Shown piece by piece: positions 1 through 64,000 of a stretch of DNA of 64,000 nucleotides (position 1 is its first letter; every line of letters starts with the position of its first letter). The stretch covers positions 1 to 64,000 of the forward strand of contig NZ_JACHIK010000019.1 in assembly GCF_014203155.1 (NCBI RefSeq). Reading direction: 5' to 3'. The DNA comes from Shinella fusca (GTDB taxonomy: Bacteria > Pseudomonadota > Alphaproteobacteria > Rhizobiales > Rhizobiaceae). The position numbers and the translations under genes were made by a program. Under the pieces are notes generated by a model that ran no database searches, had not been told where the DNA came from, and saw only the letters and a list, made by a program, of their open reading frames with translations.

Positions 1-120
1 GCTCGGACACGGTCTCTGGCGACCTGGGATGACGAGGTACGCTGCCGCAACGCGAACATACAATATTCTCGCGCGATACACAGATAAGGATGACGAAGGA
101 GAAGGGAGGGGGGTGGCGGA

Positions 121-149
121 AAGAAAAACGGCGGGGCTTAGCCCCGCCG
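121..149 (-). terminator. Rho-independent terminator of the Bax-inhibitor-like gene
   Basis: A perfect 9-bp GC stem (129-137 with 141-149) closes a 3-base loop. On the minus strand it is followed at once by a run of five T residues (124-128 read as A on the plus strand). It lies 26 bp past the stop of the minus-strand gene ending at 175, so it should end that transcript. Confidence 0.85.
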
Positions 150-174
150 CCCCATTTGACGTGGCTTGGGAAAA

Positions 175-891
175 CTACTCCCGCTCGCCCGTCAGATTCA
201 ACAGCAGCTGGAAGATGTTGACGAAGTTGAGGTAGAGGGAGAGCGCGCCGAAGACGGCCATCTTCTGCTGGGATTCCTGGTCGATGTTCTCGGCATACTG
301 CTCCTTGATGTTCTGCGTGTCCCAGGCGGTGAGGCCGACGAAGACGGCGATGCCGATCACCGAGATGGCGAACTGGAGTGCGGTCGAGCCGAGGAAGATG
401 TTGACCACGGAGGCGATGACGACGCCGATGAGGCCCATCATCAGGAAGGAGCCGAACTGCGAGAGGTCACGCTTCGTCACGTAGCCGTAGAGGCTCGTCG
501 TGCCGAACATGGTGGCGGCGATGAAGAAGGTGCGGGCGATGCTCGTGCCGGTGAAGACGAGGAACACCGAGGCGAGCGAGAGGCCCATGACGGCGCAGAA
601 GGCCCAGAAGGTCATCTGCGCGGCGCTTGCCGACATCGTCTGGATCCTGAACGAGAAGAAGAAGACGAAGGCGAGCGGCGCCAGCATCACCACCCATTTG
701 AGCGGCGAGGTGAAGATCGGCACGTAGAGCGCCGGCGTGGAGCCGACGACGAAGGCGACGAGGCCGGTGATGACGAGGCCGGCGCCCATGTAGTTGTAGA
801 TGCGCAGCATGTGCTGGCGCAGGCCCTCGTCGAAGAGGGCGGCCGACTGCGCCTGTGCGCCGTGGCCGTATCGCTGCTGGATGGGTTCCAT
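175..891 (-). CDS. Bax inhibitor-1/YccA family membrane protein
   Basis: The 238-residue product is almost entirely hydrophobic, with about seven predicted membrane segments after a short polar N-terminus, as in the BI-1/YccA (UPF0005) family. These inner-membrane proteins are linked to membrane-protein quality control (YccA interacts with FtsH in E. coli) and to calcium leak in BI-1. The start is the ATG at 891 because it has an AAGGAG ribosome site at good spacing; a longer in-frame reading back to 1032 runs into the neighbouring anti-sigma gene and was not used. A Rho-independent terminator follows. The role in this organism is not shown by context. Confidence 0.9.
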   Translation of the reverse strand: MEPIQQRYGHGAQAQSAALFDEGLRQHMLRIYNYMGAGLVITGLVAFVVGSTPALYVPIFTSPLKWVVMLAPLAFVFFFSFRIQTMSASAAQMTFWAFCAVMGLSLASVFLVFTGTSIARTFFIAATMFGTTSLYGYVTKRDLSQFGSFLMMGLIGVVIASVVNIFLGSTALQFAISVIGIAVFVGLTAWDTQNIKEQYAENIDQESQQKMAVFGALSLYLNFVNIFQLLLNLTGERE

Positions 892-916
892 GGTGGTTCT
901 CCTTTGGAAGGGGGGA

Positions 917-1690
917 TCAGTAGAGCGTGCGCAGGAGGTCCCGCGCGGTTCCGGCGAGGTCGTCGGCCTTGCGGCTTTCCGAGACCAGCGCATAGGCGAC
1001 GTCGCCGATCTGCCAGTAGGCGGCGCGGGCATTGTCGGCGTGGAAGAGCAGGACCTGCTGCACGGCGAAGGAGCCGGGGCGCACGGCGAAGAGCGACAGG
1101 CGCTCGCCCTTTTCCGGCTCCAGTTCCAGCTCCACGCTCGGGCCGTAGACGGAGGGGTAGACCTGCGCGTCGATCACGCTCCAGCCCTCCGGCAGGTCCG
1201 GCAGGACGATGGCCGTCGCGGAGCGGATTTCCGCCGGGTCGAAGCCGTCGGTCTCCGGCTGCGATGCCATGGCGTCGCGCACGAGCGTGGTGCGGTGCGC
1301 GCGCACGGCCTCTTCCACGAAGGCGGGCGGCGGGGTGGAGGCGATGACCTCCGTGGCGCCGAACGGGCCGAAGGCGGCATGGGCCGCCCAGCCGGCGGCG
1401 ACGAAGAGGGCGATGGTGGCGGCGCGGCGCAAGCCCGTGAAGACGCGGCGGCGCGACAGCGAACGCTCCAGGAGCCGCGCGGCCTCGCGCGTCGCCAGTC
1501 GGCCCGGCGTGCGGTGGTCGGCGAGCGCCAGGCGCAGTTCGTCGCGCACGCGCAGGTCCTTCATGATCTGCGCGGCGACCTCCGGCCGTTCCGAGAGATA
1601 GGCTTCCACCTCGATGCGCCGGCCGACGGCGAGCTGCTCGTCGACATAGGCGTTGAGGTCGGATTCGAGGATGGGATCATTGCTTGTCAT
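917..1690 (-). CDS. Anti-sigma factor, single-pass membrane protein
   Basis: This 257-residue protein has a cytoplasmic N-terminus (about residues 1-89) beginning with a DLNAYVDEQL segment typical of anti-sigma domains. One membrane helix lies at about 90-108, followed by an extracytoplasmic domain of about 150 residues. It overlaps the 3' end of the ECF sigma gene by 14 bp on the same strand, the usual arrangement of a sigma/anti-sigma pair. It should hold the sigma factor at the membrane until an envelope or periplasmic signal is sensed. No cysteine-rich zinc motif (ZAS HxxxCxxC) is visible in the N-terminus, so sensing is unlikely to be by direct thiol oxidation. The signal is unknown. Confidence 0.85.
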   Translation of the reverse strand: MTSNDPILESDLNAYVDEQLAVGRRIEVEAYLSERPEVAAQIMKDLRVRDELRLALADHRTPGRLATREAARLLERSLSRRRVFTGLRRAATIALFVAAGWAAHAAFGPFGATEVIASTPPPAFVEEAVRAHRTTLVRDAMASQPETDGFDPAEIRSATAIVLPDLPEGWSVIDAQVYPSVYGPSVELELEPEKGERLSLFAVRPGSFAVQQVLLFHADNARAAYWQIGDVAYALVSESRKADDLAGTARDLLRTLY

Positions 1691-2222
1691 CGCCAGTGCC
1701 TCCGACGAGTCTGAGATGGGTGCCCGGGCCGGCCCGCTCGCCCTGCTCGAAGGCGCGCAGGCGCTGGCGCGCGCGGGCGACGCGCGACATCAGCGTGCCG
1801 ACGGGAATGCCGAGCGCCTCGGCCGCCTCCTGGTAGGAAAGCTCCTCGATGGCGACCAGGTGCAGGGCCGCGCGCTGCTCTTCCGGCAGGGCGAAGAAGG
1901 CGTTGCGGAGCTGCGTGAGGCGCACCGAGTGATCCTGCCCGGGCGGGGCCACGACCTCGGCGATCTCGGCGGCGGCATCGTGGCGGCGCTCCTGCGAGCG
2001 GCGCTGGCGCAGCCGGTCGACATGGGCATTGTGCAGGATCGACATCAGCCAGTTGCGCACATTGGCGCCGGTGCGGAAGGTTCCCTGCCGCTCATAGGCC
2101 TTCACGAGCGCGTCGTGCACGAGGTCTTCGGCCTCGTCCGCATTGCGCACGAGCGAGAGCGCATAGCGCCGAAGCGCGCCGAGCTGGCCGATCACGTTGA
2201 AGCCGGGTGTCTTTCCGTTCAT
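1677..2222 (-). CDS. ECF-type sigma-70 family RNA polymerase sigma factor
   Basis: The 181-residue product has a sigma region 2 (about residues 15-80, with DEAEDLVHDAL and the NVRNWL segment) and a sigma region 4 helix-turn-helix (about 105-158, with YQEAAEALGIPVGTLMSRVARAR). Regions 1 and 3 are absent, which defines the ECF group. It is the first gene of a two-gene unit with the overlapping membrane anti-sigma factor, which presumably restrains it. The ATG at 2222 follows a purine-rich CTGGGGC stretch. ECF subgroup and regulon cannot be assigned by eye. Confidence 0.92.
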   Translation of the reverse strand: MNGKTPGFNVIGQLGALRRYALSLVRNADEAEDLVHDALVKAYERQGTFRTGANVRNWLMSILHNAHVDRLRQRRSQERRHDAAAEIAEVVAPPGQDHSVRLTQLRNAFFALPEEQRAALHLVAIEELSYQEAAEALGIPVGTLMSRVARARQRLRAFEQGERAGPGTHLRLVGGTGDDKQ

Positions 2223-2301
2223 GCCCCAGTATACGGAACCCGGGCCGCTTCCATTCCATCCCTATCGAGAAAAAATCGCATGGGGATTGCAAACGGGATC
2301 G

Positions 2302-2331
2302 ACGGCCGGTCCTCAGGCGAGGGCCGGCCGT
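2302..2331 (-). terminator. Hairpin between the 74-residue gene and the ECF sigma gene
   Basis: An inverted repeat (2302-2312 with 2321-2331, one mismatch) lies in the 131-bp gap after the small gene. A T-run exists on the minus strand only about 27 bases further on (around 2269-2275), so this is not a canonical terminator. It may separate the two transcripts or be a processed mRNA hairpin. Confidence 0.35.
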
Positions 2332-2353
2332 GCGATATGCCTTGGAGAATGGA

Positions 2354-2578
2354 TCAGCAGAGCGGCGAGCGGTTCATCAGCATGATGTCGCTCGACGTCA
2401 GCGTGACGCGCGACGGCTCGTCGATCTGGTCGAGCACGGCATGCAATGCCTTGTCCAGGCAGAACTCGGCGACCTCCGCGTTCAGCGACTTTGCCGATTC
2501 CAGCGCGAAGGCGACAAGCCTTGCCAGCGCCATCAGTTCATGACTGCGGTCTTCACTCTCGATCGTATCGATGTCCAT
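2354..2578 (-). CDS. Small hypothetical protein, 74 residues
   Basis: This is an acidic, largely helical small protein of unknown family, with start ATG at 2578 behind a GGGGGCAGGGAC purine-rich site. Two heptad-like hydrophobic stretches (ELMALARLVAFALESAKSL and AEFCLDKALHAVLDQI) suggest a helical bundle. It lies 131 bp upstream of the ECF sigma gene on the same strand. I considered the general stress anti-sigma factor NepR because of size and position, but the NepR core motif is not present. Soluble and cytoplasmic by appearance; function unknown. Confidence 0.7.
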   Translation of the reverse strand: MDIDTIESEDRSHELMALARLVAFALESAKSLNAEVAEFCLDKALHAVLDQIDEPSRVTLTSSDIMLMNRSPLC

Positions 2579-2696
2579 GTCCCTGCCCCCGGAGCGAACG
2601 CTCTTTTCTAGCCCTCGCGGCGAGTATAGGCGTGACACTTCCGCTTCGCGCGTGACTTGGGCGTGACACACGCGGAATGGGAAAACGCGCGTTCTT

Positions 2697-3410
2697 TCAG
2701 GTTTCCGGTTGATCTGCCGCCATGCGCCACAGAGATGTCGCCCGAAAGCGCCAGTCTCCCCGTTTTGCAGGGCTTTCCGTGCCGCAATCGCGAAGCGCGG
2801 CGAGGAGGGCGAGTGCATCTTCCCGCTTTCTGTCCACATTTTCTGCGAGGATAAGTTGTATCAATTCGGTGCGGTTTTCCGCAAGGCCAGCCCCGCTGAG
2901 GATCGCGGGCCAGGTCCGGTCCTTGTAGAAGAGGGCGCGGGCGGCGGTGCGAAGGCGTTCCAGGTCTTTTCCGCCGAGGCGTCCCAGCGTCTCCAGTCGG
3001 TCGAGCGTCGCTTCCACGTTGACGAGGGCGAGCGAGAGGGCGGGATAGCCGAGCTCGGCCGGCCCGTGCAGCAGCGCGACATCCGCGTCGTCGACACGGC
3101 GGCCGCTTGCATAATCCTCGTAGATGGCGCCGATGCCGATCATGCCGAAGGTGTCGCATTCGGCTGCCCGCAGCGCGCCCATGCTGGCCGCGCCGAAGAC
3201 GGCGACACCCGCCTCCAGCGCATAGAGGATCTCCTTGTGCCAGACGGGCGCGACATGCTCGAAATTGCCGTCGACGATGCCGATGGCCGTTGCGCCTGCG
3301 CGCACCGCGGCAAGAACGTCGCCATGGGCGGCCGGCGGGCGGGCTTCGACCGCGCCGGCGCAAAGGCGGGGGGCATCGGGCAGGCTGGGGCCGGCGAAGA
3401 GGATCTTCAT
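2697..3410 (-). CDS. TfuA-like protein (YcaO partner)
   Basis: The 237-residue protein carries the TfuA domain: a start like KILFAGPSL, the HGDVLAAV segment (29-36), GAASMGALRAAE (about 73-84), IYEDY (96-100) and HGPAELGYPALS (about 115-126). TfuA was named from trifolitoxin biosynthesis in Rhizobium, and TfuA proteins assist YcaO enzymes in making backbone thioamides (methyl-coenzyme M reductase and thioamitide peptides are the studied cases). The start codon overlaps the YcaO stop as ATGA, so the two are translationally coupled. It is the last gene of the peptide-modification unit; nothing further downstream on this strand looks like a peptidase or exporter. Confidence 0.93.
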   Translation of the reverse strand: MKILFAGPSLPDAPRLCAGAVEARPPAAHGDVLAAVRAGATAIGIVDGNFEHVAPVWHKEILYALEAGVAVFGAASMGALRAAECDTFGMIGIGAIYEDYASGRRVDDADVALLHGPAELGYPALSLALVNVEATLDRLETLGRLGGKDLERLRTAARALFYKDRTWPAILSGAGLAENRTELIQLILAENVDRKREDALALLAALRDCGTESPAKRGDWRFRATSLWRMAADQPET

Positions 3411-4615
3411 GGCGTTCCGAACACCATGCGGGACAGCGCGCGGGGGCCGACGGCATGGCGGCGTGCGCCTTCGGGATTTTCAAGGGCGGGCACGACCATC
3501 TTGACCACCGAGACGGGAAGGGAGGCATCGCCGAGCGGCACCGCGACGACCGGGCCGATGCCGGCCGCCGCCAGCCGCTCCAGGCACCAGGCGAGCAGCG
3601 CGGCCGCATCGCCCGACGGAGCGGGGTAGGCCTTCGCCGGCCGGGGCCGGGCCTCGAAGAGCGCGAGCGTCTCGGCCGGCAATGGCCGGGTGAAGGTCTC
3701 GGCGAAGAGGTCGTCGCGCGCCCCGCTGATGAAGGTCAGCCGCGACTGGGCGACCTCGGTGAGCGCGCGGATGGCGGCCCGGGCGGCGACGGGATGGGTA
3801 CCGTAGCCGATCGTCGCATCGTGGAAGAGCGGGCGCTGCCGCTTCAGGATGCCGTTTTCGGCAAGCACGGCGGCATAGGTGGGAACGGCGAGGTCGCTGG
3901 TGATGTCGAAGAGGCGAAGGTCGAGGCCGCTGCCGTGGAAGCGGGCGGCAAGGTCGTTGACGACGGGACTGGCAAGGCTCGCGGGATCGATGGCGGCCGC
4001 GAGGCGGCTTTCGCGTGGCAGGAGGCGCCACAGCCGGTCGGCATCCCGCTCGATGCGCTCCAGCAGGCCGTGCAGCATGGCCTCCGTCTCGCAATTGCCC
4101 GAGGCGAGGCCGTCGGAGGATTGCCAGAAGCGCGGGGCCGTATCCGTGCGGTCGAGGCAGACGGCCTCCTGCGGCACCCAGACGCGCGCGCCCGTCACCA
4201 CGTCGCGGCCGGCCAGCCAGTCGAGCGTCTCGCCCTCGCCGACGAAAGGCTGGCCGGCGGCGATGAAGACGTCGAGCGGAAGGCACGTTTCGCCCGTCGC
4301 GGCGAAGTCGCGCCGGGCGGCGGAACGGGCGGGAACGAGCGGATCGCCCGCCACTGCCCGCTCCAGCGCCTCCATGGCGGCGGAGACCTTGGCGTCGATA
4401 TCCGTGATGCCCTTGCCCTGGTTGATGACGATCGAGCGGGCATTCGGGCTCACGGCGTTCCAGACGGGAATGCCGGGACGGTCGAGCCCCGTCAGGCGCG
4501 ACAGCCGGGTGATGCCGAAGCGGGGCAGCAGCGCCGCGATCCGGCGCCAGGTCTCATCGGGGCCGCAGATGCGGTCCGAACAGGCTGCCGCCGTTTCCGC
4601 GGTGCCGCGGCTCAT
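3407..4615 (-). CDS. YcaO-family ATP-dependent cyclodehydratase/thioamide synthase, TfuA-associated
   Basis: This 402-residue YcaO protein shows the family's ATP-site segments: acidic AMEALER (80-86), the SSDGLASGNCETEA stretch (about 166-179) running into LLERIERD (184-191), and a later GYGTHPVAARAAIRALTE segment followed by AQSRLTFISGARDD. YcaO enzymes phosphorylate a peptide amide oxygen to form azolines, amidines or thioamides. The TfuA neighbour points to thioamide formation, which is inference. Its ATG overlaps the stop of the upstream 79-residue peptide gene (ATGA), and its own stop overlaps the TfuA start, so peptide, YcaO and TfuA are made together. No separate E1-like partner or dehydrogenase is present. 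Confidence 0.93.
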   Translation of the reverse strand: MSRGTAETAAACSDRICGPDETWRRIAALLPRFGITRLSRLTGLDRPGIPVWNAVSPNARSIVINQGKGITDIDAKVSAAMEALERAVAGDPLVPARSAARRDFAATGETCLPLDVFIAAGQPFVGEGETLDWLAGRDVVTGARVWVPQEAVCLDRTDTAPRFWQSSDGLASGNCETEAMLHGLLERIERDADRLWRLLPRESRLAAAIDPASLASPVVNDLAARFHGSGLDLRLFDITSDLAVPTYAAVLAENGILKRQRPLFHDATIGYGTHPVAARAAIRALTEVAQSRLTFISGARDDLFAETFTRPLPAETLALFEARPRPAKAYPAPSGDAAALLAWCLERLAAAGIGPVVAVPLGDASLPVSVVKMVVPALENPEGARRHAVGPRALSRMVFGTP

Positions 4616-4851
4616 GTGTCCATGAAGCCGCCGGATACGTCCATGAACCCGCCGGACACGGCGTCCGCCGAGGAGGCGAGCGCGGCGAGATTGACGCCCT
4701 TGACCACAGACGCGCCGGCCTTGCGCAGGTCGTCCGCCGCCTTCAGCGCGCCGGTCGTCGGCGCGGCGATCTGCGTGACGGTGCCGGCATCGAGATCGGC
4801 GACCCAGAGGCCGTCATCGCCTTCGATCCCCAGAACTACAAGCCTTGCCAT
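4612..4851 (-). CDS. Candidate RiPP precursor peptide with tandem VSGGFMD core, 79 residues
   Basis: A short gene sits between the SARP/TPR regulator and the YcaO gene. It has a strong AAGGGAGGA ribosome site and a start 21 bp after the regulator stop, and its TGA overlaps the YcaO ATG. The product has a leader-like N-terminal part (MARLVVLGIEGDDGLWVADL, then an alanine-rich helix around 35-62) and ends in two exact heptads, VSGGFMD at 65-71 and 72-78, followed by a final Thr. The two copies are encoded by adjacent 21-bp repeats that differ only at two synonymous third positions. Size, position and a repeated C-terminal end fit a precursor peptide with two cores for YcaO-TfuA modification. 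That role is inferred; no precursor family was recognised. Confidence 0.8.
   Translation of the reverse strand: MARLVVLGIEGDDGLWVADLDAGTVTQIAAPTTGALKAADDLRKAGASVVKGVNLAALASSADAVSGGFMDVSGGFMDT
4618..4659 (-). repeat. Two adjacent 21-bp repeats encoding VSGGFMD
   Basis: Positions 4618-4638 and 4639-4659 are tandem copies that match at 19 of 21 bases. Both differences are silent (Val GTG/GTA and Gly GGG/GGC), so the protein repeat is exact although the DNA has drifted. This suggests selection on the peptide sequence rather than a fresh replication slip. Confidence 0.9.
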
Positions 4852-4872
4852 GTTCAGTCCTCCCTTGGAAAA

Positions 4873-6672
4873 TCAGAAACCGGCCTTCTTCAGGCCCTCG
4901 TAATAGTGCGCGCGCTGCCACTCCTCCTTGAAAGGCACGATCGCCATCCAGGAGTCGAGGTCGAAATCGGGGTGCACCTCGTAGGTGCGGCGAATGAACT
5001 GCCGGGCCTTCTTCATGTCGCCGAGCATGCTCCAGCTCGCCGCCGAAAGGCGGTCGGCGGGCGTGCGGTCCTTCATGCGGCCGATATAGTCGAGCGCCTG
5101 GCTGTAGTGCCCGAGCGAATAGCTGGCGCCGGCGGCCGTCCAGAAATATTCGTCCGGCGGCAGGGGGTTGAGCTCGATCGCGTGCTCGATCTTCTGCAGG
5201 CCCACATCCGGCCGGGAGGCCTGCACGAGCGTGTCGGCATAGCTCGCGATCACATTGGCATAGTGCGGGCTCAGCGCCTCGGCCCGGTCGAGATAGGCCG
5301 CGCTGTCGTCGAACTGGCGGGCGTAGAGTTTCACGACGCCGAGTTCGCGGTAGCCGGCGGGCAGGCGCTCGTCGGCGCGGATGGCCATCTCCGCGTGCCG
5401 CTCGGCCTGGCGCAGGAGGTCGGCGTCGCCGCGGGCCGTCACCAGCCATTCGAGAAAATAGCTGCGGGCAAGGCCGCCGATGGCCGGGGCGAAGCCGGCA
5501 TTGGCCTGCAGGGCCTCGCGGAAGCTCTTGCGGGCGCGGCGGATATCCGGCAGCGCCAGGTTCTTCAAGTGCCCCTGGCCGATCAGGAAGCTGCGATAGG
5601 CATCCGCATCGCGCTCGTAGTCGCCGCGCACCAGCTCGTTGCGCTCGATCTGCGTGGCGATGGCGCCGGCGACATGCTGGGCGATCATCTGGCGGGAGCG
5701 CGCAAGGCCTTCCGCCGAGATCGGGAAGCGGTCGGCCCAGATGACCTCGTCGCTGCCGAAGAAGATGAGCTGGGCGAAGAGCGTATGTCCTTCGCCCTCG
5801 TCGCGCAGCCGCGTCTCCAGGATATAGCTGATCTTGTGGCGTTCGTAGGTGGCGGCGCGGTCGGCCTGCAGCGAGATCTGCGCGGCGGTGTGCGGCGCGA
5901 TGATGGAGATGGAGCGCAGCGCGCAAAGGCCGATCGTCACGTCCTCGATCAGCGCTTCGGAAAAGCGGACCGCCGCACGCGAGGCAAGGCTGGTGACGGG
6001 CGGCAGGAGGACGAGGCGCGGCGGGTTGCGGCGCGGCGGCGGCGCCTCCCCGGTCGGCGGCAGGAGGATCTGTGCCGGCGGCTCCCGCGTCATCAGGCCG
6101 ACGGCCGCCGGGCGCCCGATGAGGAGCGCGCGCACCTCGTCGTCGTCGGGCGTCCTTTCCAGAAGGCGGAGGGCGGCGGCGGAGCGGACCTGCCGCGGGG
6201 CGCCGTCTTCCCCGCCGTCGACAAGGGCCCGGCGCAGAAGCGCCATGTGGCCTGCGCGCTGCAGGGCGATCCAGTTTTCGAGGCTTCGGTTGCGGGGTTT
6301 TGCCGATTTCAGGAAATCCTCGGCGAGAAGCTCGACCAGAAGGCCGAGACCGGCGCCCTCGCGGACCTGCTCGACGTCGCATTCCACGGGCTCGCGCCCA
6401 AGGGCGATGGCGCTTTCGGTGAAGGCGAGATAGGCCCGGCCGAGCTCGTTCTGGCGTTTCTGCACGCGCGAGACGGTCTGGCGGAGGCTGGCGAAGGCGG
6501 CGGGGCTCGCCTCGTCCCAGAAGAGGCCGGCCGCATCGGCGCGCGACATTTCGGAAAGGCCGCGCGTGCGAAGGTAGCAGAGGATCAGCAGCGCCTTTTC
6601 GGGAAAGGCGACGTCGTTTCCGCCCTCATCGAGCAGGCGCAGCTGGCCGAACGTCTGCAGCCGTGCCGGCAT
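4873..6672 (-). CDS. SARP-like transcriptional regulator with TolB-like and TPR regions
   Basis: This 599-residue protein starts with an OmpR/SARP-type winged helix (about 1-95: LQTFGQLRLLDEGG, then LWDEASPAAFASLRQTVSRVQK-like helices). A bacterial transcriptional activator region and a proline-rich linker (about 205-220) follow. A TolB-like segment (about 220-330, LVLLPPVTSL through IIAPHTAAQISLQ) leads into a C-terminal array of TPR-like helices (about 350-590). Such proteins are cytoplasmic activators. It starts 6 bp after the XRE regulator stop and lies 21 bp before the candidate precursor, so it is the likely cluster-situated activator of the YcaO-TfuA genes. Its own ribosome site is weak, which suggests coupling to the gene before it. 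Confidence 0.85.
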   Translation of the reverse strand: MPARLQTFGQLRLLDEGGNDVAFPEKALLILCYLRTRGLSEMSRADAAGLFWDEASPAAFASLRQTVSRVQKRQNELGRAYLAFTESAIALGREPVECDVEQVREGAGLGLLVELLAEDFLKSAKPRNRSLENWIALQRAGHMALLRRALVDGGEDGAPRQVRSAAALRLLERTPDDDEVRALLIGRPAAVGLMTREPPAQILLPPTGEAPPPRRNPPRLVLLPPVTSLASRAAVRFSEALIEDVTIGLCALRSISIIAPHTAAQISLQADRAATYERHKISYILETRLRDEGEGHTLFAQLIFFGSDEVIWADRFPISAEGLARSRQMIAQHVAGAIATQIERNELVRGDYERDADAYRSFLIGQGHLKNLALPDIRRARKSFREALQANAGFAPAIGGLARSYFLEWLVTARGDADLLRQAERHAEMAIRADERLPAGYRELGVVKLYARQFDDSAAYLDRAEALSPHYANVIASYADTLVQASRPDVGLQKIEHAIELNPLPPDEYFWTAAGASYSLGHYSQALDYIGRMKDRTPADRLSAASWSMLGDMKKARQFIRRTYEVHPDFDLDSWMAIVPFKEEWQRAHYYEGLKKAGF

Positions 6673-6678
6673 TTTGGG

Positions 6679-7119
6679 TCAGATCCGCAGTTCCGGAGCG
6701 TTTTCCGCGCGGTCGCCGGCTTCGGTGGCGCTGGCCCGCGAAAGGGCGGTGGCGAGCTGGATGATCGACTTGCGCACGCCAGCATCCTCGATCTTCAGGA
6801 AGGCGCGGTTGAGGTCGAGGCCCTCCTTGGAGGAGACGAAGGTGGAGACGTCGCCGGTTTCCTGCCCGACGGCCGTGCTCGGCCCGGCGCTCTCGTCGTC
6901 CTGGAAGAAGAAGCTCGGCGGCACGCGGAAGACGTCGGAGATCGCCTGCAGGCGGCTGGCGCTGATGCGGTTGGTGCCCTTCTCGTATTTCTGCACCTGC
7001 TGGAAGGTCACGCCCAGCCGGTCGGCGAGCGCTTCCTGGCTCATGCCGACCATGAGGCGGCGAAGGCGGACGCGGGAGCCGACGAAAACGTCGATCGGAT
7101 TGGGTGTTTTCTTGGTCAT
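6679..7119 (-). CDS. XRE-family helix-turn-helix regulator (PraR/PhrR-like)
   Basis: The 146-residue protein has one Cro/C1-type helix-turn-helix (about 14-68, with RRLMVGMSQEALADRLGVTF and QVQKYEKGTNRIS), a VPPSFFFQDD segment, and a C-terminal helical region. This matches the rhizobial PraR/PhrR type of regulator. I use the ATG at 7119, which has a GGGAGA site at good spacing; an upstream in-frame start at 7203 adds an unconvincing N-terminus. It is the first gene of the unit that continues with the SARP-like regulator only 6 bp later, so two regulators lead the YcaO-TfuA operon. Whether it regulates that operon is inferred. Confidence 0.9.
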   Translation of the reverse strand: MTKKTPNPIDVFVGSRVRLRRLMVGMSQEALADRLGVTFQQVQKYEKGTNRISASRLQAISDVFRVPPSFFFQDDESAGPSTAVGQETGDVSTFVSSKEGLDLNRAFLKIEDAGVRKSIIQLATALSRASATEAGDRAENAPELRI

Positions 7120-7246
7120 GAGGCTTTCTCCCCTGAAGGCATGCCGGGGCATGGCGGGACACGAACACGCCGTCACTGTGCTTGAATCGCCCGGATGATG
7201 CAACTGCCGCGACCCGTATTTTCACCGTGCCGCGGCATCCGGCGGC

Positions 7247-8008
7247 CTAGATGTCGTAACTCTGGGGCGCGCTGAGGGACGCGATGAACCTCTTCGTGCG
7301 CTCGCGTTCGGGCATGGTGAAGATGGCGCGCGGCGGCCCTTCTTCGACGACCACGCCACCGTCGAGGAAGACGACGGCGTCGGCGACGCGCGAGGCAAGG
7401 CGCAGGTCGTGCGTCGCCATCACCATGGTCGTGCCCTCGCGCGCAAGGCGGCTCAGCACCTCGACGACTTCCTCGGCGAGCTCCGGATCGAGCGCGGAGG
7501 TCGGCTCGTCGCAGAGCAGCACGCGCGGCGAGGGGGCGAGCGCACGGGCAATCGCCACGCGCTGCTGCTGGCCGCCGGACAGCGTCGCCGGCCAGGCTTC
7601 GGCCTTGTGCGCCATGCCCACTTTCTCCAGCAGCTCCATGGCGCGGGCGCGCGCCTTGCCGGCCGGCCATTTGAGGACGGTCACGAGGCCTTCCATGACG
7701 TTGCCGATGGCCGTCTGGTGCGGGAAGAGCTGGAAATTCTGGAAGACCATGCCGGTCTGGCGGCGCAGCTTCTGGATCGCCTCCCAGCCGACCTTGCGGC
7801 CGGGGGCGAACTCGATCCGCTCCTCGCCGAGCCGGATGGCACCGGAGGTCGGCACTTCCAGGAGGTTGATACAGCGCAGGAGCGTGCTCTTGCCGCCGCC
7901 GGACGGGCCGACCAGCGCGGTCACGGTGCCTTCGGCCAGCGTGAGGCTGATGTCGCGCAGCACATGGTTGTCGCCGAAGCGCTTTTCGATATGGGACAGC
8001 TCGATCAT
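7247..8008 (-). CDS. Polar amino-acid ABC transporter ATP-binding protein
   Basis: This 253-residue ABC ATPase has Walker A GPSGGGKST (34-42), Q-loop VFQNFQLFPH, signature LSGGQQQR (143-150) and Walker B LLCDEPTSALD (about 164-174), with an H-loop ATHD. Length and the FQLFPH segment fit the PAAT (GlnQ/HisP-type) family that powers amino-acid uptake at the inner membrane. The start overlaps the permease stop by 4 bp (ATGA). It is the third gene of a solute-binding protein, permease and ATPase operon. Confidence 0.95.
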   Translation of the reverse strand: MIELSHIEKRFGDNHVLRDISLTLAEGTVTALVGPSGGGKSTLLRCINLLEVPTSGAIRLGEERIEFAPGRKVGWEAIQKLRRQTGMVFQNFQLFPHQTAIGNVMEGLVTVLKWPAGKARARAMELLEKVGMAHKAEAWPATLSGGQQQRVAIARALAPSPRVLLCDEPTSALDPELAEEVVEVLSRLAREGTTMVMATHDLRLASRVADAVVFLDGGVVVEEGPPRAIFTMPERERTKRFIASLSAPQSYDI

Positions 8009-8685
8009 GTGCGGGCCTCCAGGAAGCCGCCGTAGCGGGCGAAGCGCCGCTCGAGTCGCACCTGCAGCGACGAGAGCACCGAGCTCAGCGCGAGATAGAT
8101 CAGCGCCGCCTCGATATAGAGGATCAGCGGCTCGTAGGTGGTGGCGACGATGCGCTGAGCGGTCTGGAAGAGCTCCGGCACGGTGACGGCGGCGGCGAGC
8201 GAGGTGTCCTTCACCAGCGAGATGAAGGTGTTGGAGAGCGGCGGGATGGCGACGCGTGTCGCCTGCGGCAGGACGGTGCGGCGCATGGCCTGCGACCAGC
8301 TCATGCCGATGGAGTAGGCCGCTTCCCACTGGCCGCGCGGCACGGCGGAGATGGCCGCCCGCACGATCTCGGAGGAATAGGCGCCGACATTGAGCGTGAA
8401 GCCGATCAGCGCCGCCGGGAAGGCGTCGAGCAGGATGCCGAGGCTCGGCAGGCCGTAGAAGATGACGAAGAGCTGCACGAGCAGCGGCGTGCCGCGGATC
8501 ACCCAGACATAGAAGCGGGCGATATCGGAGAGCGGCCGCGGGGCGAAGAGCCGCGCGACGGCGGTCAGGAGGCCGAGCGCAAGGCCGAGCACGAAGGAGG
8601 CAAGGGTCAGCGGAATGGTGAAGACGAGCGCCGCCCACAGAAGGGGGGCGAGCGACTCCTGCATCAGTTGAAGCCACGGCGGCAC
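8005..8685 (-). CDS. Polar amino-acid ABC transporter permease
   Basis: The 226-residue inner-membrane protein has about five hydrophobic helices and the HisM/GlnP-type cytoplasmic loop (EAAYSIGMSWSQAMRRTVLPQATRVAIPPLSN). I use the GTG at 8685, which has a GGAGG site at good spacing; an internal ATG at 8664 lacks one. Only one permease is encoded, so the transporter probably works with a homodimer of this subunit. A hairpin lies in the gap between the binding-protein gene and this gene. Confidence 0.94.
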   Translation of the reverse strand: MPPWLQLMQESLAPLLWAALVFTIPLTLASFVLGLALGLLTAVARLFAPRPLSDIARFYVWVIRGTPLLVQLFVIFYGLPSLGILLDAFPAALIGFTLNVGAYSSEIVRAAISAVPRGQWEAAYSIGMSWSQAMRRTVLPQATRVAIPPLSNTFISLVKDTSLAAAVTVPELFQTAQRIVATTYEPLILYIEAALIYLALSSVLSSLQVRLERRFARYGGFLEART

Positions 8686-8709
8686 GGGTACGATCCTCCG
8701 GAAATGCGG

Positions 8710-8733
8710 CTGGCCGGGGCAATACCCGGCCAG
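8710..8733 (-). promoter_or_regulatory. Intercistronic hairpin between binding-protein and permease genes
   Basis: A perfect 9-bp inverted repeat (8710-8718 with 8725-8733) with a 6-base loop sits in the 106-bp gap after the binding-protein gene. There is no T-run, so it is more likely an mRNA-stabilising or partial-stop hairpin that leaves the binding protein in excess over the membrane parts. Confidence 0.6.
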
Positions 8734-8791
8734 TTCGTGCGTTTATCTATATGCGAGGAACGGGCCGGCGCGAAGAGCCGCCCGGCAGGAC

Positions 8792-9565
8792 TTACTTGGA
8801 GACGTCCTGGCCGAAATACTTGTCCGAGATCTTCTGGTAGGTGCCGTCGGCCTTGATGTCGGCGAGCGCCTTGTTGATCGCGTCCAGAAGCTCCGGCTCG
8901 CCCTTGCGGATGATGATGCCGGAATAGTCGGCGCCTTCCTGCTCGGCGGCGATCTTCACGTTGGCGTCGGGCTTGTGCTTCTTGAAGTCGAGGAAGGACA
9001 GGCTGTCGTTGATCGTGGCGTCGGCACGGCCGGTCAGCACGAGCTGGATCGACTGGTCGAAGCCGTCGGTGCCGACGAGCTCGGCGCCCGACTGCTGGGC
9101 GAGCTTGCCGAAGTTGCTGGTCAGCGACTGGGCGGCCTTCTTGCCCTTGAGGTCGGAAAACCCCTTGATGCTGTCGTCGTCGGCCCGCACGATCAGCACG
9201 GCCTTGGAGGCGATGTAGGGCTCGGAGAAGTCGTACTTCTTCTTGCGCTCCTCGGTGATGCCGACCTGGTTGATCACGGTGTCGTAGCGGTTGGCGTCGA
9301 GGCCGGCGATGAGGCCGTCCCACTTGCCTTCGAGGAACTCGGCCTTGACGCCGAGCTTTTCGGCGACGGCTTCGCCGATCTCCACGTCGAAGCCGACCAG
9401 CTTGCCGTCGGCGTCATGGTAGGTGAAGGGGGCGTAGGTGCCTTCCGTGCCGATCTTCAGCGCGCCGGCGCTCTTGATGGCGGCGAGGTTTTCGCCCGCA
9501 TGGGCGGGGGCGAGGACGGCGGCCTGGAGGGCCGCTGCGGCGGCGAGGGTCTTCAACCAGTTCAT
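8792..9565 (-). CDS. Polar amino-acid ABC transporter substrate-binding protein
   Basis: This 257-residue periplasmic protein has a signal peptide (about 1-23, ending AHA before GENLAA) and a family-3 solute-binding fold. Visible segments are GTYAPFTYHDADGKLVGFDVEIGEAVA, the GKWDGLIAGLDANRYD loop and EPELLDAINKALADIKADGTYQKISDKYFG. The layout resembles cystine- or polar-amino-acid-binding proteins such as FliY/TcyJ, but the ligand is not certain. It is the first gene of the operon with permease and ATPase, and divergent from the peptide importer genes. Confidence 0.93.
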   Translation of the reverse strand: MNWLKTLAAAAALQAAVLAPAHAGENLAAIKSAGALKIGTEGTYAPFTYHDADGKLVGFDVEIGEAVAEKLGVKAEFLEGKWDGLIAGLDANRYDTVINQVGITEERKKKYDFSEPYIASKAVLIVRADDDSIKGFSDLKGKKAAQSLTSNFGKLAQQSGAELVGTDGFDQSIQLVLTGRADATINDSLSFLDFKKHKPDANVKIAAEQEGADYSGIIIRKGEPELLDAINKALADIKADGTYQKISDKYFGQDVSK

Positions 9566-9831
9566 TTGGAACTCCGTTTCCGGTTGTGAATTCGATGGCC
9601 GATCATTCGCAGAAATCCATGCGAAACGATGGGCAGAAAACTGCGATTTATTTGGGCAAAGGCAAATATTTTTCTCATTTTTTGCGGCTTTCTACGGCCA
9701 AAGCCGGCATTTCGCCTGTCCTTCGGGGCCATGCGAGGCCTGTGCATTTCCTGTTTGCGGGGACTTGCCAAGCCGGCAAACTAGGACAATTGATGTGGCA
9801 CCCAAAAACAACAACGGGGAAGGAAAAACAA
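9566..9831. promoter_or_regulatory. Divergent promoter region between amino-acid and peptide importers
   Basis: This 266-bp gap separates two divergently read transport operons and must hold both promoters. It is locally AT-rich around 9650-9690. No box pair or operator could be assigned with confidence. Confidence 0.5.
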
Positions 9832-11427
9832 ATGGCAAACAGAATTCTTGGCTTGCGTGCGGCGCTTCTGGCCGGTGCGATCCTCATCGGCGCGAGCCCG
9901 GCATTCGCCGAGGCGGTGCTTCACCGCGGCAATGCCGGCGAGCCGCAGACGCTCGACCAGGCGCATACCTCCATCAACATCGAGGAGTTCATCCTGAAGG
10001 ACCTCTACGAGGGCCTGACGGTCTATGACGCTGCCGGCAAGATCGTTCCCGGCGCCGCGGAGAGCTGGACGGTTTCCGACGACGGAACGGTCTACACCTT
10101 CAAGCTGCGCGAGAACGCCAAGTGGTCGGACGGCTCCCCGGTGACGGCGGACGACTTCGTCTTCTCCTTCACGCGCGTCGAGGACCCGAAGACCGCCGCC
10201 GGCTACGCCAATATCCTTTACCCGATCAAGAACGCCGAGAAGGTCAACAAGGGCGAGGCCGGCCTCGACCAGCTCGGTGTGAAGGCCGTCGACGCCAAGA
10301 CCGTGGAAGTCACGCTGGAGCGCCCGACGCCCTTCTTCCTGGAGCTGCTCGCGCACCAGACGGCGCTGCCGGTCTCCAAGGCGAGCGTCGAGAAGAACGG
10401 CGCGGACTTCGTCAAGCCCGGCACGATGGTCTCCAACGGCGCCTTCAAGCTCGTCAGTCACGTTCCGAACGACAACCTCGTCGTCGAGAAGAACCCGAAC
10501 TACTGGGACGCCGCCAACGTCAAGCTCGACAAGGTGGTCTTCTACCCGATCGACGACCAGGCCGCGTCCGTGCGCCGCTTCGAGGCCAAGGAAATGGACC
10601 TCGTCTACAACTTCTCCGCCGACCAGATCGAGCGGCTGAAGAAGAGCTATGGCGACGAGGTCCACGTCTCGCCGACGCTTGCTACCTATTACTACGCCTT
10701 CGACACCCGCCAGGAGCCCTATAGCGACGTCAACGTGCGCCGGGCCCTTTCCATGGCCGTCGACCGCGACTTCCTTGCCAAGGAGATCTATTCCGGCTCG
10801 CAGATCCCGGCCTATTCCATGGTGCCTCCGGGCATCCAGGGCTATGAGCCGGCCAAGGCCGATTTCGCCGACCTCTCCCAGCTCGACCGTGAGGACAAGG
10901 CGCTCGAACTGATGAAGGAGGCCGGCTACGGCGAGGGCGGCAAGCCGCTGAAGATCGAGATCCGCTACAACACCAACCCGAACCACGAGCGCGTGGCGAC
11001 GGCCGTTGCCGACATGTGGAAGAACACGTTCGGTGCGGACGTCTCGCTCGTCAATCTCGACGTCTCCTCGCACTACGCCTACCTCCAGGAGGGCGGCAAG
11101 TTCAACGTGGCGCGCGCCGGCTGGGTCGCCGACTATGCGGATGCGGAGAACTTCCTTGCCCTTTCGACGAGCGGCAACAAGACCTTCAACTACGGCCAGT
11201 TCAACAACGCCGACTATGACGCGCTGATGAAGAAGTCGTATGAGGAGCGCGATCCGGCGGCCCGCGCCAAGGTGCTGCACGATGCCGAAGCCCTGCTCAT
11301 GAAGGAGCAGCCCATCGCCCCGCTCCTCGCGCAGGCCGACCTGTGGCTGGTCTCCAGCAAGGTTCAGGGGTGGCAGGACAATGCCGCCGACCAGCACCTG
11401 AGCCGCTTCCTCAGCGTTTCTGAATGA
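9832..11427 (+). CDS. oppA: Peptide ABC transporter substrate-binding protein (OppA type)
   Basis: The 531-residue product has a signal peptide (about 1-26, ending AFA before EAVLHRGN) and a family-5 extracellular solute-binding fold: GEPQTLDQAHTS near the N-terminus, the KWSDGSPVTADDFVFSFTRVEDP segment at about 100-122, and VNVRRALSMAVDRD later on. It should bind oligopeptides in the periplasm for the OppB/OppC channel. The ATG at 9832 follows a GGGGAAGGA site; the reading frame is open further upstream but without a ribosome site. It heads the opp operon, which runs on with the permeases and a double ATPase. Confidence 0.95.
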   Translation: MANRILGLRAALLAGAILIGASPAFAEAVLHRGNAGEPQTLDQAHTSINIEEFILKDLYEGLTVYDAAGKIVPGAAESWTVSDDGTVYTFKLRENAKWSDGSPVTADDFVFSFTRVEDPKTAAGYANILYPIKNAEKVNKGEAGLDQLGVKAVDAKTVEVTLERPTPFFLELLAHQTALPVSKASVEKNGADFVKPGTMVSNGAFKLVSHVPNDNLVVEKNPNYWDAANVKLDKVVFYPIDDQAASVRRFEAKEMDLVYNFSADQIERLKKSYGDEVHVSPTLATYYYAFDTRQEPYSDVNVRRALSMAVDRDFLAKEIYSGSQIPAYSMVPPGIQGYEPAKADFADLSQLDREDKALELMKEAGYGEGGKPLKIEIRYNTNPNHERVATAVADMWKNTFGADVSLVNLDVSSHYAYLQEGGKFNVARAGWVADYADAENFLALSTSGNKTFNYGQFNNADYDALMKKSYEERDPAARAKVLHDAEALLMKEQPIAPLLAQADLWLVSSKVQGWQDNAADQHLSRFLSVSE

Positions 11428-11436
11428 TCCGCGGCC

Positions 11437-11463
11437 GGTGCGCGGCCTGACCGGCCGCGCACC
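11437..11463 (+). promoter_or_regulatory. Intercistronic hairpin between oppA and oppB
   Basis: A perfect 11-bp inverted repeat (11437-11447 with 11453-11463) with a 5-base loop lies in the 57-bp gap. It has no following T-run, so it probably tunes the ratio of binding protein to permease by partial termination or protection of the oppA mRNA. Confidence 0.65.
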
Positions 11464-11484
11464 GCGCTTCAGGGAGTGCCAGCC

Positions 11485-12408
11485 ATGCTTTCCTTTGTTC
11501 TGCGGCGCCTTGCCAGCGCCGTGCCGACGCTGTTCATCGTCGTCACCATCTCGTTCTTCCTCATGCGCTTTGCGCCCGGCGGACCGTTCAACCTCGAGCG
11601 TCCCCTTCCGCCCGCCACGATGGAAAACCTGATGCGGGCCTACCAGCTCGATCAGCCGCTCTGGCGGCAATATCTCACCTATATGGGCAACGCCGTGACC
11701 GGCGACTTCGGCCCGAGCTACGTCTACAAGGACAATTCCGTCGCCGAGCTCATCGGCAAGGGCCTGCCCTATTCGATGGAGCTCGGCTTCTATGCCCTGC
11801 TGCTGGCGCTCGTCGGCGGCGTCATCGTCGGCACCATCGCGGCGCTGCGGCAGAACAGCCTCCTCGATTTTTCCGTCATGTCGGTGGCGACCATCGGCGT
11901 GACGGTGCCGAACTTCGTCGTCGGCCCGGTGCTGACGCTGATCTTCGCCATCATGCTCTCCTGGCTGCCGGCCGGCGGCTGGGGCGACGGGTCGCTGCGC
12001 TTCCTCATCCTGCCGATGATCGCGCTCGCCTTGCCGCAGCTTGCCGTCTTCGCGCGGCTGACCCGCGGCTCGATGATCGAGGCGCTGCGCACCGACCATA
12101 TCCGCACCGCGCGGGCCTACGGCCTGCCGGCAAGGTCCGTGGTGGTGGTGCATGCCATGCGCGGCGCCATGCTGCCGATCGTCTCCTATCTCGCACCCTG
12201 CGCGGCCGCGCTCCTGACGGGCTCGGCGGTGGTCGAGACCATCTTCACCATTCCCGGCGTCGGGCGCTATTTCGTGCTCGGCGCGATCAACCGCGACTAT
12301 ACGCTCGTCATGGGCACGGTCGTCTTGATCGCCATCTTCGTCATCGTCTTCAACCTGGCTGTCGACATTCTCTATGGCCTGCTCGATCCGAGGGTTCGCC
12401 ATGACTGA
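11485..12408 (+). CDS. oppB: Peptide ABC transporter permease (OppB type)
   Basis: This 307-residue inner-membrane protein has six hydrophobic segments, starts MLSFVLRRLASAVPTLF as OppB/DppB proteins do, and carries the DHIRTARAYGLPARSVVVVHAMRGAMLPI loop that contacts the ATPase. The ATG at 11485 has an AGGGAG site at good spacing; a GTG three codons earlier is possible. It overlaps oppC by 8 bp. Confidence 0.95.
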   Translation: MLSFVLRRLASAVPTLFIVVTISFFLMRFAPGGPFNLERPLPPATMENLMRAYQLDQPLWRQYLTYMGNAVTGDFGPSYVYKDNSVAELIGKGLPYSMELGFYALLLALVGGVIVGTIAALRQNSLLDFSVMSVATIGVTVPNFVVGPVLTLIFAIMLSWLPAGGWGDGSLRFLILPMIALALPQLAVFARLTRGSMIEALRTDHIRTARAYGLPARSVVVVHAMRGAMLPIVSYLAPCAAALLTGSAVVETIFTIPGVGRYFVLGAINRDYTLVMGTVVLIAIFVIVFNLAVDILYGLLDPRVRHD

Positions 12409-13531
12409 CGCCGCCGTCTCCCCGTCCCCGGCGGCCGAGGTGAAGGGCCGCAGCCTCTTCCAGCTCGCGCTCCTGCGCTTCCGCCGCAACCGCCCCGCCA
12501 TGGCGGGTTCCGTCATGCTGGTGCTGATCGCCTGCTTCTCCTTCCTTGGGCCGTTCGTCATCAGCCACAGCTACGATCAGGTCTTCTCCTCCTACGTCAC
12601 CACCCCGCCGAACCTCGAGCCGCGGCCGGGCGCCGATGCGCTGGAGGAGGCGACGAAGCGGGTCGCGGCCCGTGCGCGCGTCGAGTTGCAATCCTTCTCC
12701 GTCGAGGGCGAGACCTTCACGGCCGTCGTCACCGCCAGGGATCCGATCGATCCGCGCGCGGCGCGCTATTTCGACCGCGCCAACGAGTTCGACAAGACCG
12801 AGGTCGCGGCCAGCGAGGACGACGGCCGCAAGCTGACGCTCACGGGCGTGGTCGACCGGGAATATTTCCTGTTCGGCACCGATACCAACGGGCGCGACCT
12901 GATGGCGCGCGTCATGCTCGGCGGGCAGATCTCGATTGCGGTCGGCCTCCTCGCCAGCCTCGTCTCGCTCGGCATCGGCGTCGTCTACGGCGCGATCTCC
13001 GGCTATATGGGCGGGCGCATCGACAATGTGATGATGCGCTTCGTCGAGATCCTCTATTCGCTGCCCTTCGTCTTCCTCGTCGTGGTGCTGGTCGTCTTCT
13101 TCGGGCGCAGCTTCGTCCTGATCTTCATCGTCATCGGCGCGGTGGAATGGCTGGACATGGCCCGCATCGTGCGCGGCCAGACGCTGTCCTTGAAGCGGCG
13201 GGAGTTCATCGGCGCGGCGGAAGCGCTCGGGCTCACCGACTGGCAGATCATCCGCCGGCACGTCATCCCCAACACGATCGGCCCGGTCGTCATCTTCATC
13301 ACGGTCATCGTGCCGAAGGTGATCCTGCTCGAAAGCTTCCTCTCCTTCCTCGGCCTCGGCGTTCAGGCGCCGCTGACGAGCTGGGGCTCGCTGATCGCGG
13401 AAGGCGCCAACAACATGCAGTCGGCGCCGTGGCTGCTCGTCTTCCCCGCCATCTTCTTCGTCGTCACGCTCTTTTCGCTGAATTTCGTCGGCGACGGCCT
13501 GCGCGACGCATTCGACCCGAAGGACCGCTGA
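12401..13531 (+). CDS. oppC: Peptide ABC transporter permease (OppC type) with periplasmic insertion
   Basis: The 376-residue inner-membrane protein has a first membrane helix near residue 40 and then a hydrophilic insertion of about 100 residues. The DTNGRDLMARVMLGGQISIAVGLLAS motif and the remaining helices follow, with the ATPase-contact loop EFIGAAEALGLTDWQIIRRHVIPN. It is longer than the roughly 300 residues of ordinary OppC, in the direction of YejE-like proteins, but lacks a YejA-type partner. The start overlaps the oppB stop by 8 bp. Confidence 0.93.
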   Translation: MTDAAVSPSPAAEVKGRSLFQLALLRFRRNRPAMAGSVMLVLIACFSFLGPFVISHSYDQVFSSYVTTPPNLEPRPGADALEEATKRVAARARVELQSFSVEGETFTAVVTARDPIDPRAARYFDRANEFDKTEVAASEDDGRKLTLTGVVDREYFLFGTDTNGRDLMARVMLGGQISIAVGLLASLVSLGIGVVYGAISGYMGGRIDNVMMRFVEILYSLPFVFLVVVLVVFFGRSFVLIFIVIGAVEWLDMARIVRGQTLSLKRREFIGAAEALGLTDWQIIRRHVIPNTIGPVVIFITVIVPKVILLESFLSFLGLGVQAPLTSWGSLIAEGANNMQSAPWLLVFPAIFFVVTLFSLNFVGDGLRDAFDPKDR

Positions 13532-13532
13532 C

Positions 13533-15149
<1,617 letters not shown>

Positions 15150-15164
15150 TTTCGGAGAGACGGA

Positions 15165-16304
15165 ATGGCCGAAGGCCGCTTGCCGCATATCGTGCTTTTT
15201 TCGGGCGGCACCGCCTGCCGCTCGACCAATCTTGCGCTCTGCTCCAAGCCGGTGCGGCTGACGCGCATCGTGCCGGCCTGGGACAGCGGCGGCAGTTCCA
15301 AGGTCATCCGCGAAAGCCTCGGCGTGCTGGCCGTCGGTGATATCCGGCAGGCGCTGATGACCATGGCACATGGCGAGGGGCGGGCGGGCGACGTCGTCAA
15401 GGTCTGCAACGCGCGGCTCACCAGCGGGGCGGAGGCAGATGCCCGCACCGAATTCTCGCTCTATGCGGAGGGCCGCCATCCGCTCCTGGAGCGCATGGAG
15501 CCGGGCCTTCGCGGCGCGATCCTCAATTACCTTCGCACCTTCCGGGCGGCCATCGGGGCGGATTTCGATTTCCGCAACGGCAGCATCGGCAATTTCATCC
15601 TCACCGGCGCGCATCTCGCCCATAACAGCGACATCAACACCGCCATCTTCGTCTTCCGCAAGCTCTGCGACGTGACGGGCCATGTCTGGCCATCGACGGC
15701 GGCGGACGGTGTGGCGCTCTCCGCCGTGCTGAACGACGGCAGCCGCGTGGAAGGCCAGCATCGCGTGACGGGGCTCGACGACGGGCAGAGCCGGACGGGT
15801 ATCCGCGAGGTATCGCTTACGGCCGCTGGCGGAGGCGTGCCGGCCAACGAGGCGGTGATCGAGAGCCTTGAAAGCGCCGATGCCATCGTCTTCGGACCGG
15901 GCAGCTTCTTCACCAGCGTGCTGCCGCATTTCCTCGTCGAGGGCGTCGTGCCGGCCATCGCACGCAACATCCATGCCCGGCGCATCTTCATCGGCAACAT
16001 CCTGCAATGCCGCGAGACGCGCGGGCTGGACCTTGCACGCATGCTGGAGATCGCCGCCGGACTCTGGCGCGCGCGGGGTGGGGCGGACGTGCGGCCCTTC
16101 ACCCATGTGCTCGCCAACCGCCAGCTCCTGCCCTTCGAGAAGACGGTCGGGGCCTTCGCCTATCTCGGCAACGGCGCGCTGGAGGAGGCCTCTGCGCATC
16201 TCGGCGCGGAGGCGCTGATCGGCGAATTCGAGGACCCCTGGCAGCGCGGCAACCACGACGGCCGCGCCGTCGCCGACGCCCTCAGCCTGCTGCTGCAGCG
16301 CTAG
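15165..16304 (+). CDS. CofD/YvcK-superfamily protein
   Basis: This 379-residue cytoplasmic protein shows the conserved segments of the CofD/YvcK fold: SGGTACRS (13-20, the GGTG-type loop), DSGGSSKVIR (40-49), VGDIRQALM (57-65), a SIGNFILTGAHL segment at about 143-154, and ADAIVFGPGSFFTSVLPHFL. CofD transfers phospholactate to coenzyme F420 precursors. YvcK proteins instead bind UDP-sugars and affect cell-wall and carbon balance; the divergent GTA loop and the lack of F420 genes argue against a true CofD. The CofD-related protein of the GAK system is another possibility. It starts 15 bp after the double ATPase gene, so it is probably co-transcribed with the peptide importer. Confidence 0.8.
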   Translation: MAEGRLPHIVLFSGGTACRSTNLALCSKPVRLTRIVPAWDSGGSSKVIRESLGVLAVGDIRQALMTMAHGEGRAGDVVKVCNARLTSGAEADARTEFSLYAEGRHPLLERMEPGLRGAILNYLRTFRAAIGADFDFRNGSIGNFILTGAHLAHNSDINTAIFVFRKLCDVTGHVWPSTAADGVALSAVLNDGSRVEGQHRVTGLDDGQSRTGIREVSLTAAGGGVPANEAVIESLESADAIVFGPGSFFTSVLPHFLVEGVVPAIARNIHARRIFIGNILQCRETRGLDLARMLEIAAGLWRARGGADVRPFTHVLANRQLLPFEKTVGAFAYLGNGALEEASAHLGAEALIGEFEDPWQRGNHDGRAVADALSLLLQR

Positions 16305-18936
16305 CGGCCGGCTTCCAGTCCCGCGCCTTTGCGAAGGAAAGGAAGTCTTCCGCGCTCATCGGCCGCGCGAAGGCGTAGCCCTGCAGGGCGTGGCAGCCGA
16401 GGCGGCGCAGGAGATCGGCATGGGCGAGCGTTTCCACACCCTCGGCCACCGTCTCGATGCCGCGTACCTTGCCGATCTCGACGATGGAGCGCACGAGGCT
16501 CTGCTGCGCGGTGGATTCGAGCAGCGGCAGAACGAGCCGGCGGTCGATCTTCAGCCGCTTGGGCGACAGTTCCAGGAGGCTGACGATGGAGGCATGGCCG
16601 GTGCCGAAATCGTCGATCTCGATATCGATGCCGAGCGCCTTGATCTCCTCGATCGCCTGTTTCAGCGCGTCGTCGGCCGTGTCGAAGGAGATCGATTCCA
16701 GCAGTTCGAAGGTCAGCGTGCCGGGCCGCAGGTTCATCGATCTCAGCTTGTCGACGAGGCCTTCCTCGTGCAGGCGCTGGCAGGAGACGTTGACCGAGAC
16801 GCACGGGATGCCGAGATCGTGCGCCTCCCAGCGCGCGGCCTGGAACAGCGCCTGGTCGAGAATGGTCTCGTCGATCTGCGAAACGACGTTGAGGCTTTCG
16901 GCGACGGGCAGGAAGACGTCCGGCGGGATGAAACCGCGCGTGGGATGCTCCCAGCGGGCAAGCGCTTCCACGCCGACGATCTCGAGCGTCTGCGCATCGA
17001 ACTGCGGCTGGAAGAAGGGCCGGAACTCGCCGCGCTCGAGGCCGCGCAGGATAGCGTCGCCAAGCCTTTTGGCCTCCACGGTGCGCAGGCGCAGGTCGTC
17101 GTTGAAAGCCTCCACGCGGTTGCGCCCGCGGCGCTTGGCCTCGTAGAGCGCGATGTCGGCGTTGACGAGAAGCTGGTCGGCGGATTCGTCCGGCTCGCCG
17201 CGGGTGGCGATGCCGATGCTGGCGCCGATGCGACAGTCGTGGCCGTCGATCGCCATCGGCTCGCTGATCGCCTGGATCAGGCAGGCCGAAAGGGCGGAGA
17301 AATCGGCATCGGCCGGGTCGCGGCGCGAGAGCAGCACGAACTCGTCGCCGCCGATGCGGGCGATGAAATCCTCCTGCGGCGCCTTGGCGCGCAGCACCCG
17401 GGCGGCCTGCTTGAGCACCTCGTCGCCGGCGGCATGGCCGAGCGTGTCGTTGATGTCCTTGAAGCGGTCGAGGTCGATGTGCAGCAGGGTCAGCGGGCGG
17501 CCGTCGCCGGCAAGCGCGAGCTGCTGGTCGAGGAAGCGCCGGTTCGGCAGGCGGGTGAGCGCGTCGTGCAGCGAATTGTGCTCCAGCACGAGCCGCGCGT
17601 CCTCCAGCGCCCGGTTCTGCGCCTCGGCGGTCAGCTTGGCCTGGAGCAGTTCGGCCCGAAGGAGGGTGTCTTCCGTCACATCCCAATTGGCGCCGACGAT
17701 GCGCTTGGTGCCGGAGGAGGAGCGGTAGGTCATGCCGTGCGCGCGGATATGATGGACCTTGCCGTCCCGGTTCAGCACGCGGAATTCGGTGATATAGGGC
17801 CTTTCCGTCTCGATGGCCTCGGTGAAGACGCGCTCGGCCTCCTCGATATCCTCTGGGTGGAGCGCCGCGCGCCAGTCCTCGTATTTGCAGACGGGCCGGC
17901 CGGCCGGCACGCCGTAGAGGGCGCGCATGCGCGCGTCCCAGGAGAGGGTGCCCGTCTCCGTATCGTATTCCCACACGCCGACGCGGGAGGCGTCGAGCGC
18001 AAGCTGCAGGCGCTGCGAGACGGCTTCCAGCCTGTCTTCACGGTCCTGCAGCGCCAGGATATGCCTATGGCGATCCTTCATCAGATAGCCGACCCAGAAC
18101 ATCGGCGCGACGATGATGAGGGCAAGGAGCGCCAGCCCGCCGCGGAAGAGGCCGAGGCCGGCGGTCGTGTGGGCCCAGCCATTCACCGGCGCCGCGGCCA
18201 TGGTCCAGACCTCATGGCCGATGTCGATCGTCATCACCACCGGGTCGGCGTCGACCGGCGCCCGCGTGCTGAAGAACAGGCGCGCCCTGCCGCCGTCGCG
18301 CGCGCGGCTGGAAAGCGAGACGGCGATGCGCATGTCGTCCTTGAAGCCGCTGGCGTCGAGCAGCCTGTCGAGGTCGATCACCGCCGATGCGATGCCGTAG
18401 AAGGCGTTGTCTCGGCCCGCATGGATGGGGTAGCGCGCGATGACGCCGCGCCCGCCCTGCACGAGATCGACCGGGCCGGTGACGATCAGCTTGTCGAGGT
18501 CGCGCACCTGGAGAGCGGCGGCGCGCTGCTGCGCATTCTTGCGGTAGTCGAGGCCGATGCTGCGCTCGTTGCCCTTGAGGGGATAGGCGAGGGAGACGAC
18601 GAAATCCGGCGCGATGGCGAGGTTGCGAAGCTGGTTCTCCTCACCGAAGATGCGGCCGGCAAGATCGGCGAAGCGGGCCGGCGACATGTCCGGCTCGGTC
18701 GAGAGCGTCGCGACGAGCCCCTGCACGAGCTTCACGTTGCCGAGGATGTTGCCCTGCAGGCGCGAGCGCAGCAGGCCGATCTGCTCGGTGGTGAAGGAGC
18801 GCAGGTACTCCTCTTCGAGCCGCCGCTTCTGGACGTCGGCGAGGAGGGCGGCGACCAGGACGGCGACGGCCGTGACGATGGCGGGGATGTAGTATCCCAG
18901 CCCGCGCAGGGATAATGAGGCATTCCGGTCGGTCAT
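16282..18936 (-). CDS. CHASE-PAS-GGDEF-EAL c-di-GMP signalling protein
   Basis: This 884-residue membrane protein has a helix at about 15-33, a periplasmic CHASE-like domain (about 40-240) and a second helix (about 265-285). A PAS domain with PAC extension (about 305-425), a GGDEF domain with intact RIGGDEF, and an EAL domain follow. The EAL domain keeps VEALARWEHP, NVSCQR, the ELLES glutamate, IDDFGTGHASI and AEGVET, so both cyclase and phosphodiesterase sites look complete. It should turn c-di-GMP over in response to a periplasmic ligand and an internal PAS signal. The gene is convergent with the CofD-like gene and overlaps its end by 23 bp. Ribosome site before the ATG at 18936 is weak. 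Confidence 0.92.
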   Translation of the reverse strand: MTDRNASLSLRGLGYYIPAIVTAVAVLVAALLADVQKRRLEEEYLRSFTTEQIGLLRSRLQGNILGNVKLVQGLVATLSTEPDMSPARFADLAGRIFGEENQLRNLAIAPDFVVSLAYPLKGNERSIGLDYRKNAQQRAAALQVRDLDKLIVTGPVDLVQGGRGVIARYPIHAGRDNAFYGIASAVIDLDRLLDASGFKDDMRIAVSLSSRARDGGRARLFFSTRAPVDADPVVMTIDIGHEVWTMAAAPVNGWAHTTAGLGLFRGGLALLALIIVAPMFWVGYLMKDRHRHILALQDREDRLEAVSQRLQLALDASRVGVWEYDTETGTLSWDARMRALYGVPAGRPVCKYEDWRAALHPEDIEEAERVFTEAIETERPYITEFRVLNRDGKVHHIRAHGMTYRSSSGTKRIVGANWDVTEDTLLRAELLQAKLTAEAQNRALEDARLVLEHNSLHDALTRLPNRRFLDQQLALAGDGRPLTLLHIDLDRFKDINDTLGHAAGDEVLKQAARVLRAKAPQEDFIARIGGDEFVLLSRRDPADADFSALSACLIQAISEPMAIDGHDCRIGASIGIATRGEPDESADQLLVNADIALYEAKRRGRNRVEAFNDDLRLRTVEAKRLGDAILRGLERGEFRPFFQPQFDAQTLEIVGVEALARWEHPTRGFIPPDVFLPVAESLNVVSQIDETILDQALFQAARWEAHDLGIPCVSVNVSCQRLHEEGLVDKLRSMNLRPGTLTFELLESISFDTADDALKQAIEEIKALGIDIEIDDFGTGHASIVSLLELSPKRLKIDRRLVLPLLESTAQQSLVRSIVEIGKVRGIETVAEGVETLAHADLLRRLGCHALQGYAFARPMSAEDFLSFAKARDWKPAASAAAAG

Positions 18937-19186
18937 CGTGCTTCGTTCGTCCCGCACTTTTCCCTCTGCCGGGCAGGCCTGCCCAGGATCGGCTCTTGCA
19001 GGACGATGGCAGACACGGCTTAATATTTGCTGACGAGCCGGCTGAAAGCGAAAGCCGGCTCGCCGCACGGCGCCGCGGTCTATTTTTTGCGGTTTGCTGC
19101 AATATATGGAATGCTTTGCCCGGACGGGGTTTGCCGAATGTGATGTGAATGCCGCCACGGGTTCCCGCACAACGAAAGGTTTTTTC
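18937..19186. promoter_or_regulatory. Divergent promoter region before the osmF-yehYXW operon
   Basis: A 250-bp gap between divergent genes. It contains a strong inverted repeat (19034-19043 with 19053-19062, 10 bp perfect, 9-base loop) and an AT-rich tract at about 19080-19110 that probably includes the osmF promoter. No specific operator could be named. Confidence 0.5.
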
Positions 19187-20098
19187 ATGCGCCCAGCCGT
19201 CAAATTCCTCGGAGCAGCCCTGGCGCTCGGCCTTGCCGCCGGCGCGGCCAATGCCCAGGTCGTCGTTTCCTCCAAGATCGATACCGAGGGCGGCGTCCTC
19301 GGCAACATCATCCTCGCCGTGCTCAACGCCAACGGCATCGAGACGACGGACCGCGTGCAGCTCGGCGCGACGCCCGTCGTGCGCAAGGCGATCACCGCCG
19401 GCGAGATCGACATCTACCCGGAATATACCGGCAACGCCGCCTTCTTCTTCGAGAAGGCCGACGATCCGGCCTGGAAGGATGCCACCAAGGCCTACGAGCT
19501 TGCCAAGACGCTCGACTACGACGCCAACAAGATTGTCTGGCTGACGCCCTCGCCCGCCAACAACACCTGGGCGATCGCGCTGCGCAAGGACGTCGCCGAA
19601 CCGAACAAGCTGGTGACGCTGACGGACTTCGGCAAATACGTCTCGGGCGGCGGGAACGTCGTGCTGGCGGCCTCGTCGGAATTCGTCAATTCCGCAGCCG
19701 CCCTTCCGGCCTTCCAGACGACCTACGGCTTCACGCTCAAGCCGGAACAGCTCATCACGCTTTCGGGCGGCGACACGGCCGCGACCATCGCGGCGGCCGC
19801 CAACCAGACGAACGGCGCCAATGCCGCCATGGTCTACGGCACGGATGGCGGCATCGCGCCGTCGGGCCTCGTCGTGCTGGACGACGACAAGGGCGTGCAG
19901 CCTGTCTACCAGCCGACCCCGATCATCCGCGAGGAGGTGCTGAAGGCCAATCCGCAGATCGAGGACCTCTTGAAGCCCGTCTTCGAGAAGCTCGACCTCG
20001 TCACCCTTCAGGACCTCAACGGCCGCGTGCAGGTCGGCGGCGAACCGGCCAAGGCCGTCGCCGAGGACTTCCTGAAGAAGAACGGCTTCCTGAAATAG
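19187..20098 (+). CDS. osmF: Osmoprotectant ABC transporter substrate-binding protein (OsmF/YehZ type)
   Basis: This 303-residue periplasmic protein has a signal peptide (about 1-23, ending ANA) and the OpuAC-like fold: VSSKIDTEGGVLGNIILAVLNANGIETTDR, then the VVRKAITAGEIDIYPEYTGNAAFFF segment typical of choline/betaine/osmolyte binders. It fits OsmF (YehZ) of E. coli, and the next three genes match yehY, yehX and yehW in order and size. YehZ systems have low betaine affinity in E. coli, so the true ligand may be another osmolyte. The ATG at 19187 follows an AAAGG site. Confidence 0.88.
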   Translation: MRPAVKFLGAALALGLAAGAANAQVVVSSKIDTEGGVLGNIILAVLNANGIETTDRVQLGATPVVRKAITAGEIDIYPEYTGNAAFFFEKADDPAWKDATKAYELAKTLDYDANKIVWLTPSPANNTWAIALRKDVAEPNKLVTLTDFGKYVSGGGNVVLAASSEFVNSAAALPAFQTTYGFTLKPEQLITLSGGDTAATIAAAANQTNGANAAMVYGTDGGIAPSGLVVLDDDKGVQPVYQPTPIIREEVLKANPQIEDLLKPVFEKLDLVTLQDLNGRVQVGGEPAKAVAEDFLKKNGFLK

Positions 20099-20107
20099 GC
20101 CGCTTGT

Positions 20108-20132
20108 GCCCTTCGCCCGCCGGGCGGAGGGC
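20108..20132 (+). promoter_or_regulatory. Intercistronic hairpin between osmF and yehY
   Basis: An 11-bp stem with one mismatch (20108-20118 with 20122-20132) and a 3-base loop fills much of the gap between the binding-protein and permease genes. No T-run follows. Confidence 0.55.
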
Positions 20133-20150
20133 CATTCCCGAAAGGCGTTC

Positions 20151-21307
20151 ATGACGTTGCGGATCGACAAGCTCGGCGTGGTGATCGCCGCATTGCTGGC
20201 CTACGGCGCCTTCGTGGCGCCGTTCGCCAATTTCAGGGCCAACCGCATCGTGCCGGGCGAGGCACGGACGATCCTTGAAGCGCTTCCCTCCGGCCTCGGC
20301 GCGGCGCTGCTCGTCTTCGTTGCCGTCTCCCTCGTCGTCATCGTCCTCAAGACGCCGACGCTCCTGCGGCTCGTGCTCGGCCTTGCCGCCACGCTGGCGC
20401 TTGCCCTCCTCATCGGCCTTTCCGCCCGGTACCTGACGCCGCCGGAAAACACCTATGCCCGCGTCGCACCGGCCTCCGGCTTCTGGCTGACGAGCTTCGC
20501 CTTCGTGCTGCTGACGGCCGATGCGCTGACGCGGCTGAGGCTCTCGCCCTATGCCCGCATCGCTCTGCTGGCCGCCGTCGCGGCGGCCGCGGCGGGGCTC
20601 CTGCTCTCGGGCGCCTGGGACGGGCTGTCGATCCTCAAGGAATATGCGAGCCGCGCCGATACGTTCTGGCTGGAGGCGAGCCGGCATGTCGTGCTGGCGC
20701 TCGGCTCGCTGGCGGCCGCGGCACTTTTCGGCCTGCCGATCGGCATCCTCTGCCATCGGGTGGAGGCGCTGCGGGCCGGCGTGCTCAACGTCCTCAACAT
20801 CATCCAGACCATCCCCTCCATCGCGCTCTTCGGCCTCCTCATCGCCCCGCTCGGCTGGATCGCCGTCCATGTGCCGGGGGCCTCGGCCATCGGCATCCGC
20901 GGCATCGGCGCGGCGCCGGCCTTCGTCGCGCTCTTCCTCTATTCGCTGCTGCCGGTCGTCGCCAACACGGTGGTCGGCCTTGCCGGCGTGCCGCGCGATG
21001 CGAACGAGGCGGCCCGCGGCATCGGCATGACGGACCGGCAAAGGCTCTTCGGCGTCGAACTGCCGCTCGCCTTCCCGGTCATCCTCACCGGCATCCGCAT
21101 CGTGCTGGTGCAGAATATCGGGCTTGCGACCATCGCCGCGCTCATCGGCGGGGGCGGCTTCGGCGTCTTCGTCTTCCAGGGCATCGGCCAGACGGCGATG
21201 GACCTCGTGCTGCTCGGCGCGGTGCCGACCGTGGCGCTCGCCTTCGCGGCGGCCGTCGTGCTCGACGCCGCCACCGAACTTTCCAATTCCAAACCCGGCA
21301 GGGCCGC

Positions 21308-21311
<4 letters not shown>
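20151..21311 (+). CDS. yehY: Osmoprotectant ABC transporter permease (YehY type)
   Basis: This 386-residue inner-membrane protein matches the length of E. coli YehY (385). Several N-terminal hydrophobic helices precede the BPD-type permease domain, which carries the RDANEAARGIGMTDRQRLFGVELPLAFPVIL ATPase-contact loop at about 285-310. The ATG at 20151 follows an AAAGG site; an upstream in-frame ATG at 20106 lies inside the hairpin region and was not used. Its end overlaps yehX by 4 bp. Confidence 0.9.
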
Positions 21312-22242
<931 letters not shown>

Positions 22243-22246
<4 letters not shown>

Positions 22247-22986
22247 GGCGTTTCCTGCCCAATCTCCTGCGGCTGGCGACGCTCGCCGTCCTCGTCGTCT
22301 TCCTCTTCAGGCCGGAGCTGTTCGAGCCGCTTTTGAAGCCGCTGGTGCAGGCCAATGCCCCGGCGATCTACAACCAGGGCAGCCTGCTCTCGCTGACGCT
22401 GTCGCACCTTGCAACGGTCTTCGCCGCGACGCTCGCTGCGACCATCGTGGCGGTGGGGCTCGCCATCCTCGTCACGCGGCCGATCGGGGCGGAGTTCCTG
22501 CCGCTCTCGCGCAGTCTCGTGAATATCGGCCAGACGTTCCCGCCCGTCGCCGTGCTGGCGCTTGCCGTTCCGGCCGTCGGCTTCGGCGAGAAGCCGACGC
22601 TGATCGCGCTCTTCCTCTACGGCCTCCTGCCGATTTTCGAAAATGCCATGACCGGGCTTTCCACCCTGCCGCCCGCCATCGTGGAGGCGGCGCGCGGCAC
22701 GGGCATGACGGGCTGGCAGCGGCTCACCAAGGTGGAATTGCCGCTCGCCCTGCCGGTGGTGCTCGCCGGTATCCGGCTTTCCGTCACCATCAGCCTTGCG
22801 ACGGCCACCATCGGCTCGACGGTGGCGGCCAAGACCCTCGGCGAGGTCATCATCGCCGGCCTGCAATCCAACAACCTTGCCTTCGTGCTGCAGGGCGGCC
22901 TTGTCGTTGCCGTGCTGGCGGTGCTGATCTACGACGCCTTTTCCGCGCTGGAGCGCGTGCTGGCGCGCCGAGCGGGCCGAGGCTAG
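22243..22986 (+). CDS. yehW: Osmoprotectant ABC transporter permease (YehW type)
   Basis: This 247-residue inner-membrane permease has about six hydrophobic segments and the contact loop PAIVEAARGTGMTGWQRLTKVELPLALPVVLAG. It matches YehW in size and position as the last gene of the operon. Its 3' end overlaps the convergent Dabb gene by 4 bp. Confidence 0.92.
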
Positions 22987-23300
22987 TCGTCGGTTTCCAG
23001 ATCGTAGACGAGGATGCCGGCGATCCCGCCTTCGGCCGCGGCGACGAGGCGCGCGCCCGTCTCCCTGTGCTCCGGGTCCGCCAGATAGGCATCCCGCGAG
23101 AAACTGTCCTCGAAATCGACGATAAAGCCGTCGCCGAACCCCTTGTCCATGCCTTCCTCGGGGCTGACATTGGTGCCGATATGCACGGCGGCCATGCCCG
23201 GAAGACGGTCCTTCAGGGAATCGATCTCGTTGAAGAGCTCGGCCTTGTAGGCGGGCGAAATGGTCGGCTTGAAACGGATGAAGACGCAATGGCGGATCAT
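22983..23300 (-). CDS. Dabb (stress-responsive A/B barrel) domain protein
   Basis: The 105-residue protein starts MIRHCVFIRFKP and has the Dabb pattern: a first strand with a conserved His-containing HCVFIRF, a helix (SPAYKAELFNEIDSLKDRLPGM), then VHIGTNVSPEEGMDKGFGDGFIVDFEDSFSRDAYL. Dabb proteins form dimeric ferredoxin-like barrels; members include small stress proteins and cyclases. The gene has an AGGAG site and lies 8 bp after the GMC oxidoreductase stop, so the two form an operon. Substrate unknown. Confidence 0.88.
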   Translation of the reverse strand: MIRHCVFIRFKPTISPAYKAELFNEIDSLKDRLPGMAAVHIGTNVSPEEGMDKGFGDGFIVDFEDSFSRDAYLADPEHRETGARLVAAAEGGIAGILVYDLETDD

Positions 23301-23308
23301 GGCTTCTC

Positions 23309-24964
23309 CTATCGGACGTTGGCGCGGGCACGCGGGCGCGTGTCGTTGCGCTCGTATTGGAACACCTGGGCCGGCAGCGCCGGCAGGCCGCGGATGATGT
23401 CGGCGCCCTTCTCGCCCACCATGATGGTCGGCGCATTGGTATTGCAAGAGGGAACGCGCGGCATGACGGAACTGTCGCAGACGCGCAGCCCGTCAAGTCC
23501 AAGCACTTTCAGGTCCAGCCCGACGACGGCATCCGCCCCCGTGCCCATCTTGCAGGTACCGACCGGATGGTGGTCGGTCTTGGCATTGGCGCAGCCGTAG
23601 TCGAAGAGGTCCTCGTCGGTGACGGCCTTCGGCCCCGGCAGGCGTTCGGCCAGGACGAAGGGCTTCAGCGCGGCCTGTTGCATGATCTCGCGGGCGATCT
23701 TCAGGCCTTCGATCGACATCTTCCGGTCGTGCGGGTCCTCCCAGTAGTTCGGGTCGATCAGCGGCGCGGCGGATGGATCGGCGGAGGCGAGGCGCACCGT
23801 GCCCTTCGAGCGCGGATGCAGGTAGGCCGAGTTCAGCGTCACGCCGGCATTCTTCAGCCGTTCCACGCCCGCCTCGATGCCGGAGCCGAGGCCGAGATGG
23901 AACTGGATGTCCGGCGAACGGGCATCCGGATCGGCATACCAGAAGCCGCCCGTCTCGAAGAGCGAGGATGCGACGGGGCCGGAGCGGAACAGCACATATT
24001 CGAGACCGGCCCAGAGCGTGCGGTGCAGCTTCGCCACGCCGTCATAGGTGTGGTCGCCGGTGCATTCGCAGATGACGAAGAGGTCGAGATGGTCCTGCAT
24101 GTTGGAGCCGACGCCCGGCAGGTCGTGCCTCACCGGAACGCCCACGGATTTCAGGTGATCGGCCGGGCCGATGCCCGATTGCAGGAGCAGCTTCGGCGAG
24201 CCGATGGCGCCGGAGGTGACGAGCACCTCGCGCTCCGCCCGGATCGTCTCGGCGCCCTTGCCCGTCACCACCTCGACGCCCACGGCACGCGTTCCCTCCA
24301 GCACGATGCGGGCGACGCGGGCGCCGGTACGGACGGTGAGGTTCTTCCGATCCTTGATCGGCGAGAGATAGGCAAGCGAGGCGGAGGAGCGGCGGCGGTT
24401 CCGCTGGGTGAGCTGGTAGAAGCCGATACCGGCCTGCTGGCGGCCGTTGAAATCGGGGTTGTAGGGAATGCCGAGTTCCTGCCCGGCACGGATATAGGCG
24501 TCGCAGATCGGCAGCGCCGAGACCGGCATGGAGACGCCGAGCGGCCCGCCATAGGCGTGGTAGTCGTCGGCAAAGCGCTGGTTGTCCTCCGCACGCTTGA
24601 AATAGGGCAGAACCTCCCGGTAGCTCCAGCCCTCGCAACCGTCCTCGCTTGCCCACAGGTCGTAGTCCGCCGCATTGCCGCGCGTATAGAGCTGCGCGTT
24701 GATCGAGGAGCCGCCGCCGATCACCTTGGCCTGCGTATAGCGCAGCACGCGGCCCTTCATGTGCTTCTGCGGCACGGTCTCCCAGCCCCAGCTCGCCACG
24801 CCCTTCGTCATCTTGGCAAAGCCCGCCGGCATGTGGAACAGCGGATTCCAGTCCCCGCCGCCGGCCTCCAGCAGCAGCACCCGTACGGAAGGGTCTTCCG
24901 AAAGCCGGTTCGCCAGCACGCAGCCGGCAGGACCTGCGCCGGTGATGATGTAGTCGTAGGTCAT
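23309..24964 (-). CDS. GMC-family FAD-dependent oxidoreductase (choline/alcohol dehydrogenase-like)
   Basis: This 551-residue enzyme has the FAD-binding GAGPAG motif at 9-14, an LLLEAGG segment, the GMC signature around GGGSSINAQLYTRG, the TSGAIGSPKLLLQSGIGP signature, and near the C-terminus DHHPVGTCKMG with the catalytic His. A second active-site position appears as PSCNTNAPTIM. Such enzymes oxidise alcohols at a flavin; betA-like choline dehydrogenase is one member, but the closest relatives include many of unknown substrate, so the name choline dehydrogenase is not given. It is followed by a Dabb gene in the same unit. A palindromic repeat lies upstream. Confidence 0.9.
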   Translation of the reverse strand: MTYDYIITGAGPAGCVLANRLSEDPSVRVLLLEAGGGDWNPLFHMPAGFAKMTKGVASWGWETVPQKHMKGRVLRYTQAKVIGGGSSINAQLYTRGNAADYDLWASEDGCEGWSYREVLPYFKRAEDNQRFADDYHAYGGPLGVSMPVSALPICDAYIRAGQELGIPYNPDFNGRQQAGIGFYQLTQRNRRRSSASLAYLSPIKDRKNLTVRTGARVARIVLEGTRAVGVEVVTGKGAETIRAEREVLVTSGAIGSPKLLLQSGIGPADHLKSVGVPVRHDLPGVGSNMQDHLDLFVICECTGDHTYDGVAKLHRTLWAGLEYVLFRSGPVASSLFETGGFWYADPDARSPDIQFHLGLGSGIEAGVERLKNAGVTLNSAYLHPRSKGTVRLASADPSAAPLIDPNYWEDPHDRKMSIEGLKIAREIMQQAALKPFVLAERLPGPKAVTDEDLFDYGCANAKTDHHPVGTCKMGTGADAVVGLDLKVLGLDGLRVCDSSVMPRVPSCNTNAPTIMVGEKGADIIRGLPALPAQVFQYERNDTRPRARANVR

Positions 24965-25026
24965 TGCGTGTTCTTCCTCACATTCCGCACTTGCGCCTGA
25001 CATCGGCTGAAGCTGTGCCTTTTTGC

Positions 25027-25162
25027 GATCTCCCCCCCTTGAGGGGGAGATGCCCGGCAGGGCAGAGGGGGGTGTCGCCGCGACCCGAAGCGCCTGCTTT
25101 GCCGCACCGTTGCAACCCCCCTCTGTCGCCTTCGGCGACATCTCCCCCTCAAGGGGGGAGAT
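25027..25162. repeat. Palindromic intergenic repeat element (type B)
   Basis: A roughly 135-bp element begins and ends with C-rich/G-rich arms (25027-25072 and 25115-25162) that are inverted copies of each other. Each arm is also a small hairpin around a TTGAGG or CTCAAG centre. It fills most of the 229-bp gap between the dehydrogenase and GMC genes. A related arm sequence occurs at 31779-31824. Confidence 0.8.
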
Positions 25163-25193
25163 CATGGGGAGCCTGCCGCACCGCTCCCCTCTC

Positions 25194-25970
25194 TCAAAGC
25201 CGCCCGATCGACAGTCCGCCGTCGAGGTTGATCACCGAGCCGGTGGCGAAGGCGAATTTGCCGGTGGCAAGTGCTGCTGCGGCGGCGCCGATGTCGTCCG
25301 GCTCGCCCCAGCGCCTCATCGGCACCAGCCCGTCTTCGATCAGTGCGTCGTATTTCGCCGAGACGCCGGCCGTCATGTCGGAGCGGATGATGCCGGGGCG
25401 GATCTCGAAGACGGAGATGCCGGTCTCCGCAAGCCGGACCGCCAGCCCTTGGCTGAAGGCGGCGAGCCCCGCCTTGGTCATGCAATAGTCGAGCCGCTCG
25501 GGCGAGGTAAGGCCCGCCGAGACGGAGGTGATGTTGATGATCGCGCGCGGGCCCGGCGTCTCGGAACGCAGCATCGCCTTCAGCACGGCCTGCGTGAAGA
25601 AGACGGTGCCGCGCAGGTTGGTGGCGACGATGGCGTCGAAATTCTCCGGGAGGAGGTCGAGGAAATCGCCGCGCACGACCGAGGCGATGCCGGCATTGTT
25701 CACGAGGCAGGAAATCGCTCCAAGCTGCTCCTCGACGGCCGCGACGGTCGCCGCATGGGCGGCGATATCCGCAAGGTCGCCCTCCAGGTAGATCGCTTGC
25801 CCGCCATGGGCGGAAAGGCCGGCGAGCATCGCGTCCGTCGCCGCATCGCCCGCGCCGATGCCGGTGATCGCGATGTCGAAGCCTTCCGCCGCGAGCGCCC
25901 GGGCGATGCCGAGGCCGATGCCGCGGCGGCCTCCGGTGACGATGGCGACGGGACAGGGCGGGCGCGTCAT
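25194..25970 (-). CDS. Short-chain dehydrogenase/reductase (SDR, 3-ketoacyl-reductase-like)
   Basis: This 258-residue cytoplasmic enzyme has the classical SDR cofactor motif TGGRRGIG (12-19), LVNNAG, a catalytic Ser in INITSVSAG, and the YCMTK active-site pair. The C-terminal DGGLSIGRL end is usual for the family. Annotated paralogs are often called 3-ketoacyl-ACP reductases, but its place 7 bp after the sugar ABC ATPase gene suggests oxidation or reduction of a sugar or polyol brought in by that importer. Start ATG at 25970. Confidence 0.9.
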   Translation of the reverse strand: MTRPPCPVAIVTGGRRGIGLGIARALAAEGFDIAITGIGAGDAATDAMLAGLSAHGGQAIYLEGDLADIAAHAATVAAVEEQLGAISCLVNNAGIASVVRGDFLDLLPENFDAIVATNLRGTVFFTQAVLKAMLRSETPGPRAIINITSVSAGLTSPERLDYCMTKAGLAAFSQGLAVRLAETGISVFEIRPGIIRSDMTAGVSAKYDALIEDGLVPMRRWGEPDDIGAAAAALATGKFAFATGSVINLDGGLSIGRL

Positions 25971-25977
25971 GGCCGGC

Positions 25978-27093
25978 TCACGCGATGCGAAGCTGGCTTG
26001 CGGGATCGAAGAACACCGCCTTGTCGAGGTTGAAGGCAAGGCGCGCCGTCTGGCCGGCGGCGATGGGCACGTCCGCCCGCAGGCGCGCGACGATCTCCTT
26101 GCCGCCGAGATTGGTGACGGCGAAGGTGTCGGCGCCGGCCGGCTCCACCACTTCGATCAGGCAATCGCCTTCCGCGACGGTGCGCGCATTGCGGTCGGCC
26201 CCGTCCGGGTCCGTCAGCGCCTCCGGGCGGATGCCGAAGATCACTTCCTTGCCGGCATAGGCGGAAAGGTTGCCGGGCGCGTGCGGCACGGCGAGCACCA
26301 GCGGCTCGGCCTCGTGGCGGGCGAGCGAGACGGCAAGCCCGGTCCCGTTGCCCTCGACCCTGCCCTTGAGGAGGTTCATGGCGGGCGAGCCCATGAAGTC
26401 GGCGACGAAGGTATTGGCCGGGTTGTTGTAGATCTCGGAAGGAGAGCCGAACTGCTGGAGCACGCCGTCCTTGAGGACGGCGATCTTGCTGGCGAGCGTC
26501 ATCGCCTCGATCTGGTCGTGCGTCACATAGACGATGGTGGTCTTCATGCGGTGGTGCAGGCGCTTGATCTCCGTGCGCATGTCGACGCGCAGCTTGGCGT
26601 CGAGGTTGGACAGCGGTTCGTCGAAGAGGAAGAGCTTGGGGTCGCGCACCAGCGCCCGGCCCATGGCGACGCGCTGGCGCTGGCCGCCGGAAAGCTGGCC
26701 GGGCTTGCGATCGAGGAGGTGGCCGATCTGCAGCATGTCGGCGACCTGCTTGATCGCCCTGTCGCGTTCCTCCTTCGGCACGCCGCGAATCTCCATGCCG
26801 AAGGCGATGTTCCCGGCGACCGTCATGTTCGGGTAGAGCGCATAGGACTGGAAGACCATGGCGATGTCGCGCTTGGAGGGGTGCAGACCGGCGACCGAGC
26901 GGCCGTCGATGGCGATGTCGCCCGAGGTGATCGGCTCCAGCCCGGCGATGGTGTTGAGCAGCGTGGACTTGCCGCAGCCGGAGGGGCCGACGAGCACGAG
27001 GAAGCCGCCCTCTTCGATCTCCAGATTGATGTCCTTCAGGATTTCGAGCGCGCCGTAGGACTTGCGCAGGTTGCTGATCTTGAGGAACGACAT
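25978..27093 (-). CDS. CUT1 sugar ABC transporter ATPase (UgpC/MsmK type)
   Basis: The 371-residue ATPase has Walker A GPSGCGKST (36-44), Q-loop VFQSYALYPNMTV, signature LSGGQRQRVAMGRA, Walker B LFLFDEPLSNLDAKLR, and a C-terminal TOBE/MalK regulatory domain from about 240. The long C-terminus and LSNLDAKLR segment fit ATPases of the CUT1 carbohydrate importers. It follows two permease genes and shares their operon. Confidence 0.95.
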   Translation of the reverse strand: MSFLKISNLRKSYGALEILKDINLEIEEGGFLVLVGPSGCGKSTLLNTIAGLEPITSGDIAIDGRSVAGLHPSKRDIAMVFQSYALYPNMTVAGNIAFGMEIRGVPKEERDRAIKQVADMLQIGHLLDRKPGQLSGGQRQRVAMGRALVRDPKLFLFDEPLSNLDAKLRVDMRTEIKRLHHRMKTTIVYVTHDQIEAMTLASKIAVLKDGVLQQFGSPSEIYNNPANTFVADFMGSPAMNLLKGRVEGNGTGLAVSLARHEAEPLVLAVPHAPGNLSAYAGKEVIFGIRPEALTDPDGADRNARTVAEGDCLIEVVEPAGADTFAVTNLGGKEIVARLRADVPIAAGQTARLAFNLDKAVFFDPASQLRIA

Positions 27094-27097
27094 GAGG

Positions 27098-27979
27098 CTA
27101 TCCTTTCACGGCGCCGGACATCAGGCCGCGCACGAAATAGCGTCCGGAGACGATGTAGACGATAAGGGTGGGCAGCGCCGCCAGGATCGCGCCCGCGAAA
27201 TGCACGTTGTATTCCTTCACGCCGGTGGAGGAGGAGACGAGGTTGTTGAGCGCCACGGTCATCGGCGTCGTCGCCGCGCCGGAGAAGGAGGCGCCGAACA
27301 GGAAGTCGTTCCAGATATTGGTGAACTGCCAGATGACCGAGACGACGATGATCGGCCCGGAGGAGGGCAGGAGGATCCGGTAGAAGATCTGGAAGAAGCT
27401 CGCCCCGTCGATCTGCGCCGCGCGCACCAGCTCGGTCGGGAAGTTTTCGTAATAGTTGCGAAAATAGAGCGTCGTGAAGCCGATGCCGTAGACGACATGG
27501 ACGAGGATGAGCCCCCAGAGCGAGCCGGCAAGCCCCAGCATGCCGAGGATGCGGGCCATCGGGATCAGCACGATCTGGAACGGGATGAAGCAGGAGAGCA
27601 GCAAAAGGCCGAAGAAGATGTTCGAGCCCCGGAACTGCCATTTCGTCAGCACGTAGCCGTTGAGCGCGCCGATGACGGTGGAGATGGCGACGGCCGGAAC
27701 GACCATCAGGATGGAATTGATGAAGAAGGGGCGAAGGCCCGTCGGCTGCACGCCGATCTGCGCCGTCGACCAGGCGGAAAGCCACGGCTCGACGGTCCAC
27801 ACCTTCGGCAGGTTCAGCATGCCGCCCTGGCGGATTTCCTCCAGCGGCTTCAGCGAGTTCACCAGCATCACGTAGAGCGGCAGCAGGTAGAAGACCGCGA
27901 AGAGGATGAGCGCGGCATAGATGAGCGCGCGCGTCAGGCGGCCGTGCGAGATGATGTTGTCGGGGCTTTGCGCGCTCAT
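27098..27979 (-). CDS. CUT1 sugar ABC transporter permease (MalG/UgpE type)
   Basis: This 293-residue inner-membrane protein has six hydrophobic segments and the EAA-type loop NFPTELVRAAQIDGASFFQIFYRILLPSSGPII. It ends PTLIVYIVSGRYFVRGLMSGAVKG, a standard MalG-type C-terminus. The ATG at 27979 overlaps the stop of the upstream permease by 4 bp. It lies 4 bp before the ATPase gene. Confidence 0.94.
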   Translation of the reverse strand: MSAQSPDNIISHGRLTRALIYAALILFAVFYLLPLYVMLVNSLKPLEEIRQGGMLNLPKVWTVEPWLSAWSTAQIGVQPTGLRPFFINSILMVVPAVAISTVIGALNGYVLTKWQFRGSNIFFGLLLLSCFIPFQIVLIPMARILGMLGLAGSLWGLILVHVVYGIGFTTLYFRNYYENFPTELVRAAQIDGASFFQIFYRILLPSSGPIIVVSVIWQFTNIWNDFLFGASFSGAATTPMTVALNNLVSSSTGVKEYNVHFAGAILAALPTLIVYIVSGRYFVRGLMSGAVKG

Positions 27980-28857
27980 CGGCCTTTGCCTCCGCGGATC
28001 TCGGAATAGAGGTAGGGGATGATGATCGAGAAGATCATGACCAGCATGATGATCGCCGAGGAGGCGCCGATGCCCATCTGGTTGCGGGTGAAGGTGTAGG
28101 AATACATGAAGGTCGCCGGAAGCTCGGTCGCCTGTCCCGGCCCGCCGCCCGTGAGCGCCACGACGAGGTCGTAGGCCTTGATGGCAAGGTGCGCCAGGAC
28201 GACGAAGGCGGAGAGGAACACCGGGCGCATCAGCGGAATGATGATGCGGCGGTAGATGGTGGCCGTCGTCGCGCCGTCGATCTGCGCGGCCTTGATGATC
28301 TCGTTGTCGACGCCGCGAAGGCCGGCGAGGAACATGGCCATGACGAAGCCGGAGGATTGCCACACGGCGGCGAGCACCAGGCAGTAGATGGCGTAGTTGC
28401 GGTCCTTGATCCAGTTGAAGGAGAAGCTCTCCCAGCCCCACAGATGCATGGTGTTCTCAAGGCCGATGCCGGGGTCGAGGAACCATTTCCAGGCCGTGCC
28501 CGTGACGATGAAGGACAGCGCCATCGGATAGAGGTAGATCGGCCGCAGCAGGCCTTCCGCCCGGATTTTCTGGTCGAGCAGGATGGCGAGCGAAAGGCCC
28601 AGCACCGAGCAGATGGCGATGTAGAGCGAGGCGAAGATTGCAAGGTTGGAGATCGCCCGCCACCAGTGCGGCAGCGCCCAGAGCTTGGTGTAGTTGCTCA
28701 ACCCCACGAAATTGTAGGAGGGCAGCATCTTGCTGTCCGTCAGCGACAGGAAGCCCGTATAGGCGATGAAGCCGTAGACGAAGACGAGCACGATGAGAAA
28801 ACTGGGCGCCAGCACGAGCTTCGGCAAAAGCTCCTGCAGCCGGCTTCGGCTATCCAT
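27976..28857 (-). CDS. CUT1 sugar ABC transporter permease (MalF/UgpA type)
   Basis: The 293-residue inner-membrane protein has six hydrophobic segments and the contact loop GVDNEIIKAAQIDGATTATIYRRIIIPLMRPVFLS. I use the ATG at 28857 (MDSRSRLQEL); a GTG four codons earlier (28869) is also open, and neither has a strong ribosome site. A repeat element of about 110 bp lies between this gene and the binding-protein gene. Confidence 0.92.
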   Translation of the reverse strand: MDSRSRLQELLPKLVLAPSFLIVLVFVYGFIAYTGFLSLTDSKMLPSYNFVGLSNYTKLWALPHWWRAISNLAIFASLYIAICSVLGLSLAILLDQKIRAEGLLRPIYLYPMALSFIVTGTAWKWFLDPGIGLENTMHLWGWESFSFNWIKDRNYAIYCLVLAAVWQSSGFVMAMFLAGLRGVDNEIIKAAQIDGATTATIYRRIIIPLMRPVFLSAFVVLAHLAIKAYDLVVALTGGGPGQATELPATFMYSYTFTRNQMGIGASSAIIMLVMIFSIIIPYLYSEIRGGKGR

Positions 28858-28900
28858 GGTCGTTACCACCGTTTTTGTGTTTGGTCGGCGACGGGGCCGC

Positions 28901-29011
28901 GCCCCTCATCCGCCTGCCGGCACCTTCTCCCCGCGGGCGGGGAGAAGGGTTATGCCGTGACCTCTCCATCTGCCTCTCCCCGTTTACGGGGAGAGGGCCG
29001 GGGTGAGGGGC
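28901..29011. repeat. Palindromic intergenic repeat element (type C)
   Basis: The element is bounded by GCCCCTCATC and its inverse GTGAGGGGC, with two internal hairpins built on CTTCTCCCCGC/GCGGGGAGAAG and CTCTCCCCGT/ACGGGGAGAG. A close copy lies at 40097-40214. Here it sits between the sugar-binding-protein and permease genes of one operon, where its hairpins could lower downstream expression. Confidence 0.85.
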
Positions 29012-29023
29012 AGCCTCGTTCGC

Positions 29024-30277
29024 TTACTTCGCAGCCTCGACGGCGGCCTTGAGTTCCGTGACGGCTTCCTCGGAGGAAAGCTCGCCGTTGAACTCGCGCG
29101 TCACGACGTCGTAGATGGCGTTCTTGACGGCGGCCGGGTTGGCGTGGCCGTGCGCCATGGAGCCCATCAGCGTGCCATTGGCATTGGCTTCGGCAAGGTC
29201 CTTGATGGCCTTCTTGCCGCAATCGTCGAAGGCTTCGTCGGAGACGTCCGTGCGGGCCGGGGCCGAGCCCTTGACCACGTTGAAGGCCGACTGGAAGGTC
29301 GGGCTTTCGATGGCCGAGGCCATGGTGAGCTGGGCCGGAACCTTGTCTTCCGAAACCTTGAACATCGCGAACTGGTCGGAGTTGAAGGTGACGGAACCCT
29401 GCGTTTCCGGATAGCGCATGCAGACGAAGTCCGTGCCCGGCTTCTTGCCGGCCTTGATGAACTCGCCCTTCGCCCAGTCGCCCATGAACTGCACGCCGGC
29501 CTTGCCCTCGATGACCATGGCGGAAGCAAGGTTCCAGTCGCGGCCCGAGAAGTTGTCGTCGACATAGGTGCGCAGCTTCGTCATGCGGTCGAAGGCTTCC
29601 TTCATCTTGTCGCTGCCGAGCGTGTCGGGATCGAGGTCGATGAAGGCCTTCTTGTAGAAGTCGTTGCCGAGCGAGAGCACGACAGCGTCGAAGATCGTGG
29701 CATCCTGCCAGGGCTGGCCGCCATGGGCGATCGGCGTGATGCCCTGTGCCTTGAAGTTGTCGAGAAGGGCGATGAGCTCGTCCCAGTTCGCCGGCTCCTT
29801 GCCGCCCGCCTTGTCGAGCGCGGCCTTGTTGATCCACATCCAGTTGGTGGAGTGGACGTTGACCGGCGCGGCGATCCAGTGGCCGTCATACTTGGAGAAC
29901 TGCTGGAGGGCCGTCGGGATCACCTTGTCCCAGCCTTCCTTGGCGGCGACTTCGTCAAGGTTGCCGAGCGCGCCTTCCTTGGCCCAGTCGAGAATGTCGA
30001 AGCCGAGCATCTGCACGGCGGTCGGCGCGTTGCCGGCCGTGACGCGGGCGCGCAACACGGTCATGGCTTCCGTGCCGCCGCCGCCGGCAACCGGCATGTC
30101 GGTCCAGGTGATGCCCTTGGATTCGAGGTCCTTCTTGAGCACGTCAAGCGCTGCGGCCTCCCCGCCCGAGGTCCACCAGTGCAGGACCTCGACGTTTTCC
30201 GCAGCGTGGACGACTGTCCCGCCCATGCCCATCATCGTCACCGCTGCGATTGCGGTGGTTGTCAGAAACTTGCGCAT
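29024..30277 (-). CDS. CUT1 sugar ABC transporter substrate-binding protein (glucose/mannose-like)
   Basis: This 417-residue periplasmic protein has a signal peptide (about 1-25, ending VHA) and a family-1 solute-binding fold that starts [24 protein letters not shown] and continues with the [18 protein letters not shown] segment. These features resemble glucose/mannose-binding proteins such as the Pseudomonas GtsA group, but the ligand is inferred only. The ATG at 30277 has an excellent GGGAGGAAA site; a longer reading from 30349 has none. It is the first gene of the sugar operon and is divergent from its LacI regulator. Confidence 0.93.
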
Positions 30278-30382
30278 CGTTTTCCTCCCGTTTGCAAGTT
30301 TTCGGGCGGAAGCTTCCTTCCGCCAATCTCCCCGAGGCCCTGAGGGCATCGGAATTCCGTTCTTGGCTCAAAGCGCCGGGTC

Positions 30383-30402
30383 AATTTAAAACGTTGTAAA
30401 TT
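30383..30402. promoter_or_regulatory. LacI-type operator O1
   Basis: This 20-bp near-perfect palindrome centred on CG matches its own inverse at 9 of 10 half-site positions (half-site AATTTAAAAC). CG-centred palindromes of this size are typical LacI-family operators, and the LacI-family gene starts about 200 bp away. Confidence 0.8.
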
Positions 30403-30506
30403 TGCGAAGTCAAGCCGCGACGGTGGGCAGCGGCGCCTCTTTGCAATAACGCGGTAAATTCGGCAAATACCGGCCCGCTTCCGCAAGGAACGGCCTTTGT
30501 GCAGCG

Positions 30507-30526
30507 CACGGAAAACGTTTTAAATT
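30507..30526. promoter_or_regulatory. LacI-type operator O2
   Basis: A second CG-centred palindrome shares the right half-site GTTTTAAATT with the inverse of O1 and has a perfect 10-bp core AAAACGTTTT. Its left outer half is degenerate (6 of 10 matches overall), so it is probably the weaker site. Confidence 0.7.
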
Positions 30527-30608
30527 CTGTGCGGCGCAAGATTGCCGAACGGGCGGTGCGCCGATATGGTGCCGCGTATCGCCTGCCGCCATCCGAAGAA
30601 GCGTATCC

Positions 30609-31658
30609 GTGTCCCGCATCGAAAAGCCCGCCGACAGTGAACCCGCCCGCAGCCCCCGCGCCGGCAAGCCGACGCTGAAGACCATTTCGGAAATCACCGG
30701 GCTTGCGATCACCACGGTCTCGCGCGCGCTCGGCAATGCGCCGCAGATATCCGAGGCGACGCGTCGGCGCGTCCACGCGGTCGCCGCCGAGATCGGCTAC
30801 CTGCCGGACCGCGCCGCCCAGCGCCTCAAGACCGGCCGCACCAACGTCATTTCCGTGCTGCTCGATCCGCACGAGGAAATCCTCGGCTTCGGCACGTCCG
30901 TCATGCACGGCCTTGCGCGCGCGCTCCAGGCGACGCCCTACCATCTCATCGTCACGCCGAACTTCCTCGACGGCAGCAATGTCGAGGCGGCCAACTACAT
31001 CATCCGCAACGGCATGGCGGACGGGCTCATCTTCTCGCGCACCGAGCCTTTCGATCCGCGCGTGCGGCTGCTGCTGGAGAACGGCTTTCCCTTCGTCACG
31101 CACGGACGGACGGAGTTTTCCACGCCGCATGCCTTCGTCGACTACGACAATTTCGCCTTCGCCTATGCCGCGACGCGGCGTCTCATCCAGAAGGGCCGGC
31201 GCAAGGTCACGATCATCCTGCCGCCGAGGCGCCTCACCTTCTACCAGCACATGCTGCACGGCTTCATGACCGCGGTGCGCGAGGCCGGGGCCGCCTACGA
31301 GATCCCGGAAGGCCTCGACCTCGACAGCCCTGCCGACATGATCCGCGACTATGTGCGCCGGCGCAGCGGCGAAGCCGATCCGCCGGACGGCTTCACCTGT
31401 CCCGGCGAGGTCTCGGCGCTCGCCACCATCACCGGCATGAGCGACAACGGCCTTGCCCTCGGCGGGCAATACGACATCGTCGCCAAGCAGACCTCGCGGC
31501 TCCTCAGCCAGATTCAGCCGAAGGTCGAGACGATCTACGAGGACCTGACCGCCGCCGGCGAGGCCATGGGCCGCCTGCTGCTCAGGCGCATCGCCGGGGA
31601 GGCGGTGGAGGAGCTGACGCTGCTGCAAGGCCCGCAATTGGGGTTTCCGGCGGCGTAG
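30609..31658 (+). CDS. LacI-family transcriptional regulator of the sugar operon
   Basis: This 349-residue protein has a LacI helix-turn-helix after a short N-terminal extension (about 22-75, TLKTISEITGLAITTVSRALGNAPQISEATRRRV) and a periplasmic-binding-protein-like effector domain. The LKTGRTNVISVLL and GLIFSRTE segments are typical. It is divergent from a CUT1 importer operon, with two matching palindromes between them, and so should repress the operon until its sugar is present. The effector is not known. Confidence 0.93.
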   Translation: MSRIEKPADSEPARSPRAGKPTLKTISEITGLAITTVSRALGNAPQISEATRRRVHAVAAEIGYLPDRAAQRLKTGRTNVISVLLDPHEEILGFGTSVMHGLARALQATPYHLIVTPNFLDGSNVEAANYIIRNGMADGLIFSRTEPFDPRVRLLLENGFPFVTHGRTEFSTPHAFVDYDNFAFAYAATRRLIQKGRRKVTIILPPRRLTFYQHMLHGFMTAVREAGAAYEIPEGLDLDSPADMIRDYVRRRSGEADPPDGFTCPGEVSALATITGMSDNGLALGGQYDIVAKQTSRLLSQIQPKVETIYEDLTAAGEAMGRLLLRRIAGEAVEELTLLQGPQLGFPAA

Positions 31659-31685
31659 GGCAGGGCGGCCTCCGCCTGCCGATGA

Positions 31686-31824
31686 AGGCCCCTCCCCAAC
31701 CCCTCCCCACAAGGGGGAGGGACTTAACCCGCCGCTCCCTCTGTGGGAAAATGGGAAGGAAGAGCAGGCGTCCAGCGTTCTCCCCCCTTGTGGGGGAGAT
31801 GCCGGCAGGCAGAGAGGGCCTTCC
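31686..31824. repeat. Palindromic intergenic repeat element (types B/C related)
   Basis: The 194-bp gap between the LacI gene and the convergent aldehyde dehydrogenase gene is nearly filled by C-rich/G-rich hairpin arms built on CCCCTCCCCAC, CTCCCCCCTTGTGGGGGAG and a GCCGGCAGGCAGAG tail. The same tail occurs in the elements at 25027 and 40097. It may act as a two-way stop signal for the convergent genes. Confidence 0.75.
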
Positions 31825-31852
31825 CCGCTGCGTCGTTTCGCCACCACATCGC

Positions 31853-33352
31853 TCATCGCTGCATCCACCAGCCGGTGCGTGCGCCGATATGCATGTTGAA
31901 CGTCTTGGTCTCGGTGTAGTCCTCCACGGCATGGCGGCCGAGTTCGCGGCCGAGGCCGGACTGGCGGTAGCCGCCGAAGGGCAGCTCCGATGCGCCGTCC
32001 ATGAAGGTGTTCATCCAGACGGTGCCTGCGCGCACCCTGCGGCCGATGGTCAGGCACGTATCGAAGTCGCGGCTCCAGACGCCGGCCGATAGGCCGTAGT
32101 CGATGGCATTGGCGATGCGGACCGCCTCGTCCGTCGTCTCGAAGGTCAGGACGGAGAGGACCGGGCCGAAGACTTCCTCGCGGGCGACGGCCATGTCCGG
32201 GGTCACGCCGGAAAGGATCGTCGGGGCCATGAACTGGCCGAGGCCGAGATCGAGCGCCGCCCCGCCGAGCGCCACCGAGGCGCCGGCCTTCGCCGCGCCG
32301 TCGACATAGCCGCCGATTTTTTCGAGGTGCTGCGGCGTGATGATCGCGCCGACCTGCGTTGCCGGGTCGAGCGGATCGCCGACCTTCACCTTTTTCGACA
32401 GCTCCGCGATGCGCGCCGTCACCTCGCCCGCGATGGACCTGTGCAGGATCAGCCGCGAGCCGGCATTGCAGCATTCGCCGGCATTGAAATAGGCGCCGAA
32501 CACGGCGGCGTCGACGAAGGCGTCGAGATCGGCCTCGGGGAAGACGATCTGCGGGTTCTTCCCGCCGAGCTCCAGCGAGACCTTCTTCAGGGTCTGCGCC
32601 GCATTGGCCATGGTGAGGCGGCCGACGCCCGTGGAGCCGGTGAAGGACACCATGTCGACATCGGGATGCGTCGTCATCACGCTGCCGACTTCCGGGCCGG
32701 TGCCGGTGAGGATGTTGACGACGCCCGCCGGCACGCCCGCCTCGATGAGGATCTCGCCGAGCACCAGCGTGGAGCCGGAGGTCAGCTCCGAGGGCTTCAC
32801 AACCGCCGTGCAGCCGGCGGCGAGCGCAAAAGGTAACTTCTGGCTTACGATCAGGAAGGGGAAGTTCCATGGCGTGATGATGGAGACGACGCCGATCGCC
32901 TCGCGCAGCACGACGCCGAGTGTGCCCTGCCCAAGCGTGTTGTAGCTCTCGCCGTGGAGGTCGCGGGCAAGCGCCGCCGCATAGCGCCAGATATCGGCCG
33001 CGCCGGCAAGCTCGCCCTTCGCCTGGCTGATCGGCTTGCCGCTCTCGATGCAATCGAGGAAGGCGAGGTCGTCGGCGCGCGCGGCGATGATATCGGCGGC
33101 CTTGAGCAGGATATTGGAGCGCTCGGCGCCCGTCATGCGCGGCCACGACCCGTCGTCGAAAGCATGCCGCGCGGCGGCGATGGCACGCCCGGCATCGGCT
33201 TTCGTGCCCGCCGGATAGCGGCTGACGGTGACGCCGTGGCCGGGCGCGACGCGCTCGATCACATTGCCCGCGCCTTCCGTCCAGGCGCCGTCGATCAGCA
33301 TGCGGAAATCGCGTGCCGTGAAATCGGTGAGGGGCTTCACATGCGCGGTCAT
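31853..33352 (-). CDS. Aldehyde dehydrogenase family protein
   Basis: The 499-residue NAD(P)-dependent enzyme has the PWNFPF segment, the cofactor loop FTGSTGVGR, the catalytic Glu in LELGGKNPQ (about 266), and the catalytic Cys in NAGECCNAGSRL (about 300). These match betaine-aldehyde/semialdehyde-type dehydrogenases that oxidise an aldehyde to a free acid. I use the ATG at 33352, which has GGGAG at the right distance and overlaps the upstream TGA; an ATG two codons earlier is too close to the ribosome site. It is the last gene of the LacI-led catabolic operon. Confidence 0.93.
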   Translation of the reverse strand: MTAHVKPLTDFTARDFRMLIDGAWTEGAGNVIERVAPGHGVTVSRYPAGTKADAGRAIAAARHAFDDGSWPRMTGAERSNILLKAADIIAARADDLAFLDCIESGKPISQAKGELAGAADIWRYAAALARDLHGESYNTLGQGTLGVVLREAIGVVSIITPWNFPFLIVSQKLPFALAAGCTAVVKPSELTSGSTLVLGEILIEAGVPAGVVNILTGTGPEVGSVMTTHPDVDMVSFTGSTGVGRLTMANAAQTLKKVSLELGGKNPQIVFPEADLDAFVDAAVFGAYFNAGECCNAGSRLILHRSIAGEVTARIAELSKKVKVGDPLDPATQVGAIITPQHLEKIGGYVDGAAKAGASVALGGAALDLGLGQFMAPTILSGVTPDMAVAREEVFGPVLSVLTFETTDEAVRIANAIDYGLSAGVWSRDFDTCLTIGRRVRAGTVWMNTFMDGASELPFGGYRQSGLGRELGRHAVEDYTETKTFNMHIGARTGWWMQR

Positions 33353-34128
33353 CACCATTCTCCCTTGAACTCTGCGGGGCGCTTCTGCGTGAAGGCGGAA
33401 ACGCCCTCCCTGAGATCGCCGGTCTTGGCGACGAGGATGGAGCCGAGCGCTTCCACCGCCGCGCCGTTGTCCTCGCCGTTCGCCACCGCGATCATCAGCT
33501 TGGACACTTCCGTCGCTGCCGGCCCGCGCGCAGCGATGCGCGCCGCATAGGCCTTCGCGGCCGTCACGGCCGTTCCCGCCTCGACGACCTTGTCGATAAT
33601 GCCGAGCGTTTCCGCCTCCGCCGCCGTCAGCACCTCGCCGCCCAGCAGCATGCGGCGCACGGCCTGCGCGCCAAAACGCTTCACCAGCCGCTGCGTGCCG
33701 GACCAGCCGGGCACCATGCCGAGGCCGGCTTCCGGCAGGCCGATCTTCACCTGTTCTTCCGCGATGCGGATATCCGCCGCCGCCGCCAGTTCCAGCCCGC
33801 CGCCCAGCGCATGGCCGTTGACGGCGGCGATCAGCGGCATGCGCAGCGTCGCCAGCCGCTCGAAGACGCGATGGCCGAAGCGCACCCAGGCATGGCCGAA
33901 TTCATTGGCTTCCATGCCCGCCCAGGCGCGGATATCGCCGCCCGCGGAGAAGGCCTTGCCCTCGCCGGTGAGGATTGCGGCGCGCACGGCGGCATTCGCC
34001 TCGATCTCGTCGCAAGCCGCCGACAGTTCCTTCAGCATGTCGATGTCGAAGGCGTTCAGTTTTTCCGGCCGCGCGACGGTGATCGTCGCGATGGCGCCTT
34101 CGACGGTCGTGCGGATGCGCTCAGCCAT
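33352..34128 (-). CDS. Enoyl-CoA hydratase/isomerase family protein
   Basis: This 258-residue crotonase-fold enzyme has the two oxyanion-hole segments AFSAGGDIRAW and HALGGGLELA. The second catalytic region reads GLPEAGLGMVPGWSGTQRL, with Glu in the usual place of the hydratase acid/base. It could hydrate or isomerise a CoA-thioester made by the neighbouring CoA-transferase. Its start overlaps the CoA-transferase stop by 8 bp and its stop overlaps the aldehyde dehydrogenase start. Confidence 0.92.
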   Translation of the reverse strand: MAERIRTTVEGAIATITVARPEKLNAFDIDMLKELSAACDEIEANAAVRAAILTGEGKAFSAGGDIRAWAGMEANEFGHAWVRFGHRVFERLATLRMPLIAAVNGHALGGGLELAAAADIRIAEEQVKIGLPEAGLGMVPGWSGTQRLVKRFGAQAVRRMLLGGEVLTAAEAETLGIIDKVVEAGTAVTAAKAYAARIAARGPAATEVSKLMIAVANGEDNGAAVEALGSILVAKTGDLREGVSAFTQKRPAEFKGEW

Positions 34129-35713
34129 GATGGCCTCCCGTCGCCAGCGTCAGGCCGATCGGCGCGTCCCGGAAGAGCGCGGCGTCCATCACCTTCAGGT
34201 CCGGCGAAACGATCAGCGGGAATTCCGACTGGTCGAGGATATGGGTTTGCAGGTCGGCGCCGGGCGCGATCTCCGTGAGCATGATGCCCTCGGGTGTCAG
34301 CTTCAGGACGCAGCGCTCGGTGACATAGGTGATGTCCTGCCCCTGCGCGATGCCGCGCGGGCCGGAGAAGGTGACGTGCTCGACCGCGTTCACCAGCTTC
34401 TTCAGCTTGCCTTCCTTCTCGATGACGAGCCTGCCGCCCTCGACGGCGAGCTTGGCGCCGGCATTGAACATGCCGGAGAAGACGATCTTTTTCGCCCGCG
34501 CGGTGATGTCGACGAAGCCGCCGCAGCCGGCCGTCACATGCGGGCGGAAGGCGAGTTTCGAGACGTTCACCGAGCCGTCCCTGCCGATCTCCAGGAAGGA
34601 GAGCAGCGAGGCATCGAAGCCGCCGCCCTGGAAATAGGTGAACTGGTAGGGCGAGGGCATGAAGGCATCGGCATTGGAGGCGCAGCCGAAGGCGAAGTCG
34701 AGCAGCGGCACGCCGCCGACCGCGCCCTGCTCGATCACCCAGGTGACGGCCCCGTGCAGGCCCTCTTCCATGAGGATGCGCGGCACGTTGGCGGAAATGC
34801 CGAAGCCGAGGTTGACGGCGCTGCCAGTGGAAAGCTCTTGCGCCACCCGGCGGGCGATGACCTTCTGGATGTTGAACTCCGGCACGCGGAAGCTGTCGAG
34901 CGGGCGGAAGATCTCGCCGGAAATGGCAGGGTCGTAGAGCGTCTGCGTCGTCTGCTTCTGCTCGGGATCGACCACGATGTAATCGACCAGCACGCCGGGC
35001 ACGCGCACGTCATGCGGCTTCAGCGAGCCCTCCTTGGCGATGCGCTTGACCTGCGCGATGACGATGCCGCCGTTGTTGCGGGCGGCGAGCGCCTGGTCGA
35101 GCCCGCCAAGGGTGGCGCCCTCGTGCTCGTAGGTGAGGTTGCCGCGCTCGTCCGCCGTGGTCGCGCGGATGATCGCAACCTCAGGCGCAATCGCCTTGAA
35201 ATAGAGCCAGTCCTCGCCGGCGAAGGCGATCTTCTCCACCACCGGCTCGGCGGCGGCGGATGCATTCATCGCGCAGCCCTCGCGGCGCGGGTCGACGAAG
35301 GTGTCGAGCCCGACCTTGGTGATGACGCCGGGACGCTTTGCGGCGGCCTCGTGGTGCATGTCGAAGAGGATGCCGGAGGGGATGTTGTAGGCGGCAACCT
35401 CGTCATTGCCGATCATCTGCCAGATCAGCGGCGGCTCGGCGGAGGAGGGGCCGGAGGGATAGGAGCCGGCAAGGATCTTCTTCAAAAGCCCCTTCTTCGC
35501 AATATGGTCGACGCCCTTGATGCCGCTCATGTCGCCGGCGGCGATGGGGTGCAGCGTCGTGAGGTTTCGCGGGTGCCCGGTCTCGTCGAACCGCTCGCCG
35601 ATCGCCTTCAGCGTCAGGTCCGGGCAGCCGAGGCCGGAGGAAGAGGAGACCGAAACGACGGCGCCGTCCGGGATAAGGTCTGCGGCCTGGCGCGGGGTGA
35701 TGTGCTTGCTCAT
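34121..35713 (-). CDS. Family I CoA-transferase, fused alpha-beta subunits
   Basis: A 530-residue protein contains both halves of a family I CoA-transferase: an N-terminal alpha-type half (PDGAVVSVSSSSGLGCPDLTLKAI through GIKGVDHIAKKGLL) and a C-terminal beta-type half. The EQGAVGG motif in the second half carries the catalytic Glu, which forms the CoA-thioester. The fused layout resembles YdiF/propionate CoA-transferases, which move CoA between short-chain acyl-CoA and acetate or 3-keto acids. It would activate a carboxylic acid intermediate for the enoyl-CoA hydratase encoded next. Confidence 0.92.
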   Translation of the reverse strand: MSKHITPRQAADLIPDGAVVSVSSSSGLGCPDLTLKAIGERFDETGHPRNLTTLHPIAAGDMSGIKGVDHIAKKGLLKKILAGSYPSGPSSAEPPLIWQMIGNDEVAAYNIPSGILFDMHHEAAAKRPGVITKVGLDTFVDPRREGCAMNASAAAEPVVEKIAFAGEDWLYFKAIAPEVAIIRATTADERGNLTYEHEGATLGGLDQALAARNNGGIVIAQVKRIAKEGSLKPHDVRVPGVLVDYIVVDPEQKQTTQTLYDPAISGEIFRPLDSFRVPEFNIQKVIARRVAQELSTGSAVNLGFGISANVPRILMEEGLHGAVTWVIEQGAVGGVPLLDFAFGCASNADAFMPSPYQFTYFQGGGFDASLLSFLEIGRDGSVNVSKLAFRPHVTAGCGGFVDITARAKKIVFSGMFNAGAKLAVEGGRLVIEKEGKLKKLVNAVEHVTFSGPRGIAQGQDITYVTERCVLKLTPEGIMLTEIAPGADLQTHILDQSEFPLIVSPDLKVMDAALFRDAPIGLTLATGGHHG

Positions 35714-35732
35714 GGTTCTTCCGTCGTGTCGT

Positions 35733-37880
<2,148 letters not shown>

Positions 37881-37910
37881 TCATATTCTTGCCATGACCC
37901 CTCTCTTCTC

Positions 37911-37999
37911 CTTCGTCATGGTCGGGCTTGACCCGACCATCCATGCGACACGCGCGGCATTGCGGATGCGTGGATCCTCGGGTCGAGCCCGAGGATGAC
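37911..37999. repeat. Paired-hairpin intergenic repeat (type A)
   Basis: Two perfect or near-perfect hairpins (37918-37940, built on ATGGTCGGG/CCCGACCAT, and 37974-37996, built on ATCCTCGGG/CCCGAGGAT) lie about 33 bp apart, flanked by CTTCGTC and GATGAC. A second copy with the same spacing and changed but still paired stem bases lies at 56920-57009. Confidence 0.85.
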
Positions 38000-38086
38000 A
38001 ATGGAGGGTGGAGTGGGCGCTTTCCGCCTTCCTGTGTGATTGGCTGCGTCCCGTCGCTGAAGGTTGCTCTTCAAAATCACCCTTGA

Positions 38087-38106
38087 AATTTGGAACGATC
38101 TAAATT
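38087..38106. promoter_or_regulatory. LacI-type operator in front of the DUF993 gene
   Basis: A CG-centred 20-bp palindrome (AATTTGGAAC / GATCTAAATT) agrees at 8 of 10 half-site positions and lies 30 bp before the DUF993 start codon. It is the partner of the site at 37821-37840. Confidence 0.8.
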
Positions 38107-38136
38107 ATCCCCTCCGAAACCCACCGGGAGGATGCC

Positions 38137-39309
38137 ATGCCGATCAGCCTTTTCCTGCCGCATGCCGATGGCGGCGTCGAAGCCTATGCGCTCACAGGCA
38201 CGCCCACCCCGCGCCCCGCCGCCGTGCCGCGTTTCAGCCGCATCGCCTATGCGGCGGCCCATGTGGTTTCCGATCCGCGCCGCGACACGCGGCCGTGGGA
38301 GCGACCGGCGGTCGACTGGGAGGCGACGCTCAAGTTCCGTCATCATCTCTGGTCGCTCGGCTTCCGCATCGCCGAGGCGATGGACACGGCGCAGCGCGGC
38401 ATGGGGCTCGACTGGTCCGGCGCGCAGGAGCTGGTCCGCCGCTCGCTCGCCGAGGCGCGGACGGTGCCGGGCGCCGATCTCGCCTGCGGGGCGGGCACCG
38501 ATCACCTGGATCCCGCCGACGCCCGCTCGCTGGACGACGTGATCCGCGCCTATGAGGAGCAGGTCGGTTTTGTCGAGAAGCACGGCGGCCGGGCGATTAT
38601 GATGGCGAGCCGCGCGCTTGCCCGCGTCGCGGCCTCGCCGGACGATTACCGCAAGGTCTATGGCCGCATCCTCTCCCAGGCGAAGGACAAGGTCGTGCTG
38701 CACTGGCTCGGCGACATGTTCGATCCGCAGCTTGCCGGCTATTGGGGCGCGGCGGATTTCGAGCGGGCGCTGGAGACGGTGCTGTCGATCATCGAGGAGA
38801 ACCGCGGCAAGGTCGAGGGCATCAAGATCTCGCTGCTCGACAATGCGAAGGAAGTGGCGCTGCGCGACCGGCTGCCGGAAGGCGTGCTGTGCTTCACCGG
38901 CGACGATTTCAACTATGCCGGACTGATCGAGGGCGATGGTCGGAAGTACAGCCACGCGCTGCTCGGCATCTTCGATGCGGTGGCGCCGCAGGCCTCGGCG
39001 GCGCTTTGCGCGCTTGCGGCCGGCGATGCCGCCACCTTCCGCGCGGTCATCGCGCCCACCGTGCCGCTGTCGCGAAAAATCTTCGAGGCGCCGACGCAGT
39101 ATTACAAGGCAGGCGTCGTCTTCCTCGCCTGGCTGAACGGCCATCAGGACCATTTCACCATGCCGGCCGGCCTGCAGTCCGCCCGCGGCGTCCTGCATTA
39201 TGCCGATGTCTTCCGCCTTGCCGACCGGGCGAATGTGCTCGACAGGCCGGAATTGGCGGCGACGCGCATGAGAAGCCTGATGACGGTGCTCGGTGTAGCA
39301 CAGGATTAG
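38137..39309 (+). CDS. DUF993 family protein, dihydrodipicolinate-synthase/aldolase-like
   Basis: This 390-residue protein fits the DUF993 family, which has a TIM-barrel aldolase-like core. Segments such as HWLGDMFDPQLAGYWGAADFERAL, the lysine-containing VEGIKISLLDNAKEVALRDRLP (a likely Schiff-base Lys as in DHDPS-type aldolases) and VLCFTGDDFNYAGLIEGDG support this. Its reaction is not known. It is divergent from a LacI-led operon with an oxidoreductase, CoA-transferase, hydratase and aldehyde dehydrogenase and shares an operator type with it, so it may cleave a keto-acid intermediate into pyruvate plus an aldehyde. The ATG follows a GGGAGGA site. Confidence 0.85.
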   Translation: MPISLFLPHADGGVEAYALTGTPTPRPAAVPRFSRIAYAAAHVVSDPRRDTRPWERPAVDWEATLKFRHHLWSLGFRIAEAMDTAQRGMGLDWSGAQELVRRSLAEARTVPGADLACGAGTDHLDPADARSLDDVIRAYEEQVGFVEKHGGRAIMMASRALARVAASPDDYRKVYGRILSQAKDKVVLHWLGDMFDPQLAGYWGAADFERALETVLSIIEENRGKVEGIKISLLDNAKEVALRDRLPEGVLCFTGDDFNYAGLIEGDGRKYSHALLGIFDAVAPQASAALCALAAGDAATFRAVIAPTVPLSRKIFEAPTQYYKAGVVFLAWLNGHQDHFTMPAGLQSARGVLHYADVFRLADRANVLDRPELAATRMRSLMTVLGVAQD

Positions 39310-39387
39310 CTGTGGATGACCGGCGGTTCTGCCGGTCCATGCCGCTTTCCGGGGCTAAACTCCCGCCCTGACGGAAGGGAGCGGACG

Positions 39388-40083
39388 ATGACGGCAAGCG
39401 AAGTGAAGATCGGCGAAAGCTGGAAGGCGCCGCTGGCGGCGGAATTTTCCGATCCCTACATGGCGGACCTCAAGCGCTTCCTCCTCGAACAGAAGCAGGA
39501 GGGGCGGCGCATCTTCCCGAAGGGGGCGGAATACTTTCGCGCCCTCGACCTGACGCCGCTCGACGAGGTGCGCGTCGTCATCCTCGGGCAGGATCCCTAT
39601 CACGGCGAGGGGCAGGCGCACGGGCTCTGCTTTTCCGTGCAGCCGGGCGTGCGCATTCCGCCGTCGCTTGTCAACATCTACAAGGAAATGCAGGAGGACC
39701 TCGGCATTGCCCCGGCCCGCCACGGCTTCCTGGAGCATTGGGCGAAACAGGGCGTGCTGCTTCTCAACAGCGTGCTGACGGTGGAGATGGGCCGCGCCGC
39801 CTCGCATCAGGGCCGCGGCTGGGAGCGCTTCACGGATGCCGTCATCCGCGCGGTCAACGAGCAGGAAAAGCCCGTCGTCTTCATCCTCTGGGGCTCCTAC
39901 GCGCAGAAGAAGGCCGCCTTCGTCGACCGCAGCCGCCACCTCGTCCTGCGTTCGCCCCATCCCTCGCCGCTCTCCGCGCATAACGGCTTCTTCGGCTCGC
40001 GGCCGTTCTCCAAGGCGAATGCGTTTTTGGTAGAGCATGGCCGCAAGCCCATCGACTGGCAATTGCCGGCGGTGGCGGGATAA
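39388..40083 (+). CDS. ung: Uracil-DNA glycosylase
   Basis: This 231-residue enzyme removes uracil from DNA in base excision repair. It shows the family 1 motifs: GQDPYHG (67-73, water-activating Asp 69), a later LLNSVLTVE segment with the uracil-contacting Asn, and HPSPLSAHNGFFG near the C-terminus with the catalytic His. The ATG at 39388 follows GGAAGGGAG; a longer reading from 39316 has no ribosome site. It stands alone between a LacI-regulated gene and a repeat element. Confidence 0.97.
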   Translation: MTASEVKIGESWKAPLAAEFSDPYMADLKRFLLEQKQEGRRIFPKGAEYFRALDLTPLDEVRVVILGQDPYHGEGQAHGLCFSVQPGVRIPPSLVNIYKEMQEDLGIAPARHGFLEHWAKQGVLLLNSVLTVEMGRAASHQGRGWERFTDAVIRAVNEQEKPVVFILWGSYAQKKAAFVDRSRHLVLRSPHPSPLSAHNGFFGSRPFSKANAFLVEHGRKPIDWQLPAVAG

Positions 40084-40096
40084 AGAGGCCCGGATA

Positions 40097-40214
40097 GCCC
40101 CTCATCCCCCTGCCGGGACCTTCTCCCCGCAGGCGGGGAGAAGGGGCAGAACGGTGAGCCCATCGTTCCTCGCCCCGCTTGCGGGGAGAGGATGCCGGCA
40201 GGCAGGTGAGGGGC
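40097..40214. repeat. Palindromic intergenic repeat element (type C, second copy)
   Basis: The element has the same plan as 28901-29011: GCCCCTCATC at one end and GTGAGGGGC at the other, with CTTCTCCCCGC/GCGGGGAGAAG and CCCCGCTT/GCGGGG hairpins inside. It fills the gap between the convergent ung and nucleoside hydrolase genes and may serve as a two-way stop. Confidence 0.85.
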
Positions 40215-40223
40215 AGGCTTCCC

Positions 40224-41174
40224 TTACCGCACCAGCGTCTCGTCCAGCAGCGCCATCACCTTTTCCGCGTCGATGCCGATGCAGGCGTGCTGGCTCGGCA
40301 GGCCGTCCCAGTTGCCGGGCGGGAAGCTGCGGGCGTCGGGTTTCTGGATCGTCTGGCCGTCGGCGATGCCGCCGCAGACGACGCGGATCGCGCCGCTGCG
40401 CGTTTCGAAGAGTTCGGGGGCGACGAGGTAGATGCAGGCGCAGCTATCGTGAACCACCATGCCCTCGCCCTCCACATGCCGGCCGTAGAAGTCGATGTAG
40501 AACTGCGAGACGGCGGAGAGCAGCTTGAGGCTCCGGCCATTCTGCGCGGTGAGCTCGGCAAGGCGCCTGCGCGTCATCACCGTCTTCATCGTGACGTCGA
40601 GGCCGACGACGACCACCTTCCACGGCGCTGTCATCACCGCGTCGGCGGCTTCCGGGTCGCCGTGGATATTGGCCTCGGCGGCGGGCGTGATGTTGCCCGG
40701 CACGTCGAAGGCGCCGCCCATGATGATGACCTGCCTGACGAGGCCGGCGATCTCCGGGTCCTCCTTCAGCGCGTAGGCAAGGTTCGACATGCGGCCGACG
40801 GCGATCAGCGTCACCTCGCCGGGGTTCGCCCGCACGGTCTCGATGATGAAGCGGTGCGCCGGGCGCGGGTCGACCGGCAGGTCGATCGCCTCCGGCACGT
40901 CGATATTGCCGAGCCCGTCATGGCCGTGGATCATCACCGGCCAGTCGGTCGGGTTGCGCATGGGATTGTAGGTCTTGCCCTCGCCGCGCGCGACAGGCGC
41001 GGCGATGCCCCATTCGCGCTTGAGGAACAGCGCGTTGCGCGTCGTCGTCTCGATGGCGGCATTGCCGAAGACGGTGGTGATGCCGATGAGGTCGATTTCG
41101 GGGTGGTTGTGCAGGAAAAGCAGCGCCATGGCGTCGTCGACGCCGGGGTCCGTGTCAAAAATGACCTTGTGCAT
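40224..41174 (-). CDS. Nucleoside hydrolase (IunH family)
   Basis: This 316-residue enzyme has the calcium-binding fingerprint DTDPGVDDA at residues 7-15, a VFGNAAIETTTRNAL segment, and HDSCA near the C-terminus, where the catalytic His of inosine-uridine hydrolases lies. It should split ribonucleosides into base and ribose in the cytoplasm. It follows a DadA-like amino-acid oxidase gene by 31 bp on the same strand, a weak hint of joint use in nitrogen scavenging. Confidence 0.92.
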   Translation of the reverse strand: MHKVIFDTDPGVDDAMALLFLHNHPEIDLIGITTVFGNAAIETTTRNALFLKREWGIAAPVARGEGKTYNPMRNPTDWPVMIHGHDGLGNIDVPEAIDLPVDPRPAHRFIIETVRANPGEVTLIAVGRMSNLAYALKEDPEIAGLVRQVIIMGGAFDVPGNITPAAEANIHGDPEAADAVMTAPWKVVVVGLDVTMKTVMTRRRLAELTAQNGRSLKLLSAVSQFYIDFYGRHVEGEGMVVHDSCACIYLVAPELFETRSGAIRVVCGGIADGQTIQKPDARSFPPGNWDGLPSQHACIGIDAEKVMALLDETLVR

Positions 41175-41205
41175 GTTCGTCTTTCTATGGTGATGGGCGA
41201 TCCGC

Positions 41206-42441
41206 TTACTGGAAGCGGGCGATGGAGAAGGGGGCGAGCGCGCTGTCGTCCTCGCCGGAAACGAGCCGGGCGACGTGGCGTCCGGTGGTGGCCGAGAGCG
41301 TCAGGCCGAGATGGCCGTGGCCGAAGGCGAAGGCGACGCGCGGGTCGCGCGGATGAAGGCTGATGACGGGAATGGAATCCGGCGTCGAGGGCCGGCGGCC
41401 CATCCATTCCGTGCCGCCTTCTTCCTGAAGGTCCGGCACGTAGCGGCGCATCTTCCGGCGCATGGCGGCGGCACGCCTGTAGTTGGCGGGTGCGTCCGGA
41501 GAGGCGAGCTCCACCGCCCCGCCGATGCGCAGCGCGTTCTCGAAGGGCGTCGCGACGAAGCCGTGCTCGGAGAAGAAGACCGGCATGTCCAGCACGGTCG
41601 AAGGGTTCATGAAGGTCGTGTTGTAGCCGCGCTCGGTTTCGAGCAGCACCTTCAGGCCGAGATCGGCGACGAAGCGGCGCGACCAGACGCCGGCCGCGAC
41701 GACGAGCCGGTCGAAGATGAACTTGCGCCCGCCCTCCGTGCGCACCGCGATGCCGTTCTCCCGCTGGCCCACAGCGGCGACGTTGGCGTCTGTGAAGGCC
41801 TCCCGCTCGCGCAGCGCGGCCTGCAGCCGGCGCAGGAAGGTCAGCGGATATTCGAAGATCTTGTAGCCGTCGTTGAAGACGGCACCGGCAAAGGCTCCCT
41901 TGAGGGCCGGCACGCGGCGGCGGGCCTCCCCGGCGTCCAGCTTTTCGACGTTGTGGCCGATCAGCCTCGCATTTTCCGCTTCATGGGCGAAGACCTTGTC
42001 ACGGGCGGCAACGCTGTCGAAGACGGTCAGAGCGCCGGTATCGCGCATATGGCCGGAAACGCCGGCAAGAGCGCCGAGGCGCACATGGTCGGCCTCGGCG
42101 GTCCTCATGAGAAAGAGCATCGCCTCCCGGCTTTGCGCCGCCTTGCCCGGCCGCGCGGAGAAGAGGAATTTCATGAGCCAGGGCGTCAGGGCGGGCAGAT
42201 CCTGCCAGCGCACGGTGAGGGGGCCGAGCGGATCGAGCAGCCATTTCGGCACGGAAAGCAGCATGTCGGGCCGGGCGAGCGGGTCGATTTCCGGCACGGC
42301 GAGAATGCCGGCATTGCCGACGGAAGCCGGCAGGCCGCCGGCATCGCGCTCCAGCACTGTGACGCTGTGGCCCTGTTCCAGAAGATGGAGCGCTGTGGCG
42401 CAGCCCATCAGGCCGCCGCCGACGATACCGATATGCGCCAT
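41206..42441 (-). CDS. FAD-dependent amino-acid dehydrogenase (DadA-like)
   Basis: The 411-residue protein begins with a Rossmann FAD-binding motif (GIVGGGLMG at 5-13) and an LERDAGG segment, and ends with SALTTG-like SATTGRHVA and a GHGHLGLTLS motif found in D-amino-acid dehydrogenases. It has the DAO fold throughout. It probably oxidatively deaminates a D- or imino acid at the inner face of the membrane; the exact substrate is open. First gene of a likely two-gene unit with the nucleoside hydrolase. Confidence 0.88.
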   Translation of the reverse strand: MAHIGIVGGGLMGCATALHLLEQGHSVTVLERDAGGLPASVGNAGILAVPEIDPLARPDMLLSVPKWLLDPLGPLTVRWQDLPALTPWLMKFLFSARPGKAAQSREAMLFLMRTAEADHVRLGALAGVSGHMRDTGALTVFDSVAARDKVFAHEAENARLIGHNVEKLDAGEARRRVPALKGAFAGAVFNDGYKIFEYPLTFLRRLQAALREREAFTDANVAAVGQRENGIAVRTEGGRKFIFDRLVVAAGVWSRRFVADLGLKVLLETERGYNTTFMNPSTVLDMPVFFSEHGFVATPFENALRIGGAVELASPDAPANYRRAAAMRRKMRRYVPDLQEEGGTEWMGRRPSTPDSIPVISLHPRDPRVAFAFGHGHLGLTLSATTGRHVARLVSGEDDSALAPFSIARFQ

Positions 42442-42546
42442 GCCGTCCCGTTGCGTTCGTGTCGTTGTCGTTGCGGCCGCAGAGGCCGGTTGCGCCGGAC
42501 GATAGACGCAAACCGGCCGGCTGTCGACAGAGTGCGACGGCGCCGG

Positions 42547-43389
42547 TCAGATGCTTTCCAGAGGCTTTCTGTCGCGGATCATGCGGGAGAGGAAGGCAAG
42601 GACGAAGAGGCCCGCCATCAAAAGGACGATGGTCGGCGCCGGGGCACTGTCGAGGAGAAAGCTCAGCCAGATGCCGAAGAAGGAACAGCTGAGCGCAACG
42701 CAGACGGCGACCGCCAGCATGGTGGGAAAGCGCCGGGTGAGGAGGGCGGCGATGGCGCCGGGCGCCACCAGCATGGCGACGGCGAGGATGATGCCGACCG
42801 CCTTCAGCGCGCCGACCACGACGAGCGAGAGCACGGCGAGCAGGCCGTAATGCAGGACTTTCACCGGCAGGCCGATGGCCGAGGCGTGCTGCCGGTCGAA
42901 AGCCTGTACCAGAAGATCCTTGCGGAAGGCGAGGATGAAGCCTGTCGCGGCAAGCGCGATCACGGCGGTTTCGATAAGATCGGCAGCACCGATGCCGAGC
43001 ATGTCGCCGAAGAGGATATGGTCGAGATGCACGTCCGGCTGGATCTTCACATAGAGCACGACGCCGAGGGCGAACATGCCGGAAAAGACGATGCCGAGGA
43101 CCGTGTCCTCCTTCACCCGGCTGTTGTCCTTGAGATAGCCGGCCGCAAGTGCGCAGACGAGGCCTGCGACGAATGCCCCCGCCGCGAAGGGAAGGCCCGC
43201 TACATAGGCGAGGACGACGCCCGGCAGCACGGCATGCGAGACCGCATCGCCCATCAGCGACCAGCCCTTCAGCACGAGATAGCAGGAGAGCAGCGCCATG
43301 GGTACCGCGATGGTCAGCGTTACCAGGAACGCGTTCTGCATGAAGGCGAGCTGGAAGGGCATAAGGGCGAGTTGCAGCGTCTCGTTCAT
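42547..43389 (-). CDS. sitD: Manganese/iron ABC transporter permease SitD
   Basis: This 280-residue inner-membrane protein has about eight hydrophobic helices and the ABC-3 family signature around SLMGDAVSHAVLPGVVLAYVAG. It is the second of two paralogous permeases that form the metal channel. The ATG at 43389 overlaps the sitC stop by 4 bp. A longer frame running back to 44208 is only an open shadow of sitC. Confidence 0.93.
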   Translation of the reverse strand: MNETLQLALMPFQLAFMQNAFLVTLTIAVPMALLSCYLVLKGWSLMGDAVSHAVLPGVVLAYVAGLPFAAGAFVAGLVCALAAGYLKDNSRVKEDTVLGIVFSGMFALGVVLYVKIQPDVHLDHILFGDMLGIGAADLIETAVIALAATGFILAFRKDLLVQAFDRQHASAIGLPVKVLHYGLLAVLSLVVVGALKAVGIILAVAMLVAPGAIAALLTRRFPTMLAVAVCVALSCSFFGIWLSFLLDSAPAPTIVLLMAGLFVLAFLSRMIRDRKPLESI

Positions 43390-44261
43390 GGCCGGCCCGC
43401 CTCTACCGCCGCGGAAAGCGCCTGTCGTCCCCTCCGCCGCGCGGCGATGAGCCCGTGCTTGGGTGCAAGCAGGAACGCGACAAGGAAGAGCGCGGTTTGC
43501 AGCACGACGATGATGCCGCCCGTCGCGCCGTCGAGGAAATAGGAAAGATAGGCCCCGACGAGGCTGGTGCCGGCCCCGAGCGCGGCGGCGATCACCACGA
43601 GGCGCTGGAAGCGGTCGGTCAGGAGATAGGCGGTGGCGCCCGGCGTCACCACCATGGCGACGACGAGGAAGGCGCCGACCGTCTGCATGGCGGCGACCGT
43701 GGAGGCGCTGAGCAGCGTGAAGAACAGCACCTTCAGGCCCGTCGCGTTGAGGCCGATGGAGCGGGCATGGCTCTCGTCGAAGAAGGTCACCATCAGGTCC
43801 TTCCATTTCAGGAGGAGGACCACGAACGTCACCGCGCCGATGATGGCGAGCTGGATCGTGTCTTCCGGCGTGATGGCGAGGATATTGCCGAGCACGATGG
43901 TCTGGATGTTCACCGGCGTCGGCGAGAGCGAGACCATGAAGAGGCCGAGGCCGAAGAAGGAGGAGAAGATCATGCCGATGATCGCATCCTCCTTGAGCCG
44001 CGTCTGGCGGTTGAGGAAGAGCATGGCGCCGGCGGCGAGCCCGCCGGAAAGGAAGGCGCCGGCCGCGAACGGCAGGCCCAGCATGTAGGCGCCGGCAACG
44101 CCCGGCACGATGGAGTGCGAGAGCGCGTCGCCGATCAGCGACCAGCCCTTGAGCATGAGATAGGCGGAAAGGAAGCCGCAGATGCAGCCGACCAGCGCGC
44201 TCACCCACATGGCGTTGACCATGTAGCCGTAGGAGAAGGGCTCGAGCAGCGCCCCGGTCAC
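43386..44261 (-). CDS. sitC: Manganese/iron ABC transporter permease SitC
   Basis: The 291-residue ABC-3 family permease carries the family signature [22 protein letters not shown], closely matched by the SitD paralogue. It has about eight membrane helices. The start is a GTG at 44261 that overlaps the sitB stop (GTGA), so translation depends on the gene before it. Confidence 0.93.
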
Positions 44262-45127
44262 GGCCGCTTCTCCGTCTCGCGCTCGCCGTAGATGACGAAG
44301 GGGCGCTCGTCGTCGGTGATGACCTTGACGGAGCGCCTGTCCTCGTCGTCGTGGAGGTCCGGGCCGCCGAGGATGAAGTGGCGGAGCACGCCGCCGAAGG
44401 CCTTTTCCAGGTTGGCTTCGGTGAAGGTCTCGGCCGTCGGGCCGGAGGCGATGACCGTGCCCTTGACGAAGACCGTGCGGTCGCAGAAGTCCGGCACGCT
44501 GCCGAGATTGTGGGTGGAGACGAGCATCACGCGGCCTTCCTCGCGCAGCGTGCCGAGCAGCTCGACGATCTGCTCTTCCGTCGTGACGTCGACGCCGGTG
44601 AAGGGTTCGTCGAGCAGGATCACCCGGCCCTCCTGCGCGAGCGCCCGGGCGAGGAAGACGCGCTTTCTCTGCCCGCCGGAAAGCTCGCCGATCTGGCGCT
44701 TGCGATAGGCGGACATGTTCACGCGTTCGAGGGCCTCGTCGACCATCTCGTGGTCGCGCTTCGTCGGGATGCGCAGCCAGTTCATGTGGCCGTAGCGGCC
44801 CATCATGACGACGTCCTCGACGAGGACCGGGAAGGTCCAGTCGACCTCCTCGGCCTGCGGCACATAGGCGACGAGGTTCTTCTTCAGGGCCTCGCGCACG
44901 GAAAGGCCGAGGATCGTCACCTTGCCGCCGGCAACCGGCACGAAGCCCATGATCGCCTTGAAGAGCGTCGACTTGCCCGAGCCGTTGACGCCGACGAGCG
45001 CGGTGATCGTGCCCGTCGGCACGGAGAAGCTGGCATGGCGCAGCGCCGTGAGGCCGTTGCGGTAGGTGACGGTCACGTCCTCGGCGACGATGCCGGCCAC
45101 CGTCTTCGCCTTGCTGCCCATCATCAT
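44258..45127 (-). CDS. sitB: Manganese/iron ABC transporter ATPase SitB
   Basis: This 289-residue ABC ATPase has Walker [11 protein letters not shown]-loop [10 protein letters not shown], signature [14 protein letters not shown] and Walker [13 protein letters not shown], all typical of manganese/zinc importers. The start region holds three ATG codons in a row (45127, 45124, 45121); the first overlaps the sitA stop by 4 bp. A C-terminal tail rich in Asp and His ([12 protein letters not shown]) extends past the usual ATPase end. Confidence 0.95.
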
Positions 45128-46014
45128 TGCGACAGCCCCTTCACGATGGTCTCGGAGGTCACGCGCAGGAGATCGAGATAGGTCGGCACCGGCCCGCCGG
45201 CCTCGCTGAGGGAATCCACATAGAGGACGCCGCCATAGGCCGCGCCCGTTTCGGCCGCCACCTGCTCTGCCGGCTTGGCCGAGACCGTGCTTTCGCTGAA
45301 GACGACGTGGATATTGTGCTCGCGCACCGCGTCGATCACCGCCTTCACCTGCTTGGGCGTTCCCTGCTGGTCGGCATTGATCGGCCAGAGGAAGAGTTCC
45401 TTGAGGCCGAAGTCGCGGGCGAGATAGGAGAACGCGCCCTCGCTGGTCACCAGCCAGCGCTTTTCCTCCGGCAGCGCGCCGATCCTCGCCTTCATCTCCG
45501 CGCCGAGCGCCTTGATCTTCTCGCCATAGGCCTTGGCGTTGGCGTCGTAGGTCGCGGCGTGGGCGGGGTCGAGCGTGCCGAGCGCCTTGCGGATGTTCTC
45601 CACATAGATCAGCGCGTTGTCCGGCGACATCCAGGCATGCGGGTTCGGCTTGCCCTCGTAGGGGCCTTCCACGATGCTCATCGGCGTAATGCCGTCGCTG
45701 ACGACGACGTTCGGCACGTCGCCGAGATTGGCGAGGAACTTTTCGAACCAGAGCTCGAGGTTGAGGCCGTTGCGGAGCACGAGCTGGGCGTCCTGCGCCT
45801 TCAATATGTCGCGCGGCGTCGGCTGGTAGTTGTGGATCTCCGCGCCGGGCTTGGTGATGGATTCCACGGTCGCGGCATCACCCGCCACATTCGCCGCCAT
45901 GTCGGCGATGATGGTGAAGGTCGTCACCACCTTCGGCTTTTCCTGCGCGAGCGCCGGGGCGGCCGCGACGAGCGGCAGGCCGAGAAGGAGGGCATTGAAC
46001 GAGCGGCGGAGCAT
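45124..46014 (-). CDS. sitA: Manganese/iron ABC transporter binding protein SitA
   Basis: This 296-residue periplasmic protein has a signal peptide (about 1-23) and the four metal ligands of the cluster A-I family in place: His61 (GAEIHNYQP), His126 (PNPHAWMS), Glu192 (TSEGAFSY) and Asp267 (YVDSLS). The Glu/Asp pair favours manganese or iron over zinc, and there is no His-rich loop. It heads the sitABCD operon, in which each stop overlaps the next start. Rhizobial sitA is repressed by the Fur-family regulator Mur with manganese, and two Mur-like palindromes lie upstream. Confidence 0.96.
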
Positions 46015-46032
46015 GGGAAACCTGATCTGCTT

Positions 46033-46049
46033 TTGCGAATGAGTTGCAA
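46033..46049 (-). promoter_or_regulatory. Mur-like box 1 of sitA
   Basis: This 17-bp palindrome (TTGCGAAT, centre G, AGTTGCAA) agrees at 6 of 8 half-site positions. It lies 19 bp upstream of the sitA start and resembles the TGCAAATNNNATTTGCA-like Mur response sequences of rhizobial sit promoters. Confidence 0.7.
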
Positions 46050-46085
46050 TTGACTATAGGGCCCTTTTGTTCCCTGTCAACGCTA

Positions 46086-46102
46086 TTGCAAATCATTCGC
46101 AA
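46086..46102 (-). promoter_or_regulatory. Mur-like box 2 of sitA
   Basis: A second 17-bp palindrome (TTGCAAAT, centre C, ATTCGCAA) agrees at 7 of 8 half-site positions and lies about 53 bp (five helical turns, centre to centre) upstream of box 1. Two such boxes around the promoter fit manganese-dependent repression by Mur. Confidence 0.75.
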
Positions 46103-46222
46103 GAATGGATCGAAACGGCACGCTGCGGTTTAAAACTTCGGAAACGCACGGCCTGTAGAGTGCGGGCGTTCGCGTGCTCTCGGCGCGTTCGTGTTCTGCG
46201 TTCAAAGAGAAGTTCGACGCCC

Positions 46223-46894
46223 GTGAAGTTCCTGCCGACCTCGTTCCGCCTGTCCCGGAAGATCCTGATCATTGCCGCCGGCGTTCTCGTGCTCACCGGC
46301 GCCTCGGGCGCCGCCGCGATCTTCGTCGGGCGCGATGTGCTGCTCGGGCCACCGTCCGAGACGATCTCGGGCGTCGCCTGCACCACCGTCTCCACCGTGC
46401 GCATCGAGCAGGACGGCCAGCAATGGCTGCGCAGATACGTGCGCTCGGCGGCGAAGGACGGCGATATCCGCGTGAAGACGGCGCTGCGCGTGGCCGGTGC
46501 CCTCTCCAATGCGGAAGAAGCCGATCTCTACCAGGTCATCCTCCTCGATGCCGCCGGCCCCGTGAACCGCGCCGACATGCGCGGCCGGGCGATCGGCGCC
46601 GAAGTGCTCTTCGCGCGCGATCCCGCCGCCGTTCCCGGCATGGCCGCCCCCTTCGTCGCCCGCTACACGGACGGCCAGCCCGCCGAGAACGGCGATTTCT
46701 ACGGCGAGCGCAAGGAACTCTCCCTCGATGAGATCAAGTCCATCGTCACGGCGATGACGGAGCGGGAGGATTGCGTCGACCCGAATGCCGTCATCGAGGC
46801 GGAAGGGGAGACGAAGCCCGAAGCGGGCGGCGCGACGGCGGAAGGCGAGGGCGCGGCGGCGGAAACGCAGGAGGTCGCCGCCAGCGGGCACTGA
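46223..46894 (+). CDS. Hypothetical membrane-anchored protein
   Basis: This 223-residue protein, read from the GTG at 46223, has one N-terminal membrane segment (about 13-35, ILIIAAGVLVLTGASGAAAIFVG) and an exported domain of about 130 residues with a single CTTV cysteine. A low-complexity Glu/Ala/Gly tail (about 185-223) follows. The start is uncertain: the ribosome site is weak and the frame is open back to 46067, but the upstream stretch is Arg/Cys-rich and overlaps the sit control region. It lies in front of glyS. No family recognised. Confidence 0.7.
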   Translation: MKFLPTSFRLSRKILIIAAGVLVLTGASGAAAIFVGRDVLLGPPSETISGVACTTVSTVRIEQDGQQWLRRYVRSAAKDGDIRVKTALRVAGALSNAEEADLYQVILLDAAGPVNRADMRGRAIGAEVLFARDPAAVPGMAAPFVARYTDGQPAENGDFYGERKELSLDEIKSIVTAMTEREDCVDPNAVIEAEGETKPEAGGATAEGEGAAAETQEVAASGH

Positions 46895-47032
46895 CGGCCT
46901 TTCCGTCGGCGGGGCGGCATATTTGCCGTTGTACAGCACCGCCCAACTTTGCTAGCAGAGGCACACGATTTTCACCCCATACCGGCACGCCGTGCCGACC
47001 CTTGCCGCGTGGCGAGGGTGAGGAAAGTTGAC

Positions 47033-49147
47033 ATGCCCGATCTTCTGCTTGAACTCCGCTCCGAGGAAATTCCCGCCCGCATGCAGCGCAAGGCGGCGGG
47101 CGACCTGAAGAAACTCGTCACCGACGCGCTGGTGGAAGCGGGCCTGACCTACGAGGGCGCGCGCGAATACTGGACGCCGCGCCGCCTGACGCTCGACATC
47201 CGCGGCCTCAACGCCCGTTCGGTCGATATCCGCGAGGAGCGCAAGGGCCCGCGCACCGACGCCAACGAGAAGGCGATCGAAGGCTTCTTGCGCGGCGCGG
47301 GGCTTTCCTCGATTTCCGAGGCGCATGTCCATTCGGATCCGAAGAAGGGCGATTTCTACGTCGCCCATATCGTCAAGCCCGGCCGCCCCGCCGAGGAGAT
47401 CATTGCCGAGGCGATGCCGGGCATCATCCGCAATTTCCCCTGGCCGAAATCCATGCGCTGGGGCGCCGCCTCGGCAAGGCCCGGCGCCATGCGCTGGGTG
47501 CGCCCGCTGCAATCGATCCTGTGCACCTTCGGCGCGGAGACCGAGGAAACGCGCGTCGTGCCCTTCGAGGTCGACGGGCTCGTCGCCGGCAACGTCACCT
47601 ACGGCCATCGTTTCCATGCGCCGGAGGCCATCACCGTGCGGCGCTTTGCCGATTATGCCGCAAGCCTCGAAAAGGCGAAGGTCGTGCTGGACGCCGAGCG
47701 GCGCAGGCAGATCATCGCCACCGACGCTAACAACATCGCCTTCGCCAACGGCCTCGAACTGGTCGAGGACGAAGGCCTGCTGGATGAAGTGTCCGGCCTC
47801 GTCGAATGGCCGCAGGTCCTGCTCGGCACCTTCGAGGAAGAGTTCCTGGCGATCCCCGCCGAGATCATCCGCCTTACCATCAAGACGAACCAGAAATGCT
47901 TCGTCACGCGCAGGCCGGGCACCGAGGCGCTTTCCAACCATTTCATCCTCGTCTCCAACATCGAGGCGAAGGACGGCGGCAAGGAGATCGTGCACGGCAA
48001 CGGCAAGGTCGTGCGTGCGCGCCTTTCCGACGCCAAGCATTTCTGGCTGCGCGACCAGGGCGACCTGCCGGACCTCGACACGCTGAAGGTATCCGCCGAG
48101 AAGTTCGGCCTCGACCTTGCAAAGCCGCTCGACCAGCGCATGGCCAAGCTCGACGCGCTCGACGTGACCTTCCACGCCAAGCTCGGCACGCAGGGCGAGC
48201 GCGTCGCGCGCATCCGCACGCTGGCCGCCGAACTGGCGAAGGTCACCGGCGCCGATGCCGCGCTCGTCGACCGCGCCGTGGTGCTCGCCAAGGCTGACCT
48301 GCGCACGGAGGCCGTCGGCGAATTCCCCGAGCTCCAGGGCATCATGGGCCGCAAATACGCCGCCCTCCAGGGCGAGGACGCCGCCGTCGCCGAGGCCATC
48401 GAGGACCATTACAAGCCGCAGGGGCCCTCCGACCGCGTGCCGTCCGGCAAGGTCGGGCTCACCGTGGCGCTCGCCGACAAGCTCGACACGCTGATCGGCT
48501 TCTGGGCCATCGACGAGAAGCCGACCGGCTCGAAGGACCCCTATGCGCTGCGCCGCGCCGCCCTCGGCGTCATCCGCATGCTGCTGGAAAAGAACATCCG
48601 CCTGCCGCTGCTGTCGGTCGTCAGGGACCCGGATCTCATCGCCTTCTTCCATGACCGGCTCAAGGTGTACCTGCGCGACATGGGCGCACGGCACGACCTC
48701 ATCGACGCCGTGCTGACGCCGGACGCCGACGATCTGCTGACGGTTGCCCGCCGCGTCGAGGCGCTGACGGCCTTCATCACCTCCGAGGAGGGCCAGAACC
48801 TCCTCGCCGGCACGAAGCGCGCCACGCAGCTCCTCGCCGCGGAAGAGAAGAAGGGCACCGTCGTCGAAGGCGCCGTCTCGCCCGCCCTCCTGAAGCTCGA
48901 TGCGGAAAAGGCGCTGCACGCCGCCGTCGAAACCGCCGCCAGGGACGCCTCCGCCGCCGTCGCGAAGGAAGACTTCCGCTCCGCCATGGCAGCCCTCTCG
49001 GCACTGCGCGCCCCGGTCGACCGCTTCTTCACCGACGTCCTCGTCAACGACGACGACCCCGCCATCCGCACCAACCGCCTCGCCTTGCTCTCCGCCATCC
49101 GCGCGGCAACCGGCACGGTCGCGGATTTCTCGAAGATCGCGGGATGA
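47033..49147 (+). CDS. glyS: Glycyl-tRNA synthetase beta subunit
   Basis: The 704-residue product starts [21 protein letters not shown], a hallmark of GlyS, and keeps the family length. Its C-terminal part has the anticodon-binding-like region ([15 protein letters not shown] through RVEALTAF). It forms the alpha2-beta2 enzyme that charges tRNA-Gly. The ATG at 47033 has a GAGGAAAG site; the frame is open 28 codons further but without a ribosome site. The alpha-subunit gene glyQ is not present in this window, although glyQ and glyS are often close together. Confidence 0.96.
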
Positions 49148-49160
49148 GAGGTCGGCGCTG

Positions 49161-49658
49161 ATGACCGGGAAAATCCTCATCAGCGCCTGTCTAGCCGGCC
49201 GGCCGGTCCGTTACAACGGGTCGGCCAAGCCGCTCGTGCATGAGGCGGTTGCGCGTTGGCGGGCGGAGGGGCGGCTGGTGGAGCTCTGTCCCGAGCTTGC
49301 GGGCGGCTTTGCCGTGCCGCGGCCGCCGGCGGAAATCGAGGGTGGGCGCGACGGCGACGACGTGCTCGACGGGCGGGCGCGGGTGCTGGAGATTTCCGGC
49401 GGCGATGTCTCGGCGGCCTATATCGAGGGCGCGCGCATCGCGCTGGACGTCGCGCAAGAGAACGGCTGCCACCATGCCCTGCTCATCGACGGCAGCCCGT
49501 CCTGCGGATCGGGCTTCATCCATGACGGCACGTTTTCCGGTGCGCGCCATGCGGGGCAGGGGGTAACGGCGGCGCTGCTTCGCCGCGCCGGCATCGCCGT
49601 CTATTCGGACCGGGAGGTCGACAACCTCGTCAGGGATCTGGGGGAAGAGGGCGGCTGA
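49161..49658 (+). CDS. DUF523 family protein
   Basis: This 165-residue protein shows the DUF523 pattern: SACLAGRPVRYNGSAK near the N-terminus, CPELAGG, PRPPAEIEGG and DGSPSCGSGFIHDGTFSG. The three conserved Cys (in SACLAG, CPEL and SPSCG) could bind a metal or Fe-S cluster. The family has no established reaction. The gene starts 14 bp after glyS and is probably co-transcribed with it. Confidence 0.9.
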   Translation: MTGKILISACLAGRPVRYNGSAKPLVHEAVARWRAEGRLVELCPELAGGFAVPRPPAEIEGGRDGDDVLDGRARVLEISGGDVSAAYIEGARIALDVAQENGCHHALLIDGSPSCGSGFIHDGTFSGARHAGQGVTAALLRRAGIAVYSDREVDNLVRDLGEEGG

Positions 49659-49759
49659 CACGTTTGCGCCCCCGCCTGAGGGCCAGGGGCGCATCCGTCC
49701 GCTTTCGCGAATTCCCGTCAGCCTGGAGGGACTGAGAGGCAGGGACCACCAATATGGGG

Positions 49760-50203
49760 TCAATCGAGCCTGAGTTCAAATTTTCCGGGATCAAACTCCC
49801 GTGAGGCCGTCATGCCGGCCGTCACCGTCGCCTGGGCCGCGTCCTTGCCAAGGGCGCTCGTCCTGGCGCTCGTATCGACGGGCTGCTCCGTCTCGGCGCT
49901 GTCGACCGTCTCGGCGGGCGCCTTGCTGACGAAGAGGACGGGCGAGCCGCCCATCCAGGCTTCCGTGCGGAAGAGCTTGCGCTCGCCGTTCTCCTCGCGG
50001 ATTTCCACCTTCTGCGTGCCGGGCGCGATCGCGTCGACATGGTAGGTCTCGGCGACGGGCTTCGGCTTCAGCGCCGGGCAGGCCTCGCAGGTGATGGTCG
50101 AGATGCTGTCCGCGGCGGTGGCGCCGGTCACGGGTTCGATCGAGCCCGCAAGGGCGGGGCCGGCAAGAAGTGCCAAGGCGAAGGTCGGCAGCAGGATACG
50201 CAT
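49760..50203 (-). CDS. HPE1-like secreted protein (plant virulence effector HPE1-like domain)
   Basis: This 147-residue protein has a clear signal peptide (about 1-20, ALALLAGPALA before GSIEPV). The conserved start of the mature part is GSIEPVTGATAADSISTITCEACPAL, with a Cys-x2-Cys pair, as in rhizobial proteins annotated as HPE1-like. The ATG at 50203 follows GGGAG at good spacing. It is probably periplasmic or secreted. The family name comes from a plant-pathogen context, and no role in symbiosis or virulence can be read from this sequence alone. Confidence 0.78.
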   Translation of the reverse strand: MRILLPTFALALLAGPALAGSIEPVTGATAADSISTITCEACPALKPKPVAETYHVDAIAPGTQKVEIREENGERKLFRTEAWMGGSPVLFVSKAPAETVDSAETEQPVDTSARTSALGKDAAQATVTAGMTASREFDPGKFELRLD

Positions 50204-50308
50204 CAACGGTTCTCCCTCATCGTTGGGAGCAACCTAGCGCCTGCCGGTTACGGTCCCGTCAGGAGAAATGGTAAAATTCGATCTATCGGGCGATTTCGCC
50301 GTCCCGCC

Positions 50309-51580
50309 TCAAGCCTTTTCGCGGGCGACGGCGCGCCAGCCGATATCGCGGCGGGCAAAGCCGTTCTGCCATTCCACCTTGTCGAGCGCCCGGTAGGCGG
50401 CCTGTTGCGCCTCGCCGACGGTCCTTGCCACGGCCGTGACGTTGAGCACGCGCCCGCCCGTCGCGACCAGTTTTCCGTCTTTCAGGGCTGTGCCGGCATG
50501 AAACACCTTGGTCGCGGCGTCGTCTGCCGGCAGCGAGAGGATGGGCGTGTTCTTCTCGTAGGCGCCGGGATAGCCCTTCGAGGCCATGACGACGGTGAGC
50601 GCCGGGTCGTCCCGCCATGTCGCGGAGACCTTGTCGAGCCGGCCGACGGCGGCGGCGTGCAGGATCGGCAGGAGGTCGCTCTCGAGGCGCATCATCAGAA
50701 CCTGGCATTCCGGATCGCCGAAGCGGACATTGTATTCGATGAGTTCCGGGCCCTTTTCGGTGATCATCAGGCCGGCGAAGAGCACGCCCTGGAAGGGATG
50801 GCCGTCCGCCGCCATGCCGCGGATCGTCGGCTCGATGATCTTCTTCATCGTGCGCTCGACCATTTCGGGCGTCATCACCGGGGCGGGCGAATAGGCGCCC
50901 ATGCCGCCGGTGTTCGGGCCGGTGTCGCCGTCGCCGACGCGCTTGTGGTCCTGGGCGGAGGCGAGCGGCAGGGCGTTCACTCCGTCGCACAGGCAGAAGA
51001 AGCTCGCCTCCTCGCCGTCGAGGAAGGCCTCCACCACGACTTCCGCGCCTGCCGCGCCGAAGGCGCCATCGAAGCAGTCGTCGATGGCCGCGAGCGCCTC
51101 GTCGAGCGTCATGGCGACGGTCACGCCCTTGCCGGCGGCGAGCCCGTCCGCCTTGATGACGATCGGCGCGCCCTGTTCGGTGACATAGGCCTTCGCCGCG
51201 GTCGCGTCGGTGAAGCGCCTGTAGGCGCCTGTCGGGATATCGTATTTGGCGCAGAGGTCCTTGGTGAAGCCCTTGGAGCCTTCTAGTTGCGCGGCGGCGG
51301 CCGAGGGACCGAAGACGTCGATGCCGTCTGCGCGCAGCGCGTCGGCAAGGCCGGCGACGAGCGGGGCTTCCGGCCCGACCACCACGAAGCCGACCCCGTT
51401 CTCCTTGCAGAAGGCCGAGACGGCGGCGTGGTCCTCGACATTCAGGGAAACGAGCGTGGCGCATTCGGCGATGCCCGGATTGCCGGGGGCGGCGTAGAGC
51501 GTATCCAGAAGCGGGGACTGCGCCATTTTCCAGGCAAGGGCATGCTCGCGTCCGCCCGATCCGATCAACAGAACCTTCAT
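50309..51580 (-). CDS. purD: Phosphoribosylamine-glycine ligase (GARS)
   Basis: The 423-residue enzyme joins 5-phosphoribosylamine and glycine with ATP in the second step of purine synthesis. It starts [18 protein letters not shown], has the ATP-grasp region with the [12 protein letters not shown] loop, and the GARS signature [10 protein letters not shown]. Length and layout are standard for PurD. It is divergent from an SLC13 transporter gene, with a 393-bp gap between them. Confidence 0.97.
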
Positions 51581-51973
51581 GCCCGTAACCCCTGCTGCGT
51601 CCTTGTTGCTGGCGGGTTAAGGGCGCGGGGCGGAAAGGTCAAGAGATGCGGTGTGACAGAGCGTCGAGATGTCGGCGGTGGGTAGGGGCGACCTGCCCTA
51701 ACCCCCGGCCACTTACGGACCGGGAGGGTCGAAGACGGGTCGGACGGGTGGGAAGCTCGCCTGCCGTTTCGTTGGCCACGGGGAGAAACCGGAAAAATCC
51801 CCGTGTTCTTCATCTCCGTCGCGTCCGGTTGACACGACCCGTCTTCTCTTGGCAAATCTTCGGACGGTTGGATTGTTCCGCGAAAGTTCTGGACGGCTGC
51901 GCCGCTTGCGGCGGAACCGGCAGGACCTGCAGGGAATTCACGCCGAGCATCGCCCCGCCGCACGGACAGCTCC
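51581..51973. promoter_or_regulatory. Divergent gap between purD and the SLC13 transporter gene
   Basis: This 393-bp region has no convincing gene on either strand. A TTGACA box at 51829-51834 points toward the transporter, but no good -10 box sits at the standard distance. A GC-rich inverted repeat-like stretch lies around 51690-51725. No purine-type operator was recognised in front of purD. Confidence 0.4.
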
Positions 51974-53746
51974 ATGACGCTTCAGCAGACCTTCGCCTTC
52001 GTCGTCATCGCTCTGATGATGGCGGCGTTCATTTGGGGACGGTTCCGCTACGATGTCGTGGCGTGCTGTTCGCTGCTTCTGGCGCTCGCGCTCGGCATCG
52101 TTCCCTTCAACAAGGCCTTTTCCGGTTTTTCCGACGACATCGTCATCATCGTCGCAAGCGCCCTGATGGTGAGCGCGGCCGTCGCGCGCTCGGGCATCGT
52201 CAACCTCGCGGTCAAGCGCTTCTTCCCGAACCTTGCCTCCAGGCGCAGCCAGCTTGCGCTGCTGCTCGTCTCCGTCGCGGTGCTTTCGGCCTTCATCAAG
52301 AATATCGGCGCGCTCGCCATCATGATGCCGCTCGCCTTCCAGTTCGCCAAGAAGTCCGGCACGCCGGCCTCCAAGTTCCTGATGCCGATGGCCTTCGCCG
52401 CGCTCCTCGGCGGCCTCATGACGCAGATCGGCACCTCGCCCAACATCGTCGTCTCGCGCCTGCGCCAGGAGATCGGCGGCGAGAGCTTCAGCATGTTCGA
52501 TTTCACGCCCGTCGGCGCGGTGCTGACGGTCTGCGGCATCCTCTTCCTCCTCCTCTTCAACCGCATCGTGCCCGAGCGCACGAACAAGAGCGCCAATATC
52601 GAGGAAGCGCTGGAGGCGGCCGCCTATTCCTCCGACGCGACGATCGAGGCCGGCTCGCCCTCCGTCGGCAAGTCGCTGAACGAGGTGCTGCGCAACGGCG
52701 ATGGCGACGTGATCGCCACCGCCATCATCCGCGGCCATGTCCATATCGCGCCGCTGCCGGACGTGCGGCTGACCGCGGGCGACACGATCCTGATGGAGGG
52801 AACGGCAGGGGCGCTCGACAAGGTGGTCTCCGCCGCCGGCCTCACGCTCTCCGGCCAGCCGATCCGCGCCGGGCGCGGCGAGGAGGGCGAGATCAGCGCC
52901 ATAGAGGCGGTGGTGGGCAAGGATTCGCGGCTCATCGACATTTCCGCCCGCAGCATCGCGCTCTTCCATTCCTACGGCATCAACCTGCTCGCCGTCAGCC
53001 GGCAGGGCGAGCGGCTGCGCGAAAAGCTCTCCGCCGTGCGCCTGCGCCCCGGCGACATGATCGTGGTGCAGGGCAACAACCGCACGCTGCCGACGCAGCT
53101 CACCGAACTCGGCCTGCTGCCGCTCGCCCAGCGCGAGATCCTGCTGGGCGCGCCGCGCCGGGCGATCATTCCCGTCCTGATCCTCATGGCGGCCATGGTC
53201 GCCACCGCCTTCGGCGTCGTGCCGGTGGCGACGGGCTTCTTCGCCGCCGCCGTCGCCATGGTGGTCTTCCGCGCCGTGCCGCTGCGCGAGGCCTATACGG
53301 CGCTCGACGGGCCGATCCTCATCATGCTCGCCGCCCTCATCCCCGTTTCCGACAGCCTGCGCACGACGGGGGCGAGCGAGCTCGTCGCCGGCTGGCTCGG
53401 CGACATCGCCGTGCACCTGCCGCCCTTCGGCGCGCTTGGCCTCATCCTTCTTACCGCCATGGCCGTGACGCCCTTCCTCAACAATGCGGCGACCGTCCTC
53501 GTCATGGCGCCGATCGCCGCCAGCTTCGCCAATGCGCTGCACTACAAGCCGGAGGCCTTCCTGATGGCCGTGGCGATCGGCGCGGGCTGCGATTTCCTCA
53601 CCCCCGTCGGCCACCAGTGCAACACGCTGGTGATGGGCCCGGGCGGCTACAAGTTCGCCGATTATCCGCGCGTCGGCCTGCCGCTCTCCATCCTCATCGT
53701 CATCGTCAGCGTGCCGACGCTGCTTTATGTCTGGCCCGTGCGCTAG
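51974..53746 (+). CDS. SLC13-family permease with two RCK_C domains
   Basis: This 590-residue inner-membrane protein has two blocks of membrane helices (about 1-200 and 390-590) around a cytoplasmic part of about 190 residues. The two RCK_C (TrkA-C) domains there show segments such as VRLTAGDTILMEGT and VRLRPGDMIVVQGN. The GTSPNIVVS motif in the first block and its counterpart FLNNAATVLVMAP in the second are the substrate/sodium loops of SLC13 and related sulfate/dicarboxylate transporters. Sulfate or C4-dicarboxylate is likely but not settled. Confidence 0.9.
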   Translation: MTLQQTFAFVVIALMMAAFIWGRFRYDVVACCSLLLALALGIVPFNKAFSGFSDDIVIIVASALMVSAAVARSGIVNLAVKRFFPNLASRRSQLALLLVSVAVLSAFIKNIGALAIMMPLAFQFAKKSGTPASKFLMPMAFAALLGGLMTQIGTSPNIVVSRLRQEIGGESFSMFDFTPVGAVLTVCGILFLLLFNRIVPERTNKSANIEEALEAAAYSSDATIEAGSPSVGKSLNEVLRNGDGDVIATAIIRGHVHIAPLPDVRLTAGDTILMEGTAGALDKVVSAAGLTLSGQPIRAGRGEEGEISAIEAVVGKDSRLIDISARSIALFHSYGINLLAVSRQGERLREKLSAVRLRPGDMIVVQGNNRTLPTQLTELGLLPLAQREILLGAPRRAIIPVLILMAAMVATAFGVVPVATGFFAAAVAMVVFRAVPLREAYTALDGPILIMLAALIPVSDSLRTTGASELVAGWLGDIAVHLPPFGALGLILLTAMAVTPFLNNAATVLVMAPIAASFANALHYKPEAFLMAVAIGAGCDFLTPVGHQCNTLVMGPGGYKFADYPRVGLPLSILIVIVSVPTLLYVWPVR

Positions 53747-53865
53747 CCGCCGATCGACATTCCCTTGACGCGCCGGGCTGAATATGGTCTCACCCAGCCC
53801 AACGGAGAGCCCCTTTCTCCCGCAAATCCGGGCACTCCCTTCCAAAGTCGAGACGGGCCACATCC

Positions 53866-55335
53866 ATGAGCACTTCCGGAACCGCATCCGGCGTTCGCGT
53901 ACGCATCGCACCTTCCCCCACCGGCGAGCCCCATGTCGGCACCGCCTATATCGCGCTCTTCAACTATCTCTTCGCCAAGAAGAACAACGGCACCTTCATC
54001 CTGCGCATCGAGGACACGGACGCCACGCGCTCGACGCCGGAATTCGAGCAGAAGGTGCTGGACGCGCTGAAATGGTGCGGCCTCGAATGGTCCGAAGGCC
54101 CCGATGTCGGCGGCCCCTACGGCCCTTACCGCCAGTCCGACCGCAAGGCCATGTACTGGCCCTATGCCGAGGAGCTGCTGCAGAAGGGCCATGCCTTCCG
54201 CTGCTTCTGCACGCCGGAACGGCTGGAGAAGATGCGCGAGGCGCAGCGCGCCGCCGGCAAGCCGCCGGGCTACGACGGCCACTGCCTCAACCTTTCCGCC
54301 GAGGAAGTAACGAGCCGGGTCTCCGCGGGCGAGCCCTCGGTCGTGCGCATGAAGATCCCGGCGGAAGGCTCCTGCGACTTCCACGACGGCGTCTACGGCG
54401 ACGTGTCGATCCCGTGGGAAAGCGTCGACATGCAGGTGCTGATCAAGGCCGACGGCATGCCGACCTATCACATGGCGAACGTCATCGACGACCACCTGAT
54501 GAAGATCACCCATGTGGCGCGCGGCGAGGAATGGCTTGCCTCGGTGCCCAAGCACATCCTGCTCTACCGCTATTTCGGCTGGCAGGAGCCGGTCTTCATG
54601 CATCTGTCGTTGATGCGCAACGCCGACAAGTCGAAGCTCTCCAAGCGCAAGAACCCGACCTCGATCTCCTACTATTCCGCGCTCGGCTACCTGCCGGAAG
54701 CGCTGATGAACTTCCTCGGCCTGTTCTTCATCCAGATTTCCGAGGGCGAGGAACTGCTGACCATGGATGAGCTTGCCGAAAAGTTCGATCCGGAGAACCT
54801 TTCCAAGGCCGGCGCGATCTTCGACATCCAGAAGCTCGACTGGCTGAACGGCCGCTGGCTGCGCGAGCAGCTTTCCGAAGAGGACTTCATGAAGCGCGTC
54901 CTCGACTGGGCGATGGAGAACGACCGCATCCGCGAGGGGCTGAAGCTCTCGCAGTCGCGCATCTCCAAGCTCGGCGAGCTGCCGGACCTCGCCGGCTTCC
55001 TGCTGAAGTCCGACCTCGGGCTGACGCCGGAGTCCTTCGCCAAGGTGAAGTCGGCGCCGGAAGAGATTCTCGAAGTGCTGAACCAGGTGCAGCCGGACCT
55101 TGAGAAGATGCCGGAATGGACCGTGGAAAGCATCGAGGCGGAACTGCGCGCGAGCGCCGACAAGCTCGGCAAGAAGCTGAAGGTCGTCGTCGCGCCGCTC
55201 TTCGTTGCCGTCTCCGGCTCGTCGCGCTCGCTGCCGCTCTTCGATTCGATGGCCATCCTCGGCCGCTCCGTCGTGCGCCAGCGCCTGAAGGTCGCCGCGC
55301 AGGTCGTGGCCTCCATGGCCGGCGGCGGAAAGTAA
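53866..55335 (+). CDS. gltX: Glutamate-tRNA ligase
   Basis: The 489-residue class I synthetase has the HIGH-type motif as PHVGTA (22-27) in a PSPTGEPHVG context and the KMSKS-type motif as KLSKR (257-261). It charges tRNA-Glu and, in alphaproteobacteria with GatCAB, sometimes also tRNA-Gln. Many Rhizobiales carry two gltX genes, so this could be either copy. It lies 12 bp before lysS and forms a synthetase operon with it. Confidence 0.95.
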   Translation: MSTSGTASGVRVRIAPSPTGEPHVGTAYIALFNYLFAKKNNGTFILRIEDTDATRSTPEFEQKVLDALKWCGLEWSEGPDVGGPYGPYRQSDRKAMYWPYAEELLQKGHAFRCFCTPERLEKMREAQRAAGKPPGYDGHCLNLSAEEVTSRVSAGEPSVVRMKIPAEGSCDFHDGVYGDVSIPWESVDMQVLIKADGMPTYHMANVIDDHLMKITHVARGEEWLASVPKHILLYRYFGWQEPVFMHLSLMRNADKSKLSKRKNPTSISYYSALGYLPEALMNFLGLFFIQISEGEELLTMDELAEKFDPENLSKAGAIFDIQKLDWLNGRWLREQLSEEDFMKRVLDWAMENDRIREGLKLSQSRISKLGELPDLAGFLLKSDLGLTPESFAKVKSAPEEILEVLNQVQPDLEKMPEWTVESIEAELRASADKLGKKLKVVVAPLFVAVSGSSRSLPLFDSMAILGRSVVRQRLKVAAQVVASMAGGGK

Positions 55336-55347
55336 GGAACGAGAAGA

Positions 55348-56841
55348 ATGAACGACAAGACCGAAACCGCCCTTTCCTCCGACCCGACGGAAGTCCGCCG
55401 CCAGAAGCTCGGCCAGCTCCGCGAGACGGTCGGAGATGTCTACCCGGCGCATTTCCACCGCACGATGACCAATGCGGAGCTTGCGGAGAAGTACGAAAGC
55501 CTCGAGCCCGACACGGAGAGCGGCGATGTCGTGACCGTGGCCGGCCGCGTCTATTCCTCGCGCAATTCCGGCATGTTCATGGACATCCATGATGCCTCCG
55601 GCAAGATCCAGATCTTCTCCCACAAGGACACGACGCCGGAGGAGGCGCGTGCCCTCCTGCCGATGATCGACCTCGGCGACATCATCGGCGTCACCGGCGT
55701 CGTCCGCCGCACCAAGCGCGGGGAACTGACGATCAACGCGCAGGAGATCGTCATGCTGACGAAGACCCTGCTGCCGATGCCGGAGAAGTGGCACGGCGTC
55801 GCCGATGTCGAGATCCGCTACCGCAAGCGCCACCTCGACATCATGACCAACGAGGAATCGAAGCTCCGCTTCCAGCAGCGCTCGAAGATCGTCTCCGGCA
55901 TCCGCCGCTTCATGGAGAACGACGGCTTCATGGAAGTCGAGACGCCCATGCTGCATTCCGTCTACGGCGGCGCGACGGCAGAACCCTTCAAGACGCACCA
56001 CAACACGCTGAAGCTCGACATGTATCTGCGCATCGCGCCGGAACTGTTCCTGAAGCGCACGCTGGTCTCCGGCCTCACCGACAAGGTGTTCGAGATCAAC
56101 CGCAACTTCCGCAACGAGGGCGTGTCGACGCGGCACAATCCCGAGTTCACGATGATGGAGTGCTACTGGGCCTATGCGGATTACGAGGACATCATGGACC
56201 TCGTGGAGCGCCTCTTCGCCGAGCTTGCCGTCAAGATCCACGGCTCGACGGAGTTCGCCTACGGCGACAAGGAAATCTCCTTCAAGGGCCCGTTCAGGCG
56301 CGTGCCGATGCCGGATGCCGTGAAGGAAGCGACCGGCATCGACTTCCTCGCCATCAAGACGGACGAGGAAGCCCGCGCCGCCGCCAGGGCCGCCGGTTTC
56401 GAGGTGGAGAAGGACTGGACCTGGGGCGAGTGCCTCGCCTTCATCTTCGAGGAGAAGGTGGAGGGAACGCTGATCCAGCCGTCGCACGTCACGCATTTCC
56501 CGAAGGACATCTCGCCCTTCGCCAAGGAAGTGCCGGGCGAGCCGCGCCTCGTGGAACGCTTCGAGACCTATTGCAACACCTGGGAACTCGGCAACGCCTT
56601 CTCCGAGCTGAACGACCCGGAGGAGCAGCGCGCCCGCATGGTCGAGCAGCTTCAGCAGGCCCACGGCCGCGGCGAGAAGGACAAGCAGCTCGACGACGAG
56701 TTTCTGGACGCCATCGACCAGGGCATGCCGCCTGCCGGGGGGCTCGGCATCGGCGTCGACCGCCTGATCATGCTCCTGACGAACGCCCCTTCTATCCGCG
56801 ACGTCATCCTCTTCCCGGCCCGCCGCGCGAAGACGGACTGA
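55348..56841 (+). CDS. lysS: Lysine-tRNA ligase (class II)
   Basis: This 497-residue class II synthetase has an N-terminal OB-fold anticodon-binding domain (about 55-150, VTVAGRVYSSRNSGMFMDIHDASGKIQIF). The catalytic core carries motif 2 (FEINRNFRNEGVSTRHNPEFTMMECYWAYAD) and motif 3 (GLGIGVDRLIMLLTN). The LysRS signature residues and length are typical. Some Rhizobiales use a class I LysRS instead, so the class II assignment here rests on these motifs. Cotranscribed with gltX. Confidence 0.96.
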   Translation: MNDKTETALSSDPTEVRRQKLGQLRETVGDVYPAHFHRTMTNAELAEKYESLEPDTESGDVVTVAGRVYSSRNSGMFMDIHDASGKIQIFSHKDTTPEEARALLPMIDLGDIIGVTGVVRRTKRGELTINAQEIVMLTKTLLPMPEKWHGVADVEIRYRKRHLDIMTNEESKLRFQQRSKIVSGIRRFMENDGFMEVETPMLHSVYGGATAEPFKTHHNTLKLDMYLRIAPELFLKRTLVSGLTDKVFEINRNFRNEGVSTRHNPEFTMMECYWAYADYEDIMDLVERLFAELAVKIHGSTEFAYGDKEISFKGPFRRVPMPDAVKEATGIDFLAIKTDEEARAAARAAGFEVEKDWTWGECLAFIFEEKVEGTLIQPSHVTHFPKDISPFAKEVPGEPRLVERFETYCNTWELGNAFSELNDPEEQRARMVEQLQQAHGRGEKDKQLDDEFLDAIDQGMPPAGGLGIGVDRLIMLLTNAPSIRDVILFPARRAKTD

Positions 56842-57149
56842 GAGTAGAGCAAGGTGGGAGGGCCAGGAAAGCCCTCCTTCCTACCCTCTGTCTCCTCTTC
56901 TCCCTCTCTCTTCCCTCTCCTTCGTCATGCTCGGGCTTGACCCGAGCATCCACCCTCACGGCGGCGCCTCGCTTGTGGCATGGATCCTCGGGTCAAGCCC
57001 GAGGATGACGACGGTGGGAGTCGAGGATGACGCCGGCGAGAGGATTGACGCCGACCGGCGGAGCGCTTCCGGCGGTGAGGTGACACCGGCGGATGGATGG
57101 TGCCTAGGGATGGAGGGGATGCCGGGCAGCAGCGTGGCACCGTTGCGCC
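56842..57149. other. Gap between lysS and gbcB with type A repeat
   Basis: This 308-bp gap between convergent genes holds a pyrimidine-rich stretch just after lysS (about 56875-56920), then the paired-hairpin repeat at 56920-57009. About 140 bp of unique sequence follows, without a supported gene or terminator T-run. Confidence 0.6.
56920..57009. repeat. Paired-hairpin intergenic repeat (type A, second copy)
   Basis: Hairpins at 56927-56949 (ATGCTCGGG/CCCGAGCAT) and 56984-57006 (ATCCTCGGG/CCCGAGGAT) repeat the plan of 37911-37999, including the flanking CTTCGTC and GATGAC. In the first hairpin the stem base pair differs between the copies (G:C here, C:G change in the other), so pairing is conserved while sequence varies. 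Confidence 0.85.
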
Positions 57150-58253
57150 TCACGCCTCGATCGACACGTCCCCCATCGGCCGCGAGCAGCAGGCGAGGAT
57201 GTAGCCTTCGGCGATCTCGTCCTCCAGGATGCCGCCGTTGTGGTGCATCTCTACTTCGCCCGTCACCTTCAGCACCCGGCAGGTGCCGCACAGGCCGCCT
57301 TCGCAGGCCGCGCCGATGCGCACGCCCGCGGCGCGCGCGGTCTGCAGGATCGTCTGGCCGGGCGGGCACGGAGCGTCCTTGCCTGCCATGGTGAAGGTGA
57401 CGGTGGCGACCGCGTCGGCATCCACGGCCTGCTCGCCGGCGCCGGCCCGGATGGCGATCTCTTCCGGCGCGGGCGCGCTCGACGGCTGGAAGCTCTCCTC
57501 GTGGTAGCGCGCCATGTCGAAGCCGCAGACCTTCAGCATGTCGCGCACGCCGCGCATGAAGGGTTCCGGGCCGCAACAGAAGACCGTGCGCTCGCGGAAA
57601 TCGGGCGCGAGCAGCGAGAGCCGCGCCGCGTCGATCCGGCCGCGAAGGCCGTGCCAGCCGTCACGCGGATTCTGGCTCTCCACGACGAAGCCGAGCGTCA
57701 GGCTCGGCATCTGCGCGGCGAGGCATTCGAGCTCCGCCTTGAAAAGGAGGTCCTCCGGCTTGCGCGCGCAGGTGACGAAGGAGACGTCCGACTGCGGCGC
57801 GCAGTCCGCCATCCAGCGCGTCATCGACATCATCGGCGTGATGCCGGAGCCTGCCGAGACGAAGAGGTACTTTTCCGCCGGGTAGCGCACGAAGGAGAAG
57901 TCGCCGAGCGGGCCGAACGCCCGTAGCGTCATGCCCGGATGCAGGTTGTCGAACATCCAGCGCGTGCCGATGGAATTCTTCTGCGCCTTGACCGTCACCG
58001 CGACCGAGAAGGGGCGCGAGGGCGAGGAGGAGAGCGTATAGGTGCGCATGACCGGCTCGTCCTGCGACACCGGCAGCTCCAGGGTGACGAACTGGCCCGG
58101 CAGGTACCGGAACCAGTTCTTCTGATCGGAGCTGAACGTGAACGTCATCACGTCGGAAGTCTCCGCCGTGACCGCGATGCATTCCAGGAGGTTCTGGCGG
58201 TCGTGCCACGGGTTCAGTTCGTCGAAGTGGCGAAACGGGGTCGATATCGTCAT
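57150..58253 (-). CDS. gbcB: Glycine betaine demethylase reductase subunit GbcB
   Basis: This 367-residue electron-transfer protein has a ferredoxin-reductase FAD domain (about 20-115, with RTYTLSSSPS), an NAD(P) domain (about 120-255, LFVSAGSGITPMMS and CCGPEPFM) and a C-terminal plant-type 2Fe-2S domain. The cluster pattern reads CEGGLCGTC with a last Cys in ACCSRP. It passes electrons from NAD(P)H to the Rieske oxygenase GbcA. Its ATG lies one base after the gbcA stop. The gene pair should convert glycine betaine to dimethylglycine plus formaldehyde. Confidence 0.9.
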   Translation of the reverse strand: MTISTPFRHFDELNPWHDRQNLLECIAVTAETSDVMTFTFSSDQKNWFRYLPGQFVTLELPVSQDEPVMRTYTLSSSPSRPFSVAVTVKAQKNSIGTRWMFDNLHPGMTLRAFGPLGDFSFVRYPAEKYLFVSAGSGITPMMSMTRWMADCAPQSDVSFVTCARKPEDLLFKAELECLAAQMPSLTLGFVVESQNPRDGWHGLRGRIDAARLSLLAPDFRERTVFCCGPEPFMRGVRDMLKVCGFDMARYHEESFQPSSAPAPEEIAIRAGAGEQAVDADAVATVTFTMAGKDAPCPPGQTILQTARAAGVRIGAACEGGLCGTCRVLKVTGEVEMHHNGGILEDEIAEGYILACCSRPMGDVSIEA

Positions 58254-58254
58254 G

Positions 58255-59496
58255 TCAGGCCACCCGGGACATCGGCTTCTTGTCGCCCAGGCGGTCGATC
58301 ATGAAGTTCGTGTACCACTCGACGAACTGCATGACGCCGCCCTCGTCCTCGACCGAATAGGGGCCGGGCTGGTAGGCGGGCGAACGGATGCCGAAGGCGT
58401 TCTCCTCGACGATCCGGCGGTCCTGGTCGTTGGTCTCGGTCCACACATGGGTGAGCTCGTCGAGGCGGTAGTCGACACCCTCGACGGCATTCTTGGCGAC
58501 CAGCCACTTCGTCGTGACCTGGGTGAGCTCCGGGCCGAGCGGCAGCACGCGGAAGGTGATGGCGTGGTCGGCCAGCACATGGTTCCACGTCGTCGGATAG
58601 TGGAAGAGGAGAAGCGTGCCGATGCCGCTTTCCAGGACATCGCTCGACAGCGGCCGCTGCACGGCGGGCGCGCCGGACATGGTGTAGCTCTCCGCATCCT
58701 GGATCAGCGGCATGCGCGCGGCGCGGAACTGGCCGGTCGGCGACATGCGGAATTCGCTCGCAAGGCCCGCCGCCTCGCACTTTTCCCAATGCGCGGCGAT
58801 GACCGGATCGTCCTTGGCGCCCTGCACGCCCGTGGCGCTCGGAGCCTCGGGATAGGTGCGGCAGAGCTCGGGATGGTTGGCCGCGCAATGGTAGCACTCG
58901 CGGTTGTTCTCCCAGACGAGCTTCCAGTTGCCCTTCTCCACGATGGTGCTCTCGAAGGCGACCTTCGTCTCGCCGAGGCGGTGGCGGGCAAGATAGGGCT
59001 CGACCAGGCTGCGGAAGGCGGAAAAGTCCGGCGCCTCCTCGGCAAGGCAGATGAAGATGTAGCCGCCGACCGTCTCGCAATGGATCGGCTTCAGGCCGTG
59101 CTGCGCCTTGTCGAAATCCTCCGCCATGTGGCGGGCGAAGAGCAGCGAGCCGTCGAGCTCGTAGGTCCACTGGTGGTAGGGACAGACGAGCTTGGCCGAC
59201 GTGCCCTTGTGCTGCGTGCACACGCGCGAGCCGCGGTGGCGGCAGGAATTGTGCAGCGCGCGGACGGTGCCGGAACGGTCGCGGGTGACGACGACGGGAT
59301 AATCGCCGACCTGCACGGTGAAATAGTTGCCCGCCTTCGGGATCTCGCAGTCGTGGCCGATGAACAGCCAGTCGCGATACCAGATCGTCTCCAGGTCGAG
59401 CCTGTAGTGGTCGGGGTCGATGTAGAAGGCCTGCTCGAGGCTGTGGCCCTCGCGCCGGGTCTTGAGCTTGCGGAGCACGTCGCTGCGAATGTCCAT
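58255..59496 (-). CDS. gbcA: Glycine betaine demethylase, Rieske oxygenase subunit GbcA
   Basis: The 413-residue oxygenase has the Rieske 2Fe-2S ligands Cys85-x-His87 and Cys105-x2-His108 and then a catalytic domain with the NNRECYHCAANHPELC segment, which supplies the mononuclear iron ligands. Length and adjacency to a hybrid reductase match GbcAB. It takes one methyl group off glycine betaine with O2. The ATG at 59496 has GAGGATCC as ribosome site. A cobalamin riboswitch lies 118 bp upstream on the same strand, which is unexpected for this enzyme. Related quaternary-amine oxygenases (stachydrine, carnitine) are the alternative identity. Confidence 0.9.
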   Translation of the reverse strand: MDIRSDVLRKLKTRREGHSLEQAFYIDPDHYRLDLETIWYRDWLFIGHDCEIPKAGNYFTVQVGDYPVVVTRDRSGTVRALHNSCRHRGSRVCTQHKGTSAKLVCPYHQWTYELDGSLLFARHMAEDFDKAQHGLKPIHCETVGGYIFICLAEEAPDFSAFRSLVEPYLARHRLGETKVAFESTIVEKGNWKLVWENNRECYHCAANHPELCRTYPEAPSATGVQGAKDDPVIAAHWEKCEAAGLASEFRMSPTGQFRAARMPLIQDAESYTMSGAPAVQRPLSSDVLESGIGTLLLFHYPTTWNHVLADHAITFRVLPLGPELTQVTTKWLVAKNAVEGVDYRLDELTHVWTETNDQDRRIVEENAFGIRSPAYQPGPYSVEDEGGVMQFVEWYTNFMIDRLGDKKPMSRVA

Positions 59497-59614
59497 GGCG
59501 GATCCTCAGATATCCAGATTTGCTGAGGCGCACGGAGGAGACGGCATCCGGGCGGCAGGCCGCACGGTTTGCACGCTTCCCGGCCGCCCGCCGCAGCCAG
59601 TCACGATCGATGCT

Positions 59615-59785
59615 CCAGGCTGGTTTCCGGGCTGAGGAGTGTCCCTTGAGGACCGGCGCAGCGCCTTCCCGGACATCTCGTCCAGTGGCCTCTGCTGCAC
59701 CTTGCTCCAACACCGTTGCGGGGGCAGCGCCGGATTTCAACCGGCTTCCCAATTCTCCGCTTCCTTGGGGGAAGCAGCACCTTGA
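59615..59785 (-). ncRNA. Cobalamin (adenosylcobalamin/B12) riboswitch upstream of gbcA
   Basis: Read on the minus strand this stretch shows the cobalamin aptamer plan in order. There is an AGGTGCT start (about 59776-59782), the GGGAAGCCGGTTGAAATCCGG stem region, the B12-box core GCTGCCCCCGCAACGGT, then GGCCACTG, GGGAAGGC, and a closing CCGGAAACCAGCCTGG strand. The last part ends at 59615, leaving 118 bp to the gbcA start. A GC-rich inverted repeat (around 59540-59590) in that leader could be the expression platform. B12 riboswitches normally shut off B12 synthesis, uptake or B12-independent enzymes when B12 is present. Confidence 0.92.
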
Positions 59786-60094
59786 GCGTTCTTATCTAAG
59801 CGCAAGTCCGGCCGCCCGACATTCCGGAAAACGACATACCGTTCCAAGTTGACGACAGGGGAAAAGAGGAAATTCTGCAATGATGGTATAAATAATACAA
59901 TAGGAACAATGGTTTGATAAAAGACGCCCAACGGAAAGTCTGCGCAGCCCGCCTGAAGCGGCGGTTCTCATGCCTTTGTCATATTGCGACCTTGCCGACC
60001 CCGCGCGAAGAAGCGGGAGGTGCACGGAAAGGAATGTTTAACGGCGTTTGCTTAAACTTCGACGCATCAGGGCACGAGGATAAGGTCCGGTCAG
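59786..60094. promoter_or_regulatory. Divergent upstream region of gbcAB leader and DUF6656-like gene
   Basis: Between the riboswitch and the next plus-strand gene lie about 310 bp. An AT-rich island at about 59870-59930 is unusual in this GC-rich window and probably holds promoters for one or both directions; a TTGACG lies at 59849-59854 on the plus strand. No exact box pair is claimed, and no further gene was found. Confidence 0.5.
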
Positions 60095-60700
60095 GTGCAG
60101 CAGACGAAGTTCCGATATTACGACGCCGTCGCCTACAAGCGCACCAACCAGCCGAAAGCCGCAGCCCATACGGAGTTCCTGCGCACCGGCCGCATCGACC
60201 GCAGCCCGACCTGGAGCCCCAGCGAGAAGCGCTACCTCACCTATCAGGAGGTCGCCGAGCGTACGGGCCGCAAGCTGGAGCGGGCCGGCAGCATCACCCA
60301 TGAGCGCATCAACGGCTTCCACCATTCCATCCAGTTCCCCAGGCTGATCTTTCACCGCACGCTCGCCCAGACGCCGCATCTCGGCTATTGCCACATCACG
60401 GTGGCCAATTCGCGCTTCGCCGAGTTCGAGAATGTGCAATGGGCCTTCTACATGGCCAATTTCCTCGCCGAGATCGGCGAGGGGGAGCAGTTCTTCGCCG
60501 GCATCTCGACGAAGCCGGGCCGCATGTATTTCGCCGTCGCCATCGCGCCGACCGAGGAGGAAGGGCGCCTGACGATCGACCGCAAGGTGCGCGGCAACGG
60601 CGTGATCTTCCGCACCGACGACCCGAAGCTCGCCATGAAGAACGTGCTGATGCTCGGCACGCGCAACGAGGCGCTGCGCAAGATCATCAGCGCGCTCTGA
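60095..60700 (+). CDS. DUF6656-like hypothetical protein
   Basis: This 201-residue soluble protein starts with GTG (MQQTKFRYYDAVAYKR) and contains an RYLTYQEVAERTGRKL segment and a long conserved-looking middle part (GFHHSIQFPRLIFHRTLAQTPHLGYCHITVAN). It resembles a rhizobial family carried in databases as DUF6656; this naming is from memory of the sequence pattern. No catalytic motif is evident. It is divergent from the gbcAB leader. Confidence 0.7.
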   Translation: MQQTKFRYYDAVAYKRTNQPKAAAHTEFLRTGRIDRSPTWSPSEKRYLTYQEVAERTGRKLERAGSITHERINGFHHSIQFPRLIFHRTLAQTPHLGYCHITVANSRFAEFENVQWAFYMANFLAEIGEGEQFFAGISTKPGRMYFAVAIAPTEEEGRLTIDRKVRGNGVIFRTDDPKLAMKNVLMLGTRNEALRKIISAL

Positions 60701-61762
60701 TCAGGACGCCCTGTAGATCATCCATTCCTTGCCGGCCGGCACCTCGTCGCCGCGGCCGTAGACGACGATCTGGTCGCCGCCGGCCCCCTTGGCCTCCATC
60801 AGCGCCCGCTCGCAGGCGGCCGAAAGGTCGAAGGCGCTGTCTGCCCTGTCCGACATGCAGGCGCCCGCCGAGAGCGTCAGGTGCCCGAGATTGCGGCCGG
60901 TGCGCGGATCGCGCAGCGCGACCGTCTGGAAGGCGGCGCGCAGGAGATCGACAAGCCGCGTCACCTCGCTCTCTTCCGCCGTGTGGAACAGGAAGCCGAA
61001 GCGCAGCCCGTCGAAGCGCACGGCAAGCGCGCTTGATGGAAACGCCTGGCGGATGAGGTTGCCGTAGAAGGTGACGAGATGGTCCGACAGGGCCTCGATC
61101 TGGCCGGGCGAGAAGCGCCGCTCCGCATCCACCTCGGCGATGACGACGCCGCAGAGCATCGGCAGTTCCGCATTGGCATAGACGCGGGCGAGCGCCTTGT
61201 TGAAGGCGCGGCGGTTGCCGAGCTTCGTCGGCGGATCGACGAACTTCATCGCCTCGAATTCCGCCATCTCCTTCTGGATGCCGTCCATGACGGCCGATTG
61301 CGCGGCCACCTTCTCGGCCATCTCGGCCGTGTGGGTGACGCGCAGCTCCGTCGCGCGCTGCAGGGCTTCGAGCGAGCTGCCGAGCGCGCCCTCGTCGCCG
61401 GCGGCATTGCGGATGACCTGCGAGGCCTCGCCGATCAGGCGGCCGTAGTCGGTGAGCGAGGAGCGCTCCTGGGTGAGCAGGTCCATGAAATTGCTCATCT
61501 CGCTGCTGATGGCGCCGGCCGAGCGCTGCAGCACGCTCGCCTCGTGCTGGTGGGGCAGGTACTTGCGGCCGAGCTCGTCAAGCGCGGCCTGCGTCTTGTA
61601 CTTGCCGAGCGCGATGAAGTCGCGCACGAGATCGGGATTGCAGCCGGCATAGGCCTCGTAGACCAGCTCGTAATTACGCGGCAGGCCGTCGATGCCCATC
61701 TGCCTCATGGCCGTCGCAACGCGGAGCGCGATGTCTGTCGTCGAGGATTTCTTGTTCGCCAT
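60701..61762 (-). CDS. Degenerate GGDEF-domain protein
   Basis: The 353-residue cytoplasmic protein has an N-terminal helical half (about 1-170, with coiled-coil-like stretches) and a C-terminal GGDEF fold beginning at DPPTKLGNRRAFNKAL (about 176-191). The signature that should read GGDEF is DGLRF (251-255), so the cyclase site is lost. It may be a c-di-GMP or GTP sensor, a partner for other cyclases, or simply decayed. No RxxD inhibitory site was seen. It does not overlap its neighbours. Confidence 0.88.
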   Translation of the reverse strand: MANKKSSTTDIALRVATAMRQMGIDGLPRNYELVYEAYAGCNPDLVRDFIALGKYKTQAALDELGRKYLPHQHEASVLQRSAGAISSEMSNFMDLLTQERSSLTDYGRLIGEASQVIRNAAGDEGALGSSLEALQRATELRVTHTAEMAEKVAAQSAVMDGIQKEMAEFEAMKFVDPPTKLGNRRAFNKALARVYANAELPMLCGVVIAEVDAERRFSPGQIEALSDHLVTFYGNLIRQAFPSSALAVRFDGLRFGFLFHTAEESEVTRLVDLLRAAFQTVALRDPRTGRNLGHLTLSAGACMSDRADSAFDLSAACERALMEAKGAGGDQIVVYGRGDEVPAGKEWMIYRAS

Positions 61763-61913
61763 CTCGGGAAACCTGCCTTCGGATTTTCCCGAGCCATAGC
61801 AGCCGCCGCTTTCGGCCGCTCTAATCCGGTCGGTCGCATTTTAGGCAATCGCTCAAGCCTTGGCATTTTCCGCCAAAGGGCTGTAAAGAGACGCCAGACG
61901 AAGGACGAACGGC

Positions 61914-62888
61914 ATGGCAGACATCGTGGATACGCGGACGGACCCTGAGGCGGCGCTGGCGCGCGCCACGGAGGCGCTCGGCCGCGGCGTGCCGGTCGCC
62001 ATTCCCACCGAGACGGTCTACGGTCTTTCCGCCGACGCCACCAATCCGCAGGCGATCGCCCGCATCTACGAGATGAAGGGCCGGCCGCGCTTCAACCCGC
62101 TGATATGCCACATGGCGGACCTTGCCATGGCGGAGCGGCACGCCGTCTTCGACCCGCTCTCGCGCAAGATCGCCGAGGCCTTCTGGCCTGGGCCCTTGAC
62201 GCTGGTGCTGCCGATCCGGGCCGAAAGCGCCATCCACCCGCTGGCGCGTGCCGGGCTCGACACGGTCGGCGTGCGCGTGCCCACCGGCTTTGCAAGCCGG
62301 CTGCTGTCCGCCTTCGGCCGGCCGCTGGCAGCGCCCAGCGCCAACACGTCCGGGCGCATCAGCCCCACCACCGCCCGCCATGTCGCGGACGATTTCGGCG
62401 ACCGGCTGGAACTGGTGCTCGATGCCGGCCCGGCCGTCGTCGGGCTCGAATCGACCATCCTGCGCGTCGAGGGCGAGACGATCCGCCTGCTGCGGCCGGG
62501 CGGCCTCGACCTTGAAGCCGTCGAACGCCTGACGGGCCGGCCCGTCATCCGCAACGAGAAGGCGGGCGCCGCCATCGAGGCGCCCGGCATGCTCGCCTCG
62601 CACTATGCGCCCGACGCCCCGGTGCGGCTGGAGGCGCGGGACGTGCGCCCCGGCGAGGTGCTGATCCGCTTCGGCGGTGCGGCGCTGCCCGGCGAGAGGG
62701 ACGCCGCGCTGGTGCTCGACCTCAGCCCTGCCGGCGACCTTGCCGAGGCCGCGGCCAATCTCTTCGGCTACATGAAACGGGCCGACGCCCTGGGCGCCGC
62801 CTCCATCGCCTTTTCGCCCATCCCGGCCGTGGGCCTCGGCGAAGCGATCAACGACCGCCTGCAACGCGCCGCCGCCCCGCGCGGCTGA
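61914..62888 (+). CDS. sua5: L-threonylcarbamoyladenylate synthase, Sua5 type
   Basis: This 324-residue enzyme makes threonylcarbamoyl-AMP for the t6A modification of tRNAs that read ANN codons. The YrdC domain has PTETVYGL (31-38), KGRPRFNPL (55-63) and PSANTSGRISPT, and the C-terminal Sua5 domain follows at about 215-324 with APGMLASHYAPDAPV as linker. The longer Sua5 form rather than the short TsaC form is thus present. It lies 11 bp before an FAD-linked oxidase gene on the same strand. Confidence 0.94.
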   Translation: MADIVDTRTDPEAALARATEALGRGVPVAIPTETVYGLSADATNPQAIARIYEMKGRPRFNPLICHMADLAMAERHAVFDPLSRKIAEAFWPGPLTLVLPIRAESAIHPLARAGLDTVGVRVPTGFASRLLSAFGRPLAAPSANTSGRISPTTARHVADDFGDRLELVLDAGPAVVGLESTILRVEGETIRLLRPGGLDLEAVERLTGRPVIRNEKAGAAIEAPGMLASHYAPDAPVRLEARDVRPGEVLIRFGGAALPGERDAALVLDLSPAGDLAEAAANLFGYMKRADALGAASIAFSPIPAVGLGEAINDRLQRAAAPRG

Positions 62889-62899
62889 AAGGTAAAGCC

Positions 62900-64000
62900 A
62901 TGGTCCAGGCGACGCTTTCCCCCGATCTCATCGCCCGCTTTTGCGCGATCACCGGCCCCGCCCATGCGCTGACCGAAGCGCAGGACATTGCGCCCTACCT
63001 CGTCGAAAGCCGCGGGCTCTACCACGGCACCTCGCCGCTGGTGCTGCGGCCGGGCTCCGTCGAGGAGGTCTCGAAGATCCTCGCGCTCGCCACCGAGACG
63101 CACACCGCCATCGTGCCGCAGGGCGGCAATACCGGCCATGTCGGCGGCAGCGTGCCGCGCGAGGGGGCGATGGACGCCGTGCTCTCGCTCTCGCGCCTCA
63201 ACCGCATCCGCGACGTCGATCCGGTCGGCAACGTGATCGTCGCGGACGGCGGCTGCGTGCTCGCCGATATCCAGGCGGCGGCCGAGAATGTCGGGCGGCT
63301 GTTTCCGCTCTCGCTGGGCTCGGAAGGCTCCTGCCAGATCGGCGGCAACCTTTCCACCAATGCCGGCGGCACCGCGGTGCTCTCCTACGGCAACATGCGC
63401 CATCTCTGCCTCGGCCTCGAAGTCGTGCTGCCGACGGGCGAGGTATGGAACGGCCTCAGGCGCCTCAAGAAGGACAATACGGGCTATGATCTGCGCGACC
63501 TCTTCATCGGCGCGGAAGGCACGCTCGGCGTCATCACCGGCGCGGTGCTGAAGCTCTTTCCGCAGCCGCTCGGCCACGAGGTGGCCTTTGCCGGCCTGAA
63601 ATCGGTGAAGGACGCGCTCGCCCTCTTCGAGCGTGCGTCGAGCCGCTGCGGCCCGGCGCTCACCGGCTTCGAGCTGATGCCGCGCCTCGGCGTCGATTTC
63701 ACCACGCGCCACATTCCGGGCGTGCGCGATCCGCTCGCCACCCGACACGACTGGTACGTGCTGATCGACATCTCCACCTCGGACGCGGCCGACACGGCGG
63801 CGCGCATGATGGAGGCCGTGCTTGCGGAAGGCATGGAGGCGGGCCTCATCGAGAACGCCGTGATCGCCGCGAGCGAGGAGCAGCGCAAGGCCCTCTGGCA
63901 CATGCGCGAGAGCATGTCGCCGGCGCAGAAGCCGGAGGGCGGCTCGATCAAGCACGACGTCTCCGTGCCGGTCTCGGCCATTCCCGATTTCATGGCGAAG
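62900..64000 (+). CDS. FAD-linked oxidase, D-2-hydroxyacid (hydroxyglutarate) dehydrogenase-like, truncated by window end
   Basis: The frame from the ATG at 62900 stays open to the last base, giving 367 codons of what is usually a protein of about 470 residues. It has the PCMH-type FAD-binding segment VPQGGNTGHVGGSVP and the SLGSEGSCQIGGNLSTNAGG motif, and the FAD-oxidase C-terminal domain starts at about residue 215 (GAEGTLGVITGAVLKLFPQP). These fit D-2-hydroxyglutarate/D-lactate dehydrogenases. A GGTAAAG sequence precedes the start. The end of the gene lies outside the window. Confidence 0.92.
   Translation, partial: MVQATLSPDLIARFCAITGPAHALTEAQDIAPYLVESRGLYHGTSPLVLRPGSVEEVSKILALATETHTAIVPQGGNTGHVGGSVPREGAMDAVLSLSRLNRIRDVDPVGNVIVADGGCVLADIQAAAENVGRLFPLSLGSEGSCQIGGNLSTNAGGTAVLSYGNMRHLCLGLEVVLPTGEVWNGLRRLKKDNTGYDLRDLFIGAEGTLGVITGAVLKLFPQPLGHEVAFAGLKSVKDALALFERASSRCGPALTGFELMPRLGVDFTTRHIPGVRDPLATRHDWYVLIDISTSDAADTAARMMEAVLAEGMEAGLIENAVIAASEEQRKALWHMRESMSPAQKPEGGSIKHDVSVPVSAIPDFMAK

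Follow-up and report, generated by a model that had tools for sequence, protein, structure and literature searches.

The short gene located between a regulator gene and the YcaO gene of Shinella fusca probably encodes a RiPP precursor, in which the YcaO-TfuA pair would thioamidate the backbone of each core unit under the guidance of the leader, and housekeeping proteases would then trim the product. An earlier note on this DNA had proposed a RiPP precursor for this enzyme pair, and synteny, co-occurrence with one YcaO subfamily and several expansions of the core repeat strongly support that assignment. The gene sits in a block on the reverse strand of the window, the 64,000-nucleotide stretch of S. 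fusca DNA analysed here (Table 1). The short ORF between the SARP-like gene and YcaO was confirmed together with its GGGAGGA ribosome site, as were the ATGA stop/start overlaps between precursor and YcaO (4612–4615) and between YcaO and TfuA (3407–3410). The identities of both enzymes are borne out by their Pfam matches.

Table 1. Features of the precursor gene block in the window.
Feature	Coordinates	Strand	Basis
XRE-type HTH regulator gene, first gene of the block	6679..7120	-	HTH_3 3.2e-15; start taken at the ATG at 7120 with GGGGAGAAAG site (7203 in the ORF list)
SARP/TPR-type regulator, 599 aa	4873..6672	-	TPR Pfam matches
Ribosome-binding site of the precursor, GGGAGGA	4858..4864	-	sequence; ends 6 bases before the ATG
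Precursor peptide gene, 79 aa	4612..4851	-	ORF and relatives
Leader, residues 1–64	4660..4851	-	conservation across relatives
Core unit 1, VSGGFMD, residues 65–71	4639..4659	-	
Core unit 2, VSGGFMD, residues 72–78	4618..4638	-	
YcaO, 402 aa	3407..4615	-	PF02624 1.2e-63
TfuA, 237 aa	2697..3410	-	PF07812 8e-43
Predicted small protein 3´ of TfuA, 74 aa, conserved, unnamed	2354..2578	-	

The profile of the 74-residue protein 3´ of TfuA finds a match downstream in 42 of the 54 loci of the Rhizobiaceae sample described below, and the protein accompanies YcaO also in split clusters. The longer ORF around it (2354–2839) has no Pfam or NCBIfam match. This protein could be an accessory or an immunity protein of the cluster. 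Farther downstream (917–2222, reverse strand), an ECF sigma factor gene and an anti-sigma-like gene are located. The pair occupies the same place in seven of at least 31 loci from a scan of genome contigs; all seven are Shinella loci, and the pair is therefore not considered part of the cluster.

The last 15 residues of the precursor comprise two identical units followed by Thr79, and the core contains no Cys. The DNA of the two units differs at 2 of 21 bases, and both differences are synonymous changes at third positions. Codon changes among relatives are also mostly synonymous, with an uncorrected pN/pS of 0.27 over the two core units and 0.25 over the leader (55 pairs among 11 Shinella genes), which agrees with the earlier view that the peptide is being kept. 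Across the family, a conserved leader of ~60 residues is followed by a short, variable C-terminal core. In an alignment of 35 rows (relatives from the contig scan, three paralogs and the window), residues M1, G11, L15, D19, G46, V53 and G68 are invariant. The precursor has no match among the Pfam or NCBIfam families (only weak, unrelated matches among the 35 precursors scanned), and its profile has no match among solved structures. Its structural model is of low confidence (mean pLDDT 55.3, pTM 0.36). Residues 1–45 adopt a β-β-β-α arrangement with a pLDDT of ~60–73, residues 50–79 fall below 50, and an ordered leader with a disordered core is thus weakly predicted. Such an arrangement would suit a folded leader that docks on the enzyme, and a precedent for a folded leader docking on a YcaO is described in PMC12455567.

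The core repeat varies within and beyond Shinella. Eleven of the 12 YcaO-linked Shinella loci carry two or three in-frame units: two in the window, L007, L008 and L013, and three in L005, L006, L009–L012 and L014. The twelfth, L017, has a single unit. The nearest neighbours of Shinella on the YcaO tree are the Ensifer loci and those of one further genus (g55: L072 and L074), which have one copy of SGGFMDG or SGGYMDG. Paired VSGGFMD units are particular to Shinella, with one SGG[FY]MD in the sister lineages, and the repeat is therefore most simply explained as a duplication of a one-unit core. The single unit of L017 looks like a loss inside Shinella. Other tandem cores comprise FSGKLEA (four copies, L075), GLHEVAN/GLHEVAS (L085), GGFLEVS or GGFFEAS (L142 and L143, with four copies of GGFLEVS), a repeated 14-residue GLFERSE unit (L144, a precursor of 154 aa), FSGQFDISEA (L147), SDAASHHYFPNRG (L156, 237 aa; L158 is similar) and a 20-residue unit with SDAASHIFYG (five copies, L159). 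By a fixed score, tandem cores with a period of 7, 10, 20, 23 or 28 are present in 20 of 102 distinct precursors, a count that excludes the fragment rows of L158 and L159 and the duplicate L159_7199 (21 of 103 with the duplicate). Shuffling gave a repeat of this score in any of 20 shuffles for only 1 of 103 rows; short, imperfect repeats in L146 and L148–L153 fall below the threshold. On a YcaO tree of 99 rows, which was built by a quick method and has some long branches, the repeat label changes seven times through gains or losses, and at least five of these changes are forced by starred branches. Several rounds of tandem copying of the active core seem to have taken place in the course of evolution. 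Homologs without repeats, which the earlier note would have taken as evidence against a precursor, are in the majority (82 of 102 have no scoring tandem repeat), yet they do not contradict it because one core is the usual state.

Most tails share a short motif. The pattern [SAGN]-G-x-[FYLHMIV]-[DE], which was derived from the same sequences in which it was counted, occurs in 81 of 102 tails compared with 5.8% of shuffled tails. It is absent from 21 of 102 precursors, and several divergent clades, judged by eye, place Ser, His, Gln or Arg at the Gly position. Because this Gly is not universal and the motif has this origin, Gly is only a best guess for the modified residue. Two tandem precursor genes with different cores (LSGGFYDK, FSGGFYGK, GSGFMDK) were observed in L011 (6305–6502), L017 (6447–6641) and L088 (7312–7500).

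The leader, which is no less constrained than the core, is weakly predicted to fold. Both features would also fit a small protein that stays whole inside the cell and carries thioamides in its flexible tail, a protein modification comparable to that of McrA or uL16, instead of yielding a natural product. Modification of whole proteins by YcaO enzymes is described in PMC13063428. This reading is also favoured by the gene neighbourhoods: no peptidase, exporter or immunity gene recurs among the clusters found in at least 12 of 101 loci and named by eye, in line with what had been noted for the window. We consider an untrimmed protein unlikely, since repeatedly arisen tandem cores and a variable core better fit many small products, and the proteins known as substrates are of the conserved housekeeping kind. 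Two transporter clusters were seen in the same comparison. An amino-acid ABC uptake operon recurs in 13–15 loci only, and its position identifies these as the Shinella loci. A cluster of ABC-ATPase-like proteins (33 loci, both orientations) was set aside as an apparent merger of unrelated transporters.

The precursor and one YcaO subfamily coincide across genomes. The Rhizobiaceae sample consists of 297 genomes drawn from a larger group; 273 of them reach 90% completeness with contamination of no more than 5%. The precursor profile matches 49 of these genomes at 55 places. The YcaO subfamily of the system scores at least 447.9 bits at 50 places, which fall in precisely the 49 genomes that carry the precursor, and the next match scores 384.4 bits, a gap that is partly built in because the profile was constructed from 19 YcaOs of the precursor system. 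No Rhizobiaceae genome that is free of the precursor has a YcaO above this gap. TfuA is present in 49 of 49 genomes with the precursor versus 37 of 248 without it; the genomes are related, and these counts are not independent trials. G219 and G273, which belong to the same genus as the window, carry no precursor, no TfuA and no matching YcaO. The contig scan found at least 31 relatives of the precursor in Shinella, Ensifer, Rhizobium, Pseudorhizobium and Agrobacterium and in records named 'Rhizobiales bacterium'. In a sample of the order (397 genomes), 31 genomes match the precursor profile, 9 in Rhizobiaceae and 22 outside; 19 of the 22 were examined (G562, G632 and G644 were left out). A class-wide search with profile A6 (E 1e-5) returned only the window's own genome among 318, so within this sample the precursor family appears restricted to the order. 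Among 72,556 plasmid records, 55 contain a relative (27 Rhizobium, 10 Sinorhizobium, 10 Ensifer and 8 others). For the 30 matches listed from a plasmid gene table that describes itself as incomplete, no gene is annotated in 19, a hypothetical protein is annotated in 9, and 2 lie in unannotated records. Two hits were judged to be chance matches and excluded from the counts: L160 (G423; 18 bits, no neighbours) and a second match in L141 (24 bits).

The genes form a conserved block. Across the 54 loci of the Rhizobiaceae sample (55 places, two of which fall within one locus), the HTH gene is located upstream in 40, YcaO downstream in 49 and TfuA downstream in 45. Both enzymes lie downstream in 45 of 54. 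Outside Rhizobiaceae, the arrangement SARP-precursor-YcaO-TfuA was observed in 17 of 18 loci, and the 18th (L146) ends at a contig end. Five of the 54 loci consist of a SARP-precursor pair alone. Precursors without the enzymes alongside had also been regarded as evidence against the assignment, yet they do not overturn it, since every such genome examined carries both enzymes. In the contig scan, 13 of at least 31 loci have no YcaO directly after the precursor; with L035, in which TfuA is not alongside, the orphan or split loci number 14, and 13 genomes were searched directly (all but that of L024). Both YcaO and TfuA are present in 13 of 13, and the YcaO is of the precursor-linked subfamily in each (560–601 bits). 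Eight of the 13 carry HTH-YcaO-TfuA-small ORF in one place and SARP-precursor elsewhere; apart from a 16-bit SARP-like scrap (L167), there is no precursor or SARP match between HTH and YcaO in these eight. Three of the 13 carry HTH-YcaO-small ORF in one place and a TfuA back to back with SARP-precursor elsewhere. The genome of L018 has a complete cluster and an extra SARP-precursor pair, and that of L035 has SARP-precursor-YcaO and a second SARP-precursor with a divergent TfuA. For the orphan pairs of the Rhizobiaceae sample, one genome (G029, L066) is split likewise (L119), with its YcaO inside the precursor-linked clade of the tree, and the remaining four pairs are in genomes with a second, complete cluster, including the window's own (L118). 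Several of the orphan or split genomes also carry YcaO-TfuA pairs of other subfamilies. The gene set is thus kept even where linkage is lost.

Further observations concern these loci. In the window's own genome, L118 (contig C25, 34631–34834) holds an orphan SARP-like gene and a precursor with the core SAGHFDGH, with no YcaO-TfuA alongside. Four genomes that also contain the main family hold a different candidate precursor of ~47–52 aa ending in ALKFR or ALRFR (L121, L128, L130 and L132); it is flanked by a SARP-like gene on one side and a separate YcaO-TfuA pair on the other. Beside an orphan SARP-precursor with a divergent TfuA, L026 (6423–8886) contains ORFs that resemble, by eye, a selenocysteine lyase/cysteine desulfurase and a protein of the metallo-beta-lactamase fold; a link to sulfur supply is possible. 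A shared operator of the split SARP-precursor and HTH-YcaO-TfuA loci was also considered. Comparison by eye of 12 aligned regions upstream of the SARP gene with the region before the HTH gene (L119 and the window) gave no clear common motif.

The SARP/TPR gene precedes the precursor in 54 of 54, 18 of 18 and 31 of 31 loci (overlapping samples, the last of at least 31 contig loci), which amounts to 103 of 103 with orphans included. Control of expression probably lies with the neighbouring HTH and SARP/TPR genes. The label 'SARP-like' given earlier is plausible and unproven: the Pfam matches are TPR repeats, with TPR_19 in 16 of 19 relatives and a BTAD domain in only 1 of 19 (7.4e-6). The AlphaFold2 model of the protein (mean pLDDT 81.8, pTM 0.54) comprises an N-terminal mixed helix-strand region that is winged-helix-like, a central α/β region and a C-terminal TPR array. 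It aligns with the CadC periplasmic domain and with many TPR proteins solved with peptides, including Rap, and no SARP or BTAD structure is among the matches listed for the whole model. TPR arrays commonly bind peptides. Because the regulator is more constant than YcaO, the precursor could primarily serve this protein as an anti-activator or a ligand, with its link to YcaO-TfuA being secondary, and the alignment of the TPR part with peptide-bound structures is compatible with such a role. We regard it as quite improbable: the precursor and the YcaO subfamily share the same 49 genomes, whether or not they are linked, the tail repeats are typical of multi-core precursors, and the scores of the TPR matches are those typical of TPR arrays in general. 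These generic matches neither support product sensing nor speak against it. It is conceivable, though unlikely, that the neighbouring SARP/TPR protein reads the thioamidated core units as a ribosomal peptide signal, which core duplication would raise or diversify. If so, this would be an autoregulatory circuit based on a modified peptide in Gram-negative bacteria, and each orphan SARP-precursor pair would add a signal channel, with a single YcaO-TfuA pair serving them in trans.

Both enzymes resemble those of thioamide formation. The closest solved chain of YcaO is MJ1094 (6pe3; 1.2e-35, family profile 2.2e-61) and that of TfuA is 6xp8 (2e-28, family profile 9.3e-48), which we take to belong to the archaeal thioglycine pathway, in agreement with the NCBIfam names. 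The best NCBIfam matches are the models for McrA-glycine thioamidation, both below their cut-offs (YcaO, 196.5 of 365 against TIGR03266; TfuA, 172.5 of 235.2 against NF033432). Residues E82, E85, E186, E189, R190, E287, Q290 and R292 are invariant in 19 YcaO rows and presumably form the ATP/Mg motif; Ser76, Lys59, Lys163 and Lys195 are invariant in 19 TfuA rows. YcaO enzymes form several products (PMC13063428), and the core contains Ser, followed by Thr79, such that azolines or another modification might be made on the precursor instead of thioamides. This appears very improbable. The window core has no Cys, TfuA is present, and the recurrent neighbours (at least 12 of 101 loci) include no gene recognised by eye as a cyclodehydratase partner or a dehydrogenase. 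In addition, the azoline enzymes TruD, LynD and MusD score below MJ1094, although the archaeal YcaO 6ci7 is the lowest of the five chains and nearness to thioamide formers is therefore not uniform.

In the thioamidation mechanism that we infer, from docking to the thioamide and its position, trimming and the role of the product, the conserved N-terminal leader would dock on the YcaO-TfuA pair. In each C-terminal unit, YcaO would activate a backbone amide with the help of ATP; the best guess is the Gly in [S/A/G]-G-x-hydrophobic-[D/E], here around Gly67/Gly68 and Gly74/Gly75. The earlier note had proposed the Gly-Gly or Gly-Phe amides as possible sites, which would give SGGFMD-type products. 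TfuA would supply sulfide to give one thioamide per unit, and PMC13185837 describes a TfuA that hydrolyses ThiS-thiocarboxylate and feeds sulfide to YcaO. Because no protease or exporter was recognised in the block, housekeeping proteases would probably free the short thioamidated peptides, as proposed for thiovarsolins.

Several known systems are related to this cluster. The thioamitides, of the thioviridamide type, require further enzymes for dehydration, macrocyclisation and other tailoring, and no such gene was recognised by eye among the clusters in at least 12 of 101 loci. Linear azol(in)e peptides have a cyclodehydratase partner and a core rich in Cys, Ser and Thr, whereas no partner was recognised and no Cys is present here. 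The methanogen pathway to McrA thioglycine provides the best solved matches of both enzymes and modifies a Gly; its substrate is a large enzyme, unlike the small precursor described here. The gene tfuA is said to be named from work on trifolitoxin. Trifolitoxin (tfx, Rhizobium) is also a rhizobial RiPP (PMC9670871; PMC8816728), but the description in PMC9670871 sets it apart as an azol(in)e peptide encoded in a separate tfxABCDEFG cluster. The thiovarsolins of Streptomyces varsoviensis (varA-varY-varT) combine, as does the present family, a repeat-core precursor with YcaO and TfuA, with a repeat number that varies among relatives and no cluster protease in the account of PMC6511847. There, precursor, YcaO and TfuA are enough for two products, and cellular proteases may trim them. 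The thiovarsolins differ in their core (APR/GPR versus VSGGFMD and the other units) and phylum, the heme-oxygenase-like VarO was not recognised here, and the SARP/TPR gene is constant here. A Desulforegula cluster gave a thioamidated peptide in a heterologous platform (PMC9576775).

More than 500 TfuA-related clusters were found in Rhizobium by antiSMASH, at a time when the known thioamidated RiPPs of TfuA-YcaO came from Actinobacteria (PMC8120280). The loci of the present family are very likely among these clusters, and the precursors may sit unnamed in its supplementary tables; no SARP-linked leader family, repeat core or split cluster was noticed in its main text. The earlier statement that no such family is described stands for the open-licence literature searched, the supplements of PMC8120280 excluded, and extends to the SARP/TPR link, the repeats and the splits. 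We place the system within the known thioamide RiPP chemistry of YcaO-TfuA, to which it adds a new precursor family and a new layout.

An overlooked short gene of rhizobia and their relatives would thus provide the substrate of a widespread YcaO-TfuA pair. A fixed leader with swappable, naturally duplicated cores would offer a concrete substrate, with predicted masses, for many rhizobial pairs. The biosynthetic genes are retained jointly even where they have moved away from one another in the genome, and genome miners based on gene neighbourhood would miss them. The family also preserves an unusual record of core duplications in which the origin of multi-product precursors may be studied.
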